This document shows positions 1 through 64,000 of a stretch of 64,000 nucleotides of DNA, one piece after another. The translations under genes were made by a program, and so were the position numbers. Source of the stretch: Alphaproteobacteria bacterium (GTDB taxonomy: Bacteria > Pseudomonadota > Alphaproteobacteria > Sphingomonadales > Sphingomonadaceae); the NCBI GenBank assembly GCA_030426245.1, contig JAUHYZ010000004.1, forward strand, positions 1 to 64,000, in the 5' to 3' direction. The number at the start of each line of letters is the position of its first letter. The first letter of the stretch is position 1. The notes beneath the pieces are model-generated. The model was not told the DNA's origin. It saw nothing but the letters and a program-made list of their open reading frames with translations, and did not search any database.

Positions 1-1497
1 CGATTTCACGATCAGCCCGGCGCATTGCAGCAGGTTCCTGAGCTCGATCAGGTCGGTCGTGACGCGGAAATGGCCGTAATAGTCCTCCACCTCGTCGGTC
101 AGCAGCTTGATGCGGTGCTGCGCACGTTCCAGCCGCTTGGTGGTGCGCACGATCCCGACATAGTTCCACATGAAGCGGCGGATCTCCGTCCAGTTCTGCT
201 TGATGATCACCTCTTCGTCGGAATCGGTCACCCGGCTTTCGTCCCACGGGCGGATCGCCGGCGGCGCGTCGAACTGGTCCCAATTGGCGAGAATGTCTTC
301 GGCGGCCGCCGCGCCGAACACGAAACATTCCAGCAGCGAGTTGGATGCCAGGCGGTTGGCGCCGTGCAGGCCGCTTTCGCTGCATTCGCCCGCCGCATAG
401 AGGCCCGGCAGGTCGGTCCGCCCCGCCAGATCGATCAGGATCCCCCCGCATGTGTAATGCTGCGCGGGCACCACCGGGATCGGTTCGCGCGTCATGTCGA
501 TGCCCAGCGTCAGCAGCTTTTCATGGATCGTCGGGAAATGCTCCCGCACGAAATCCGGCGGCTTGTGACTAATGTCGAGATGCACGAAATCGAGCCCGAG
601 GCGCTTGATTTCAGCGTCGATCGCACGGGCGACGACATCGCGCGGGGCCAGCTCCATCCGCTTGGCATCGTAATATTCCATGAAGCGCGCGCCAGTGCGC
701 GGATTGATCAGGCGGCCGCCTTCACCGCGCACCGCCTCCGTGATCAGGAAGTTCTTGACCTCCAGATTGTAAAGGCAGGTCGGGTGGAACTGCATCATCT
801 CCATGTTGGAGACCCGCGCCCCGGCGCGCCAGGCCATGGCGATCCCGTCCCCCGTGGCGCCGCGCGGCGCGGTGGAGAACTGATAGACGCGCCCCGCCCC
901 GCCCGATGCCATGATCGTCGCCCGGGCCAGATGCGCCTCTACCCGGCCGGTTTCTTCATTGAGCGCATAGGCGCCCCACACCCTTCCCGAACCCGAATAG
1001 CGCTGTTCATGCTTGCCGGTGATCAGATCGATGCAGCTGCGGTTGGGCAGCAAGGTGATATTGGGGTGTTCCTCCGCGGCCTTGAGCAGCGCGGTCTGCA
1101 CCGCCCAGCCGGTAGCGTCGGCAACATGGACGATGCGGCGGTGCGAATGCCCGCCTTCGCGCGTCAGATGCAGGTCCGGCCCTTCGGTATTGAAGGGCAC
1201 GCCCAGTTCGACCAGCCGGGCGATCGCCTGCGGTGCGCGTTCGATCACGAATTCGACCGTTTCCAGCCGGTTGAGCCCGGCGCCCGCCACCATCGTGTCG
1301 CGAATATGCTCCTCGAACGTGTCGCCTGCATCGAGCACGGCGGCGATCCCGCCTTGCGCCCAGGCGGTGGAGCCCGAAGTAAGCTTGCCCTTCGCGAGCA
1401 CGATCACCTTGCATTCTTCGGCCAGCGTCAATGCCGCCGTCAGCCCCGCGGCGCCGGACCCGATGACGAGGACATCGTGGTCCGCCCTTATGTTCAC
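1..1497 (-). CDS. nadB: L-aspartate oxidase (3' end truncated by window start)
   Basis: Minus-strand translation from GTG at 1497: VNIRADHDVLVIGSGAAGLTAALTLAEE...SGSTAWAQGGIAAVLDAGDTFEEHIRDTM; FAD-binding GxGxxG and STAWAQGGIAA motifs typical of NadB. The long + ORF 25..1794 is antisense to it. GTGA overlap with the upstream ABC gene. Confidence 0.88.
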   Translation of the reverse strand, partial: MNIRADHDVLVIGSGAAGLTAALTLAEECKVIVLAKGKLTSGSTAWAQGGIAAVLDAGDTFEEHIRDTMVAGAGLNRLETVEFVIERAPQAIARLVELGVPFNTEGPDLHLTREGGHSHRRIVHVADATGWAVQTALLKAAEEHPNITLLPNRSCIDLITGKHEQRYSGSGRVWGAYALNEETGRVEAHLARATIMASGGAGRVYQFSTAPRGATGDGIAMAWRAGARVSNMEMMQFHPTCLYNLEVKNFLITEAVRGEGGRLINPRTGARFMEYYDAKRMELAPRDVVARAIDAEIKRLGLDFVHLDISHKPPDFVREHFPTIHEKLLTLGIDMTREPIPVVPAQHYTCGGILIDLAGRTDLPGLYAAGECSESGLHGANRLASNSLLECFVFGAAAAEDILANWDQFDAPPAIRPWDESRVTDSDEEVIIKQNWTEIRRFMWNYVGIVRTTKRLERAQHRIKLLTDEVEDYYGHFRVTTDLIELRNLLQCAGLIVKS

Positions 1498-2447
1498 GCC
1501 GCCTCTTTCGCGCTGGTCAGATGGACGAACACATCTTCAAGATCGGCTTCCCGCGTCGTCACATCCTCGATCCCGAAGCCCTGCCCCTGCACCAGGGCCA
1601 GCACTTCGCCGGTATTCACCTTTTCGGTATCGAAAGTAATCTCGATCATGCGTTCGCCGGTCTTGGCCGTCCTGGTGAAGGCGGGATGCGTCGGCAAATG
1701 TTCGATATCGCGGTCGAGCGTGAAGGCGACGATCTTCTCGCTCATCATCGAAACCAGTTCGCGCGTGGGCTTGTTGGTGATCAGCCGGCCGTGATTGATG
1801 ATCGCGATCCGGTCACACAATTGCTCCGCCTCTTCGAGGTAATGCGTGGTCAGCACCACCGTCACCCCGCTATCGTTGAGCTCGCACACCAGTTCCCACA
1901 GCAGGCGGCGCAGTTCCACGTCGACGCCCGCAGTCGGCTCGTCCAGCACCAGGATCGGCGGCGAATGCACCATCGCCTTGGCCACCATCAGCCGCCGCTT
2001 CATGCCGCCAGACAATGTCCGCGCATAGGCGTTGCGCTTATCTTCCAGATGGACCGCCTTCAGCAGCTCTTCGGAACGCCGCATCGCCTTGGCGACGCCC
2101 CACATGCCCCCCTGGATCTCCAGCACCTCGAACGGCGTGAAAAACGGATCGAACACGATTTCCTGCGGCACGATGCCGATCGACGCCTTGGCGTTGCGCA
2201 TATCGGCATCGATATCGTGGCCCCACACGCTCACCTGGCCGGACGTCTTCACGACCATTCCGGCAATGATGTTGATCAGCGTGGACTTGCCCGCGCCATT
2301 GGGCCCCAGCAGGCCGAATATTCCGCCCTGGGGGACATCCAGGCTCACGCCGTCCAGCGCCAGCTTGCCGTCACCGTCTTCCGATCCGGTGGGGGCATAG
2401 CGCTTGACCACGTCCCGGATCGAGATTGCTGCATCACTCTCGCTCAT
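1494..2447 (-). CDS. ABC transporter ATP-binding protein (multidrug/daunorubicin type)
   Basis: Walker A GPNGAGKST, LSGGMKRR signature, Walker B ILVLDEPTAGVD; start taken at MSESDAA (ORF opens at 2471). Confidence 0.9.
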   Translation of the reverse strand: MSESDAAISIRDVVKRYAPTGSEDGDGKLALDGVSLDVPQGGIFGLLGPNGAGKSTLINIIAGMVVKTSGQVSVWGHDIDADMRNAKASIGIVPQEIVFDPFFTPFEVLEIQGGMWGVAKAMRRSEELLKAVHLEDKRNAYARTLSGGMKRRLMVAKAMVHSPPILVLDEPTAGVDVELRRLLWELVCELNDSGVTVVLTTHYLEEAEQLCDRIAIINHGRLITNKPTRELVSMMSEKIVAFTLDRDIEHLPTHPAFTRTAKTGERMIEITFDTEKVNTGEVLALVQGQGFGIEDVTTREADLEDVFVHLTSAKEAA

Positions 2448-2557
2448 AGCTGGCATCCATTGGGCCACCAATGGCGTGACGTAAAGAGGGCGATACGTTC
2501 AGCACTATAACGGCCAGGCATGCAATCCCGGTTGCAGAACCGCGTCTGTGGCGGTAG

Positions 2558-2824
2558 TTGCAGCGCAGCATGATTCCACCACCCGAAACCACTCTGGTCG
2601 AAACCACGCGCGTCAGCTGCGACGGTTCAGCGGGCATTCGCGGCGGCGCGGACTATCGCTCTTCCGCGCTGGGCCATCCGCGCGTCTATCTCGAGATCGA
2701 CGAGCATGGCTATGTCGATTGCGGCTATTGCGACCGGCGCTTCATCCTGAAGGGCGGCCCGGCGGACGGTGCGGACCAGTCCCAGTTGCCCGACATTTCC
2801 GAAGGCGCCAGCCCGGAAACCTGA
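2558..2824 (+). CDS. zinc-finger domain (NDUFS6/CHCC-like) protein
   Basis: 88 aa; ...HPRVYLEIDEHGYVDCGYCDRRFILKGG, typical CHCC zinc-finger protein of alphaproteobacteria. Start could be 2571. Confidence 0.75.
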   Translation: MQRSMIPPPETTLVETTRVSCDGSAGIRGGADYRSSALGHPRVYLEIDEHGYVDCGYCDRRFILKGGPADGADQSQLPDISEGASPET

Positions 2825-2834
2825 GCTTTGAGAC

Positions 2835-3296
2835 CTAGCCGAAGCGCGGTACGTCCGGATTGGCAAGGTCCAGAACATGCGAGACGTTCTTGCCCTCTAC
2901 CGCGTGGAAGCCCAGCCTTTCGTAAAACATGGCCCCAGCAGGTGTCGTTGTCCTGAGGCGCAACAGCACAAAGCATTCCCTGGCTCGCGCGACAATCCGA
3001 TCCACCAGCGCGCGGCCAATGCCCGCCCTGCGAAAGTCGGCAAGAACATAAAGATGCCGCACACGCCCGATTGCGGGATCACCGAGATATGGATCCTGGT
3101 TGAGCCCGCCGATCCCGACCAACCTGCCATCCAGCAATGCCGTGTAGTATGCTTCGCCTTCCCTATCGAAGCGGTTCGCCCCGGCGGCCCAATCCCGCTG
3201 CAACCGCTCCATAAAGGCAAAGCCCTGGCTGCCTGCTTCGGCCGCCAATGGGCCGATCTCCGGGCCAAGCGTGCCGGTTTCCTCGATCCTCACCAT
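2835..3296 (-). CDS. GNAT family N-acetyltransferase
   Basis: RHLYVLADFRRAGIGRALVDRIVARAR acetyl-CoA binding motif; start taken at MVRIEETG. Confidence 0.8.
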   Translation of the reverse strand: MVRIEETGTLGPEIGPLAAEAGSQGFAFMERLQRDWAAGANRFDREGEAYYTALLDGRLVGIGGLNQDPYLGDPAIGRVRHLYVLADFRRAGIGRALVDRIVARARECFVLLRLRTTTPAGAMFYERLGFHAVEGKNVSHVLDLANPDVPRFG

Positions 3297-3339
3297 CCCG
3301 CATCCCCTCGATCCGGTGCCGACACGCGAATGAAGGCGT

Positions 3340-5187
3340 CTAGTTGATCTGGCTCCCTCCGAAGTCTGCGATGCCAATGTCGTTAGGCGTGACCTTCAGA
3401 TAGCCCTCATCCTCGTCATACTCTACCTTGTCGACATATCCGCTATTGTCCCGGAACCATTCCGCCAGCTCGCCCATTTGCGCCGATCCCAGCAGCGCAT
3501 CGGCGCTCGCCTCAGTGGCATTTCCGTTACCAATTCGGCGCATCAGGTCTTGTAGGTTGCTCGGGCCGAAACGTTCGACAAGTGCCGGATCATCTTCCGG
3601 CCCTGGCGTTACCGTGTCGAAGACGTTGAAGCCGCCAAAGCTCGCGCGCGGCGGGGAAGCAGGTTCTGGCAGAGCCTCCAGCGCACGGCCAATATCGCGC
3701 GCTTGTTGCGCATAGCGATCCCGATCAGCGCTAGTCGCGGTTTGATCGAGCGCGAGATGAGCGAAGCCGACCTGCTGGATGCGAAGTTTGCGATGGTAAT
3801 GCGAATAGAGCCGCTCCAGCGCCGGGCGGATCGGATCTTCCGGCGCCATTTCGCGGACCGCATTTGCCGCTCCCCTCGCCTCCTCCGTCAGGGTATCGAC
3901 ATCCTGCCGCTGCGGATACAGGCCCGGCGGCTGTTCGTTGCGTACGCTATGCACGTCAAGCTCACCTCCCGATGGCACCAACGGATCAGCGACCACAAGC
4001 GGCGGGATCATGCATTGGTAGTGCTGGTCGATTTCCTCCTGCGTGAGAGGTTGCATCTGATCTTCGGGCAAGCTGCTGTCGCTTGCCGGATTGAGGACGA
4101 CTCCCCCGATCTGTTCGAACACATCATCGGGCAAGGGCTTGCCTGCGACCCACCCTTGCAAGAAACGACGCGTTTCATCGCTGATCTGCACCTGTTCCTC
4201 GATCGCCCCGATCTTGTCGGAATACATCTGGCGACGTCCGGCATCCTGCTCGACCAACCGCGCGGCATGCAGGGAGTGATAATCGTCCAGCACGTCCTTC
4301 AGTACGCGCAGATAGCTGCGCGCATGCGACGCCCTAGACGCTGGGTCGAGATCAGGCTGGCTCAGCAGCTCGCCATATCCGCTCAACTGGGTCAATTGGT
4401 CTTGTGTCGTGCGATGCCGCGTCAGCCAGTTGGATGGCCTCTCCTCACGCCCATCGACGATTTGCAGGCATTCGTCTGTTGGAGGTGCCAGCGGGCTGAA
4501 CAGCGCGGGCGGATCAACCTTCGTGCGTTCCAGCAGCGTGCGCCAGTCCGGATATTCGATACCATTCTGAAGGGGCTGGGCGTCCTCCTGATCTTGCTGT
4601 TGCTCCTGGCTACTTACCTGCTGTTGAACCTGCGGTGGCGCACAAGGATCCGGTGCGTTTGACTGTGTCTGCCCAGATTTCTTGCGCCATTCGCCATGCC
4701 CGCTCAGGTGCGATTTTCCGGTCGGGTTGAGATACAGAAAGCCCGACTCCGGTCGAATGCCAATTACGCTGGGATCCCAATATCCTCGCTGCTGTTCGGG
4801 GTCGTAGGTGGCTGTAACGTCAATGACAAACATTTCGCCATCGCGCGATTCATGCTGCGTGGTGCCGTCCGGGCCATAGTGGAATACCTCGCGAAAGCCG
4901 CGAAAAACGATCATGCCTGGCTGGTAGCCATACTCTTCGGTATATTGGTTGAGGCTGGTCAGCCGCCCTTCCACGCCGCCATCAGCGGACAATGTAAATA
5001 CCAATGTTCCGCCAGTGGGGTCAGTGTGATCGCCCCACGGGCTGTAGGAAGTCCAGGTGCCCAGCAGCCAGCCGAAATCATCGCATCTACGCTCAAGCTG
5101 GGTCCCAGATGACTGGGCGAAAGCAGGAGCGGAAAAGGTAACCGCCACCGCCACGCCTATTGCAGAACATAGTGCACGAACATCCAT
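3340..5187 (-). CDS. secreted hypothetical protein with N-terminal beta-barrel-like domain
   Basis: 615 aa ORF with clear signal peptide (MDVRALCSAIGVAVAVTFSAPAFAQ); no family recognised. Confidence 0.7.
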   Translation of the reverse strand: MDVRALCSAIGVAVAVTFSAPAFAQSSGTQLERRCDDFGWLLGTWTSYSPWGDHTDPTGGTLVFTLSADGGVEGRLTSLNQYTEEYGYQPGMIVFRGFREVFHYGPDGTTQHESRDGEMFVIDVTATYDPEQQRGYWDPSVIGIRPESGFLYLNPTGKSHLSGHGEWRKKSGQTQSNAPDPCAPPQVQQQVSSQEQQQDQEDAQPLQNGIEYPDWRTLLERTKVDPPALFSPLAPPTDECLQIVDGREERPSNWLTRHRTTQDQLTQLSGYGELLSQPDLDPASRASHARSYLRVLKDVLDDYHSLHAARLVEQDAGRRQMYSDKIGAIEEQVQISDETRRFLQGWVAGKPLPDDVFEQIGGVVLNPASDSSLPEDQMQPLTQEEIDQHYQCMIPPLVVADPLVPSGGELDVHSVRNEQPPGLYPQRQDVDTLTEEARGAANAVREMAPEDPIRPALERLYSHYHRKLRIQQVGFAHLALDQTATSADRDRYAQQARDIGRALEALPEPASPPRASFGGFNVFDTVTPGPEDDPALVERFGPSNLQDLMRRIGNGNATEASADALLGSAQMGELAEWFRDNSGYVDKVEYDEDEGYLKVTPNDIGIADFGGSQIN

Positions 5188-5383
5188 TCAAGCCTCCTTT
5201 CTCGAGTACTAGCACTCGGAAGGTCAGCTTCCCACCCAGTTTCAGACATTGAGCCATTCTAACGTGCATGTCCGCAACGGGTCGTTGGCAGACGGTCCGG
5301 TTCTGCAACCACGCAGCCCCACCGATTGCTCGCTTCGGCAATGCGTTCTGGCGTGATGCGACACAGGCCCTATATTGGCCTGC

Positions 5384-6808
5384 ATGACACTGACAGATCC
5401 GCGCGCCCTGCTTTATGGCGAGGGCAAGCTCTCGCCCGAAGAAGCCCAGGCCCTTGCCGCAGAGACGCTGAAGAGCTGCGACGATGGCGAACTCTATCTG
5501 CAATTCAGCGCCACGGAGAGCTTCGCCTTCGATGACGGACGGCTGAAAACGGCCGACTATTCGCGCGATTCGGGCTTCGGCCTGCGCGGCGTTTCCGGCG
5601 AGATGACCGGCTTTGCCCATGCCAACGAGATCAGCGCGGCCGCCATTGCCCGTGCGGGCGAAACGCTGCAGCTGCTCGATCCGGCAAAGGGGCCGCATTC
5701 CGCGCCGCCGCGCAAGAGCAACCGCCACCTTTACACCGATGCCAGCCCGCTCGACCTGGTGCCGTTTTCGCGCAAGGTCGAACTGCTCGAGGCGATCGAT
5801 GCCGCGGCGCGTGCCCGCGATCCGCGCGTTGCGCAGGTCACGGCGAGCCTGGCGGGCAGCTGGTCCGTAGTCGATATCGTGCGCGCGGACGGCTTCATGG
5901 CAACCGATATCCGCCCGCTGGTGCGGCTCAATGTCCAGATCACGGCGGAGGAAGGCGATAGGCGGGAAACCGGCGTTTACGGCATGGGCGGGCGCTATCT
6001 CTACGATCAGCTGCTGCAGCAGGAAACCTGGGACGGCGTGATCGACCAGGCACTGGCGCAGGCGCTGACCAATCTGGAAAGCGTGGCCGCGCCTGCAGGC
6101 GAGATGACCGTGCTGCTGGGCCCCGGCTGGCCGGGCGTGCTGCTGCATGAGGCCGTGGGGCACGGGCTGGAAGGCGATTTCAACCGCAAGGGGACCAGCG
6201 CCTTTTCCGGCCGCATCGGCGAACGCGTGGCCGCCCCCGGCGTTACCGTGGTGGATGACGGTTCGATCAACGACCGGCGCGGTTCGCTGTCGATCGACGA
6301 CGAAGGTACGCCCACCGGCGAGACCGTGCTGATCGAGGACGGGATCCTCAAGACCTATATGCAGGACCGGCTGAATGCCCGCCTGATGGGGATGGAGCCG
6401 ACCGGCAATGGCCGCCGCGAAAGCTACGCCCATCCCCCCATGCCGCGCATGACCAACACGTTCATGCGCGCGGGCGAAGACGATCCGGAAGCATTGCTGG
6501 GCCAGGTGAAGAACGGCATCTTCGCCAAGAGCTTCGGCGGCGGGCAGGTCGACATCGTGTCGGGCAAGTTCGTTTTCTCCTGCACCGAAGCCTACAAGGT
6601 GGAGAACGGCAAGCTCGGGCCGCCGATCAAGGGCGCCACGCTGATCGGCGACGGGCCCAGCGTGCTGACCCGGGTGAAGGGCATCGGCAACGATCTGGAA
6701 CTCGATCCCGGCATCGGCATGTGCGGCAAGGCGGGGCAGGGCGTGCCGGCTGGAGTTGGCCAGCCGACCTTGCTGATCGACGGAATTACTGTTGGCGGCA
6801 CGGGCTAG
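5384..6808 (+). CDS. tldD: metalloprotease TldD
   Basis: LLHEAVGHGLEGDFNRKGTSAFSGRIGERVA (HExxxH) and C-terminal GMCGKAGQGVPAGVGQPTLLIDGITVGGTG. Confidence 0.93.
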   Translation: MTLTDPRALLYGEGKLSPEEAQALAAETLKSCDDGELYLQFSATESFAFDDGRLKTADYSRDSGFGLRGVSGEMTGFAHANEISAAAIARAGETLQLLDPAKGPHSAPPRKSNRHLYTDASPLDLVPFSRKVELLEAIDAAARARDPRVAQVTASLAGSWSVVDIVRADGFMATDIRPLVRLNVQITAEEGDRRETGVYGMGGRYLYDQLLQQETWDGVIDQALAQALTNLESVAAPAGEMTVLLGPGWPGVLLHEAVGHGLEGDFNRKGTSAFSGRIGERVAAPGVTVVDDGSINDRRGSLSIDDEGTPTGETVLIEDGILKTYMQDRLNARLMGMEPTGNGRRESYAHPPMPRMTNTFMRAGEDDPEALLGQVKNGIFAKSFGGGQVDIVSGKFVFSCTEAYKVENGKLGPPIKGATLIGDGPSVLTRVKGIGNDLELDPGIGMCGKAGQGVPAGVGQPTLLIDGITVGGTG

Positions 6809-6898
6809 GATTAGACTGTCCGATGCAATACTTTCTCCGTCAGCATGCGTTCAGGATAAACAGCGTAATAAGCTTCCCATTCAAATGGGAGAAACCCT

Positions 6899-7300
6899 AT
6901 GCGTAAGATAATCGCTGCAATTACACTATCCGCCCTTGCTGCCACCGGCACCGTCGCCAGCGCGGAAACCCGCGCGGAAAAAGGTGAAGCCAGGCTGGCG
7001 AAAATGCTCGAAGGCCGCACCGCTGGTGAGCCTGTGAAATGCATTAACACCATGGGCCGTGACGATCTGGAAGTGATCGACCATACCGCCGTCGTCTATG
7101 ATCGCGGCAATACGATCTATGTCGCCAGGCCATCCAACCCGCGCGATCTCAGCCCGTGGGACGTGCTGGTGATCAAGCGGACAATGGGTAGCCAGCTGTG
7201 CACGAATGACATCATGTACACGATCGACCAGAGCACCGGTTTCAGGACCGGCGTGGTGTTCCTTGACGATTTCGTGCCCTATACCAAAAACGAAGGCTAA
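6899..7300 (+). CDS. secreted hypothetical protein
   Basis: 133 aa with signal peptide MRKIIAAITLSALAATGTVASAE; SD GGGAGA upstream. Confidence 0.65.
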   Translation: MRKIIAAITLSALAATGTVASAETRAEKGEARLAKMLEGRTAGEPVKCINTMGRDDLEVIDHTAVVYDRGNTIYVARPSNPRDLSPWDVLVIKRTMGSQLCTNDIMYTIDQSTGFRTGVVFLDDFVPYTKNEG

Positions 7301-7308
7301 ATCTGCAT

Positions 7309-7863
7309 ATGGCCGCCCCAACGCGCCGCTGGGCGGCCGAATTGCTCCACTTCTGGTTCCACAAGCTTTCGCAGAATGACTGGTTTCGAGGCGGGCCGCA
7401 TGTCGATGCGGCGCTCAAGGCCCGCTTCGAACCGGATCTGCTGTGCCTGTGGCCGCGTCCGGCCGACGACTTTCTGAAAGACCCGCTGACCGCGCGCGCG
7501 GCCGTGTTGTTGTTCGACCAGGTGCCGCGCAATCTCTATCGCGGCACCCCGCGCGCATTCGCATTCGATCCCTTGGCGCGGACGATCTGCCGCGAATTCC
7601 TGGCGCGCGGATGGGACAGCGGGCTTGCGCGGGCAGAAAAACAGTTTCTGGCCATGCCGCTGATGCATAGCGAGCATAAGGCCGACCAGATCCATTCCCT
7701 GGCCTATTTTACCGCGCTGGGCGACAGCTTCACGCGCCGCTTTGCCGCCGCGCATCATGACATGGTCGCGCGATTCGGGCGGTTCCCCCACCGCAACGAC
7801 GCCTTGGGCCGCAAGAGCTCGCCTGCGGAAGTCAGGGCGATAGAGGCAGGGAACGCCTGGTAA
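7309..7863 (+). CDS. DUF924 family protein
   Basis: ELLHFWFHKLSQNDWFRGG...VLLFDQVPRNLYRGTPRAFAFDPLA motif typical of DUF924. Confidence 0.85.
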   Translation: MAAPTRRWAAELLHFWFHKLSQNDWFRGGPHVDAALKARFEPDLLCLWPRPADDFLKDPLTARAAVLLFDQVPRNLYRGTPRAFAFDPLARTICREFLARGWDSGLARAEKQFLAMPLMHSEHKADQIHSLAYFTALGDSFTRRFAAAHHDMVARFGRFPHRNDALGRKSSPAEVRAIEAGNAW

Positions 7864-7901
7864 GGCGGATAAGACGGGCTGCGGCGCCGGCTTGGGCCGA
7901 T

Positions 7902-8609
7902 CTAGTCCATCACGTGGCGGAAATTCGCAATCTCGGCATCCAGCCGGGCGTAGTCGATTTGCTCGTGCGGCGGCACGATGAACAGGCATTGCCTGCCGCA
8001 GACGTCTTCGCGCGGCACGAATTCCTCGACCACGTGATAATAGAGGCGGTTCACGTAGTCGTCGAAAATGATCTTCGTCCCGGGATCGGCATTTTTCAGC
8101 GCCGTGAGGAACGAGCAGACGCGAAACCGCCCGTCTACCAGGACGGTATCGGGCTTGACGTCCTGTTCCCACAGCCAGTCCGTATAATGCGCGAAATTGT
8201 CGCGCCGGGCATAGCTGACCGGGCGGCCCCATTCGCCGAGTTCGCCCAGATCGACATGATGGATCTCCAATTTGCGGGCTTCGTCCTCGGCTATGCCGCC
8301 TTTGACGGAATCGATCCATTCGCGGGAAGCATCGACAGCGAAGACGGAGGCGTCTGTATTGGCCAGAACCCATTCGGTGGATGCACCGCAGCCATATTCA
8401 CCGTAAATCTTCGTATCGCCGAGAACAGATTTGTAGAGCGAATAGTCGCCCTTGAACAAGTTCGACGACGGATTGTGCATCATCGAATAGATTTTGCTGC
8501 CGCCACGCCACATTATTGGCGGAGTAATCAATTTCGCTGTTTTTTCGATCATACGTCCAAATCGACGACTAGACATTGTAAAAGCCCAGTTGCGCCCGCC
8601 CTCCGGCAT
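7902..8609 (-). CDS. SAM-dependent methyltransferase-like protein
   Basis: YGEYGCGASTEWVLANTDASVFAVDASREW...VLVDGRFRVCSFLTAL...IIFDDYVNR; Rossmann MTase-like motifs. Start may be at MSSRRF (8576). Confidence 0.6.
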   Translation of the reverse strand: MPEGGRNWAFTMSSRRFGRMIEKTAKLITPPIMWRGGSKIYSMMHNPSSNLFKGDYSLYKSVLGDTKIYGEYGCGASTEWVLANTDASVFAVDASREWIDSVKGGIAEDEARKLEIHHVDLGELGEWGRPVSYARRDNFAHYTDWLWEQDVKPDTVLVDGRFRVCSFLTALKNADPGTKIIFDDYVNRLYYHVVEEFVPREDVCGRQCLFIVPPHEQIDYARLDAEIANFRHVMD

Positions 8610-8676
8610 TATTGCGACCGCTTTTTTGCATAGTTTTTCGGCGACCTCTCACAACTGTTATTCGACGAGCGGAGCA

Positions 8677-8695
8677 GTAATTCCATATGAATTAC
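8677..8695. promoter_or_regulatory. perfect 7-bp inverted repeat GTAATTC-CATAT-GAATTAC
   Basis: Read directly; in the gap upstream of the minus-strand methyltransferase-like gene. Confidence 0.4.
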
Positions 8696-8828
8696 AATAG
8701 CCTGCGTCATAATAGGACACTGGCCTACACCCATCGGCAGCAATGCTACAGAAAATTGACCCGCCGGCGAGTCAAAGGTGCAGGAGCGATTCCCGCATGT
8801 GGCGGGTGTGGTATGGCAACCTAAACTG

Positions 8829-10403
8829 TCATTCCCACTCGATGGTTCCCGGCGGTTTCGACGTGTAATCGTAAACCACGCGGTTGATCCCCTGCACTTC
8901 ATTGATGATGCGGGTGGCTGTGGCCGAAAGGAACGCCGCATCGAAGGGATAGATGTCCGCCGTCATGCCGTCCGTGCTGGTCACGGCGCGCAGGCCGCAA
9001 ACGGAATCGTATGTGCGTGAATCGCCCATCACGCCCACTGTGCGCACCGGCAACAAAACGGCAAAAGCCTGCCAGATCGCATCATAGAGCCCGGCCTTGC
9101 GGATCTCGTCCAAATAGATCGCATCGGCCTTGCGCAGGATATCGCAGCGCTCCTTGGTCACTTCGCCAGGAATGCGGATGGCAAGGCCCGGCCCTGGGAA
9201 GGGATGGCGGCCGACGAAGATTTCCGGCAGGCCGAGCTCCCGCCCCAGTTCGCGCACTTCGTCCTTGAACAATTCGCGCAGCGGCTCGACCAGCGCCATA
9301 TTCATCCGCTCGGGCAGGCCGCCGACATTGTGGTGGCTCTTGATCGTCACCGAAGGCCCGCCGGTGAAGGAAACGCTTTCGATCACGTCGGGATAGAGCG
9401 TGCCCTGGGCCAGAAAATCCGCCCCGCCGATCTTGTAGGCTTCCGCCTCGAACAGGTCGATGAACGCACCGCCGATGAATTTGCGCTTCTTTTCCGGATC
9501 GGTGACGCCTGCCAGCCCTTCCAGAAACATGTCTTCCGCGTCCACATGGACCAGCGGAATATTGTAGTGGTCGCGGAACAGCGAGACGACCTGCTCCGCT
9601 TCGTTCAGCCGCATCAGCCCGTGATCGACGAAGACGCAGGTCAGCTGCTCCCCGATCGCTTCATGGATCAGCACGGCTGCCACGGCGGAATCGACGCCGC
9701 CCGACAGGCCGCAGATCACCTTGCCATCGCCCACTTGATTGCGGATTTCGCCGATCTTGGTCTTGCGGAATTCAGCCATCGTCCAATCGCCCGCAAGCCC
9801 GCAGACATGGCGCACGAAATTGGCGATCAGCTTGGCGCCATCGGGCGTGTGCACCACTTCGGGGTGGAACTGCGTGCCGTAGAACTTGCGCTCCTCGTCG
9901 GCGATCACCGCGAAGGGTGCGCCGTCGGAAACCGCGACGATTTCAAAGCCGGGGGCGAACCGCGTGACCTTGTCGCCATGGCTCATCCACACCTGATGGC
10001 GCTCGCCGACCTTCCACAAGCCGTCGAACAAGACGCAATCCTTGGTCACCGTGAGGAAGGCGCGGCCGAACTCGCCGCCATCGCCCATCTCGTGCCCCGG
10101 GCGCACTTCGCCGCCGAGCTGGTGGCTCATCACCTGCTGGCCGTAACAGATGCCCAGGATCGGGATTCCGGCCTCGAACAGCATTTGCGGTGCGCGCGGG
10201 GACCCTTCCTCGGGCACGCCGGCCGGGGAGCCGGACAGGATGATGCCCCTGGGCTTCAGCCGGTGAAACGCCTCTTCGGCCATGCTGAAAGGCGCGATCT
10301 CGGAATAGACCCCGGCTTCGCGCACGCGGCGTGCAATCAGCTGGGTAACCTGGCTGCCGAAATCGACGATGAGGATGGAATCGGGAAGGTGCGCTGCGTC
10401 CAT
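8829..10403 (-). CDS. guaA: GMP synthase (glutamine-hydrolysing)
   Basis: [37 protein letters not shown]-terminal [13 protein letters not shown]. Confidence 0.97.
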
Positions 10404-10451
10404 GGGGCTGCGTTAGGCGCGCTTTGCATCGCCTGTCCAGATAGCGCCCAT

Positions 10452-10476
10452 GGAACGGTGCAGATCGCCTGGCGTT
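10452..10476 (+). promoter_or_regulatory. putative EcfG (general stress sigma) promoter GGAAC-N16-CGTT
   Basis: GGAAC at 10452-10456, 16-nt spacer, CGTT at 10473-10476; upstream of small ORF 10622-10705. Confidence 0.5.
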
Positions 10477-10520
10477 ACCAACAATCGACTTGGTTGCAAA
10501 ATACGCAACACCGGTCAAAT

Positions 10521-10537
10521 TTTTCGCACTTGCAGCA
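10521..10537 (+). repeat. 17-nt direct repeat copy 1, TTTTCGCACTTGCAGCA
   Basis: Identical to 10833-10849; diverged third copy at 10812 (TTTTCGCAACTGCACAC). Confidence 0.6.
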
Positions 10538-10621
10538 TCGAGAGACGGAGACCATTTGCGCCGCGTGGAAGTTCTGGGGCTGGGTGTCCACAGGAAGTGT
10601 TTAAAAATAAGGAGAAAAACA

Positions 10622-10705
10622 ATGCGCACTGTTACGAGCCACGTGCTGGTATTTCTGGCTGCCGCTTCGACCAGCGGCCTGCTGCTGAGCTCCGCGATCG
10701 TCTGA
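10622..10705 (+). CDS. 27-aa hydrophobic small protein (candidate)
   Basis: MRTVTSHVLVFLAAASTSGLLLSSAIV; strong SD AAGGAG 7 nt upstream; predicted single hydrophobic segment. Confidence 0.45.
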   Translation: MRTVTSHVLVFLAAASTSGLLLSSAIV

Positions 10706-10832
10706 TCGCCGAAAGTTTGAGCGTAGAAGGCCATTGATCCTTGCGAATGCTCTTTCTGGAATTTCCAGGACACGCATTTTTATTACCGAGCGCTGAAACT
10801 TGTCGTTGAGTTTTTCGCAACTGCACACGAAG

Positions 10833-10849
10833 TTTTCGCACTTGCAGCA
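10833..10849 (+). repeat. 17-nt direct repeat copy 2, TTTTCGCACTTGCAGCA
   Basis: Exact match to 10521-10537. Confidence 0.6.
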
Positions 10850-10934
10850 AGAGCCCGCTGAAATCATATGGCAGGCAAGATAAGCAAAGAGGTGGATGAC
10901 CGAGAAGGTGACCGCTTTGAACAAGGAGGACACC

Positions 10935-11024
10935 ATGATCGTGTTTGTGAAAAAGATACTCGATATGTATGTGCGGGCCGCGGCGAGCATACCTATGCCC
11001 ACGCCGATGATCTGGACTCTCTGA
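10935..11024 (+). CDS. 29-aa small protein (candidate)
   Basis: MIVFVKKILDMYVRAAASIPMPTPMIWTL; excellent SD AAGGAGG at suitable spacing; followed by terminator. Confidence 0.45.
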   Translation: MIVFVKKILDMYVRAAASIPMPTPMIWTL

Positions 11025-11056
11025 GCCTGAGAAAATTGCATATCGGCAAGAATGCG

Positions 11057-11081
11057 CGGCCGCCCATCGGGCGGCCGTTTT
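11057..11081 (+). terminator. Rho-independent terminator
   Basis: Perfect 9-bp stem CGGCCGCCC-ATC-GGGCGGCCG followed by TTTT. Confidence 0.75.
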
Positions 11082-11162
11082 GCGTTGGACGCCCTGCCAT
11101 TCAAGTTCTGAGCCCCTTTCATCCCTGGCCATTCCATCCCTGGCCGGCCTGTCTGCAACAGA

Positions 11163-11867
11163 TCAACCCCTGGCCAGTTCGCTCAGCAGGAATGCCAGCA
11201 CGACGCCCATGGCCGTGGCGATCCCCGTCCAGTGCCGGTCTTCCCGGTAGGCCTGGGGGAACACCTCGGTCGCCAGGCTGGCAACCACAGCCCCCGCTGC
11301 AAAGCAGCGGATAAAGGCCAGCAAATGGGGGCTGGCGCCTGCCAGCAGCAGATTGCCTGCCAGAGCCGCCGCGGATAGCAGCACCGCCGTGGCCGCCCAA
11401 ATTCCCATGATTCGCCATTTGGAGTGCTCGCCCTGGGCCATCTGACGCGCACCGCCTGCCGCTTCGGGCAGGTTGGACAGGAAGATCGATCCCGCCAGCG
11501 CCGCCACTTCCAGCGGTTTCGCGCCGATCAGCGCGACGCCCAGCGCGAGATTTTCTGGCACGCCGTCCAGCGTGATCGCCGCCAGCAGTCCGCCGCCCGA
11601 TTCAGGCCCCCATTTCTCGTCGATCCAGTAATCGACTGCGGCAAACACCGCCGCGCCCGCCAGAACGCCGGCCATCGCCATATAGACGGAGCTTTCCCGG
11701 ATCGCCGGCTCGATCAGTTCGCTGACCACCGAAAGCAGCAGCGCCCCGCCCGCCAGCGCGATCAGGAAGCCTTCCTTGCGCTTGTGCAGAGTGCCGAAAA
11801 TTCCCCAGGCCGCGCCCAGCAAAAGGGCAGCAGAAACCGCCAGAACCACAAGCAGGGTGACAAGCAT
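11163..11867 (-). CDS. ZIP family metal transporter
   Basis: Polytopic; AITLDGVPENLALGVALIG matches the ZIP TM4 HxxPE-type motif region. Confidence 0.75.
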   Translation of the reverse strand: MLVTLLVVLAVSAALLLGAAWGIFGTLHKRKEGFLIALAGGALLLSVVSELIEPAIRESSVYMAMAGVLAGAAVFAAVDYWIDEKWGPESGGGLLAAITLDGVPENLALGVALIGAKPLEVAALAGSIFLSNLPEAAGGARQMAQGEHSKWRIMGIWAATAVLLSAAALAGNLLLAGASPHLLAFIRCFAAGAVVASLATEVFPQAYREDRHWTGIATAMGVVLAFLLSELARG

Positions 11868-11881
11868 CGCAGATCCCTTAA

Positions 11882-14488
<2,607 letters not shown>

Positions 14489-14508
14489 ATAGTGGCCTTG
14501 GGTAGGTA

Positions 14509-15582
14509 GTGGCCGTGGGGGGCGGCGAGAGCGGGCTTGAACGCGGCGGGTTCCTGCTGTTCCTGGTGCTGGTCTCTGCCGCGCTGCTGTTCATCGTCTG
14601 GCCCTTTGCCAACCCGCTTCTGTGGTCGGCCCTGGCAGCGATCATGTTCCAGCCGCTCTATCGCTGGTTCCTTACCCGGCAGCCGGGCAGGGAGAACAGC
14701 GCTGCAGTGGCGACCTTGCTGGTCATCACCTTCGCCGTCGTCCTGCCGTCCATCGTCATCGCAAGCATGGTGGTGGAAGAGGCGGCAAATGTGTTCCTGG
14801 CCTTTCGCGAAGGCCGGATCGACATCGCCAGCTGGTTCGATCAGATCACGGCTCTGCTGCCCGAAAGCCTGCGCGCATCGTTGGACAGTTCGGGCTGGGG
14901 CAATCTGGCAGATCTGCAACAGCGTGCGCAGGAATTCGCCAGCGAGAGCGTGGGGCTGATCGCACAGCAGGCCGTCCAGGTCGGCGGAAGCGCCTTCGGT
15001 TTCGTACTCTCTTTCGGCGTAGGCCTGTATGTCACCTATTTCCTGCTACGCGACGGCGCCCGCATCGGCCCCGCGCTGATCGCCTCGCTGCCGCTCGACC
15101 GCGCAATTGCCGGCCGCCTGGCCGAAAGATTCCTCACCATCGTGCGCGCCACGATCAAGGGCTCGGTCGTGGTCGGGCTGGTGCAGGGCGCACTGGGTTC
15201 GATCACCTTCTGGATCGCGGGCATGCCCTCGGTGATTCTGTTCGGCGTGTTGATGGCGATCGCTTCGTTGCTGCCCGCCCTGGGCCCGGCCCTGATCTGG
15301 GTGCCGGTGGCAGTCTATCTGCTTGCCACCGGGGCGATCTGGCAGGGCGTGCTGGTGGTGGTTTCCGGGGTCGCCGTGATCGGCATGGCCGACAATCTGC
15401 TGCGTCCGCTATTGGTGGGGCGGGACACGGGCATTCCCGACTGGATGATCCTGGTGACGACGCTGGGCGGGATCGCCGCCCTGGGCCTTTCCGGCATTGT
15501 GCTGGGGCCGCTTGTCGCCGGGCTGTTCCTGGCCGCATGGAGCATTGTGCAGGAACAGGAAACGTCCCCTCTATCCACCTAG
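14509..15582 (+). CDS. AI-2E family transporter/permease
   Basis: Polytopic protein with characteristic WPFANPLLWSALAAIMFQPLYRW and LGPALIWVPVAVYLL segments. Confidence 0.8.
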   Translation: MAVGGGESGLERGGFLLFLVLVSAALLFIVWPFANPLLWSALAAIMFQPLYRWFLTRQPGRENSAAVATLLVITFAVVLPSIVIASMVVEEAANVFLAFREGRIDIASWFDQITALLPESLRASLDSSGWGNLADLQQRAQEFASESVGLIAQQAVQVGGSAFGFVLSFGVGLYVTYFLLRDGARIGPALIASLPLDRAIAGRLAERFLTIVRATIKGSVVVGLVQGALGSITFWIAGMPSVILFGVLMAIASLLPALGPALIWVPVAVYLLATGAIWQGVLVVVSGVAVIGMADNLLRPLLVGRDTGIPDWMILVTTLGGIAALGLSGIVLGPLVAGLFLAAWSIVQEQETSPLST

Positions 15583-15594
15583 ATGGCCATCCGC

Positions 15595-16206
15595 TTAGAC
15601 GGCCAGTGGCCGTTCCGGCGTGCTTCCGCGGGAAACAGGCACTTGTCCCTCTTCCTCGCCGCGTCGCTGCTCTCCTTCGCGGATCAGCACCGTAACGAGC
15701 GCCTCGTAATGGCGCAGTGCCTGGCGCAGCTCCTCCGTGGTGGCGGAGCCCGATGTCTGCTTTTCGCAGATTGCATGGGCATCGCGGTAATGGCACGCGA
15801 CGTCGCCGTGATCGACTGTCAGATCTTCGTAATGCCGCTGGAAATCCCCCATCGGATAGCCGCGCGTCACCATCACTTCGGTCACCAGACGGTCGGCATG
15901 CAGCACGGCCTCTGCCGGGCTGTCCACGAAGACGCCTTTGAGCTCGTTCCATTCCCGCAAATAACGATCCCGCTCACCGGGAAAGAGACCGCGAATTTCC
16001 AGCTCGTGCACGCGCTTCACGCGGGCTTCCAGATCGGCTTCCGCATCGGAGCGGCTGTGATGCGTCTCCAATGTCCGGTCATATTCTTCGCCATAATGTT
16101 CGCGCAGCGTTTCGCTGTGTTTGCGGCGCAAGGCGAACCATATGCCGATGGCGACGAGCAGCGCCGCGCCGATACCGGCAAGGATCATGATTTCATTCGG
16201 TGACAT
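15595..16206 (-). CDS. membrane-anchored hypothetical protein
   Basis: MSPNEIMILAGIGAALLVAIGIWFALRRKHSE... one N-terminal TM, then soluble helical domain. Confidence 0.65.
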   Translation of the reverse strand: MSPNEIMILAGIGAALLVAIGIWFALRRKHSETLREHYGEEYDRTLETHHSRSDAEADLEARVKRVHELEIRGLFPGERDRYLREWNELKGVFVDSPAEAVLHADRLVTEVMVTRGYPMGDFQRHYEDLTVDHGDVACHYRDAHAICEKQTSGSATTEELRQALRHYEALVTVLIREGEQRRGEEEGQVPVSRGSTPERPLAV

Positions 16207-16382
16207 GGATTTTCTCCATCTTATGAGGCGGCCGACATCGCAAAAATCCCCCTGAGCCCGGCCGGTTCCGCGCAAAGCGACCGGCGGCGCAGATTATCCG
16301 ACAAAGCGAATTGCCACCCGAATGCCGGGCGCGGCCTTAACGTCATCTTGCGGAAATGCTGCAATTGCAGGAAACAGGCCGC

Positions 16383-18182
16383 ATGAAGCGGCTGTTTCTC
16401 TCTCTCCTTCTCCCCATCGCGCTTGGCGGCTGCGCCGCGAGCTATGACCAGGGCATCCTCACCGTCCGGCAGAAGGCGCCTGAGGCAAGCCCGCAGCCAT
16501 CGCTGCCGGTGACGGTGGGGATCATCGCGATCAACGATTTCCACGGCGCGCTGGAACCGCCGAAACAGTCCGTTTTCGTGCCCGCCGGACAAGTCCCCGA
16601 CGAACAGGGCGATACTATCGGCGTGCCCGCCGGCGGTGCGGCCTGGCTGGCCAGCGCGGTGGACAGCCTGCGCGCCCAATATCCCAACCATGCGGTGGTT
16701 TCCGCCGGGGACCTGATCGGCGCTTCGCAAATCGCGTCCTCGATCTTTCTGGACGAACCGGCCATCGGGGTGATGAACCGCATAGGGCTGGACTTCAACG
16801 CGGTGGGCAATCACGAATTCGATTCAGGCCGGCAGGAATTGCTGCGCAAGCAGACGGGCGGGTGCGAGCAATATACTTCTCGCGAACCGTGCCAGGTGGA
16901 ACAGTTCGCCGGGGCCGATTTCCAGTTTCTTTCGGCCAGCACCTATACGGAGGACGGAACCACGCTGTTTCCCGCCACCGGGATCAAGCGCTTCGGCAGC
17001 GGCGCGGGCGAAGTGAGCGTGGGCTTTATCGGGCTGACGCTGGAAGGCACGCCCAGCCTGGTGGCCGCTGGCGGGATCGAAGGGCTGGCTTTCGGCGACG
17101 AGGCGGAGGCGATCAATCGCGCCATCCCGCAGCTCAAGCAGCAGGGGGCGGACGCGATCGTCGTGCTGCTGCATCAGGGCGGGCGCACTGCCGGCATTCC
17201 CGATCCCAATGGCTGCGAGGCATTGTCGGGCGATATCCTGCCGATCCTGGCGCGGCTGGACAGCGAAGTGGACGTGGTCGTTTCCGGCCATACCCATTGG
17301 GCCTATGTCTGCGATTATGGCGAGATCGACCCTTCGCGCCCCTTCCTGCTGACCAGCGCCGGGGTCTATGGCGAACTCGTCACCGACATCACGCTGACCA
17401 TCGATGCCGCCGGCGACGAAGTGATCGCAAAGCAGGCGCGCAATGTGATCGTCCAGTCCGAGCCCTATATGGCATCGCGCGGGCTGGCCGAGAATTCGCC
17501 CCTGTTCAAGACGTTCGAACCGCGCGAGGACGTCGAGCGCTATGTCGAGATGTATGTGGAGGAAGCGGCGCAATTCGCGCAGCGCCGCGTGGGCGCGATC
17601 CTCGGCCCCGCGCTCAAGGGAACCGGGGCGGATGGCGGCAGCGCCGGCAATCTGATCGCCGATGCGCAGCTGGCTGCAACCCGCGATGCCGGGGCGCAGA
17701 TCGCCTTCATGAACCCCTTCGGCGTGCGCGCCGCGCTGCAGCCTGCCCAGGACGGATCGCTGACTTTCGGCGATCTCTACAAGACCCAGCCTTTCGACAA
17801 CACGCTGGTCACCCAGACCATGACCGGCGCCGAGATCAAGGCCATGCTGGAACAGGGCTTCGACGCGGAAGGGCCCGAGCAGCACCTGACCCCGTCTGCC
17901 GGCTTCACCTATTGGTTCGACACTAGCCGCCCGGTGGGGGACCGCGTGGTGCAGATCGAGTTCGAAGGCCGGCCGCTCAACATGGCGGCCGATTACCGGG
18001 TGACCACCAACAGCTTCCTGGCAGGCGGCGGGGACACTTTCACTCTGCTGCTGGCGCAGCGCGATGCAACGATCGGCATAAGCGACATTCAGGCACTGGA
18101 AGACTGGGTGAAGGGCGATGATCCGCGCGAAGTGCCGCAGGAGCAGCGGGCCCTGCCGATGATCGAAGCCGAAGAGCTTTAA
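16383..18182 (+). CDS. bifunctional metallophosphatase/5'-nucleotidase lipoprotein
   Basis: Lipobox LGGCAA; NDFHGALEP, GDLIGAS, GNHEFDSG, SGHTHWAY metallophosphatase motifs; C-terminal 5'-nucleotidase domain. Confidence 0.9.
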   Translation: MKRLFLSLLLPIALGGCAASYDQGILTVRQKAPEASPQPSLPVTVGIIAINDFHGALEPPKQSVFVPAGQVPDEQGDTIGVPAGGAAWLASAVDSLRAQYPNHAVVSAGDLIGASQIASSIFLDEPAIGVMNRIGLDFNAVGNHEFDSGRQELLRKQTGGCEQYTSREPCQVEQFAGADFQFLSASTYTEDGTTLFPATGIKRFGSGAGEVSVGFIGLTLEGTPSLVAAGGIEGLAFGDEAEAINRAIPQLKQQGADAIVVLLHQGGRTAGIPDPNGCEALSGDILPILARLDSEVDVVVSGHTHWAYVCDYGEIDPSRPFLLTSAGVYGELVTDITLTIDAAGDEVIAKQARNVIVQSEPYMASRGLAENSPLFKTFEPREDVERYVEMYVEEAAQFAQRRVGAILGPALKGTGADGGSAGNLIADAQLAATRDAGAQIAFMNPFGVRAALQPAQDGSLTFGDLYKTQPFDNTLVTQTMTGAEIKAMLEQGFDAEGPEQHLTPSAGFTYWFDTSRPVGDRVVQIEFEGRPLNMAADYRVTTNSFLAGGGDTFTLLLAQRDATIGISDIQALEDWVKGDDPREVPQEQRALPMIEAEEL

Positions 18183-18448
18183 GGCTCCTTGCCGCGCGCC
18201 GACTTGGCGATCAGATAGCGATAGACGCCCACGATATTGATTACGAGCAGCACGACATTCTGCATCGCGATCCCCTCGCCCTCGTCATTGAGGAAGCCCC
18301 AGCCGATCAGCGCCACCGAAGAGGTGGTGAAGATCACGAAGGCCCAGCCGGTCCAGCGCCGCCCGAGATTGAGCGAGACCAACAGGGCCGCCAGCGTCGC
18401 CGCCGCGGCCCCGTAATATTGCATGACGTTGAGCACCGTCTCGCTCAT
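18179..18448 (-). CDS. small membrane protein
   Basis: MSETVLNVMQYYGAAAATLAALLVSLNLGRRWTGWAFVIFTTSSVALIGWGFLN; 3 TM-like segments. Confidence 0.7.
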   Translation of the reverse strand: MSETVLNVMQYYGAAAATLAALLVSLNLGRRWTGWAFVIFTTSSVALIGWGFLNDEGEGIAMQNVVLLVINIVGVYRYLIAKSARGKEP

Positions 18449-19542
18449 GCCGGTCCGCCCTTGCCCGATTGCGCCGCCGTTTCGGCTGCGAAGCCTGCCC
18501 CGTCGGGCCAGCCGGGCGCGGCGAGGCCCATCACCTTGAACAGCTCGCCCATCTGTTCCGGCGCCGCCAGCCGCTCCAACGCCGCGCCGATTTCCGCCGC
18601 CTGAGCGGGCACTGCAGCGGCCAGAGCCTGCGCCCGCGCCTCGATCCCCAAGCCCCGCAAAAACGCGCCCTGCGGCGCCGTGCCGAGCCAGCGCGCCCCG
18701 CCCGCCTGCGCCGCATCGGCCATGGCGGCGAAATCGACATGCGCGGTGAGATCCGCTTCGCCCGGATCGGCAAAGGGATCGACCTTGCGGTGGGCCCGCA
18801 CCGCCTGCAGCGTCGATCCCGTCTGCGGCGCTGCGTAACCGTAATCCACGAACAGCGCGGCCCCGCCTTGCGCGGCCAGCCGCTCCGCCACTTCGCGCAT
18901 CACGGCAGCCGCTCCGGGGCACGTCTCCACAATCGTGCCTTCCGCGGCATCGCGCCGCGCTGCGGGAATGGCGGCATCCATCGGCTTTTCTCCCGCGACG
19001 CAGACGAAGCCGTCATCCTCCAGCGCCACCATCCTCTCCCGCCAGCCGCCGGAGGTCTTCACCAGCTGGCGGATGGGCAAGGCGTCCAGGAATTCATTGG
19101 CGATCAGCAGGATCGGCGCATCGGCGGGCAGCGTGGAAAGATCGTGATGCCAGCGCACGCCGGGAAAGGCCTGGCGCTGAATATCGCGCAGAGCATCGGA
19201 GGTTTCGACGAAATGCACTTGGGGGCTGAGCCCGGCCTTGGCCGCCGCGCGCAAGGCGTCGCTGGCCAGCGTGCCGCGCCCGGGCCCCAGCTCCACATAA
19301 TGGACCCTGGCGGGCGCGCCTGCGCGGTGCCACATATCCGCCAGCCACAGGCCCAGCAGTTCGCCGAACATCTGGCTGATTTCCGGCGCGGTGATGAAGT
19401 CCCCCGCCGTGCCCAGCGGATCGCGCGCAGCGTAATAACGGGCATTCGCCTCGCCCATATAATGCATCACGCCGATCGGCCCGGTGGCGGCAATCAGGCG
19501 GCGGAACCGCGCCTTCAGAGTGCCGCCCGTTTCGTCACTCAC
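18445..19542 (-). CDS. class I SAM-dependent methyltransferase (NDUFAF7/MidA-like)
   Basis: GDFITAPEISQMFGELLGLWLADMW...YVELGPGRGTLASDALRA; GTG start overlapping lgt stop. Confidence 0.85.
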   Translation of the reverse strand: MSDETGGTLKARFRRLIAATGPIGVMHYMGEANARYYAARDPLGTAGDFITAPEISQMFGELLGLWLADMWHRAGAPARVHYVELGPGRGTLASDALRAAAKAGLSPQVHFVETSDALRDIQRQAFPGVRWHHDLSTLPADAPILLIANEFLDALPIRQLVKTSGGWRERMVALEDDGFVCVAGEKPMDAAIPAARRDAAEGTIVETCPGAAAVMREVAERLAAQGGAALFVDYGYAAPQTGSTLQAVRAHRKVDPFADPGEADLTAHVDFAAMADAAQAGGARWLGTAPQGAFLRGLGIEARAQALAAAVPAQAAEIGAALERLAAPEQMGELFKVMGLAAPGWPDGAGFAAETAAQSGKGGPA

Positions 19543-20414
19543 GCAGTCTTGCCTGCGGCGTATCCGGTGCCCAGCCCTGACGCGAGCGGCGGCTTGATCA
19601 GCGCGCGGACCATCACCGCCAGGCCGAGCAGGAACAGCGGGATGGTCAGCCACTGGCCCATGGACAGGCCGGTTTCCATCGCGAATTCGGCAAGCTGCGC
19701 ATCGGGTTCGCGGAAGAATTCGACTGTGAAGCGCCCCGCCGCGATGCCGCAGGTGAACAGCCCGACCAGCAGGCCGGGGCGGTAGCGCGCCCGCGTACGC
19801 CAGAAGGCATAGAGCATCACGATCACCAGCAGCAGGCCTTCCAGCGCCGCTTCGTATAGCTGCGATGGGTGGCGCGGGAGCGGCCCGGCGCCGGGAAACA
19901 CCATCGCCCAGGGCACGTCCGCCGGGCGGCCCCACAGCTCGCCATTGATGAAATTCGCGATCCGCCCCAGCAGCATGCCGAATGGCGCATTGACCGCGAT
20001 GTAATCGCACACGCGCAGGAAGGAGAGCCCGCCGCGCCAGCCGACCCAGGCGATCGCGCAGAGCACGCCGATCACGCCGCCATGGAAGCTCATCCCGCCT
20101 TCCCACAGCTTGAGCAGGCTGCCCGGATCGGCCCACAGGCCGGGCTGATAAAAGGTCGCATAGCCCAGGCGGCCGCCGATGATGATGCCCAGCGTGCAAT
20201 AGAAGAACAGATCGTCGGCATGCTTTTGCGCCATCGGTGCGCCGGGCGCCTTGAGCATGCGCGAGACATGCCAATAGGCAAGCACGATGCCCAGAATATA
20301 GGCCAGCGAGTAATAGCGCAGGGTGAAGAAGCCGAGATCGATGCCGGGCCGCAATCCCAGGTCGATCCAGTAGATCGGAGCGTCTTGAGCAGCAGCGGCC
20401 AATAGTGACAGCAC
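19539..20414 (-). CDS. lgt: prolipoprotein diacylglyceryl transferase
   Basis: FHGGVIGVL, GRIANFINGELWGRP, HPSQLYEAALEG motifs. Confidence 0.95.
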   Translation of the reverse strand: MLSLLAAAAQDAPIYWIDLGLRPGIDLGFFTLRYYSLAYILGIVLAYWHVSRMLKAPGAPMAQKHADDLFFYCTLGIIIGGRLGYATFYQPGLWADPGSLLKLWEGGMSFHGGVIGVLCAIAWVGWRGGLSFLRVCDYIAVNAPFGMLLGRIANFINGELWGRPADVPWAMVFPGAGPLPRHPSQLYEAALEGLLLVIVMLYAFWRTRARYRPGLLVGLFTCGIAAGRFTVEFFREPDAQLAEFAMETGLSMGQWLTIPLFLLGLAVMVRALIKPPLASGLGTGYAAGKTA

Positions 20415-20602
20415 GTGGTGTTCCCTTTAGAAATTCGCGGCCCGTGTCGGCAGAGGCGGCGCTTGTGGCACAGCGCGGGCCGAGGCGAAAGAGCAGGCAC
20501 TCCGCAGGGGGAATGCTTTGCCTGCGCGCCATGAAATCCTTCCCTCCCGCGTTGCACGAAATTTATTCGGCTCTATCTGTGGGGTAAGGAACAGATAAGC
20601 AG

Positions 20603-23368
20603 GTGAGCGCAATCAAGATTCCCAATCAGCGCGCGGTGATCGACCGCCGCAAGCTTTCAGCGGACATCGCCGGGGCAGTAGCCGAACACGGCGCGTCCAA
20701 GGCCCGGCCGCAGATCGTGGAGCTACTCAAGGCGGCGCTGGCCACCGGGCGCGCAGAACTGGACAAGCGCCTGTCCGAAAAGCCTTCCGCCGGTCACGAG
20801 ATCACGGCCGGCCACGCCTTCCTGACCGACCAGCTGATCCGGGTGATGCACGATCACGTGATCGCGGACCTTTATCCGGTGAGCAACCGCTCTTCGGGGG
20901 AGCGGCTCTCCATGATGGCCGTGGGCGGCTATGGCCGGGCCGAAATGGCGCCGCATTCGGATGTGGACATCGCCTTCCTGACGCCCGGCAAGCAGACCGC
21001 CTGGTGCGAACAGGTGATCGAGGCGATCCTCTATCTGCTGTGGGATCTGGGCCTGAAAGTCGGCCATTCCAGCCGCTCCGTGGACGAAATGGTGCGGATG
21101 GCCAAAACCGACCTGACCATTCGCACCGCGATGCTGGAAGGCCGCTATCTGTGGGGCGACCAGGAACTCTACGAGGAAGCGGCGAGCCGTTTCTTCGCCG
21201 ATGTGGTGGCGGGCACCGAACGCCAATTCGTGACCGAGAAGCTGGCCGAGCGGAACGAGCGGCACAAGCGGGTGGGCGACAGCCGCTATGTCGTGGAGCC
21301 CAATGTCAAGGAAGGCAAAGGCGGCCTGCGCGATCTGCAGACGCTCTACTGGATCGGGAAATACATCCACAAGGTGAAGAGCGCGTCCGAACTGGTCGAA
21401 GTCGGCCTGTTCACCCGCGCCGAATATCGCGCCTTCCGCCGGGCCGAAGGATTCTTCCTGGCGGTGCGCTGCCATCTGCACACGATCACCAACCGCCCCG
21501 AAGACCGCCTGACCTTCGATCTGCAGCGCGAAGTGGCCAGCCGCATGCAATTTGCCGACCGCCCGGGCAAGAGCTCGGTCGAACGCTTCATGCAATATTA
21601 CTTCCTGCAGGCAAAACGCGTGGGCAGCCTGTCGGGCATCTTCCTGGCCCAGCTGGACGAACAATTCGCCAAGAAGACCCCGCGCGGCCTGCTGGCCGGG
21701 TTCCGCGCCCGCGCGCGCATGGTCAAGGGATACAAGGTGTTCGGCGGCAAGATCGCCGCGCCGGGCGACAACTGGTTCCAGAAGGATCCGGTGCGGCTGA
21801 TCGAGATCTTCCAGATCGCGGAGGAAGAAGGCTACGAAATCCATCCCGAAACGATGAGTATCGCCAGCCGGGATGCGGTTCTGATCAAGGACGATGTGCG
21901 CAGCGATCCGCGCGCCAACAGCCTGTTCATGAAGGTCCTGGCAGGCCGCAACGATCCGGAATCGGTGCTGCGCTGGATGAACGAGGCGGGCGTGTTCGGC
22001 CGCTTCGTGCCCGATTTCGGCCGCGTCAACGCGCAGATGCAGTTCGACATGTATCACCATTACACGGTGGACGAGCACACGATCCGCGCGATCGGCCTGC
22101 TGGCGAAGATCGAGCGGGGGGAGCTGCAGCAGGACCACCCGCTCGCCACCGAGATCCTGCCGCAGATTTCGCACCGCAACGCGCTCTACGCTTCCGTCCT
22201 GCTGCATGACATTGCCAAGGGGCGCGGCGGCGACCATTCGGTGCTGGGCGCCGAAGTGGCGGAGAAGCTGTGCCCGCGCTTCGGCCTGTCGGACGGCGAT
22301 ACGGAGCTGGTTGCCTGGCTGGTGCGCTATCACCTGGCGATGAGCGCGACCGCCTTCAAACGCGACCTGTCCGATCCCAAGGCGATCGCGGATTTCATCG
22401 GCGACGTGCAGAGCGTGGAGCGGCTGCGGCTGCTGAGCCTGCTGACCATAGTCGATATCCGCGCGGTGGGCCCGGGCATCTGGAACAGCTGGAAACGCCA
22501 GCTGCTTTCCCAGCTCTACACCGCCGCCGAAGAGGCGCTGCGGCTGGGCCACAAGGCCAGCGGCCGCGAGGAACGCGTGGCGGATAAGAAGAAGACCGTC
22601 GCCGGGATGCTGGGCGACAAGGCCCATGTCATCGAGGAGCTGGAAGACCGCTTCGACGATTCCTACTGGATTGCCGAGCCCGAAGACATCATCGCGCTCA
22701 ACCTGGTGCATTATTCCGCCGCCAAGAAGCTGGAGCACAAGCTTTCGATCCACTGCGAATATTACGCCGCGCGCGGGGCCACGCTGGTGACCGTGATCGG
22801 CGACGATCATCCGGGGCTGTTCTACCGCGTGGCGGGCGCGATCCATCTGGCCGGCGGCAATATTCTGGACGCGCGCATCCATACCACGCGCATGGGCAAG
22901 GCGGTCGACAATTTCGTGGTCCAGGATCCGATCGGCCGCCCCTTCCGCGAAGAGGCGCAGCTCGACCGGCTGAAATCCGCGATCGAGGATTCGCTTGCCG
23001 GGAAGATCGAACTGGTCCCGCAGCTCGCCAAGCGGCCTTTGCCGCATGCCCGCGCTTCCACCTTCAACGTCAAGCCGCAGGTCTATTTCGACAACAAGGC
23101 CTCCGGCCGGTTCACCGTAATCGAGGTCAATGCGCGCGACCGCCCGGCGCTGCTCAACCGCCTGGCACGCGCTCTGTTCGAAAGCCAGCTGATGGTGAAT
23201 TCGGCGCATATCACCAATTATGGCGAGCGCGCGGCGGACACGTTCTATGTCACCGATGCGCTGGGCGAGAAGGTCACGTCGGAAAGCCGGCTGGAAGCGA
23301 TCGAGAAGCGGCTGCTGGAAGCCGCCAGCGACGAAACCCAGGCCAAGGTGGAAAAGGCGCTGGCCTGA
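20603..23368 (+). CDS. glnD: [protein-PII] uridylyltransferase/uridylyl-removing enzyme
   Basis: GGYGRAEMAPHSDVDIAFL nucleotidyltransferase motif, HD domain HDIAKGRGGDHS, two C-terminal ACT domains. Confidence 0.95.
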   Translation: MSAIKIPNQRAVIDRRKLSADIAGAVAEHGASKARPQIVELLKAALATGRAELDKRLSEKPSAGHEITAGHAFLTDQLIRVMHDHVIADLYPVSNRSSGERLSMMAVGGYGRAEMAPHSDVDIAFLTPGKQTAWCEQVIEAILYLLWDLGLKVGHSSRSVDEMVRMAKTDLTIRTAMLEGRYLWGDQELYEEAASRFFADVVAGTERQFVTEKLAERNERHKRVGDSRYVVEPNVKEGKGGLRDLQTLYWIGKYIHKVKSASELVEVGLFTRAEYRAFRRAEGFFLAVRCHLHTITNRPEDRLTFDLQREVASRMQFADRPGKSSVERFMQYYFLQAKRVGSLSGIFLAQLDEQFAKKTPRGLLAGFRARARMVKGYKVFGGKIAAPGDNWFQKDPVRLIEIFQIAEEEGYEIHPETMSIASRDAVLIKDDVRSDPRANSLFMKVLAGRNDPESVLRWMNEAGVFGRFVPDFGRVNAQMQFDMYHHYTVDEHTIRAIGLLAKIERGELQQDHPLATEILPQISHRNALYASVLLHDIAKGRGGDHSVLGAEVAEKLCPRFGLSDGDTELVAWLVRYHLAMSATAFKRDLSDPKAIADFIGDVQSVERLRLLSLLTIVDIRAVGPGIWNSWKRQLLSQLYTAAEEALRLGHKASGREERVADKKKTVAGMLGDKAHVIEELEDRFDDSYWIAEPEDIIALNLVHYSAAKKLEHKLSIHCEYYAARGATLVTVIGDDHPGLFYRVAGAIHLAGGNILDARIHTTRMGKAVDNFVVQDPIGRPFREEAQLDRLKSAIEDSLAGKIELVPQLAKRPLPHARASTFNVKPQVYFDNKASGRFTVIEVNARDRPALLNRLARALFESQLMVNSAHITNYGERAADTFYVTDALGEKVTSESRLEAIEKRLLEAASDETQAKVEKALA

Positions 23369-23549
23369 TCGGAGCGTCCCGGCGCGCATCGTCGCCTACC
23401 GGCGGCGAAGCTTGTTCGCGTTTTCGAAAATGCAGCCAAGGCTTGCTTTTGCGAGCCCTTGCTTCATCCTGCGTGTGTGGCCCCTGCAAAGGCCCTACCC
23501 TGATTCAACCGGCCCCTGGCGGGCCCATCGCGGAGGCACGTATACGTCT

Positions 23550-24032
23550 ATGAAGCTTCATTCCCCCCTTATCCTTTCCGCTCTCGCCCTTTCGCTGGCC
23601 GCATGCGGCGGCGCTCCCGAAGAAGCGGCGGACGTGAGCAGCGCAGAGGCCAGTGTGATCGAGCAGCGGCAGGACAATTTCGAAGCCATCGGCGATGCCT
23701 TCAAGGCCATTCGCGGGCAGCTGGAAGACGGAGCGCCCGATTTCGCCGCGATTGCGGGCGATGCGGAAACCATTCATACCAATGCCGGCAAGATTCAGGA
23801 TTATTTCCCTGAAGGCACCGGCATCGATTCCGGCGCCGATACCGAAGCGCTGGCCACGATCTGGGAAGATCCGGAAGGCTTTGCCGGCGCTGCGGAGGAT
23901 CTGATCGCCGCCAGCCAGACGCTGGTGGATGCCGCCGGAACCGAAGACCTTGCCGCCGTGCAGCAGGCCGTTGATGGCCTGGGCGGCTCGTGCAAGGCCT
24001 GTCACGACGATTTCCGGCTGGACAAGGACTGA
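23550..24032 (+). CDS. cytochrome c' family lipoprotein
   Basis: Lipobox LAACGG, C-terminal haem motif CKACH in SCKACHDDFRLDKD; cytochrome c'-like helical bundle pattern. Confidence 0.8.
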   Translation: MKLHSPLILSALALSLAACGGAPEEAADVSSAEASVIEQRQDNFEAIGDAFKAIRGQLEDGAPDFAAIAGDAETIHTNAGKIQDYFPEGTGIDSGADTEALATIWEDPEGFAGAAEDLIAASQTLVDAAGTEDLAAVQQAVDGLGGSCKACHDDFRLDKD

Positions 24033-24076
24033 TCCTGCAGCGCGGCATAGGGGCATAGGCGATACGGGAGGAGCGG

Positions 24077-24742
24077 ATGAGCGGCACCAGCGTGAATATC
24101 TGGGATCTACCGGTGCGCATCTGCCACTGGAGTTTCGTGATCCTGATCCCGGCCCTGTGGTGGACCGCCGAAGAAGGCGAAATGGGCTGGCATATGCGGC
24201 TGGGCATCGTGTTGCTGGGGCTGGCTGTGTTCCGCGTGCTGTGGGGCTTTGCCGGAAGCTCCACCGCGCGCTTTGCCTCCTTCGTCCGGGGGCCGGCCAC
24301 GGTGCTGGCCTATCTGCGCTCCATGAATTCGCCGCGCGATCCGATCGTCGGCCACAATCCGCTGGGCGGGTGGAGCGTGCTGGCCCTGCTGGGCGCGATG
24401 CTGCTGCAGACGGGGCTCGGCCTGTTTTCGGGCGACCCCTATGACGGGGCGACCGGCCCGCTCAATCATCTGGTGGGCGTGATGACGGCCGACAGTCTGA
24501 CCGAATGGCATGAAAGCTTCTTCAACGTGCTGCTGGCGCTGGTGGGCATCCACCTGCTGGCCGTGCTGTTCTATCTGGCGGTGAAGCGCGACAATCTGGT
24601 GCATCCCATGGTCACGGGCAGGCGCGCCATGCCCGGGGAAGCGGGCGGCATGCAGCCAGTGCCGGCCTGGCGTTTCCTGCTCTGCCTGCTGGCGGCCGCG
24701 CTCTTCGCGCTGTGGCTGTGGATCGGCGCGCCCCCGCTTTAG
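24077..24742 (+). CDS. cytochrome b/b561 domain protein
   Basis: VWDLPVRICHWSFVILIPALWWT; HLVGVM, WHESFFNVLLALVGIHLLAVLFY conserved His residues. Confidence 0.85.
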   Translation: MSGTSVNIWDLPVRICHWSFVILIPALWWTAEEGEMGWHMRLGIVLLGLAVFRVLWGFAGSSTARFASFVRGPATVLAYLRSMNSPRDPIVGHNPLGGWSVLALLGAMLLQTGLGLFSGDPYDGATGPLNHLVGVMTADSLTEWHESFFNVLLALVGIHLLAVLFYLAVKRDNLVHPMVTGRRAMPGEAGGMQPVPAWRFLLCLLAAALFALWLWIGAPPL

Positions 24743-25287
24743 GGAGCCGCCCTGCGCGCCATGCGTTTAAACAAGGCAAGCAGATACGCCCGCTGGCGAG
24801 GCCGGGCTAACGCCGGGGGAAGAAGCTTTCTGCGGATCGGCAAGCGGGCCGGGCCGGTGCTTCGAAGGCGCCCGCGGGGAGCGGACATTTGGCGCGTTGT
24901 TGTCTCTTGCGAATGGCGGGCGAAGGTGCGCGTCGAAACCTGCCTGCTCGGCCCTGCGGCATGGGGCGCGGGGGCAGCGTAGGGCTCGCAATTGAGCCGC
25001 CCCCGGTCGGCTGACCTCGCCTGCCGCATGAAAGCGGCGGGCACGGCGCCCCTTCCGGTAATGAAGCGGGCGCATCCCAGGGACAGGAAGAGCGTTGAGG
25101 TCCACCCTCGTGCCCCGCTCGTCAGAGAAGCACCGGCCCGAAGCACGGAGTGAGAGAAGCGCAGCGCATTCACGCCCCGCACACCCGCTGCCACGTACCA
25201 ATGGTTATTGGCGGCATCGTATATAACCGTATTGGTTAGTTATGTCAAGAGGGAAGCGAAGGGCCGGCTGGTTCCAATTGCATTGCG

Positions 25288-25311
25288 GCGGTGTGTACAC
25301 AAACACACCGC
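25288..25311. repeat. 9-bp perfect inverted repeat GCGGTGTGT-acacaa-ACACACCGC at the start of the HEPN-like ORF
   Basis: Read directly; ends 3 nt before ATG 25315. Confidence 0.6.
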
Positions 25312-25314
25312 GAG

Positions 25315-26151
25315 ATGATAAGTAAATTATCCAATCAAAAAACGAGATTTTGCAATATGCAAAGAATACTAGCTAAGCATCTTGTACGTGCAATCGCACA
25401 AATAGAGCGTGTTGATGTAGTGTTGAATGAGGCGCAACGTTCTGCAGATTGGGACGGGAATACAGAGGCCCCAACCAGTATAAGAAATAGTATTGCAAAG
25501 AATTACTCTTCGCTTGAAGCCAGCGCAAAGGCAATGGGTGCAGTCGTAACATCTAAGTCAGCAAACCGAGCAGTCAAAAAGCTGCGGGCAAGAAAAAACC
25601 CGATAAAGGGCAATGAAATGGTATCACTAAACAGTGAAATCAATAATGTTCTAGACTTCGAGGTAGGCGATATCGATTTTTACTGCCTAAATTCTGGTGC
25701 AAATGAATACTATAACCCAAAATCTCCTTTGTTCGGCGAAAAGGTAGAAAATAGAATACCTAACGCAAGTAACGACATATCGGAAGCCGGCAAATGTTTT
25801 GCAACCGGACGCTACACTGCAACTGTCTTTCATTTGATGCGCGCAATGGAAGCGGCAGTTCAAGAACTCAGTAAGTCACTACGTATTGCTAAGATCGACA
25901 GGGAATGGGGGAAACTTTTGAGCGATATTGGCTCAAAAATCGAGGAGATGGAAAAAGGGGAAGAGCGCAACAAATGGTCACATGCGCACGCGACTCTTTA
26001 TCACGTCAAACAGGCTTGGCGAAACGAAACGATGCACCCAAAAGCAACATATACAGAAGAGGAAGCAAAGGAAGTTTTTGACGCAGTGAAGGCTTTCATG
26101 CGCCATCTTGCAACACTTCTTCCATCATCAATAGATGAACTTCTCGGTTAG
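25315..26151 (+). CDS. HEPN-like domain protein, orphan, in an AT-rich island
   Basis: ISEAGKCFATGRYTATVFHLMRAMEAAVQEL...HATLYHVKQAWRNETMHPKATYTEEEAKEVFDAVKAFMRHLA; RNETMH fits the HEPN Rx4-6H motif. Start uncertain (GTG 25291, ATG 25315 or ATG 25357). Confidence 0.7.
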   Translation: MISKLSNQKTRFCNMQRILAKHLVRAIAQIERVDVVLNEAQRSADWDGNTEAPTSIRNSIAKNYSSLEASAKAMGAVVTSKSANRAVKKLRARKNPIKGNEMVSLNSEINNVLDFEVGDIDFYCLNSGANEYYNPKSPLFGEKVENRIPNASNDISEAGKCFATGRYTATVFHLMRAMEAAVQELSKSLRIAKIDREWGKLLSDIGSKIEEMEKGEERNKWSHAHATLYHVKQAWRNETMHPKATYTEEEAKEVFDAVKAFMRHLATLLPSSIDELLG

Positions 26152-26216
26152 CTCGAAGATTTTGATCTAACGCCAACTAAGAACTGTCGAACTCCGTCTA
26201 ATTCCGCATTAGCCGC

Positions 26217-26909
26217 TTATTCCCTCGCGCCGAACAAAGCGCTGCCCACGCGCACATGGGTGGCTCCCAGCATGATCGCGGTTTCGAAATCGCCGCTCAT
26301 CCCCATGCTCAGCTTCCCGCCCTCTTCGGGGGCGAGCCCGTTATCCGCCGCCAGCTTGGCCAGCAGCGCGAAGAACGGTGCGGGCTCTATGTCGAGCGGC
26401 GGGACGCACATCAGCCCGATGACGGGCAGATCCGCATCGCGCGCCTGCTGCAGCAGCCCTGGCAGATCGGCGATCGCGCAGCCGCCCTTCTGCTCCTCCG
26501 CGCCGATATTGACCTGCACGAACAGCGGCACGCGTTTCCCTGCCTTCTCCATCGCCTTGGCCAGCGCCTTCACCAGCGAAGGCCGGTCGAGCGAATGGAT
26601 GCAGTCGAACAGTTCCACCGCATCGTCCGCCTTGTTCGATTGCAGCTGCCCGACCAGGTGCAGCTCCAAATCATCATAGCGCTCTTTCCCAAAGCGCTCT
26701 TTCAAGGCGGGCCATTTTTCCTGCGCTTCCTGCACCCGGTTTTCGCCGAAGACGCGCTGCCCGGCCTCCAGCAGCGGCACGATCCGTTTGGCCGGGTGAG
26801 TCTTGCTGATGGCGACCAGCGTGACGTCCTGCGGTTTGCGGCCCGCAATGCCCGCCGCATGCGCGATGCGCGCCTGCACGTCTTCCAGGGGGGTGGCTGC
26901 ACTTTCCAT
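26217..26909 (-). CDS. YggS family pyridoxal phosphate enzyme (PLP homeostasis protein)
   Basis: VTLVAISKTHPAKRI, FGENRVQEAQEKW, HLVGQLQSNKA, LSMGMSGDFETAIMLGATHVRVGSALFG. Confidence 0.93.
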   Translation of the reverse strand: MESAATPLEDVQARIAHAAGIAGRKPQDVTLVAISKTHPAKRIVPLLEAGQRVFGENRVQEAQEKWPALKERFGKERYDDLELHLVGQLQSNKADDAVELFDCIHSLDRPSLVKALAKAMEKAGKRVPLFVQVNIGAEEQKGGCAIADLPGLLQQARDADLPVIGLMCVPPLDIEPAPFFALLAKLAADNGLAPEEGGKLSMGMSGDFETAIMLGATHVRVGSALFGARE

Positions 26910-26931
26910 GGCGCGCCGCTATAACGCCTGC

Positions 26932-27483
26932 ATGCCCATGCGCCAGCCCGCCATCGCCGATTATCTGCCCGATCTCTGGCTCATCTCCGACGAGCGGAAC
27001 GACGGGTCGCTGGAAAGCGCGCTGGCCCGCCTGCCGCGCGGCAGCGGCTTCATCTACCGCCATTACCATCTGCCGCCCGCCGAAAGAGTGGCGCGCTATC
27101 GCGCTCTGGAGCGGATAGCGCAGGCGCGCGGGCATCTGCTGATCCTGGCGGACAGCGCCCTGACCGCGGCGGAATGGGGCGCGGACGGGACATATGGCGC
27201 GCCGCGCGCGCTCTATCCGCGCCGGGCGGGCCTGCTGCAGCTCGCCACCGCGCACGATCTGCGCGAGATAGGGGAGGCGAACCGCATTGGGGCGGATGCC
27301 GTGCTGCTTTCCCCCGCATTCCCGACGCGCAGCCATGCAGGCGCACCCGCGCTCGGCCCGCTGCGCTTCCGCCTGCTGGCGCGCCATGCGCAAATGCCGG
27401 TGATCGCGCTGGGCGGCATGACGCAAAAGAGCGCCGACCGCCTCGCCTGGCCCAAATGGGCCGCGATCGATGGGCTTTCTTAG
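26932..27483 (+). CDS. thiamine phosphate synthase-like protein
   Basis: LWLISDERN, LATAHDLREIGEANRIGADAVLLSPAFPTRSHAGAPALG, VIALGGM; short ThiE/TenI-like. Confidence 0.75.
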   Translation: MPMRQPAIADYLPDLWLISDERNDGSLESALARLPRGSGFIYRHYHLPPAERVARYRALERIAQARGHLLILADSALTAAEWGADGTYGAPRALYPRRAGLLQLATAHDLREIGEANRIGADAVLLSPAFPTRSHAGAPALGPLRFRLLARHAQMPVIALGGMTQKSADRLAWPKWAAIDGLS

Positions 27484-27636
27484 AATTCGGCGGTCTTGAG
27501 AGGCGATACCCAGCCGCAAGGCCGGTGCCGCCCCCTAGTAAGAGATTCCCGCCCCAACATCCAAAAATCTCAAGATTCTTGACCGCGAGTCCCCACTCTG
27601 CGATTCTGCCGCCGCAGCCGATCAGAGGAACCGGAC

Positions 27637-29967
27637 ATGGCAAGTCGCGCAATCGGAAAAGCGCCCGTGGCAGACTGGCGCGCCGCCTTCCGGCGCTCCT
27701 TGCGCCGCGCCTTGCAATTGACCGGCGCGGTGTTGCTGTTCACCGCCGCGGCCTTCTTCGCCCTGGCGCTGATCAGCTATCACCAGACGGACCCGTCCGC
27801 CTCCACCGCCGCGGGCGAGGAAGTGGCCAACTGGATGGGCCGGTCGGGCGCCTGGGTGGCGGAGCGCGCGCTGTTTCTGTTCGGCATCGTATCGATCCTG
27901 TTCCTGCCGCTGCTCTATGCTTACGGGCGCAAGCTGTGGCGCGACGCGGATGAGGAAGAAACGCCGCATGGCGCGCGCTGGTGGCGCGCCGTGGGCATGC
28001 TGATCTTCGCGATGGCGCTGCTCGCCACGGTCCTTTCGCTCACATTCGATGCGCCGGGGGGCAGCCTGCCGGCTTCCCTGGGCGGGATCACGGGCCTGCT
28101 GGGCAAGGGCGCGATCGAGGCGCTGGCCGGGCGCCTGCCCGAAAGCGCGCAGGGCTGGACCATCGGGGGGCTGTGGCTGGCCTGCCTGATCGCCGGGGTG
28201 GTGCTGGTCAGCCGTGTGTTCGCGATCGACTGGGCGCAATTGCTCACCATTCCCGCCGCGCTGAAAAAGGCGCCTTCGCTGCCCAGCGCGGATTCGCTGC
28301 CTTTCGTCAAATCGCGCGAAAAGCCCAAGCCGGAACCGCGCCCCGCCCCGGTTGCCGAAGGGCCGGCGCGCAAGCCGCCCGAGATCAGCGATCCGACCAA
28401 GCCGCCCAAGCCCGCATCCCTGGGCGGCAACAAGCGCCAGAAGGATCTGTTCGACGAATTCGAACTGCCCAGCCTGGATCTGCTTTCCGATCCGCCGCCG
28501 ACCAGCGCGCCCAAGCTGGACCGCCTGGCGCTGGAGCGTAATGCGCGGCTGCTGGAAAACGTGCTGGACGATTTCAACGTCAAGGGCGAGATCATGGCCG
28601 TGCGCACCGGCCCGGTGGTCACCATGTACGAGCTGGAGCCCGCCCCCGGCGTGAAGGCCAGCCGTGTGATCGGCCTGGCGGAGGATATCGCCCGCAATAT
28701 GAGCGCGGTCAGCGCGCGCGTTTCCTCCATCCCCGGCAAGACGGTGATGGGCATCGAACTGCCCAATGCGGACCGCCAGACCGTGGCGCTGAAGGAGCTT
28801 GCCGCTTCCGAAGCCTATGCCAACAACAAGGGCGGGCTGCCGATCATCCTGGGCAAGGATATTGCCGGCGAACCGATCGTGGCCGATCTGGCCGCCATGC
28901 CGCATCTGCTGGTGGCCGGCACCACCGGATCGGGCAAGTCTGTGGGGCTCAACTGTATCCTGCTTTCGCTGCTCTACCGCTTCACGCCCAGCGAATGCCG
29001 CCTGATCCTGATCGATCCCAAGGTGCTGGAGCTGAAAAGCTATGACGATATTCCGCACCTGCTTTCGCCGGTGGTTACCGAACCGCACAAATCGGTCCGC
29101 GCGCTCAAATGGGCGGTCGAGGAGATGGAGCGCCGCTATCGCATGATGTCCAGCATCGGCGCGCGCAATCTGGGCGGCTTCAACGAACGCGTGCGCGCCG
29201 CCGCCGCCAAGGGCAAGCCGCTGGGCCGCCGGGTGCAGACCGGCTTCGATCCCGAAACGGGCGAGGAACTGTTCGAGGAAGAGCAGCTCGATTACGAAGT
29301 GCTCCCCCAGATCGTGCTGATCGTGGACGAGCTGGCCGACCTGATGGTGACGGTCGGCAAGGAAATCGAAGTGCTGATCCAGCGCCTCGCGCAGAAGAGC
29401 CGCGCGGCGGGCATCCACCTGATCATGGCGACGCAGCGCCCCTCGGTCGACGTCATCACCGGCGTGATCAAGGCCAACCTGCCCACCCGCATCGCCTTCC
29501 ACGTCACCAGCCGGATCGATTCCCGCACCATTCTGGGCGAGCAGGGCGCGGAGCAGCTGCTGGGCAAGGGCGACATGCTCTACAAGCCGTCCTCCGGCGC
29601 GCTCACCCGCGTGCACGGGCCCTTCGTTTCCGACGACGAGGTGGAGAAGGTGGCCGATCACTGGCGCGCCCAGGGCAAGCCCGAATATGTCGACGCCGTG
29701 ACCGAGGAAAGCGAGGATGGCGGCCTGTCCTTCGAGGACGAGTTCACCGCGTCGGACAATCCGGAAGAGCGCAAATACCGCCAGGCCTGCCAGATCGTGA
29801 TCGAGAACCAGAAGGCTTCGGGAAGCTGGCTCCAGCGCCAGATGGGCGTGGGCTATAACACCGCGGCCAAATGGATCGAGCGGATGGAAGGCGAAGGGCT
29901 GGTGGGCCCGGCCAACCATGTCGGCCGCCGCGAAATCTTCCGCGACCGCGACGGGAACCCGATCTAG
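27637..29967 (+). CDS. ftsK: DNA translocase FtsK
   Basis: 4-TM N-terminus, PHLLVAGTTGSGKSVGLNCILLSLLYR, C-terminal gamma winged helix QIVIENQKASGSWLQRQMGVGYNTAAKWIERME. Confidence 0.96.
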   Translation: MASRAIGKAPVADWRAAFRRSLRRALQLTGAVLLFTAAAFFALALISYHQTDPSASTAAGEEVANWMGRSGAWVAERALFLFGIVSILFLPLLYAYGRKLWRDADEEETPHGARWWRAVGMLIFAMALLATVLSLTFDAPGGSLPASLGGITGLLGKGAIEALAGRLPESAQGWTIGGLWLACLIAGVVLVSRVFAIDWAQLLTIPAALKKAPSLPSADSLPFVKSREKPKPEPRPAPVAEGPARKPPEISDPTKPPKPASLGGNKRQKDLFDEFELPSLDLLSDPPPTSAPKLDRLALERNARLLENVLDDFNVKGEIMAVRTGPVVTMYELEPAPGVKASRVIGLAEDIARNMSAVSARVSSIPGKTVMGIELPNADRQTVALKELAASEAYANNKGGLPIILGKDIAGEPIVADLAAMPHLLVAGTTGSGKSVGLNCILLSLLYRFTPSECRLILIDPKVLELKSYDDIPHLLSPVVTEPHKSVRALKWAVEEMERRYRMMSSIGARNLGGFNERVRAAAAKGKPLGRRVQTGFDPETGEELFEEEQLDYEVLPQIVLIVDELADLMVTVGKEIEVLIQRLAQKSRAAGIHLIMATQRPSVDVITGVIKANLPTRIAFHVTSRIDSRTILGEQGAEQLLGKGDMLYKPSSGALTRVHGPFVSDDEVEKVADHWRAQGKPEYVDAVTEESEDGGLSFEDEFTASDNPEERKYRQACQIVIENQKASGSWLQRQMGVGYNTAAKWIERMEGEGLVGPANHVGRREIFRDRDGNPI

Positions 29968-30112
29968 TCAGCCATCGGCCTGACGTCCTTCACCGTTCGT
30001 CCCGAGCCTGCCGAAGGGCGAAGGGCGCGGGGACGTTCGCACCCATTCCAACTCCCCACTGGCAAATGCTTATCATGTTGAGTAATCCCGCCTGACAGAC
30101 GGGAGAAATTGA

Positions 30113-30577
30113 ATGGCTGACACACCGGCGGGCACTGTGCGAGACGAGGATGGCAGGGCGGCGGACCGCGCCGCGATCCACGAAGTGCTGATCGAATATG
30201 GCCGCACGATCGACAATCGCGACTGGGACGGGCTTTCCGCCCTGTTCGGGGAAGACGGCGTCTATGTCGCGGGCAGCGGCGACGGGGTGAAGGGCGCGGA
30301 AGTCGGCCCGCTGATGGCCGGCATCTTCGAGAAGAACCCATCGAACTGGCGCCAGCCCAATTTCCATATCTTCTTCAACGAAACGATCCGCATCACCGGG
30401 GCCGATACGGCCACGGTGCAGTCCAACTCGCTGTTCGTCGTGCCCGGGGACGAAGGCGGCTTCGCCCAGATCGGCATCGTCGGCGAATATTTCGACGAGA
30501 TGGTGCTGAAAGACGGGCGCTGGTATTTCGCGCGGCGCGAAGTGAAGGGCCATATCCACGCGCGCCATTACAAATAG
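30113..30577 (+). CDS. nuclear transport factor 2 (SnoaL-like) family protein
   Basis: RAAIHEVLIEYGRTIDNRDWDGLSALFGEDGVY...DGRWYFARREVKGHIH. Confidence 0.8.
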   Translation: MADTPAGTVRDEDGRAADRAAIHEVLIEYGRTIDNRDWDGLSALFGEDGVYVAGSGDGVKGAEVGPLMAGIFEKNPSNWRQPNFHIFFNETIRITGADTATVQSNSLFVVPGDEGGFAQIGIVGEYFDEMVLKDGRWYFARREVKGHIHARHYK

Positions 30578-30631
30578 AGCCCCACTCCAAACCGGGCATC
30601 GGCCCCGCATATATCAGGCCTTTATAATCAT

Positions 30632-30669
30632 ACCTTGAATTCCTATAATGATGTTTCATACATCAAGGT
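30632..30669. promoter_or_regulatory. inverted repeat ACCTTGA-N24-TCAAGGT flanking a TATAAT -10 box
   Basis: ACCTTGA 30632-30638, TATAAT 30644-30649, TCAAGGT 30663-30669, directly upstream of the XRE gene. Confidence 0.5.
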
Positions 30670-30675
30670 TCATGC

Positions 30676-31014
30676 ATGATCATTGCACAACAGATTCGCG
30701 CCGCGCGGGCACTGCTGGGGATCGACCAGAAGCAGCTGGCCGAAATGGCGGGCGTTTCCCTGCCCACGATCCAGCGCATGGAAGCGTCCGAAGGCCAGGT
30801 GCGCGGCACGGTGGACACGCTGGTCAAGGTGATCGGCGCGCTGGAGACGGCCGGCATCGAAATCATCGGCGAACATGCGCCCAGCGGCGGGATCGGGCGC
30901 GGGGTGCGCCTGCGCGAAACCATGGCGGGCGGCGGCGCCTCCTCCGGCCATGCCTCCTTCCCCTATGACCGGCCTGCCCCGGCCGCGCCCGGGGGCACCG
31001 AACCCGGCAAATGA
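30676..31014 (+). CDS. XRE-type helix-turn-helix regulator
   Basis: QIRAARALLGIDQKQLAEMAGVSLPTIQRMEASEGQVRGTVDTLVKVIGALETAGIEI. Confidence 0.85.
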   Translation: MIIAQQIRAARALLGIDQKQLAEMAGVSLPTIQRMEASEGQVRGTVDTLVKVIGALETAGIEIIGEHAPSGGIGRGVRLRETMAGGGASSGHASFPYDRPAPAAPGGTEPGK

Positions 31015-32258
31015 AACCCAAGCTGCTGACCACGCTGGCGGATTACAATCGCGGCCAGTTCCTGCACGATACGATGGCGGGCTTCACCGTGGCGCTGGTT
31101 GCCCTGCCGCTGAGCATCGCGATCGCCATCGCATCGGGCGCGCCGCCCGCCACCGGGCTGATCACCGCCGTGGTCGGCGGCTTGCTGGTTTCCGCCCTGG
31201 GCGGCAGCAGGGTGCAGATCGGCGGGCCGACCGGGGCGTTCATCGTCGTGGTCTATGGCGTGATCGCCGATCACGGCTTCGATGGGTTGCTGCTTGCGAC
31301 CTTCATGGCGGGCTTCATGCTGGCGATCGGCGGATTGCTGCGCGCCGGGCGGCTGATCCGCCTGATCCCGGAAAGCGTGGTGGAAGGCTTCACCATCGGC
31401 ATCGCCATCGTCATCGCGCTGAGCCAGCTGAAAGACCTCGCCGGAATGCAGGCGGCGAGCCTGCCTGCCGATTTCATCCCGAAGATGCAGGGCCTGTGGG
31501 AAGCGCGCGGCACGCTGGACTGGGCGGCGCTTATCCTGGGCCTGGCGACGATTGCAGGCATCGCACTCACCCGCCGGCTCGCCCCGCATTTCCGGGGCCG
31601 CGCCGTAATCGTGATTGTCGCCAGCGCCATCGCCGTCTTTGCCCTTCCGACAGTGGCGACGGTGGAGGGCCGCTATGGCGCGCTGCCGGGCGGCCTGCCC
31701 TGGCCCGCTATGCCGACGATCTCCCTCGACCTTGCCGTGGAAGTGTTCCCCGCAGCCGTGACCATCGCCCTGCTGGCGGCGATCGAATCGCTGCTATCCG
31801 CGCTGGTGGCCGACCGGCTGATCGGCGGCGCGCACCGCACGGGGGCGGAGCTGCTGGCGCAGGGCGCGGCCAACATCGCCTCCCCCCTGTTCGGCGGGCT
31901 GCCGGTGACCGGCGCGATCGCGCGCACGGCAACCAATGTGGATGCCGGCGGGCGCACCCCCGTGGCCGGCATCATGCATGCGCTGATCATCCTGCTGGCG
32001 ATGGTGCTGCTGGCGCCGCTGGCAGGCATGCTGGCCCTGCCTGCATTGGCCGGGCTGCTGATCCTGACCGCGTGGGCGATGTCCGAGCCGGGGCGCTGGG
32101 GCGAGCGTCTGGCCATGCCCCGCGCGGAGCTGGCGCTGCTGATCCTGACCGCCGCGCTGACCGTGCTGGTCGATCTGACCCTGGCCATCGGCATCGGCAC
32201 GATTCTGGGCCTGGGCATGCAGAAACTGAAGGCCCCGCAAATCGCGAAAGAGGGCTAG
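31011..32258 (+). CDS. SulP family inorganic anion transporter (no C-terminal STAS domain seen)
   Basis: GFTVALVALPLSIAIAIASGAPPATGLITAVVGG; GLPVTGAIARTATNVDAGGRTPVAGIMHA. Confidence 0.88.
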   Translation: MKPKLLTTLADYNRGQFLHDTMAGFTVALVALPLSIAIAIASGAPPATGLITAVVGGLLVSALGGSRVQIGGPTGAFIVVVYGVIADHGFDGLLLATFMAGFMLAIGGLLRAGRLIRLIPESVVEGFTIGIAIVIALSQLKDLAGMQAASLPADFIPKMQGLWEARGTLDWAALILGLATIAGIALTRRLAPHFRGRAVIVIVASAIAVFALPTVATVEGRYGALPGGLPWPAMPTISLDLAVEVFPAAVTIALLAAIESLLSALVADRLIGGAHRTGAELLAQGAANIASPLFGGLPVTGAIARTATNVDAGGRTPVAGIMHALIILLAMVLLAPLAGMLALPALAGLLILTAWAMSEPGRWGERLAMPRAELALLILTAALTVLVDLTLAIGIGTILGLGMQKLKAPQIAKEG

Positions 32259-32899
32259 TCCTTCCCGGGATCGAGCGGCCAGGTCTTGCGGTGGATCTCT
32301 ATCTGATCGTTGCTGCGGATATACCACCCCGCGCCATGCGCGCGGCCGATCAGATGCATCGCCGGCGCATCGATCCGCATCTTGCCGTCTTCCTCACCCA
32401 GCAGCCGGTCCTGAATATTCACGCCCACCACTTCGCCCAGCACGATGGCGGCATGCGGTGCGGGCTCCAGCAATTGCCACAGTCTGCATTCGAAATTGAC
32501 CGGTGCGCTGGCCACGATCGGCGCATTGACCAGCTTGGCTTCGCCCATTTCGATCCCGGCGACTTCGAATTCGTCGACACCCGGCGGAGAATCGACGGCG
32601 CTGATATTCATCGCATCGGCATTGGCTTCATCCACCAGTGCCACTGTAAATTCGCCGGTTTCGCGGATCGCGGCCAGGCTGTCTTTCTCCTCGCTGCCTT
32701 CGCGCACCCCGTCGGGGCCGATCCCGATCCCCACGATGGGCGGGCGCGAGCACATCGCGTTGAAGAAGCTGAACGGGGCGATGTTGTTCCGCCCCTGCGC
32801 ATCGCGTGTTGCCAGCCAAGCGATCGGGCGCGGCATGATCGTGTTGACCAGCAGGCGGTAACGATCCTGCAGCGGGAGTTCGGACATGGTGAAATGCAT
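32255..32899 (-). CDS. flavin reductase family protein
   Basis: YRLLVNTIMPRPIAWLATRDAQGRNNIAPFSFFNAMCSRPPIVGIGIG. Confidence 0.88.
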   Translation of the reverse strand: MHFTMSELPLQDRYRLLVNTIMPRPIAWLATRDAQGRNNIAPFSFFNAMCSRPPIVGIGIGPDGVREGSEEKDSLAAIRETGEFTVALVDEANADAMNISAVDSPPGVDEFEVAGIEMGEAKLVNAPIVASAPVNFECRLWQLLEPAPHAAIVLGEVVGVNIQDRLLGEEDGKMRIDAPAMHLIGRAHGAGWYIRSNDQIEIHRKTWPLDPGKD

Positions 32900-32952
32900 G
32901 GTGTTTACCTAGCTAGCTGGCTACGATTTGACCAGATAGACGGAACCGGGAG

Positions 32953-34215
32953 ATGACGAAAATGAATAGGCGCATTGCCAGCACTGCATTGCTGGCGGCA
33001 GGCACGTTTTACCTGGCTGCGGCCGCCCCGGCCGAGGCCAAATGGGTGGCCAGCTGGACGGCACCGCCCCATGCCCCGCTCGGCACCGAGGGCCGCTTTG
33101 CCGTCGCCACTTTCGAAAATGTCACGCTAAGCCAGATCCTGCGTGTCAGCGAAGGCGGAACGCAGCTGCGCATCCGGCTTTCCAACCGCTATGGCGAGGC
33201 GCCGCTGGAAGTTGGCGAAGCGCGCGTGGTGCGGATCGACGATGCCGGCGCGGAAATCCCGGGCACATCGCGCAGTGTGACTTTCGGCGGAGAGGCCGGA
33301 GCCTTCATTCCGCGCGGCGCCCCGTTCCTGAGCGATGCGGTGGAACTGGACGTGCCCGATCTTTCCCGCCTGAAAGTGGAATTCTATCTGCCCGGCAGCA
33401 CCGGCCCGTGCACCTGCCATCTGACGGGTCTGGACGAACTGGCCGTCTCTCCGCCGGGCAATCATGTCGGCAAGCCGTTCGAGCCTGTATCCACCGCGCA
33501 ATACCGCGCCTTTCTGAGCGTGGTCGAAGTGGATTCGCCGGATTCGCCGGGCACGATCGTGGCCTATGGCGATTCGATTACCGACGGGGCCGGCTCCACG
33601 CCCGGCGCCAATCGCCGCTGGCCCGATGTGCTGGCCGAACGGCTACAGCAGGCAGGCAAAGAATGGGCGGTCGCCAATGTCGCCATCAGCGGCAACCGCG
33701 TGCTCAGCCCCGGCATGGGGGAGGCGGCGCTGGCCCGCTTCGACGAGGACGTGCTGAGCCTGCCCCATGTGAAATATATGATCGTCTTCGAAGGGGTGAA
33801 CGATATCGGGAGCCGGTTCGGCTGGAAGGAAAACGAGCCGCCCATCGCCGGGATGGACCAGCCGAAAATCGATACCGCGCAGATGATTGCCGGATACAAG
33901 CAGCTGATCGAGCGCGCCCATGCCAAGGGGATCAAGGTGATCGGCTCCCCCATCGGGCCTTACAAGGGCGCGAGCTACTGGACCGAAGAGGGAGAGGCTG
34001 GACGCCAGGCAATCAACGACTGGATCGTGCATGGCGGCGCATTCGACGCCGTGGTGCGGCTCGACACCGCCTTTGCCGATCCAGAAGATCCGCAGACCAT
34101 GCGCGATGGCTATCACATGGGGGACTATCTGCACGGCAACGATGCCGGGCTGAAGGCAGTGGGCGAATCGATCGATCTTTCGCTGTTCGAAAGCAGGGAA
34201 GAGGCTGGGCAGTAG
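32953..34215 (+). CDS. SGNH/GDSL hydrolase family protein (secreted)
   Basis: Signal peptide; IVAYGDSITDGAGSTPGANRRWPDVLAERL, GVNDIGS motifs. Confidence 0.88.
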   Translation: MTKMNRRIASTALLAAGTFYLAAAAPAEAKWVASWTAPPHAPLGTEGRFAVATFENVTLSQILRVSEGGTQLRIRLSNRYGEAPLEVGEARVVRIDDAGAEIPGTSRSVTFGGEAGAFIPRGAPFLSDAVELDVPDLSRLKVEFYLPGSTGPCTCHLTGLDELAVSPPGNHVGKPFEPVSTAQYRAFLSVVEVDSPDSPGTIVAYGDSITDGAGSTPGANRRWPDVLAERLQQAGKEWAVANVAISGNRVLSPGMGEAALARFDEDVLSLPHVKYMIVFEGVNDIGSRFGWKENEPPIAGMDQPKIDTAQMIAGYKQLIERAHAKGIKVIGSPIGPYKGASYWTEEGEAGRQAINDWIVHGGAFDAVVRLDTAFADPEDPQTMRDGYHMGDYLHGNDAGLKAVGESIDLSLFESREEAGQ

Positions 34216-34300
34216 AGCCGGAAAACGGTGCCGCTCCAGGCATTACGCCCGCCGGAAATGCTTAACTACCGGGCAACTATCTGCCGCTATCTCTTCGGCG

Positions 34301-36031
34301 ATGTGGAGTGGGTCGCAAAAAATATTGAGGGTATGGCTTGCCATGCTCTTTACGCTGCTGGTTGCAGCGCCCGCTTCTGCGTCCACGCTCCAGCCGGATT
34401 GCCATGCCTTCAGCCCGGCGAATACGACCTATGCCGAGCTTGAACGGCAGAAGGAGAGCTGGACCTGCAGCTCCTTCCACTGGAAGGACGTGCAGCCCGT
34501 CGCCTGGCTGCGTTTCGATGCCGCCGATTGGCAGGCGGGCGAACCGCCGCAAAGCTTCGTCTCGCGCGTTTCCCATTTCCACCGGTTGAGCCTGTTCGCA
34601 GTCCAGGAAGATGGCACGCTCCGCGCCGTCGGCATGCAGCCGGACGAGCTCCCCCTGCTTGAAAGCGGCCCGTTCTTCGCAGCGCCGCTGCCGCCCATAA
34701 CGGCCGATACGCAGGCGATCGTCGTGCGCATAGCCGAACCGTGGGGGGCGGAAGTGCTTGCCGAGGCCAAGCTTTCCACCCAGCCGGGCGGCGAGGGCTG
34801 GCCGATCGAGAGGCTGCTGCTGTTCGCGATGCTGGCGGGCCTGCTGCTGGTGCCGGTGATCTTCGACATTGCGACCTTCGCGTTTTTGCGGGAGCGTTTC
34901 GTGCTTTTCCACGGCGCGCTGACGCTGATGATGCTGACCTATGTGACGACCTCCAGCGGGTTGATCGTGCCTTTTGCCGATCTCAGCCTTGTCACCATTT
35001 ACCAGACGATGGGCATCAGCATTGCCGTGGTCGGCGCGATGGCCTGTTTCCTGGCCGCCGAGATCATCGAACCGGGCATGCTGAGCGCCGCGATGCGGCG
35101 CGCTCTGCGCCTGGCCGGGATCAGTGTGATCCTGATCTCCGGCACGGTTCCGCTGCATCCGCCCTTTATGGATTCATCCTGGTCGTTCCTTTTCGAACTG
35201 GGCTTCGCGGCCCCGATCATCGCCTATATCGCCGCGCTGACGCAGGCCCTGCGCCGCGGCAGCCGCGCCGCCAAATATCTGGTAGTGGCCTGGGCGCCGA
35301 TCATCACCTTCGGCATCGAACAGAGCCTGCGCGGGCTGGGCATCTACAGTGCGCCGCAGGTCCTGGACGACCTGTTCTATCTCGCGCTCTCGCTGGAAGT
35401 CGTGATCACCGCCGCCGGCGTGGCCGACCGGCTGCTCGCCCTTACCAGGGAGCGTGACGAGGCGCTCAAGCAGATTCGCGCGCTGGAGGAACTGGCCGAA
35501 CACGATCCGCTGACCGGCCTCTACAACCGCCGCGCGATAGAGCCGCAATTCCGCCAGCTGAGCGCCAGCGGCTTCACCACTTTCGGCGTGATCGACGTCG
35601 ATTACTTCAAGTCGATCAATGACGATTACGGCCACGATGTGGGCGACCAGGTGCTTCGCGCGATCGGCAAGGCGCTGCCCTCCGACGAAAACGCCCTGTC
35701 CGCGCGGATCGGCGGGGAGGAGTTCCTGCTGCTGCTGCGCGGACCCGATGCGCTGCGCCGCGCCGAACATATCCGCCAGAACCTGACCCGCCAGATTGCG
35801 CAGCAGGTGCCCGGGCTGGACCATCTGGTCACCGCCAGCATGGGGCTGGTCGAAGGCACGCCGGAAACCATGGCCGCCAGTTCCTTCCGCCAGATCTACG
35901 CCCAGGCGGACAAGCTGCTTTACGAAGCGAAAGTGACCGGCCGGAACCGTATCGCGGCCGAAAAGCTGACCGTGTTCAAGCCGCGCCGGCGAGACAGGCG
36001 GAGTTACCGCGACCGGCGGATGGCGGCCTGA
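34301..36031 (+). CDS. 7TM membrane diguanylate cyclase (7TMR-DISM + GGDEF)
   Basis: N-terminal DISM-like sensor region, 7 TM segments, LAEHDPLTGLYNRRAIE... SARIGGEEFLLLL. Confidence 0.88.
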   Translation: MWSGSQKILRVWLAMLFTLLVAAPASASTLQPDCHAFSPANTTYAELERQKESWTCSSFHWKDVQPVAWLRFDAADWQAGEPPQSFVSRVSHFHRLSLFAVQEDGTLRAVGMQPDELPLLESGPFFAAPLPPITADTQAIVVRIAEPWGAEVLAEAKLSTQPGGEGWPIERLLLFAMLAGLLLVPVIFDIATFAFLRERFVLFHGALTLMMLTYVTTSSGLIVPFADLSLVTIYQTMGISIAVVGAMACFLAAEIIEPGMLSAAMRRALRLAGISVILISGTVPLHPPFMDSSWSFLFELGFAAPIIAYIAALTQALRRGSRAAKYLVVAWAPIITFGIEQSLRGLGIYSAPQVLDDLFYLALSLEVVITAAGVADRLLALTRERDEALKQIRALEELAEHDPLTGLYNRRAIEPQFRQLSASGFTTFGVIDVDYFKSINDDYGHDVGDQVLRAIGKALPSDENALSARIGGEEFLLLLRGPDALRRAEHIRQNLTRQIAQQVPGLDHLVTASMGLVEGTPETMAASSFRQIYAQADKLLYEAKVTGRNRIAAEKLTVFKPRRRDRRSYRDRRMAA

Positions 36032-36098
36032 CGCGCCTTGATCCGCCCATCCAGCGTACCTAGCTTTCCTGCATGCTTCCCCCACGGAGTACCGGAAA

Positions 36099-37214
36099 TT
36101 GCGCATTGGCTGCCCCAAGGAAATCAAGACTCATGAATACCGGGTCGGCCTGACGCCGGAGAGTGCGCATGAACTGGCCGCGCATGGCCACGAAGTATGG
36201 ATCGAAAGCGGCGCGGGTGCGGGCATCGATGCGAAAGATGCCGAATATGAAGCGGCCGGGGCGGCGATAGCCGCCTCCGCCGCGCAGATTTTCGCCGAGT
36301 GCGAAATGATCGTGAAGGTCAAGGAACCGCAAGCCGAGGAGCGCGCCTTGCTGCGGGGCGGGCAGATCCTCTACACCTATCTCCACCTCGCGCCCGATCC
36401 CGAGCAGACGGCAGACCTGGTCGCTGCAGGAGTGACGGCCATCGCCTATGAAACGGTCACCGGGCCGGGCGGATCGCTTCCGCTGCTCAAACCCATGAGC
36501 CAGGTGGCCGGGCGCATGGCGATCCAGGCAGGGGCGAATGCGCTGCAGAAGGAACATGGCGGGCGCGGCATATTGCTGGGCGGCGTGCCGGGCGTGATGC
36601 CGGGCAAGGTCGCGGTGATCGGCGGCGGCGTGGTGGGTTTCAACGCGGCGCAGATGGCCGTGGGGCTGGGGGCGGATGTGACCATTCTGGACCGCAACCC
36701 GGAAGTCCTGGAAAAGCTTGGCATCCATTTCGAAAGCCGGGCCAAGACCCGCTTTTCCAACCGCGCCAATCTGCTGGACAGCGTGCGCGCGGCGGATCTG
36801 GTGATCGGTGCCGTGCTGATCCCCGGCGCGGCGGCGCCCAAGCTGGTGACCCGCGCCATGCTGTCGGAAATGAAACCGGGCTCCGTGCTGGTCGATGTCG
36901 CGATCGATCAGGGCGGCTGCTTCGAATCCAGCCACCCCACCACGCATGACGATCCTACCTATGTGGAGCAGGGCGTGGTCCATTACTGCGTGGCCAACAT
37001 GCCCGGCGCGGTGGCGCGCACCAGCACCTATGCGCTCAACAATGTCACGCTGCCCCATGCGCTGGCGATTGCCGATTTCGGCTGGAAGGACGCGATGCGG
37101 GCCAATCCGCATCTTGCCAATGGGCTGAACGTCCATGCAGGCCGGGTGACCTGCGCCCCGGTGGCGGAGGAGTTGGGTTATGACCTGCTGGAGCTGTCCG
37201 AAGCGCTCGCCTGA
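36099..37214 (+). CDS. ald: alanine dehydrogenase
   Basis: [45 protein letters not shown] start; [26 protein letters not shown]. Confidence 0.93.
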
Positions 37215-37606
37215 TCCAGGAAGGGTGCGGCCACTTCGCGCGTGATCCGCAAAGGCCGCCCGGTCTGCCGGTCGATCATCGCCCAGGTGGAGCGGACCTG
37301 GACGAGCCTTTTCCCGGCCGCATCCGTGAAGTCGACGCAGCGCACGAAACGCGCCCCCTGCGGCGGACCCGGGATGAAGGTATGCGCGGTCACCGTATCG
37401 CCTTCGCGGACATTGCCGCGATAATCGATCTCGTGCCGCAGCACGAACCAGACATAGGCCGCGTGGTGCTCCGCGCTCGCCACCGCTTCCCAGTGGGCGG
37501 TGGCGATATCCTGCACCCATTGCAGCCAGACCATGTTGTTCACATGGCCGTTCATGTCGATATGCTCCGGCCCGGCAGTGAAGGTCATGGTGTAGCTGTT
37601 GCTCAT
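37178..37606 (-). CDS. acyl-CoA thioesterase (hotdog fold)
   Basis: TAGPEHIDMNGHVNNMVWLQWVQDIATAHW 4-hydroxybenzoyl-CoA thioesterase-like motif. Confidence 0.85.
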   Translation of the reverse strand: MSNSYTMTFTAGPEHIDMNGHVNNMVWLQWVQDIATAHWEAVASAEHHAAYVWFVLRHEIDYRGNVREGDTVTAHTFIPGPPQGARFVRCVDFTDAAGKRLVQVRSTWAMIDRQTGRPLRITREVAAPFLDQASASDSSSRS

Positions 37607-37610
37607 GACT

Positions 37611-37704
37611 CCCCCTCCCGTTCACGGGAGGGGGTTGGGGGGTGGGTGAAGCTGGGCACGGAGGCAATTTGCCCACCCCCGGCCCCTCCCGCAAGCGGGA
37701 GGGG
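37611..37704. repeat. REP/BIME-like three-stem palindromic element
   Basis: CCCCCTCCCG-TTCA-CGGGAGGGGG (37611-37634); GGGGGTGGG...CCCACCCCC (about 37637-37680); CCCCTCCCGC-AA-GCGGGAGGGG (37683-37704). Confidence 0.75.
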
Positions 37705-37709
37705 AGAAC

Positions 37710-39830
37710 TCACCCCTCCAGCCCCATCTGCCACAGGATGAAGGCGAATTCCTCCGCCGTTTCCTTCAGGCTTTCGAACCGGCCGGACTTACCGCCATGC
37801 CCCGCGCCCATATTGGTCTTGAGCAGCAGTTCGTTATCGTCGGTCTTGAGCTCGCGCAGTTTCGCGACCCATTTGGCCGGTTCCCAATAGGTCACGCGCG
37901 GATCGTTGAGCCCCGCCGTCACCAGCATCGGCGGATAGGCCTGGGCGCGCACATTGTCATAGGGGCTGTAGCTCCGGATCGTCTCGAAGGCGGCCTTGTC
38001 CTCCACCGGGTTGCCCCATTCCGGCCATTCGCCGGGCGTCAGCGGCAGCGAGGCATCGAGCATGGTGGCCAGCACGTCCACGAAGGGCACATGCGCCACC
38101 ACCGCGCCCCACAGTTCGGGATCGCTATTGATCACCGCGCCCATCAGCTTGCCGCCGGCCGAGCCGCCCGAAATGCTGATCCGCCCGGGCTGCGTAATCC
38201 CGCGCTCCACCAGCCCCTTCGCCACGTCGACGAAATCGGTGAAGGTATTCGTCCGCCGCTCCAGCTTGCCCGCCTTGTACCAGGCGCGGCCCAAATCGTC
38301 CCCGCCGCGAATATGCGCGATGGCGTAGGCGAAGCCGCGATCCACCAGGCTGAGCCGCGTGGTCGAAAAGCCCGGATCGATCGAGATGCCGTAAGCCCCA
38401 TAGCCATAGAGATGCAGCGGGCCGCCAGCGGGCCTGTCCTTGCGCATCATGATGCTGACCGGGATGGCCGTGCCGTCGCGTGCGGTAATCTCCAGCCGCT
38501 GCGTTTCATAGGCGTCCGCATCGTAGCCGGAGGGGATTTCCTGGACCTTGAGCGCTTCCAGGCGTTTCTCCGCCACGTGATAATCGTAAACCGTGTCGGG
38601 CGTGACCATGCTTTCATAGCTCAGCCGCAGCACATCCATCGCCCATTCGGGATTGGACGTCAGGCCCGCACTATAGCTCGCCTCCGGAAAGGCGATCGGC
38701 TCGATCCGCGCCGGGTCGTCGTAATATCTGAGCTGAATCTGGTCGAGCCCGGCCAGCCGCCCTTCGACCGTATAGAAATCGCGGAACAGGTCGAAGCCGG
38801 TGATATAGAATTCGTCCGACCCTTCGATCAGCGTGGTCCATTCGCCGGGGCTGGCAAGCGGCGCGGTGGCGAGGCGGAAATTCTCATGCGTGTCGTTGGC
38901 CAGGATGTAGAGCGTGCCGTCGCGCTCATCCGCTTCGTATTCCACGCCCTTCTGCCGCTGTTTGACCACCACCGGCGGCGTCAGGGGCGCTTCGGCGGGG
39001 ACGAGGCGGACTTCGCTCGTCTCGTGGTCGCTGGTGGAAATGATCAGCCATTTCTCGTTGGCGGAAAGCCCGCTGCCGACGCGGAAGCCCTCATCGTCTT
39101 CGTGATAGAGCTCGATATCCTCGGCCAGCGGCTTGCCCAGCCAGTGGAGCCGTGCATTGTCCGTGCGCCATTGTTCGTTGGCCAGCGAGTAGACGATGCC
39201 CGTATCCCCCGCGACCCAGACCAGGCTGGAAAGCGTGCCGGGAATCGTGTCGGGCAGGAGTTCCCCCGTCTCCAGATTCTTGACCCGCGCGGTGAACCGC
39301 TCCGACCCGTTATCGTCCACCGAATAGGCCAGCAGCTTTCCGTCCATGCTGACCGAGAACGCGCCGAGCCGGAAATATTCGCAGCCTTGCGCCAGCGCCA
39401 CTTCGTCCAGGATCAGCTGGTCCGCGCTGCCGTCATCCGCTGCGCCCACCGGACGGCGCCACCATTTCTTGTATTCGGCGCCCTCTTCGAACTCGACCCA
39501 GTAGAGATAGTCGCCATCCTTTTGCGGCACGGACTTGTCCGCTTCCTTGATCCGGGCGCGCATCTCCTTGAACAGCGCATCGACCAGCGGGCGGCGGGCC
39601 TCCATCCGCGCTTCGAACCAGGCATTCTCCGCATTGAGATAGGCCAGCACTTCCGCATTCTCGACCGTGGGATAGGCGGGATCGCGCAGCCAGGCATAGG
39701 GATCGTCCAGCGTGATCCCGTGATGCGTGGCGGTGAAGGGCTTCTTCGCCGCGACCGGCGGAGCGGTGGGCGCCTGCGAACCGGGAGCTTGCGAGTCGCG
39801 GGCTGGGGAGTTGGGTGTGGTATCGGACAT
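37710..39830 (-). CDS. S9 family peptidase (oligopeptidase B-like)
   Basis: LHLYGYGAYGISIDPGFSTTRLSLVDRGFAYAIAHIRGGDDLGRAWY; GGSAGGKLMGAV catalytic Ser. Confidence 0.92.
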   Translation of the reverse strand: MSDTTPNSPARDSQAPGSQAPTAPPVAAKKPFTATHHGITLDDPYAWLRDPAYPTVENAEVLAYLNAENAWFEARMEARRPLVDALFKEMRARIKEADKSVPQKDGDYLYWVEFEEGAEYKKWWRRPVGAADDGSADQLILDEVALAQGCEYFRLGAFSVSMDGKLLAYSVDDNGSERFTARVKNLETGELLPDTIPGTLSSLVWVAGDTGIVYSLANEQWRTDNARLHWLGKPLAEDIELYHEDDEGFRVGSGLSANEKWLIISTSDHETSEVRLVPAEAPLTPPVVVKQRQKGVEYEADERDGTLYILANDTHENFRLATAPLASPGEWTTLIEGSDEFYITGFDLFRDFYTVEGRLAGLDQIQLRYYDDPARIEPIAFPEASYSAGLTSNPEWAMDVLRLSYESMVTPDTVYDYHVAEKRLEALKVQEIPSGYDADAYETQRLEITARDGTAIPVSIMMRKDRPAGGPLHLYGYGAYGISIDPGFSTTRLSLVDRGFAYAIAHIRGGDDLGRAWYKAGKLERRTNTFTDFVDVAKGLVERGITQPGRISISGGSAGGKLMGAVINSDPELWGAVVAHVPFVDVLATMLDASLPLTPGEWPEWGNPVEDKAAFETIRSYSPYDNVRAQAYPPMLVTAGLNDPRVTYWEPAKWVAKLRELKTDDNELLLKTNMGAGHGGKSGRFESLKETAEEFAFILWQMGLEG

Positions 39831-39868
39831 GGTGCCGCCCTATGTTGGTGGCGAAAGGACCGCAAGCA

Positions 39869-41674
39869 ATGCTGATGCAAACGCACGAAGCCCGGCTCGA
39901 TGCGCTGAGGAAGGAAATGGCGCGCAAGGGGCTGGACGGCTTCGTGATCCCCATCTCCGACGAGCACATGTCCGAATATGTCGGTGCCTATGCGCAGCGC
40001 CTGGCCTGGCTGACAGGCTTCGGCGGATCGGCGGGAACGGCGGTGGTGCTGACGGAGAAAGCGGCGATCTTCGTGGACGGGCGCTACACCCTGCAAGTGC
40101 GCGACCAGGTGGACGGCAATTTGTGGGAATATCAGTCCGTGCCCGAAACCAGCCCCGCCAAATGGCTGGGCGAGAATGCGGGAGAAGGCGCGGTAATCGG
40201 TTACGATGCCTGGCTGCATTCGAAAGGCTGGGCGCAGGGCGTGCAGTCCGCGCTGAAGGCCAAAGGCGCCAAGCTGAAGGCGGTCGAGGCCAATCCGGTC
40301 GATGCCGTGTGGGAAGACCGGCCGGAACCTTCCGCTGCCCCGGCGCTGGTCCATGAAGACAGCTTCGCCGGCCGTTCCAGCGCGGAAAAGCGCGCCGAGA
40401 TCGCCGAATGGCTCAAACGCGACAAGCTCGATGCCGCCGTGATCGCCGCGCTCGATTCGATCGCCTGGCTGCTCAATATCCGCGGCTCCGACATCGATCA
40501 CACGCCGGTCGCGCTATCATACGTCCTGGCCCATGCGGACGGGACGGCGGAACTGTTCATCGCGCCGGAGAAAGCTACTCCGGAGCTCACCGCCCATCTG
40601 GGCAATGCGGTGAAACTGCGCGACGCCGCCGATTTCGTGCCCGAATTGCAGGCGCTGAAAGGCAAGCGCGTTGCCGCCGATCCCGCCAATTGCGTGGCCG
40701 GGATCTTCACCGCGCTGGAAGCGGGCGGCGCCGAAGTGGTCGAAGCGCAGGACCCTTGCGTGCTGCCCAAGGCAGTGAAGAACGCAGTCGAGCTGGACGG
40801 GCACCGGGCGGCGCAGGCGCGCGACGGGGCGGCTGTCACGCGCTTCCTCCACTGGCTTTCCATCGAAGGGCCCAAAGGCACCGTCACCGAGATGTCCGCC
40901 GCCGAGAAGCTCCACCAGCTGCGGCGCGAGGCCGGCGATCTGCGCGACCTCAGCTTCGACACCATTTCCGGCTCCGGCCCCAATGGCGCCATCGTCCATT
41001 ACCGGGTGAGCGAGGAAACCAACCGCACGCTGGAGCCGGGCAGCGTCTATCTGTGCGATTCGGGCGGGCAATATCCCGACGGGACGACCGACATTACCCG
41101 CACCGTCTGGATCGGGCTGGGGGAGCCCGGCGAAGAAGTGAAGGACCGCTTCACCCGCGTGCTGCGCGGCCATATCGCGCTGGCGATGCAGACCTTCCCC
41201 GCAGGGACGATCGGCAGCCAGCTGGACACCATCGCCCGCCAGTTCCTGTGGGAGGCGGGGATCGATTACGCGCATGGCACCGGCCACGGTGTGGGCAGCT
41301 TCCTGGCAGTGCATGAAGGGCCGCAGCGCATCGCGAAGCCCCGCGGCGGGCAAACGGGCGGCGAGCAGGAATTGCTGGCGGGCATGATCCTGTCCAACGA
41401 GCCGGGCTATTACAAAACCGGCGAATACGGCATCCGCGTGGAAAACCTGGTCGCAGTGCAAGCGCAGGAAATCGGCGGCATGGAAGGCGAATGGCTTGGC
41501 TTCGAAACGCTGACCCTGGCCCCGATCGACCGCCGCCTGATCGACGTCGAAGCGCTGACCGAGCGCGAAAAATCCTGGTGGGATAGCTACAATGCGCGGG
41601 TCTGGAACGTCGTCTCCCCGCAGCTTGAAGGCGAGGTGAAGGCGTGGCTGGAGGCGCAATGCGCGCCGCTTTGA
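39869..41674 (+). CDS. aminopeptidase P family protein (M24)
   Basis: RLAWLTGFGGSAGTAVVL; YLCDSGGQYPDGTTDITRTVWIG; GTGHGVGSFLAVHEGPQ. Confidence 0.92.
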   Translation: MLMQTHEARLDALRKEMARKGLDGFVIPISDEHMSEYVGAYAQRLAWLTGFGGSAGTAVVLTEKAAIFVDGRYTLQVRDQVDGNLWEYQSVPETSPAKWLGENAGEGAVIGYDAWLHSKGWAQGVQSALKAKGAKLKAVEANPVDAVWEDRPEPSAAPALVHEDSFAGRSSAEKRAEIAEWLKRDKLDAAVIAALDSIAWLLNIRGSDIDHTPVALSYVLAHADGTAELFIAPEKATPELTAHLGNAVKLRDAADFVPELQALKGKRVAADPANCVAGIFTALEAGGAEVVEAQDPCVLPKAVKNAVELDGHRAAQARDGAAVTRFLHWLSIEGPKGTVTEMSAAEKLHQLRREAGDLRDLSFDTISGSGPNGAIVHYRVSEETNRTLEPGSVYLCDSGGQYPDGTTDITRTVWIGLGEPGEEVKDRFTRVLRGHIALAMQTFPAGTIGSQLDTIARQFLWEAGIDYAHGTGHGVGSFLAVHEGPQRIAKPRGGQTGGEQELLAGMILSNEPGYYKTGEYGIRVENLVAVQAQEIGGMEGEWLGFETLTLAPIDRRLIDVEALTEREKSWWDSYNARVWNVVSPQLEGEVKAWLEAQCAPL

Positions 41675-41776
41675 GCGGAGCGATCGCTGCTCCGGAAAAG
41701 CTCACCGACCGCGGGTTGTAATGTAGGTTTTGTACTCATAACGTTCCTGACGACTCGAGGGAAAGGAACCAATTGC

Positions 41777-42151
41777 ATGATCGGCTACGTCACTGTCGGA
41801 ACCAACGATCTTGAACGCTCCGCCGCCTTTTACGACGGAATCGCGGACATACTGGGCCATGGGCGGATCATGGAAAGCGACCGCAGCGTGATGTGGGGCA
41901 CGCCGGGCGGCGGCGCGATCTTCGCCACCTGTCTGCCCTATGACAAGCAGGCCGCCAGCGCTGGCAACGGCACGATGGTGGCCCTGAACGCCGGCAGCGA
42001 GGACGAGGTGCAGCGCGTTTACGATTATGCGCTGGCCAATGGCGGCAGCGACGAAGGCGCGCCGGGCCTGCGCGGCGAAAGCTTCCATGGCGCCTATTTC
42101 CGCGACCCGGACGGCAACAAGCTGGCCGTGTTCCTGGTCAAGAAGGGATAA
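41777..42151 (+). CDS. VOC/glyoxalase family protein
   Basis: MIGYVTVGTNDLERSAAFYDGIADILG...GAYFRDPDGNKLAVFLV. Confidence 0.88.
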   Translation: MIGYVTVGTNDLERSAAFYDGIADILGHGRIMESDRSVMWGTPGGGAIFATCLPYDKQAASAGNGTMVALNAGSEDEVQRVYDYALANGGSDEGAPGLRGESFHGAYFRDPDGNKLAVFLVKKG

Positions 42152-42160
42152 CGCCCCGCG

Positions 42161-42571
42161 ATGGCCGCCGCCCTGCGCCTGGATGAGCGCCCGGTCCATC
42201 TGGGCCTTGGCGCGGCAGCCGAGATCGAACCGGCCTTCCCGTCCGGCGAAGCCGCCATGCAGTGGTACATGGATTATGCCGCGCGTCATGCGGCGGACGG
42301 GGCAGAAGGGCGGCTGGTGTCGCTCCACAGTTTCAGCGAAAGCTGGGACGCGTGGGAAATGCACCCGGCCGGCGCCGAAGTGGTCGTCTGCGTGGAAGGC
42401 CGGATAGAACTGGTCCAGGAACTGGAAGATGGCAGCCACGGCCAAATCCGCCTGTCGCCGGGAGAATATGCGATCAATCCGGCAGGTACGTGGCACACCG
42501 CGAATGTCGAAGGCGCTGCAACGGCCTTGTTCATCACGGCCGGCATGGGCACGCAGCATCGCCCGCGCTGA
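42161..42571 (+). CDS. cupin domain protein
   Basis: WEMHPAGAEVVVCVEGRIELVQEL...RLSPGEYAINPAGTWHTANVE. Confidence 0.85.
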   Translation: MAAALRLDERPVHLGLGAAAEIEPAFPSGEAAMQWYMDYAARHAADGAEGRLVSLHSFSESWDAWEMHPAGAEVVVCVEGRIELVQELEDGSHGQIRLSPGEYAINPAGTWHTANVEGAATALFITAGMGTQHRPR

Positions 42572-42604
42572 GTGGATTGCGCGAAGATGAACGCCCGCTT
42601 CGTC

Positions 42605-42623
42605 TTGCGACAATTTGCGACAA
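42605..42623 (+). promoter_or_regulatory. tandem direct repeat TTGCGACAA-T-TTGCGACAA (10-bp phase), candidate OmpR-family response-regulator box
   Basis: TTGCGACAA at 42605-42613 and 42615-42623; GATAAT -10-like at 42640-42645. Confidence 0.45.
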
Positions 42624-42770
42624 AAAAGGCGCGATCCGGGATAATGGCGCGACATGACGGGCCTAGAACCATTGGTGAGAGCTGCGAGGTTCCTGTTACC
42701 CATCCCCTCCATCTCCCCCTCGGGGACCCGCAGCTCCACCCCTTGATCCGAAAGAAACGGAGCCTGAAAA

Positions 42771-43346
42771 ATGCGTAAGTTAACCCTCACAGTCTGCGGA
42801 GCCCTCTCCGCCGCGTCGCTGGCAGTCGCCGGCGCCGCAATTGCTCAACCCGGCGATGGCCCCCGAATGAAGGGCCCAACCACCCGCGAGCAGGCCGAAC
42901 AGCGCGCCGATGCGATGTTCGCCCGCATGGACGCCAATGAAGACGGCGTGCTGAACCAGGAAGATCGCCAGGCCCGCGTGGCGCAGCGATTCTCCCAGCT
43001 CGACACCGACAGCAACGGTTCGCTGAGCCTGGAAGAATTCACCTCCGGCCATGACAGGCGCGGCGGCGGCAAATTTGGCCGCAAGGGCGACCGCGCCGGA
43101 AAGTTCGGCGGCATGGGCCGCGGAATGGGCCGCGGCGGCCACGGCATGATGGCCAAGGCAACCGATGCCGACAATGACGGCCAGATTTCCGCAGCGGAAT
43201 TCAAGGCGGCCGCACTGGCCCGCTTCGACAGCGCCGACGCCGATGGCGACGGCACGATCTCCGCGGAAGAACGCCAGGCGATGCACGAAGCCCGCATGCA
43301 ATCGCGGGAAGAACGCCGTGCCGCAAGGCAGGGCCGCACCAACTGA
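42771..43346 (+). CDS. secreted EF-hand protein
   Basis: Signal peptide; four EF-hand loops DANEDGVLNQED, DTDSNGSLSLEE, DADNDGQISAAE, DADGDGTISAEE. Confidence 0.88.
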   Translation: MRKLTLTVCGALSAASLAVAGAAIAQPGDGPRMKGPTTREQAEQRADAMFARMDANEDGVLNQEDRQARVAQRFSQLDTDSNGSLSLEEFTSGHDRRGGGKFGRKGDRAGKFGGMGRGMGRGGHGMMAKATDADNDGQISAAEFKAAALARFDSADADGDGTISAEERQAMHEARMQSREERRAARQGRTN

Positions 43347-43364
43347 GCGGGCAGGCAACCATCC

Positions 43365-44102
43365 ATGAGCGATGAAGCCGCGCCCATCCACTTGCTCCTC
43401 GTCGATGACGAAGCAAGCTTGCGCGAACCCCTGGCTGAGTATCTCACTCGCCAGGGGTTCGTCGTGAGCCAGGCCGAAACGGCCGCGGCGGCGCGCAGCC
43501 TGCTGCTGGAAGAAACGCCCCAGCTCGTCCTGCTCGACATCATGATGCCGGGCGAAGACGGGCTTTCGCTGTGCCGGCATCTGGCTGAGGCGAAGGATTT
43601 GCCGGTCATCCTGCTGACGGCACGCGGCGAAGCGACCGACCGCATCGTCGGCCTGGAAATCGGGGCGGATGATTACGTCGTGAAACCCTTCGAACCGCGC
43701 GAACTGGTCGCCCGGATCAACAGCGTGCTGCGCCGTTCCGCGCGGGGCGCTCCGCCGCCGCAGGAAGATGCGCTCTACGAATTCGAAGGCTGGCGGCTCG
43801 ATCCGGTGAAGCGCCGGCTGACCGACCCGCAAGGCGCGCTCGTTTCGATCTCCTCGGCCGAATTCCGCCTGCTGACCGCCTTCCTGTCCAATCCGCGCAA
43901 TGTGCTCGACCGCGACCGGCTGCTCGACATGGTGCAGGGCCGCGGCGCGCATCTGTTCGACCGCGCGGTGGACAATCAGATCAGCCGCCTGCGGCGCAAG
44001 ATCGAAGAGGATTCGCGCGAACCGCGCCTGATCCAGACGGTGCGCGGCGGCGGCTATGTGCTGGCCTGCGACGTGCGCCGGGTCGCGCCGGAGGCGAAAT
44101 GA
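43365..44102 (+). CDS. OmpR/PhoB-family response regulator
   Basis: LLVDDEASLREPLAEYL; LLDIMMPGEDGLSLC; wHTH C-terminus FDRAVDNQISRLRRKIEEDSREPRLIQTVRGGGYVLA. Confidence 0.95.
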   Translation: MSDEAAPIHLLLVDDEASLREPLAEYLTRQGFVVSQAETAAAARSLLLEETPQLVLLDIMMPGEDGLSLCRHLAEAKDLPVILLTARGEATDRIVGLEIGADDYVVKPFEPRELVARINSVLRRSARGAPPPQEDALYEFEGWRLDPVKRRLTDPQGALVSISSAEFRLLTAFLSNPRNVLDRDRLLDMVQGRGAHLFDRAVDNQISRLRRKIEEDSREPRLIQTVRGGGYVLACDVRRVAPEAK

Positions 44103-45526
44103 AACTGAAGCTGTGGCCGCGCAGCCTGCTGGGGCAGATGCTGCTGTCCGTGGCGCTGGCGCTGCTGGTGGCGCAGACCATTTCCGGCTTCCTGCAAGTG
44201 CGCGCGAAGGACGAGCGGCGCGAAGAGCTGATGCTGAATGCCGCCGCCTTCCGCCTGGTCGCCTCGCCGGGGCGCGAATGGGGCCGAAGCGCGCAGAACG
44301 AAGGCGAACGGCGGGAAAGCCAAGGACGCGGCCCGCACCGCAGATATCCCTTTTCCGTCGCGCTGGAGCGCAGCCCGGCCTTCGCCTCCACCGGAACGGA
44401 CGTCGCCCGCCCCGGCTATGAGCAGCGTCTGGGCGAGATCCTCACCCGCGAAGGCTTTGCCTTCAGCCGGTTGACGGTGGTGACGCGGCGCGCGGGCAGC
44501 GATCCCGGCGTGGTGGAACAATTGCGCGAACGCCGGCGCTTTCGCGACGATCCCTTGCTGGAACAGCGGCCGATGCTGGTGGCCGGCATGCAGGAAGTGC
44601 CCGGAGGTGAATGGACCATCACCCGCCTTCCCGTGCCCGAACGCGAACCCGGATCGCTGCGCAATGTCGCGATGCAAACCATCGTGCTCTATCTGGTGCT
44701 GGTCGGCGGGCTCGCCTTGTTGCTGCGGCGGATCACCCGCCCCCTCGCCGCCCTGACGGCGCGGATGGAACGCTTCGCCCGCACGCGCGAGGCGGAAGGC
44801 GAGCTGGAGCCCGCCGGGCCGGACGATACGCGGCGCCTGATCGAAGCCCATAATGCGATGGAGGCGCGCGTCGGCGCGCTGCTGGATGAAAAGGACGTTA
44901 TGCTGGGCGCGATCGGGCACGATCTGAAAACGCCGCTCGCCGCCTTGCGCGTCCGCATCGAATCGGTCGACAACGATGCCGAGCGCGAACGCATGGCCGC
45001 GACGATCGACGACATTGCCCGCACGCTCGACGATATCCTTTCCCTTGCCCGCATCGGGCGCCCGTCCGACGCGCTCGAAAATACGGAGCTGGCTGCATTG
45101 ACGGCATCCGTCGCCGAAGAGTTCGAGGATCTGGGCGAGAACATCGTGCTGGGCGAAACCAGCCGTGTCGCTTTGCCCGTGCGCACCACATGGCTGCGCC
45201 GCGCGCTACGCAATCTGGTCGTCAACGCGCTGCGCTATGCCGGCGGAGCGCGCGTCTCATTGCGCCGGGAAGCGGGCGAAGCCGTGCTCAGCGTGGAAGA
45301 TGACGGGCCGGGCATTCCCGAAGGCGATATCCAGGCCATGCTGGAACCCTTCCGCCGGGGCGAAGCCTCGCGCAGCCGCGAAACCGGCGGGGCGGGCCTG
45401 GGGCTGACGCTGGCCCGCGCCATTGCCGAACAGCATGGCGGCGGCCTGAAGCTGGCCAACCGCTATGCAGAAGATGGAACGATTGCGGGGCTGACTGCCG
45501 AAATCCGCCTGCCGATTTCCGCTTAG
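44099..45526 (+). CDS. sensor histidine kinase
   Basis: [25 protein letters not shown]-box, [41 protein letters not shown]. Confidence 0.95.
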
Positions 45527-47091
45527 CGCATGAGGCCGCCGATAATATTGCGCACGAAAGCGCTGACACCCGTGCGCACGGGGTCGGCGCGCGATTTCCT
45601 GCCCATTGCCGCAGCAACCGCGATGGAAACCGCCGATCCCGCTGCAGCCCGGGCCGCACTCTTGCCCGCTTTTCCGAAATCGATACCCCAAAGATGCGTC
45701 GACTTGCGTTCGCGCTTGCGAACTTCCTCTTCGCCCTTTTCCTCGACCTCCTTTGCGGTTTCCGCCGCATCGATGGCCTTCTGCGCCAGCACTTCCTCCG
45801 CGCTTTCGCGGTCGATCAGCTCGTCATATTTCCCGTCATAGGGGCTGATCGAGCCGATGATTGCGCGTTCCTTCTTGGTGACGACGCCCAGGCGCGAACG
45901 CGGCGGCTTGATCAGGGTGCGCTGAACGATGGACGGCGCGCCGTCTTCCAGCAGCGTGGAAACCAGCGCCTCGCCCACCCGCAATTCAGTGATCGCGGTC
46001 TCGACATCCAGTTCGGGATTGATGCGGAAGGTTTCCGCCGCGGCCTTGATCGCCCGCTGATCGCGCGGAGTAAAGGCGCGCAAGGCATGCTGCACCCGGT
46101 TGCCCAGCTGCCCGGCCACTTCTTCCGGCACGTCGATCGGGTTCTGCGTGACGAAGAACACGCCCACGCCCTTGGACCGGATCAGGCGCACGACCTGCTC
46201 GATCTTGTCTTCCAGCGCCTTGGGCGCATCGTCAAACAGCAGATGCGCCTCGTCGAAGAAGAACACCAGCCTGGGCTTCTCCGGATCGCCGACTTCGGGC
46301 AGCGATTCGAACAGTTCGGCCAGCAGCCACAGTAGGAAGGTGGCGTAAAGCTTGGGGCTGCGCATCAGCCGGTCCGCCGCCAGCACGTTGATATAGCCGC
46401 GGCCCTGTTCGTCCACGCTCAGGAAATCGTCGATCTCCAGGGCAGGTTCACCGAAGAACTGCCCGCCGCCCTGGCTGTCCAGCGTCAATAACTGGCGCTG
46501 GATCGCGCCGACGCTTGCCCGCGTGACATTGCCGTATTTGGCACTGAGTTCGGAGGCGTTTTCAGCGGTGTAGGCCAGCATCGCCTGCAGATCTTCCAGA
46601 TCCAGCAGCAGCAGGCCCTGTTCGTCGGCATAGCGGAAGACGATGTTCAGCACGCCTTCCTGCGTCGGGTTCAGGTCCAGCAGGCGCGAAAGCAGCAGCG
46701 GGCCCATTTCGCTCACCGTCGTGCGGATCGGGTGCCCCTGTTCCCCATACAGGTCCCAGAAGATCGCCGGATTGTCGGAATAGGCATAATCGGACATGCC
46801 CAATTCCGCCGCCCGCTCTTCCAGCTTGTCGGCATGTTTGAAGCTGGGCGATCCGGCCATCGAAATGCCCGAAAGATCGCCCTTCACATCGGCCACGAAC
46901 ACCGGCACGCCATTGGCCGAAAAACTTTCGGCCAGCCCCTGCAGCGTCACCGTCTTGCCTGTGCCTGTTGCACCTGCAATCAGTCCGTGACGGTTCGCCC
47001 GTCCCAGATTCAGGACCTGCCGCTCCCCATTGCTGCCCAGACCCAGGAAAATATCGCTCATGACCCGCTTCGCTCCAACACTGCCCGCCAA
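45523..47091 (-). CDS. HerA-like helicase / DUF853 ATPase
   Basis: [38 protein letters not shown]; typical stand-alone DUF853 protein. Confidence 0.88.
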
Positions 47092-47162
47092 ACGATGTGG
47101 CGGAAGGATGCATAGACGGTCAAGCGCTCGACTCCACCGCCAAAGACACTAAGGCAGGGGCA

Positions 47163-48998
47163 ATGGGGACCCGGCAACCTTTCGTCCTGCTAGACGACGC
47201 GCGCATAGAGGGCGCAAGCGACGCGCAATTGTTCGAGAACCCGCGCGAAATCTTCGTTGCGCGCAGGCCCGAAGAGGTTTCGGACGTGCTTGAAGCGGCG
47301 GACCGGGCGCGGCGCGAATCCGGCGCCACACTGGCCGGCTATCTCGCTTACGAAGCCGGGCTGGCACTGGAAGAGCGCCTGGCGCCGCTGGCAAGCCGGC
47401 AAACCGGGGCCAACGGCCCGCTGGTGTGGTTCGGCCTGTTCGACAAGGTCCGGCGCATCCCTTCCGCCGAAGTGCCGCGCTGGCTGGAAGAGCATGCCCA
47501 GCCGGGCGGCGCGCTATCCATCGGGCCGATGCAGCCGCAGCTTTCGACCGGCGCCTATATCGAGGCTTTCGACCGCCTGCAGGAAGCCATCAGGTCAGGC
47601 GACATTTATCAGGCGAATCTGACCATGCAGATGTCCGGCGCGGCGCGCGGCGATCCGCTGGCGCTTTACGGCGCGATCCGGCCCGCCGCCAATGCCGGCT
47701 ATGGCGGAGTGATCTTCGACGGTTCGCACTGGCTGCTGAGCTTCAGCCCGGAACTGTTCTTCAGCCTCCGGGGCCGGGAAGCCAAGTGCAAGCCGATGAA
47801 GGGCACGCGCCCGCGCGGGCGCAACCAGGGGGAAGACGCCGCGCTGGCGGAAGAACTGGCGGCTTCGGTGAAGGACAAGGCCGAAAACCTGATGATCGTG
47901 GATCTGATGCGCAACGATCTGAGCCGCGTGGCCCGCGCCGGCAGCGTACGGGTGGAGCAGCCCTTCCATGTCGAAACCTATCCCACGGTGCACACGATGG
48001 TTTCCACCGTGCGCGCCCAATTGCAGGACGGGCTGGGCGCGATGGATATGCTGCGCGCGCTGTTCCCTTGCGGATCGATCACCGGTGCCCCGAAGATCCG
48101 CGCGATGGAACTGATCGACGAGGTCGAACGCGATGCGCGCGGCCCCTATTGCGGCGCTCTGGGCCGAATCGGCCCGCCCCATGAAAACGGGGACGGCGAT
48201 GCCGCCTTCAATGTCGCGATCCGCACCATCCGCCTGACCCCGGGCGAGCATGGCCGCCATTCCGCCGGTCTGGGCGTCGGCGGGGCGATCGTGGCCGACA
48301 GCACCGGCATGTCCGAATGGCGCGAATGCCTGATCAAGGCGGGCTTCGTGCGGTTGGCGGCGGGCGGTTTCGACCTGATCGAGACGATGGGCTTCGACCC
48401 CGAAGAGGGCATCGCCCATCTGGAACTGCATCTGGAACGGATGAAGGCCAGCGCGGCGGAACTGGGTTTTGCCTTCGATCGGCATGCCGCGCGCAACGCG
48501 ATCCAGGCCCTGTGTTTCGAGCTGGACAAGCCCGCCAAGCTGCGCCTGCTGCTGGCCCGCAGCGGCGCCACCACGCTGGAAACCAGGCCGATGCCGCCTG
48601 CGCCGAATGGCCCGCTGCGCTGCGCGCTGGTGCCGATGCCGACTGTCACCGGCGACTGGCGGCTGCGGCACAAATCGACCGACCGGGCCTTTTACGAAAT
48701 GGCGCTGGACCTGGCGAAGGAAGCGGGCGCCGGCGAAGCGCTGCTGCTGCGTGACGATGGACTGGTGACCGAAGGCAGCTTCACCAACATCTTCGTGGAG
48801 AAAGGCGGCAAGCTGATCACGCCGCCGCTGGAGCTGGGCCTGCTGCCCGGCATATTGCGGCGCTATCTGATCGAGGAAGGCAAGGCCGAAGAGGGCGAAG
48901 TGCGCGTGGCCGATCTGGCCGGCGGCTTCTATCTCGGCAATGCGACGCGCGGGCTGATGCAGGCCCAATTGATCGAACCGGAAGCAGACCCGCAATGA
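47163..48998 (+). CDS. fused aminodeoxychorismate synthase component I / 4-amino-4-deoxychorismate lyase
   Basis: PabB domain (IYQANLTMQMSG, KPMKGTRPRG, GSITGAPKIRAMELIDEVE) followed by class IV aminotransferase domain (FDLIETMGFDPEEGIAHLELHLERM; LVTEGSFTNIFVEKGGKLITPPL). Confidence 0.9.
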   Translation: MGTRQPFVLLDDARIEGASDAQLFENPREIFVARRPEEVSDVLEAADRARRESGATLAGYLAYEAGLALEERLAPLASRQTGANGPLVWFGLFDKVRRIPSAEVPRWLEEHAQPGGALSIGPMQPQLSTGAYIEAFDRLQEAIRSGDIYQANLTMQMSGAARGDPLALYGAIRPAANAGYGGVIFDGSHWLLSFSPELFFSLRGREAKCKPMKGTRPRGRNQGEDAALAEELAASVKDKAENLMIVDLMRNDLSRVARAGSVRVEQPFHVETYPTVHTMVSTVRAQLQDGLGAMDMLRALFPCGSITGAPKIRAMELIDEVERDARGPYCGALGRIGPPHENGDGDAAFNVAIRTIRLTPGEHGRHSAGLGVGGAIVADSTGMSEWRECLIKAGFVRLAAGGFDLIETMGFDPEEGIAHLELHLERMKASAAELGFAFDRHAARNAIQALCFELDKPAKLRLLLARSGATTLETRPMPPAPNGPLRCALVPMPTVTGDWRLRHKSTDRAFYEMALDLAKEAGAGEALLLRDDGLVTEGSFTNIFVEKGGKLITPPLELGLLPGILRRYLIEEGKAEEGEVRVADLAGGFYLGNATRGLMQAQLIEPEADPQ

Positions 48999-50170
48999 GC
49001 ACGCCCCAGATTTCCGAAGCGCTGGCCCGGATCGAGGTTTCGCGCACCAATGCGATGACCGACCGCGCGACCGAGCTGCGCGAACAGGGCAAGGACATCA
49101 TTTCGCTTTCGGTGGGCGAGCCCGATTTTGCGACGCCTGCCCATGTGATCGAAGCGGCCAAGGCCGCGCTGGATGCAGGGCAGACGAAATACACCCCCGT
49201 GACCGGGACGATGCGGCTGAAAGAGGCCGCCGCACTCCATTTCCGCCGCGATCTGGGGATCGAAACGGCACCGCAGAACGTGATCGTCAGTGCGGGCGGC
49301 AAGCAATCGATCTTCCATGCCATGCTGGCCACGGTCAGCGCGGGAGAGGAAGTGATCGTGCCTGCGCCCTGGTGGGTCAGCTATCCGCAGATCGTCCGTT
49401 TCGCAGGCGGCAAGGTGGTTCCGCTGGTCACCCGTGCGAAGGACAATTTCCGCTTCACGCCTGCCGATCTGGAGGCACTGATCGGGCCGTCCACCCAGTG
49501 GCTGATGCTCAACAGTCCGGGCAATCCCACCGGCGCGGTCTATCCCGAGGAGATGCTGCTGGGCATCGGCGACGTGCTGCGCGCCCATCCGCGCGTGATG
49601 GTCCTCTCCGACGATATCTACGCGCCGCTCAATTATACCGGGCAGCCGCATGCCACACTGGCCAATCTCTGTCCCGATCTGGCGGACCGGATCTGCACCG
49701 TCTCCGGCGTATCGAAAAGCCACGCCATGACCGGCTTTCGCATCGGTGTTGCCACCGGGCCCGACTGGCTGATTTCTGCGATGGGAAGGCTGCAATCGCA
49801 CAATTCGGGCAATCCGGCATCGATCAGCCAGGCGGCGGCCGCCGCCGCTTTCGAAGGGCCGCAGGAGTTCTTGCGCGACTGGAACGAACGCTTCCGCGCG
49901 CGCCGGGATCTGGTGGTGAATGCGATCAATGCGATCCCCGGCCTCTCCACGCCGGTGCCCGACGGCGCCTTCTATTGCTTCGTCGATGCCGCTCCGTGGA
50001 TGGAGCGCTTCGGCGACGATGAGGGGCTGGCCATGCATCTGCTCGATCACGGTGTGGCGGTGGTCGCGGCTTCGGCCTTTGGCGGCAAGGACGGCTTCCG
50101 CATCAGCTTCGCCACCGACGAGGCCGTGCTGGAAGAGGCGATGCAGCGGATCGCCAGGGCATTGGCATGA
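48995..50170 (+). CDS. pyridoxal phosphate-dependent aminotransferase (aspartate aminotransferase family)
   Basis: DIISLSVGEPDFATPAHVIEAA; LNSPGNPTGAVY; SGVSKSHAMTGFRIGVATGP. Confidence 0.92.
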   Translation: MSTPQISEALARIEVSRTNAMTDRATELREQGKDIISLSVGEPDFATPAHVIEAAKAALDAGQTKYTPVTGTMRLKEAAALHFRRDLGIETAPQNVIVSAGGKQSIFHAMLATVSAGEEVIVPAPWWVSYPQIVRFAGGKVVPLVTRAKDNFRFTPADLEALIGPSTQWLMLNSPGNPTGAVYPEEMLLGIGDVLRAHPRVMVLSDDIYAPLNYTGQPHATLANLCPDLADRICTVSGVSKSHAMTGFRIGVATGPDWLISAMGRLQSHNSGNPASISQAAAAAAFEGPQEFLRDWNERFRARRDLVVNAINAIPGLSTPVPDGAFYCFVDAAPWMERFGDDEGLAMHLLDHGVAVVAASAFGGKDGFRISFATDEAVLEEAMQRIARALA

Positions 50171-50862
50171 GCCGCGCGCCTGCGATCCTGCGTCACGATC
50201 TGACCGCGCATATCCTCTATGAGGATGGCGAGGCGCTGGTGGTGGACAAGCCCGGCGGCCTCCCGCTCGACAGGCCGCGTGCCGGCGGGGAAGCGCTCAG
50301 CGACCATCTCGATTCGCTGCGGCTCGGCTTCCGGCGCCAGCCGTTGCCGGTCCACCGGCTGGACCAGGATACCTCCGGCTGCCTGCTTCTGGCGCGCAAT
50401 CCCAAGGCGCTGAAACGCTTCTCGCGCGCCTTCGAAGAACGCCAGGTGGAAAAGAGCTATCTCGGCCTGATCGCGGGCGAGATCGCGCAAGAGAGTGGCA
50501 CGATCGAGCTGTCCCTCAAAAAGATCAGCAGCCGGGAAGAAGGCTGGCGGATGATTCCCGCCCGGCAAGGCAAGCCGGCCATCACGCATTGGCAGCGCCT
50601 GGACGTGAAAGACGGGCTGACGCTGGTGAAGTTCATGCCGGTGACGGGGCGCACCCACCAGATCCGCGTGCATGCGGCGGAAGGGCTGGGCGCGGCGCTG
50701 CTGGGCGATCCCATCTATGGCGAGCGCGACGGGCGCGCACCGCGCACCATGCTGCATGCCTCCGCCCTTGTCATGCTGCGCGATGGCAAGCCGCCGATTG
50801 CCGCCACGTCCCAACTGCCCGGCGATTTCGAGGCTTTGGGATTCGGCACCGGCTATGATTGA
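50167..50862 (+). CDS. RluA-family RNA pseudouridine synthase
   Basis: VHRLDQDTSGCLLLARN catalytic motif; PVTGRTHQIRVHAAEGLGAALLGDPIYG. Confidence 0.92.
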   Translation: MSRAPAILRHDLTAHILYEDGEALVVDKPGGLPLDRPRAGGEALSDHLDSLRLGFRRQPLPVHRLDQDTSGCLLLARNPKALKRFSRAFEERQVEKSYLGLIAGEIAQESGTIELSLKKISSREEGWRMIPARQGKPAITHWQRLDVKDGLTLVKFMPVTGRTHQIRVHAAEGLGAALLGDPIYGERDGRAPRTMLHASALVMLRDGKPPIAATSQLPGDFEALGFGTGYD

Positions 50863-50870
50863 ATGGCGCC

Positions 50871-51281
50871 ATGGCTGAAGACGAACTGATTGCGCGCGCG
50901 CAGGCACTGGCGGAGGAAAGCTTCATCGCCGCCTCCGGCCCGGGCGGACAGAACGTCAACAAGGTGGCGACCGCCGTTCAATTGCGGCTGAACATCTATC
51001 AGCTCCGCCTTGCACCTCCGGTGTTCCACCGGCTGAAAGCGCTTGCGGGCAGCCGCATGAATGCCAAGGGCGAGATCGTGCTGACGGCGCGCAATTACCG
51101 CACGCAGGAGGCGAATCGCGAAGACGCCCGGGCGCGCCTGGCCGACATGCTCGCGCAGGCGCAGGAAGAGCCGAAAAAGCGCGCCAAGACCCGGATCAAC
51201 CGGGTCGGCAAGGTAAAGCGGCTGCAATCGAAGAAAAAACGCGGCGCCGTGAAGGCCAATCGCGGCAAGGTGGACTGGTAG
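50871..51281 (+). CDS. arfB: alternative ribosome-rescue aminoacyl-tRNA hydrolase ArfB
   Basis: AASGPGGQNVNKVATAVQLR (GGQ motif) plus basic C-terminal tail KAKTRINRVGKVKRLQSKKKRG-type. Confidence 0.92.
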   Translation: MAEDELIARAQALAEESFIAASGPGGQNVNKVATAVQLRLNIYQLRLAPPVFHRLKALAGSRMNAKGEIVLTARNYRTQEANREDARARLADMLAQAQEEPKKRAKTRINRVGKVKRLQSKKKRGAVKANRGKVDW

Positions 51282-51424
51282 CCGCCTCACCGAAGCTTGA
51301 CTTTTCGGCGTAGCTCGCGCAATGGCCGCGCCCTGAAAGGGCGGCGTGCGCAACGCCGCCTTGCTGTTTCGGGCCCGGAAGACACTGTTCGAACCGGGCC
51401 GTTTTCAAAATTTAGGACACCGTC

Positions 51425-51592
51425 ATGGCGAAGCCTGCAACAGTTAAGATCAAGCTGGTCTCCACCGCTGACACCGGCTTCTTCTATGTCACGAAGAAGA
51501 ACCCGCGGAACATCACGGAGAAGATGAGCTTCCGCAAATACGATCCCGTCGCGCGCAAGCACGTCGAGTTCAAGGAAGCGAAGATCAAGTAA
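51425..51592 (+). CDS. rpmG: 50S ribosomal protein L33
   Basis: [55 protein letters not shown] (55 aa; below the ORF-track size cutoff). Confidence 0.96.
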
Positions 51593-51656
51593 GCTGAACA
51601 CCGGGATCTTCTGGGGTTCACCGCGAGTTCAATGCTTCGTGACTAAGGGACGAGGC

Positions 51657-52325
51657 ATGAACCTGAAAAAACTGACACGTACATCGTTGACGCGCCCGCT
51701 TCTGGCGGGCCTGCTGGCCGTGGCTTTGCCTGCGGCCGCCATAACGCCTGCACTGCCTGCAGCGGCCGCCCAGAACGGTGCCGATCTGGACCAGGCAGTG
51801 AAAGCGCTGCGCGCAATCTCCACGATGAAGGCCGATTTCGTCCAGACGGACCGCAACGGCCAGCGCATCGGCGGCGAGCTGACCATGAAAATGCCGGGCA
51901 AGCTGCGCTTCGAATACGAAGATGCCGTCAATATGCTGATCGTGGCGGATGGCCGCGCCCTGACGCTGATCGATTACGATGTCCGCCAGGTTCAGCGCTG
52001 GCCGATCAAGAATTCCCCGCTGGGCGCATTGCTCGATCCCAATCGCGATCTGGCCCAGTTCGGCAAGCCGCAGGCGACTGCCAATCCCGATGTGATAAGC
52101 ATCGAAGTGCGCGATCCGGACAAGCCCGAATACGGGATGATCACCCTGATTTTTCTGAAACGGCCCTCAGCGCCCGGGGGGCTGGAACTGGTCAGCTGGG
52201 TGGCGCTCGATTCGCAGAATCAGCGCACCACCGTGCGGCTTTCGAATCACCGATACGGGATTTCCGTGAAGGACAGCACGTTCAGGTTCCGCGATCCGCG
52301 AATCACCACTCGTCGTCCCGGCTAA
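51657..52325 (+). CDS. lolA: outer membrane lipoprotein carrier protein LolA
   Basis: Signal peptide; ISTMKADFVQTDRNGQRIGGELTMKMPGKLRFEYED; LolA-like. Confidence 0.85.
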   Translation: MNLKKLTRTSLTRPLLAGLLAVALPAAAITPALPAAAAQNGADLDQAVKALRAISTMKADFVQTDRNGQRIGGELTMKMPGKLRFEYEDAVNMLIVADGRALTLIDYDVRQVQRWPIKNSPLGALLDPNRDLAQFGKPQATANPDVISIEVRDPDKPEYGMITLIFLKRPSAPGGLELVSWVALDSQNQRTTVRLSNHRYGISVKDSTFRFRDPRITTRRPG

Positions 52326-52402
52326 ACGGCCCGACATGAAGCTGCACCCTGCTTGCGATGAAACGCTGGCGCCCGTTCATGAGGCAGTAATCCGGGCGCC
52401 TG

Positions 52403-52540
52403 TATAAGATACGGACAAAGCGGCTCGAAGGCGGGTTTCCCCCCTGTTGCCCCAGCCTTATCAAACAGGCCGCTTTGTACAGCGTGACGAACGCTAAGAA
52501 ATGAAGCCCCCGTCCCCAATGCCCCCGGGACGGGGGTTTT
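52403..52540 (+). ncRNA. candidate small structured RNA
   Basis: TGTATAAGAT extended -10-like, then three consecutive hairpins: ACAAAGCGGC...GCCGCTTTGT (52415-52478), AGCGT-gacga-ACGCT (52481-52495), terminator (52507-52536). Confidence 0.4.
52507..52540 (+). terminator. Rho-independent terminator
   Basis: 10-bp stem CCCCCGTCCC/GGGACGGGGG followed by TTTTACTTTT. Confidence 0.8.
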
Positions 52541-52657
52541 ACTTTTGCATGCGATATCGGGCGATCTTGCCGAGGTGGCATACGGGAACGGCCGCTTCGC
52601 CGGTGCCGCGCGAGGGAGCGGCTTGCCGCTCCCGGCCAACGCACCTAAAGCCCCCCC

Positions 52658-53464
52658 ATGGTCAAGATCGCCACATGGAACATCAATTCGGTTCGCCTGC
52701 GCATGCCGATCGTCGAACGCTATCTGAAGGAAGAGGCACCGGACATTCTGTGCCTGCAGGAAATCAAGACGATCGAGGAAAGCTTTCCGCACAAGGCCTT
52801 CGATGCGCTGGGCTATACCTATCGCGCGATCCACGGCCAGAAAGGCTATCACGGGGTCGCGACGGTCAGCCGGATTCCCCTGCGCGAATTTTCCCGGTAT
52901 GACTGGCAGGACAATGGCGAAGCGCGCCATGTGGGCGTGGAGCTGATCGGCCCGGAAGCCGGCGCCCTGGAAGGCATGCTCCTGGAAAACGTCTACGTTC
53001 CCGCCGGCGGCGACATTCCCGACCGCGAAGCGAATGCGAAGTTCGGGCAGAAGCTGGATTTCCTGGAACGCATGGCGCGCTGGGCGGATGCCGTCGACCG
53101 GCCGACCATGATCGTCGGCGATTTCAATATCGCCCCGCTCGAATCCGACGTCTGGAGCCACAAGCAGCTGCTCAAGGTGGTCAGCCACACCCCGATCGAA
53201 GTGGAGGCGCTGCAGCGTTTCAAGGACGCGCATGGCTGGGTCGATATCGGGCGCGAGCATATCAAGGCGCCGGAGCGCTATTACAGCTGGTGGAGTTATC
53301 GCAACAAGGACCGCCACGCTTCCGATCGCGGGCGGCGGCTCGATCACATGTGGGCCTCCCCGGAACTCGCCAGGCTTGCGACCGGACACCGCATTCTGGA
53401 AGAGGCCCGCGACTGGGACAAGCCGAGCGACCATGTGCCGCTGATAACGGAGTTCGCGCGCTGA
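52658..53464 (+). CDS. xth: exodeoxyribonuclease III
   Basis: KIATWNINSVRLRMP; LCLQEIKT; DRGRRLDHMWASPEL; PSDHVPLI. Confidence 0.94.
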   Translation: MVKIATWNINSVRLRMPIVERYLKEEAPDILCLQEIKTIEESFPHKAFDALGYTYRAIHGQKGYHGVATVSRIPLREFSRYDWQDNGEARHVGVELIGPEAGALEGMLLENVYVPAGGDIPDREANAKFGQKLDFLERMARWADAVDRPTMIVGDFNIAPLESDVWSHKQLLKVVSHTPIEVEALQRFKDAHGWVDIGREHIKAPERYYSWWSYRNKDRHASDRGRRLDHMWASPELARLATGHRILEEARDWDKPSDHVPLITEFAR

Positions 53465-54531
53465 CAGCGCCGGGTCCCTCGCCCTCCAGACGCGCCGCGC
53501 AGGCGATCGATGCCCTGCGCCACGGCTGGCCGCTCGCCATGGAAGGTGGCCCTGTCCTGCTTCCCGCCGAAACCGCGATTGCAGGCAAGGCGCGGTCCCG
53601 CCTGATGCTGATCTCTGCCGCGCGCGCCGCCACGCTGAAACTGGCCAACCAGCTCGCCGCGGCAGAGCCCAATGCGCCGGTGCTGATCCGCGGAGCAGAG
53701 GAATTCGAACTCGCCTCCGCCCGCGTGCTGGCCGATCCGGCGCTCGACCTCTCCGCTCCGCTCAAGGGGCCTTTCAAGGCGGAAGCGCTCGATTGGAAGG
53801 AAACGGCCATCGCCGCGCTGGATATGGCGCGGCTTGCCGGGATCCTGCCGGCATTCATGGTCGATCCTGCACAAGCGGGTGAGCCGCAACCGGCCGCTCC
53901 GGGCGATATCGCGGCCCTGGGCGACACTTCCAGCATCGCCATTGCCACGCGGGCGCGCCTGCCCGTTGCCGCGGCGGAGGATGCCGAGATCGTCGCCTTT
54001 CGCAGCGCGGACGACACGCGGGAACATGTCGCCCTGATCATCGGCGAGCAGGATACCGCCCGCCCGCCGCTCGTGCGGCTGCACTCCGAATGCCTGACCG
54101 GCGACATCTTGGGCAGCCTCAAATGCGATTGCGGGCCGCAGCTCGACGCAGCACTTCACGCCATGGCGCAGGAAGCCGGCCAGGGCGGATGGGGCGTGCT
54201 GCTTTATCTGCGGCAGGAAGGGCGCGGCATCGGCCTGGTCAACAAGCTGAGGGCCTATCGCCTGCAGGATCTGGGCTTCGACACGCTGGAAGCCAACCGC
54301 CGGCTCGGCCTGCCCGAAGAAGCGCGCGACTTTCCCGTTGCGGCGCGGATGCTCGATCTGCTGGGCGTTCCGGCCATCCGATTGATGACGAACAATCCGG
54401 CCAAGGTGGATGCCTTGACCGCCGCGGGCGTCCGGATCGCCGAGCGCGTTCCCCATCAGCTTCCGGCCAATCCGCACAATGTCCGCTATCTGGCCACCAA
54501 GCGCGACAGCGCCGGGCATCTGCTGAAATGA
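53461..54531 (+). CDS. ribA: GTP cyclohydrolase II (long N-terminal form; start uncertain)
   Basis: LVRLHSECLTGDILGSLKCDCGPQLDAALHAMAQEAGQGGWGVLLYLRQEGRGIGLVNKLRAYRLQD. Confidence 0.9.
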   Translation: MTAPGPSPSRRAAQAIDALRHGWPLAMEGGPVLLPAETAIAGKARSRLMLISAARAATLKLANQLAAAEPNAPVLIRGAEEFELASARVLADPALDLSAPLKGPFKAEALDWKETAIAALDMARLAGILPAFMVDPAQAGEPQPAAPGDIAALGDTSSIAIATRARLPVAAAEDAEIVAFRSADDTREHVALIIGEQDTARPPLVRLHSECLTGDILGSLKCDCGPQLDAALHAMAQEAGQGGWGVLLYLRQEGRGIGLVNKLRAYRLQDLGFDTLEANRRLGLPEEARDFPVAARMLDLLGVPAIRLMTNNPAKVDALTAAGVRIAERVPHQLPANPHNVRYLATKRDSAGHLLK

Positions 54532-55028
54532 GCGGCTGGGAAATTCGCCTGGAAGCACCGGGCGAAGAAGGCGAAATCTCTGCGCTCGTCGCCCGCGCCT
54601 TCGCCCCCATGCCCTTCAGCGACGGAAGCGAAGTGGCGATCCTGGAGAAGCTGCGCGCGGATGGCGATCTGCTGCTGTCGCTGGTCGCCGTGGATGCGGG
54701 CAAGATCGTCGGCCATATCGCCTTCACACCGATCCTCATCGACAATGCCGATCTGGGCTGGGTGCAGCTTTCCCCGCTTGCGGTTCTGCCCGAGCGGCAG
54801 CGATGCGGTGTGGGGAGCGCGCTGATTGCCGAAGGGCTGGCACAAATGCGCCAGCGCGGCGCAAGCGGCGTGGGTGTGGAAGGCGATCCCGCCTATTACG
54901 AACGCTTCGGCTTCACCCGCGTGGAAGGCTTCGCACCGCCCGGCCCGCATGCAGTTTTTTACCGCGCGCTTGCGTTCAAGGGCGAAATGCCCCGCGGCGT
55001 GGTCGGCTACGCGCCCGCATTCGATTGA
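54528..55028 (+). CDS. GNAT family N-acetyltransferase
   Basis: WVQLSPLAVLPERQRCGVGSALIAEGLAQMRQRGASGVGVEGDPAYYERFGF. Confidence 0.9.
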   Translation: MSGWEIRLEAPGEEGEISALVARAFAPMPFSDGSEVAILEKLRADGDLLLSLVAVDAGKIVGHIAFTPILIDNADLGWVQLSPLAVLPERQRCGVGSALIAEGLAQMRQRGASGVGVEGDPAYYERFGFTRVEGFAPPGPHAVFYRALAFKGEMPRGVVGYAPAFD

Positions 55029-55177
55029 GCTTTACGCTGTTCTGCCGCCCATGCCCGCCGAGCGGACGGCAGAACCTCAATTTGCCGTTTGCATGTCACG
55101 GCTCGGCAGCTACCTTGCGCCCCCCGCAGGAGCGCCGACCATCGGCGCGAGGGCTGCGAGCTGGAAGAGGGAAAACG

Positions 55178-55462
55178 ATGAGAAAATACGCACAGATAGC
55201 TTTGGCTTCGTTCGGCGCATTGGCATTGGCCGCATGCGGCAGTTCCGAAGACGCTTCGGAAGACGCGATGGCCGACAATGTCGAGATTCCCGCCGATGAA
55301 GCGATGATGGACGTGGAAGAACCCGTCGCCGATGCTGAAGCCGCCAGCGACGAAGCCGCGGACGCTGCAGCCGACGCTGAAGCAGCAGCCGAAGACGCGG
55401 CCGAAGCCGCAGCGGATGCAGCAGCCGACGTGGAAGCCGCTGCCGAAGCCGCAGCGGAATAA
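55178..55462 (+). CDS. small acidic Ala/Glu/Asp-rich lipoprotein
   Basis: Lipobox LAACGS then low-complexity EAADAAADAEAAAEDAAEAAADAAADVEAAAEAAAE. Confidence 0.65.
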   Translation: MRKYAQIALASFGALALAACGSSEDASEDAMADNVEIPADEAMMDVEEPVADAEAASDEAADAAADAEAAAEDAAEAAADAAADVEAAAEAAAE

Positions 55463-55634
55463 TCCGGGCAACACCATTTCCCGCAATGCCGGGATAGGAC
55501 GATCTCTGCGGCCGCGGACAGCGCGTTCCGCGTCTGCAGGGGTTCGTTCAGTGTCTTTAAGCGGTATGTTCGGGGGCGGGCGGCTATTCGCGCTCGTCTT
55601 CCCTTTCGCCGAACTCATCTTAGGGTGATTTGCC

Positions 55635-55850
55635 ATGGTTTCGCCCGTCCGCCTCTCGCTGATTCTCGCCGGCGCGCTGCTCGCGCAAGGGTGCGGTGCA
55701 GAACCGGCAGAGCCGGGGCCAAGCGCGCAGACGGCGGACGAGACCCGTGCGCTGGGCGAAGCGGCCGAAATGATTACGCAGCCGCGCCCCGCTCCTTCAG
55801 ATGAATCCGCACAAGATGCCCGGTCGCAGCCGGAAAGCGAAACCCCCTAA
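55635..55850 (+). CDS. small hypothetical lipoprotein
   Basis: MVSPVRLSLILAGALLAQGCGAEPAE lipobox; 71 aa. Confidence 0.5.
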   Translation: MVSPVRLSLILAGALLAQGCGAEPAEPGPSAQTADETRALGEAAEMITQPRPAPSDESAQDARSQPESETP

Positions 55851-55862
55851 GCCGATAACTGC

Positions 55863-56639
55863 TTACAGCCGATAGGACGGGATCGGCTGCAGCACGTCGA
55901 ACTGTTCTTCCTTCGGCGCGTGCCCCAGCGGCTCAAGCTCCAATTCGGCGGGCTCAATATGCATATCGGGCAGCCGGTCCAGCAGGTTGCGCACGAGAGT
56001 GAGGCGCCCGCGCTTCTGATCGTTGAAATCCACCAGCGTCCAGGGGGCATGGTCCGTATGGCTGGCCGCCAGCATCGCTTCGCGGGCCTCGGTATAGGCA
56101 TCATATTTGTGCCGTGCGGCCAGATCGATGGGCGATAGCTTCCAGCGTTTGAGCGGATCTTCCAGCCGCTCTGCCATGCGCTCTTCCTGCTTCGCCTGAT
56201 CGGTGGTGAGCCAATATTTGAACAGCAAGATCCCGTCGTCGACCAGCTGCTTCTCGAATGTCGGGACCTGGGCCAGGAATGCGGCGACCTGCCGCTCGTC
56301 GGCAAAGCCCATCACCTTTTCCACACCGGCGCGGTTATACCAGCTGCGATCGAACAGAACGATTTCACCGGCCGAAGGCAAATGGGCGACGTAGCGCTGA
56401 AAATACCACTCGCCCACCTCGCGCTCGCTCGGCTTTGGAAGCGCGATCGTGCGGCACTGACGCGGATTGAGGCTGTCGGATATCGCCTGGATCGCTCCGC
56501 CCTTGCCGGCCGTATCGCGCCCTTCGAAAATCACGAGAATGCGCGCGCCGGTCGCCTTGGCCCAGCGGGCCATCGAAACCAGTTCGTGCTCCAGAGGCTT
56601 CAGCAGCTTGCGGTATTGCTTGCCCTTGAGCTTTTCCAT
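55863..56639 (-). CDS. ppk2: polyphosphate kinase 2 family protein
   Basis: ILVIFEGRDTAGKGGAIQAISDSLNPR; EREVGEWYFQRYVAHLPSAGEIVLFDRSWYNRAGVEKVMGF. Confidence 0.94.
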   Translation of the reverse strand: MEKLKGKQYRKLLKPLEHELVSMARWAKATGARILVIFEGRDTAGKGGAIQAISDSLNPRQCRTIALPKPSEREVGEWYFQRYVAHLPSAGEIVLFDRSWYNRAGVEKVMGFADERQVAAFLAQVPTFEKQLVDDGILLFKYWLTTDQAKQEERMAERLEDPLKRWKLSPIDLAARHKYDAYTEAREAMLAASHTDHAPWTLVDFNDQKRGRLTLVRNLLDRLPDMHIEPAELELEPLGHAPKEEQFDVLQPIPSYRL

Positions 56640-56674
56640 GCTGCCTTCCTCCTCCAGACTGCGCCTGTGCAAGT

Positions 56675-57469
56675 CTAGAAGAGCACGAGCAGCGCACAAC
56701 CCAGCAGAACGCGATAGGCCACGAAGATCATCATCGAGGCCTTGCGCAGGAAGTTCATCAGGAAAGCCATGGTCGCGAAAGCGGAAACGAAAGTCATCGC
56801 ACCGGTTATCAGCGCATCCCACTGCATCTGGGTGGAAGCCTCCGCCAGATCGAGCGCGGCCAGCACGCCTGCGCCGGCCACGGCCGGTATGGCCAGCAGG
56901 AAGGAGAACCGGGCCGCCTCCACCCGCTGATAGCCGAGCAGGCGCGCCGCCGTCATGGTGACGCCCGAACGGCTAGTGCCAGGGATCAGCGCCAGGGCCT
57001 GCGCAACGCCCACAATGATGGCATCTCGCAGCGTCAGGTCCTCATAGGTTTTGACCTGTCGCCCCCAACGGTCCGCTGCGCCCAGCAATATCCCGTATAC
57101 GATCAGATTGACGGCCACGAGATCGGTGAAGCGGAAGCTTTCCAGATATCCGCCCAGTTTGAGGAACAGGCCGAAAGCAACCGCCGGCACTGTGCCCGCC
57201 GCGATCCACAGGAACAGCCGCCGCTGCTCCGGCGCCTTGCCGATGCCGATGGTGGCAAAACCGCCCTGGGCCAGGCCCCTGACATCCTTGAAGAAATAGA
57301 TGATGATCGCCAGCAGCGAGCCGATATGCACGGCGACGTCGATCATCGGCCCCTGATCCGGCAGATGCGCGATATAGGGGATGAGGATCAGATGCCCGGA
57401 AGAGGAAATCGGGAGGAATTCCGAGATCCCCTGAACCAGGGCAATCAGAATCTGCTGAAACAACGTCAT
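56675..57469 (-). CDS. uppP: undecaprenyl-diphosphatase
   Basis: ALVQGISEFLPISSSGHLILIPY; ALALIPGTSRSGVTMTAARLLG. Confidence 0.95.
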   Translation of the reverse strand: MTLFQQILIALVQGISEFLPISSSGHLILIPYIAHLPDQGPMIDVAVHIGSLLAIIIYFFKDVRGLAQGGFATIGIGKAPEQRRLFLWIAAGTVPAVAFGLFLKLGGYLESFRFTDLVAVNLIVYGILLGAADRWGRQVKTYEDLTLRDAIIVGVAQALALIPGTSRSGVTMTAARLLGYQRVEAARFSFLLAIPAVAGAGVLAALDLAEASTQMQWDALITGAMTFVSAFATMAFLMNFLRKASMMIFVAYRVLLGCALLVLF

Positions 57470-57597
57470 CGTCTTGGGCAGCCTCCAGCTCGAAACCAAT
57501 CGGCCAGGAAACCGGCCAGTGCCTGGGTGAGGGCCTTCACTTCGCGCAGTGGCAAGTCAAGCCTATCATGGCCGCCCAGGCACGGCACCGGAAAATA

Positions 57598-59748
57598 TCA
57601 CCAAATGTGGACGCGTTCTTCGGGCGGAAGATAGAGCTCGTCATCGGGAGTGACGTTGAACGCCTCATACCAGGCATCGACATTGCGCAGCGGGCCGTTG
57701 ACGCGGAAATCGGCGGGCGCGTGCGGATCGGTCAGCATCTGCTGACGCAGCCGCTCCGGCCGGATCGTTTCGCGCCAGACCTGCGCCCATGCCAGGAAGA
57801 AGCGCTGATCGCCGGTGAAGCCGTCGATCACCGGCGCCTCCTTGCCCCCCAGCGCCATCTTGTAGGCGCGGTAGGCCAGGCTGAGGCCGGAAAGATCCCC
57901 GATATTCTCGCCCAGCGTCAGACGGCCATTGACGCAGGTCTCCCCATCATCGAGCGGGCAGAACTCGTCATATTGCGCGGCCAGCTTTGCGCCCATCGCA
58001 TCGAACGCCTCGCGGTCGGAATCGGTCCACCAGTTCTCCAGCTTGCCGGACGCCGAATATTTGGAGCCCTGATCGTCGAAGCCGTGGCCCATCTCATGGC
58101 CGATGACGCCGCCGATTGCGCCGTAATTCACCGCCGGATCGGCATCGGGGCCGAAGAAGGGCTGCTGCAGGATGGCGGCGGGGAACACGATTTCGTTGAA
58201 CAGCGGGTTGTAATAGGCATTTACCGTCTGCGGCAGCATGAACCATTCGGCCCGGTCCATCGGACCGCCCAGGCGCGAAACATCCTTGCGCCATTCCCAA
58301 TTCGCGGCGGACACGGCATTGCCCAGCGGATCCTCGGCGCTGATTTCCAGCCCATCATATGTCTCGAACTCATCCGGATAACCGATCTTGGGGAAGAAGG
58401 ATGCCAGCTTCGCTTCGGCCTGAACCTTCGTCTCGGGGCTCATCCAGTCGTTTTCTTCCAGGCTTTGCGCCAGCGCCTTGCGCAGATTCTCCACCAGCTC
58501 GTCCATGGCCTGCTTGCTGGATTCCGGAAAATAGCGCTCCGCATAGGCCTTGCCGAGGACTTCGCCGAGCTGGGATTCGGTCGTCTCCAGCGCACGCTTC
58601 CAGCGCGGCCGCTGTTCTTCCGCCCCGTTCAGCACCTTGCCATAGAAATCGAACCGCGCCTGGTCGAATTCGGTCGGCAGCACATCCGCATATTGCGAGA
58701 GGAACTGCGCCGCCAGATAGGCCTTGAGCGTGGCCAGCGGCGTTTCGGTCACCAGCTCCATCATCGAAGGCAGTCCGCCGCCGATTTCGCCCAGCGCCTC
58801 TTCGCTCAGCTCCAGCTCTTGCGCCTTCTCTTCCGTCGGCGGGATCTGCGGCGCGAGGAAATATTCCACATCGCCCAGGTTCGAAGCTTCGATCAGGTGC
58901 CGGACCGGGAATTGCGGTGCGAGTGCGGCCAGCTCCTCCGCGCTGAGCTTGTGATAGGTCAGGTCGCGGTTGCGCATCGCCGTGCGCGCCCATTCGAGGA
59001 CAGCCACCTGATGTTCGAACGCATAGACCGCTTCGGCCGACTGGGCCGGATCGGCATATCCTGCCTTGCCCAGAAGGAAGGTGAGATATTCCTTGTATTT
59101 CGCCCGGATCTCCAGGTTCTTTTCGCTGTCGACCAGATAGAGATCGCGGTCCGGCAGGCCCATCCCGTCGAAGCCGACGCTGGGAATGTAGCTTTCGGGA
59201 TCCTTGGCATCGATCGTGATGCCCATGCCCACGAGAGTCGGCATGGCCGGATCGGCCCATACGGAAACCAGCGATTCCAGATCGGGCGCCTGGAAGATCT
59301 TCGTCAGATAGGGATAGGCGGGCGCAAGCCCCATTGCGTCGATCGCCGCCGTGTCGAGATAGGCATCATACGCATCGACGATGCGCTTCTCTTTCGAGCC
59401 TTCGGCATGCTCGCTCGCAACGAGTTCGTCGATCAGCGCGCTGACATCCTTTTTGGACTTCTCGTCGAGATAGGTGAATGCCCCGTATCGCGTGAATTCG
59501 GGCGGGATCGGATTGGCGCGCACCCACTTGCCGTTGACATAGTCGAAGAAATCGTCGCCCGGATCCACTTCGGGATCGAGCAGGGCCGGATCCACGCCCC
59601 AGCTGCCAAAGGACATTTCGGGGGCAGACGTTTCCTCGGGCCCATTCTGATCCGGGCCATTCTGATCCGGGCCGTCCTGGGCCAGGGCAGGGGCAGACAG
59701 GCAAAGGGCAAGGGCCGAAGCACCGGCGGCGAGAATGGATCGGATCAT
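57598..59748 (-). CDS. M13 family metallopeptidase (secreted)
   Basis: Signal peptide; GVIGHEMGHGFDDQGSKYSASGKLENWW zinc motif; ENIGDLSGL. Confidence 0.94.
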   Translation of the reverse strand: MIRSILAAGASALALCLSAPALAQDGPDQNGPDQNGPEETSAPEMSFGSWGVDPALLDPEVDPGDDFFDYVNGKWVRANPIPPEFTRYGAFTYLDEKSKKDVSALIDELVASEHAEGSKEKRIVDAYDAYLDTAAIDAMGLAPAYPYLTKIFQAPDLESLVSVWADPAMPTLVGMGITIDAKDPESYIPSVGFDGMGLPDRDLYLVDSEKNLEIRAKYKEYLTFLLGKAGYADPAQSAEAVYAFEHQVAVLEWARTAMRNRDLTYHKLSAEELAALAPQFPVRHLIEASNLGDVEYFLAPQIPPTEEKAQELELSEEALGEIGGGLPSMMELVTETPLATLKAYLAAQFLSQYADVLPTEFDQARFDFYGKVLNGAEEQRPRWKRALETTESQLGEVLGKAYAERYFPESSKQAMDELVENLRKALAQSLEENDWMSPETKVQAEAKLASFFPKIGYPDEFETYDGLEISAEDPLGNAVSAANWEWRKDVSRLGGPMDRAEWFMLPQTVNAYYNPLFNEIVFPAAILQQPFFGPDADPAVNYGAIGGVIGHEMGHGFDDQGSKYSASGKLENWWTDSDREAFDAMGAKLAAQYDEFCPLDDGETCVNGRLTLGENIGDLSGLSLAYRAYKMALGGKEAPVIDGFTGDQRFFLAWAQVWRETIRPERLRQQMLTDPHAPADFRVNGPLRNVDAWYEAFNVTPDDELYLPPEERVHIW

Positions 59749-59885
59749 GAAACAACCTCTAACTGGCAGGGCGAACCGGTCCCGGAGAATTTCGCGAAAG
59801 ACCGAAGCTTTTCAAGCAAAGAGATAGGCCGCCAGCCGCCGCATGCAATCGCTAAATGGCCGAGCCGCGCCAGCAGCCGCGCAGT

Positions 59886-61679
59886 TTACACCGGCTCGAC
59901 ATTGTCGAACTGGAGCGAGGCGAGCCGGGCATAGAGCCCGCCCGCGCTGGACAGCTGCGCATGATTGCCGATCTCCACAATCCGCCCGCCTTCCATCACC
60001 GCGATCCGGTCTGCAGCGCGGATGGTCGCCAGGCGGTGGGCAATGACCAGCGTGGTGCGGTTCTCCATCAGCCGGTCCAGCGCCTGCTGGACGAGCCGCT
60101 CGCTTTCGGCATCCAGAGCGCTAGTCGCTTCGTCGAGCAGCAGGATGGGCGCATCGCGCAGCACCGCACGGGCAATCGCAACCCGCTGGCGCTGGCCGCC
60201 CGAAAGCCGCGCCCCGCCCTCGCCCAGAAAGGTGTCGAGCCCCTGCGGCAAATCCTTGAGGAACTCTTCGGCATTGGCCGCGCGCGCCGCTTCCCAGATA
60301 GCTTCGTCATCCGCCTCCCACGCGCCGTAGCGAAGATTGTCGCGCGCATTGGCCGAAAACAGCGTGCCTTCCTGCGGCACAAGCGCCATGCGGCGGCGAA
60401 TTTCGGCAGGGTCCGCACTGGTCAGCGGCACACCGTCCAGCCGGACGCTGCCCACCTGCGGATCGTAAAAGCGCTCCGCCAACTGGAACAGGGTGGACTT
60501 GCCGGCACCCGATGGCCCCACGATCGCAACGGTTTCCCCCGGCTCGATGGATAGCGAGAAATCCTGGACCGCCGCCACTTCCGGCCGTGTCGGATAACGG
60601 AACGTGACGTTCTGGTACGCCAGGCTTCCACGCGCGGGCTCCGGCAGGGCCTGCGGCCGCGCTGGCGGCGCAATCGCCGGTTTCTCTCTCAGCAATTCAT
60701 TGAGACGGCTGGCCGCACCGGCCCCGCGCAGCAGATCGCCATAGACCTCCGTCAGCGAACCGAAGGCCCCGGCCACGATCACGCCTGTGAGCACGAAGGC
60801 CGCGATCGTGCCGCCGCTGATCGTTCCGGCAGCCACCTGCAGGGCGCCGCGCCAGAGCAGCAGAGTGATCGAACCGAAGATGACGGTGATAATGATCGCC
60901 GTCATGATAGAGCGCATCAGGATCCGCCAGCGCGCCGTCTCGAAAGTCTGGGCCACCCCTTCGGAGAAGCGGGCATGTTCGCGCCCTTCCTGGTTGAAGC
61001 CCTGCACGATCTTCATTGCGCCCAGCACTTCGGTGGTCATTGCGCCGACATCCGCGATCCTGTCCTGGCTGTCGCGCGAAAGCTTGCGCAGACGGCGCCC
61101 GAACCACACGATCGGCAGGATCGCGACCGGCACGGCGATCACCAGCCCCAGCGTCAATTGCGGCGCGAGATAGAGCAGATAGAGAACCCCGCCGATCACC
61201 ATGATCAGGTTGCGCAGGGCGACCGACACGGTCGTGCCCACCACCCGCTCGATCTGGGTCGTGTCCGCGGTCATGCGGGAGGAGATTTCCTTGGGGCTGT
61301 TTTCCTCGAAAAAGCCCGGAGAGAGGCGCAGCAGGTTCTTCTGCACGGCCATGCGGATATCGGCCACGACCCGTTCGCCCAGCCAGCTGACGAAATAGAA
61401 GCGGCAAGCGGTACCGGCGGCCAGCACGGCGACGATCATCAGCAAATAGCGGAACCAACGGCCGATATCTTCTGGGCTGCCCCCTTCGGCAAAGCCGCGA
61501 TCGATGATCAGGCGGAAGCCCGCCGGAATCGCCAGCGTGGCCGCAGCGGTGATCACAAGCGCCATCACGGCGAGCACCAGCCGTCCCGGATAGCGCATCG
61601 CCGCCTGCCAGATCATGGTCAGCGGGCCGAGATTATCGGCGGGCTCCACATCCGGCCGGATCTGTGGTTGGCGTGCCAT
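59886..61679 (-). CDS. ABC transporter, fused permease/ATPase (MsbA-like)
   Basis: 6-TM domain; GPSGAGKSTLFQL, LSGGQRQRVAIARAVLRDAPILLLDEATSALD. Confidence 0.93.
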   Translation of the reverse strand: MARQPQIRPDVEPADNLGPLTMIWQAAMRYPGRLVLAVMALVITAAATLAIPAGFRLIIDRGFAEGGSPEDIGRWFRYLLMIVAVLAAGTACRFYFVSWLGERVVADIRMAVQKNLLRLSPGFFEENSPKEISSRMTADTTQIERVVGTTVSVALRNLIMVIGGVLYLLYLAPQLTLGLVIAVPVAILPIVWFGRRLRKLSRDSQDRIADVGAMTTEVLGAMKIVQGFNQEGREHARFSEGVAQTFETARWRILMRSIMTAIIITVIFGSITLLLWRGALQVAAGTISGGTIAAFVLTGVIVAGAFGSLTEVYGDLLRGAGAASRLNELLREKPAIAPPARPQALPEPARGSLAYQNVTFRYPTRPEVAAVQDFSLSIEPGETVAIVGPSGAGKSTLFQLAERFYDPQVGSVRLDGVPLTSADPAEIRRRMALVPQEGTLFSANARDNLRYGAWEADDEAIWEAARAANAEEFLKDLPQGLDTFLGEGGARLSGGQRQRVAIARAVLRDAPILLLDEATSALDAESERLVQQALDRLMENRTTLVIAHRLATIRAADRIAVMEGGRIVEIGNHAQLSSAGGLYARLASLQFDNVEPV

Positions 61680-61773
61680 GCGCGCCGCCTAGCCGATTGT
61701 TGTGTGCGATAGAAGCACTATGCGCTGCCCCGGCACCCAAAAATCTCGTCCCGCAAGGAAACATATACCTCTT

Positions 61774-61788
61774 TGTTGCATTGCAACA
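61774..61788. promoter_or_regulatory. TGC-rich inverted repeat TGTTGC-ATT-GCAACA, candidate PhaR-type operator
   Basis: Read directly, about 80 nt upstream of phaZ. Confidence 0.35.
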
Positions 61789-61867
61789 TGGTGCAATTGA
61801 GGGCAGACTGCGATGAGTAAGTTCCTCCGCGGATCTGCCGGAGTCGGACACCACAAAGGAATATCGC

Positions 61868-63124
61868 TTGCTATACCACGCTTACGAATATCAGCGCGCG
61901 ATGCTCTCGGGGGCCAGCGCCTGGGCCGATATCGTCGCCGAATCGCTGAACAATCCCAGCAATCCATGGGGTTACGCCGGCATGGCACCGGTCGTGGCTT
62001 CCGCACTGGAGGTCTTCGCACACACCTATGCGCCGCGGGGCAAGCCGGAATGGGGCATTACCCATGCCTATTCGGACGGCCATGACTACCCGGTGGAAGA
62101 GGAAGTCGTACTTTCGAAGCCTTTCTGCGCATTGCGCCGTTTCCGGCACACGAATCTGCCGAGCGAAGCACCCAAAATGCTCGTCGTAGCCCCGATGAGC
62201 GGCCACTACGCGACGCTGCTGCGCGGCACGGTGCAGCGCCTGGCCGAAAATGAGGACGTCTATGTGACGGATTGGGCGGACGCGAAGATGGTGCCGATGT
62301 CCGAAGGGACGTTCGATCTGGACGATTATATCGACTATCTGATCGAGTTCCTGGAGTTTCTGGGCCCGAACACGCATATGCTGGCGGTCTGCCAGCCTTC
62401 CGTCCCTGCCTTCGCCGCGACTGCGGTGATGGGTGCGGAAGAAAATCCGTGCCGTCCGGCCAGCCTGACCATGATGGGCGGCCCGATCGATACGCGCGCT
62501 TCGCCGACCAGCGTGAACGATGTCGCGACCGAAAGGCCAATGAGCTGGTTCCAGAACCACGTGATCGCGACCGTGCCGATGGCCTATCCGGGGGCGGGAC
62601 GCAAAGTCTATCCCGGCTTCCTGCAGCTTGCCGGCTTCATCGCCATGAATCTGGGTAGCCATCTCAACAGCCACTACCAGTATTTCAACCATCTGATCGA
62701 AGGCGATGGCGACGGCGCGCAAGCACACAAGAAATTCTACGACGAATATCTGTCCGTCTGCGACATGACCGCCGAATTCTATCTCCAGACCATCCAGCAC
62801 GTGTTCAAGGAACATTCGCTGCCGGACGGCAAGTTCAATCACCGCGGCAAGGTGATCGACCTCAATGGTATCCGCGACACGGCACTGCTGGCGATCGAGG
62901 GAGAGCGCGACGACATTTCAGGCATCGGCCAGACCAAGGCCGCGCTTGATCTGGCGCATCAGCTGCCCGAGGAGATGAAGAAGTATCATCTCGCGCCCAA
63001 TGTCGGCCATTACGGCATCTTCAACGGCAGCAAATGGCGGATGAAGATCGCCCCGGTGGTGGAGGAATGGATCCGCAAGCATCCAGGCTCCGGCGCAGGC
63101 GTGAAGCTCAAGGTCGTCGCCTGA
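61868..63124 (+). CDS. phaZ: intracellular polyhydroxyalkanoate depolymerase (TTG start)
   Basis: (M)LYHAYEYQRAMLSGASAWADIVAESLNNPSNPWGYAGMAPVVASALEVF; MLVVAPMSGHYATLLRGTV. Confidence 0.93.
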   Translation: MLYHAYEYQRAMLSGASAWADIVAESLNNPSNPWGYAGMAPVVASALEVFAHTYAPRGKPEWGITHAYSDGHDYPVEEEVVLSKPFCALRRFRHTNLPSEAPKMLVVAPMSGHYATLLRGTVQRLAENEDVYVTDWADAKMVPMSEGTFDLDDYIDYLIEFLEFLGPNTHMLAVCQPSVPAFAATAVMGAEENPCRPASLTMMGGPIDTRASPTSVNDVATERPMSWFQNHVIATVPMAYPGAGRKVYPGFLQLAGFIAMNLGSHLNSHYQYFNHLIEGDGDGAQAHKKFYDEYLSVCDMTAEFYLQTIQHVFKEHSLPDGKFNHRGKVIDLNGIRDTALLAIEGERDDISGIGQTKAALDLAHQLPEEMKKYHLAPNVGHYGIFNGSKWRMKIAPVVEEWIRKHPGSGAGVKLKVVA

Positions 63125-63203
63125 CCGGCGCAAGCTGAGTACTTCTCACTAGCGAGGCCGCGCATTGCCGGCGCATACTTGGCGCCGGCTGCGCGCAGTG
63201 GGA

Positions 63204-64000
63204 TCAGAGCACTTCGAACAGGCCGGCTGCGCCCATGCCGCCGCCCACGCACATCGTCACCACGGCATATTTCGCGCCGCGCCGCTTGCCTTCGATCAGT
63301 GCATGGCCGGTGCAGCGCGCACCCGTCATGCCGTAAGGGTGGCCGATCGAGATCGATCCGCCATTGACGTTGAGCAGCTCGTCCGGAATGCCGAGCTTGT
63401 CCCGGCAATAGAGCACCTGGACCGCGAAGGCCTCGTTCAGTTCCCACAGCCCGATATCGCCGACCTTCAACCCGTGGCGTTCCAGCAATTTGGGTACGGC
63501 GAAAACCGGGCCGATGCCCATCTCGTCCGGCTCCGTGCCGGCAACCGCCATCCCGAGATAGCGCCCCATCGGCTGAAGCCCGCGCTTTTCCGCAAGGCCG
63601 GATTCCATGACCACGCAGGCGGAAGAACCATCGGAAAGCTGGCTGGCATTGCCTGCGGTGATCACCCCGCCCGGGACGACGGGATTGAGCGCGGCCAGAG
63701 CTTCCAGCGTGGTTCCGGGCCGGTTGCCTTCGTCTTTCTCGATCGTGACTTCCTGGCTGCTGGTTTCGCCCGATTCCTTGTCCGTCACGGACATGGTCGC
63801 AGTGACCGGCACGATCTCCGCGTCGAAACGGCCCGCTTCCTGCGCAGCGGCGGTCCGCTGCTGCGAGCTCAGGGCATATTCGTCCTGCGCCTCGCGCGCG
63901 ATGCCGTAACGCTTGGCGACGACTTCCGCCGTTTGCAGCATGGGCATGTAGGTCGCGTTGTGCATTGCGACCAGTTCCATATCGAATTCGACGCGCAGGG
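63204..64000 (-). CDS. acetyl-CoA C-acyltransferase/thiolase (5' end truncated by window end)
   Basis: [67 protein letters not shown]. Confidence 0.94.

Follow-up and report, generated by a model that had tools for sequence, protein, structure and literature searches.

Two overlooked microprotein genes between guaA and gyrB of a Novosphingobium-like bacterium and their possible place in a LysR-type regulon with an alpha-r8 sRNA

Very short reading frames between well-known genes are easily passed over, and the guaA-gyrB interval of a Novosphingobium-like bacterium raises the question of whether two of them are genes and, if so, what controls their transcription. The window considered here is the whole stretch of 64,000 nt that was analysed, and the features of the interval are collected in Table 1. 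An earlier note on this DNA had pointed out both reading frames, with their Shine-Dalgarno (SD) sequences and a terminator behind them, and had assigned them to the general stress regulon under one EcfG promoter. The frames, the SD sequences and the terminator were all found at their places; the promoter assignment found no support.

Table 1. Features of the guaA-gyrB interval, in positions of the window
Feature	Position	Strand	Remarks
guaA	8829..10403	-	left flank, divergent from unit A; synteny
EcfG-type match GGAAC-N16-CGTT	10452..10476	+	chance-level, excluded from the system
Unit A element	10493..10534	+	GTTGC-N7-GCAAC, N12, TTTCGCACTTGCA; 23/23 consensus positions, best in the window
Unit A -10 CCATTT	10552..10557	+	17 nt after CTTGCA
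SD AAGGAG of ORF A	10609..10614	+	from the sequence; SD kept in homologues
Microprotein A gene	10622..10705	+	27 aa, MRTVTSHVLVFLAAASTSGLLLSSAIV; predicted single membrane segment
Unit B element	10805..10846	+	GTTGA-N7-GCAAC, N12, TTTCGCACTTGCA; 22/23 consensus positions, second best
Unit B -10 TCATAT	10864..10869	+	spacing as in relatives (CCATAT)
SD AAGGAGG of ORF B	10923..10929	+	from the sequence
Microprotein B gene	10935..11024	+	29 aa, MIVFVKKILDMYVRAAASIPMPTPMIWTL; predicted amphipathic, conserved P..P..W tail
Intrinsic terminator	11057..11081	+	perfect 9-bp stem CGGCCGCCC-ATC-GGGCGGCCG-TTTT, 3-nt loop
ZIP-family transporter gene	11163..11867	-	at the site of the second urcA of same-genus relatives
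gyrB	11957..14488	+	right flank; synteny

Two short genes and their homologues

The interval holds two previously overlooked genes of 27-29 residues, called here A and B. The 51-nt terminator fold has a free energy of -26 kcal/mol (z -2.9). The same contents recur within the genome bin, which is 79% complete and bears signs of two strains: a second gyrB-ZIP-microprotein-guaA copy (G000:C42, L095), terminator included, has intergenic DNA 92% identical and proteins 96-98% identical to those of the window, and it probably stems from a second strain, which would make this a mixed metagenome bin. Besides the second urcA, the window lacks the urcA gene that same-genus relatives carry between A and B; in another genome (G076, L196) a ZIP gene likewise occupies the same place.

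Homologues were collected across the family, first with each peptide as the query and afterwards with small alignments; weak matches to A (E above 0.01) rest on the pattern only. Homologues of A were found in about 30 Sphingomonadaceae/Erythrobacteraceae genomes, most of them adjoining guaA and/or gyrB, and those of B in about 15 genomes; Pelagerythrobacter, Aurantiacibacter and Alteraurantiacibacter are among the genera with microprotein homologues beside guaA/gyrB. For A we kept the 42 distinct sequences of length 26-29 whose starts, stops and strand had been checked, and these are 27 aa long in 35 cases and 26 aa in 7. One A-like ORF, in the genome G109, has 32 codons. B is 27 aa long in 18 of 21 sequences and 29 aa in the bin studied here.

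Both reading frames are conserved as coding sequence in relatives, and the codon substitution patterns that the earlier note had suggested comparing there show an excess of synonymous changes in frame. Precisely, differences at the three codon positions number 170:74:254 for A and 50:19:87 for B, hence they are concentrated at third positions, and frame-shifted controls for both have no such pattern. The dN/dS ratio is about 0.4 for A and about 0.3-0.4 for B (0.31-0.42 over the two), as estimated from pairwise comparisons at 65-75% minimum identity in which pairs are not independent. The comparison clearly points to real genes under purifying selection. We also weighed the reading in which RNA is what is conserved, the A and B transcripts being sRNAs and the ORFs by-products: a promoter common to an sRNA family (see below) would suit it, but the prevalence of synonymous changes in frame only, the constancy of codon lengths and SD sites, and the want of any Rfam match above gathering in the window, where a scan of the region at a loose threshold returned sub-gathering matches only, make it hardly credible.

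Neither microprotein had a match in Pfam or NCBIfam at E up to 1 or in a profile search of the PDB, and no description of them or of the promoter element presented below was found in the open-licence literature searched. All 42 members of the A set contain a 19-residue segment with a mean hydropathy of at least 1.6, and A is thus predicted to be a single-span membrane peptide. B has no hydrophobic 19-residue segment; its high hydrophobic moment and net positive charge are those of a predicted amphipathic membrane-surface peptide. Ibs/Ldr-type toxins are small and hydrophobic, and A, which resembles them in both respects, might be a type I toxin paired with an antisense RNA rather than a regulated membrane peptide. 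We consider this very improbable: A has a fixed chromosomal place and a conserved activator-type promoter, several genomes have it ahead of B in what looks like an operon, and no antisense element was noticed on unsystematic inspection.

Some ORFs of the same kind are more divergent or differently placed. In the guaA-gyrB region of four loci (L342, L370, L389 and L391) there are A-like ORFs of 25-27 aa with no above-background element just upstream, which suggests another control in Erythrobacter-type lineages. In Novosphingobium species (L319, L324) a 26-aa ORF, MTIVERTFGLAAALGVSALAFALTLA, lies with an SD downstream of the element and is probably a divergent A.

Promoters of A and B

The EcfG-type match on which the stress assignment was founded does exist, and it agrees exactly with the consensus. 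Its frequency, however, is that of the background: a shuffled window has 0.69 matches in the mean, at least one turns up in 47 of 100 shuffles and the window itself contains one, while the whole genome has 41 matches vs 75 for the reversed control. At the orthologous place in seven relatives no site was found, not even when the pattern was relaxed to GGAWC-N16-20-GTT, and the near-identical second copy in the same bin has GGATC at the site. In Sphingomonas melonis the EcfG motif is GGAAC-N17-20-GTT, and GGATC variants occur among its listed targets (PMC6599016), so that the site in the second copy need not be dead and is not decisive alone; it is the other tests that count. The match also lies 49-73 nt upstream of the divergent guaA, and one EcfG promoter for both ORFs fits badly with a conserved promoter in front of each, ORF B having its own element. 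We therefore rejected EcfG control, for which frequency at background and lack of conservation were the grounds: the match is most likely due to chance, and transcription of both ORFs by EcfG from this site is scarcely believable.

Two strong repeated elements had been missed in the earlier note, one upstream of each ORF. Their consensus is GTTGC-N7-GCAAC-N12-TTTYGCAYTTGCA-N17-YCATWT, in which the second half, TTTCGCACTTGCA, overlaps the -35 sequence CTTGCA. After these two elements the next best score in the window is 17. They lie 87 and 88 nt before the start codons of A and B, respectively, and comparison with relatives shows that an element is kept upstream of both ORFs, with CCATTT, YCATAT or a near variant at 17 nt in most A and B promoters. 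In relatives A, urcA, B and the second urcA each have their own copy; in two genomes (G020 and G194) a single element precedes A and B together.

The dyad GTTGC-N7-GCAAC, of the T-N11-A type, is combined with TTTCGCAYTTGCA at the fixed N12 spacing in the 154 sites that we collected by that very pattern. In the loci compared, the RF00519 model discussed below begins 24 nt after the element, from which we infer transcription starts at about 10558-10565 for A and about 10870-10877 for B. Counted from starts so placed, the T-N11-A box would sit at about -65, where LysR-type activators bind.

We considered as well whether these could be purely promoters of RpoH. Several genomes of the same order have groES promoters with the sequence CTTGAC-N17-CCCATAT, with the spacing and the -10 of CTTGCA-N17-CCATWT, but this core does not discriminate, since CTTGAC-N17-CTATAT is the usual housekeeping promoter in Alphaproteobacteria. 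The upstream block, GTTGC/GCAAC with TTTCGCA, is more conserved than the core, and a sigma factor alone would have no need of it. An RpoH promoter is thus improbable, if less so than an EcfG one, and we proceed with activation through the upstream dyad.

The element in other loci and its candidate regulator

A genome search found the element in 132 of 201 family genomes, the reversed pattern being rare. About 70 of the 154 distinct sites precede a conserved leader, usually followed by a gene for a CDC48-like ATPase. By Rfam this leader is RF00519 (MmgR/suhB, alpha-r8) wherever it was scanned, above or near gathering. The ATPase gene, once a candidate for a direct target of the element, was rejected as such when the leader proved to be the RF00519 sRNA. 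Comparison shows RF00519 directly 3' of the element in the genome studied here, at all 14 of the further loci scanned and at most of those rescanned. In this genome (L163, G000:C50, minus strand) the element at 3634-3663 is followed by the sRNA at 3533-3610, between genes for a CoA-transferase and the CDC48-like AAA ATPase, a layout that recurs in many genera. Beside the LysR gene described below, at 2950-3306 of another locus (L172; also in L146 and L147), the element occurs twice in tandem, with an RF00519 sRNA after each copy. Downstream of at least 28 of the 154 sites there is a urcA gene, as at one locus of the genome studied here (L164); most other urcA loci examined have no element. Control by UzcR, which the urcA genes had brought to mind, was set aside, its published site CATTAC-N6-TTAA (PMC8963506) differing from the element by inspection.

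In several genera a LysR gene, whose product begins MRRLPPL, is divergent from the element. The protein has LysR_substrate and HTH_1 domains, and its closest solved structure is 8y6u (GcvA; E 3e-39). Of the 201 family genomes, 163 have a single strong match to its profile, and 24 genomes of other families have none. The element occurs in 126 of the 163 genomes with this LysR vs 6 of the 38 without it (Fisher p 2e-12), and by genus in 69 of 78 vs 2 of 18 (p 4e-10), a co-occurrence that is confounded by shared ancestry. Three of the six element genomes lacking the LysR are below 80% complete; 37 genomes have the LysR and no element. In same-genus relatives no element adjoins the LysR gene, and in the bin studied here (79% complete) the profile search did not find it.

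Together these comparisons make it probable, in our judgement, that A and B are separately transcribed microprotein genes of one LysR-activated regulon that also comprises the alpha-r8 sRNA and urcA, against which stands the retention of an A-like ORF with no element at three loci (L342, L370 and L389). In the mechanism that we propose, the single-copy GcvA-like LysR most likely binds GTTGC-N7-GCAAC, whose centre would lie about 60-65 nt before the start, would bind also the second half-site overlapping the -35, and would recruit polymerase to CTTGCA-N17-CCATWT. Each mRNA would then begin with some 60 nt of leader and carry a strong ribosome site. The signal that raises the sRNA, probably a cue from nutrients or the envelope, would at the protein level yield the two peptides, A spanning the membrane once and B lying at its surface. 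That A and B serve this nutrient or envelope response we infer from co-regulation only.

The regulon could instead be real and have another activator, for example a sphingomonad orthologue of LsrB/VtlR, the co-occurring LysR being only a syntenic neighbour. The T-N11-A site that LsrB binds in an sRNA promoter, TGCA-N6-GCAT at -72 to -57 (PMC10746234), is close in form and place to the element; VtlR controls the AbcR sRNA and small proteins (PMC7486931); and the bin studied here lacks the MRRLPPL LysR. The presence of this LysR, however, tracks the element across genera, and its gene is often divergent from an element; we regard another activator as unlikely, though well ahead of the RpoH reading, and retain the GcvA-like LysR as the candidate.

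Known systems and meaning of the regulon

The closest parallel by description is the LsrB/VtlR-AbcR system of Rhizobiales, in which a LysR protein controls trans-acting sRNAs (AbcR1, NfeR1) and very small proteins (Atu1667, BAB1_0914 and BAB2_0512) (PMC10746234, PMC7486931), by way of a T-N11-A site that is similar in form and lies at about -57 to -72 (PMC10746234). The arrangement described here would resemble it; we do not claim membership. The sRNA here is alpha-r8 (MmgR), the candidate LysR is GcvA-like and urcA is included, and the small proteins, which are set beside those of Rhizobiales by description, lie between guaA and gyrB.

As for the sRNA, the one behind the element matches RF00519 above gathering and shares its family, alpha-r8, with MmgR of Sinorhizobium meliloti and with SisA-D of Caulobacter. 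MmgR has been reported to be under NtrC and AniA in S. meliloti (PMC7143759). Many copies here share one promoter type, whereas SisA-D have no common promoter motif (PMC12559287), and for this reason the link between element and sRNA is lineage-specific. Genes of the UrcA family (TIGR04433) stand between and beside A and B in relatives, with the element; Caulobacter urcA is under UzcRS, whose UzcR site is unlike the element (PMC8963506). The candidate LysR shares with the GcvA group, activators of glycine cleavage, its closest solved structure, but no glycine-cleavage target was seen here, and GcvA is likely only a distant relative.

On balance we lean, with some reserve, towards an undescribed LysR regulon of Sphingomonadaceae/Erythrobacteraceae that unites alpha-r8 sRNA(s), two microprotein families of near-fixed length (~27) and UrcA. 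If this is true, one signal sets off a response with two arms, one of RNA and one of peptides. Two unannotated microprotein families would be present in many genera, the alpha-r8 sRNAs of sphingomonads would gain a candidate transcriptional regulator, and the arrangement of LysR, sRNA and small proteins known from Rhizobiales (LsrB/VtlR) would have a counterpart in another order. Since the element is long and exact, any genome of the family could then be searched for the members of the regulon.
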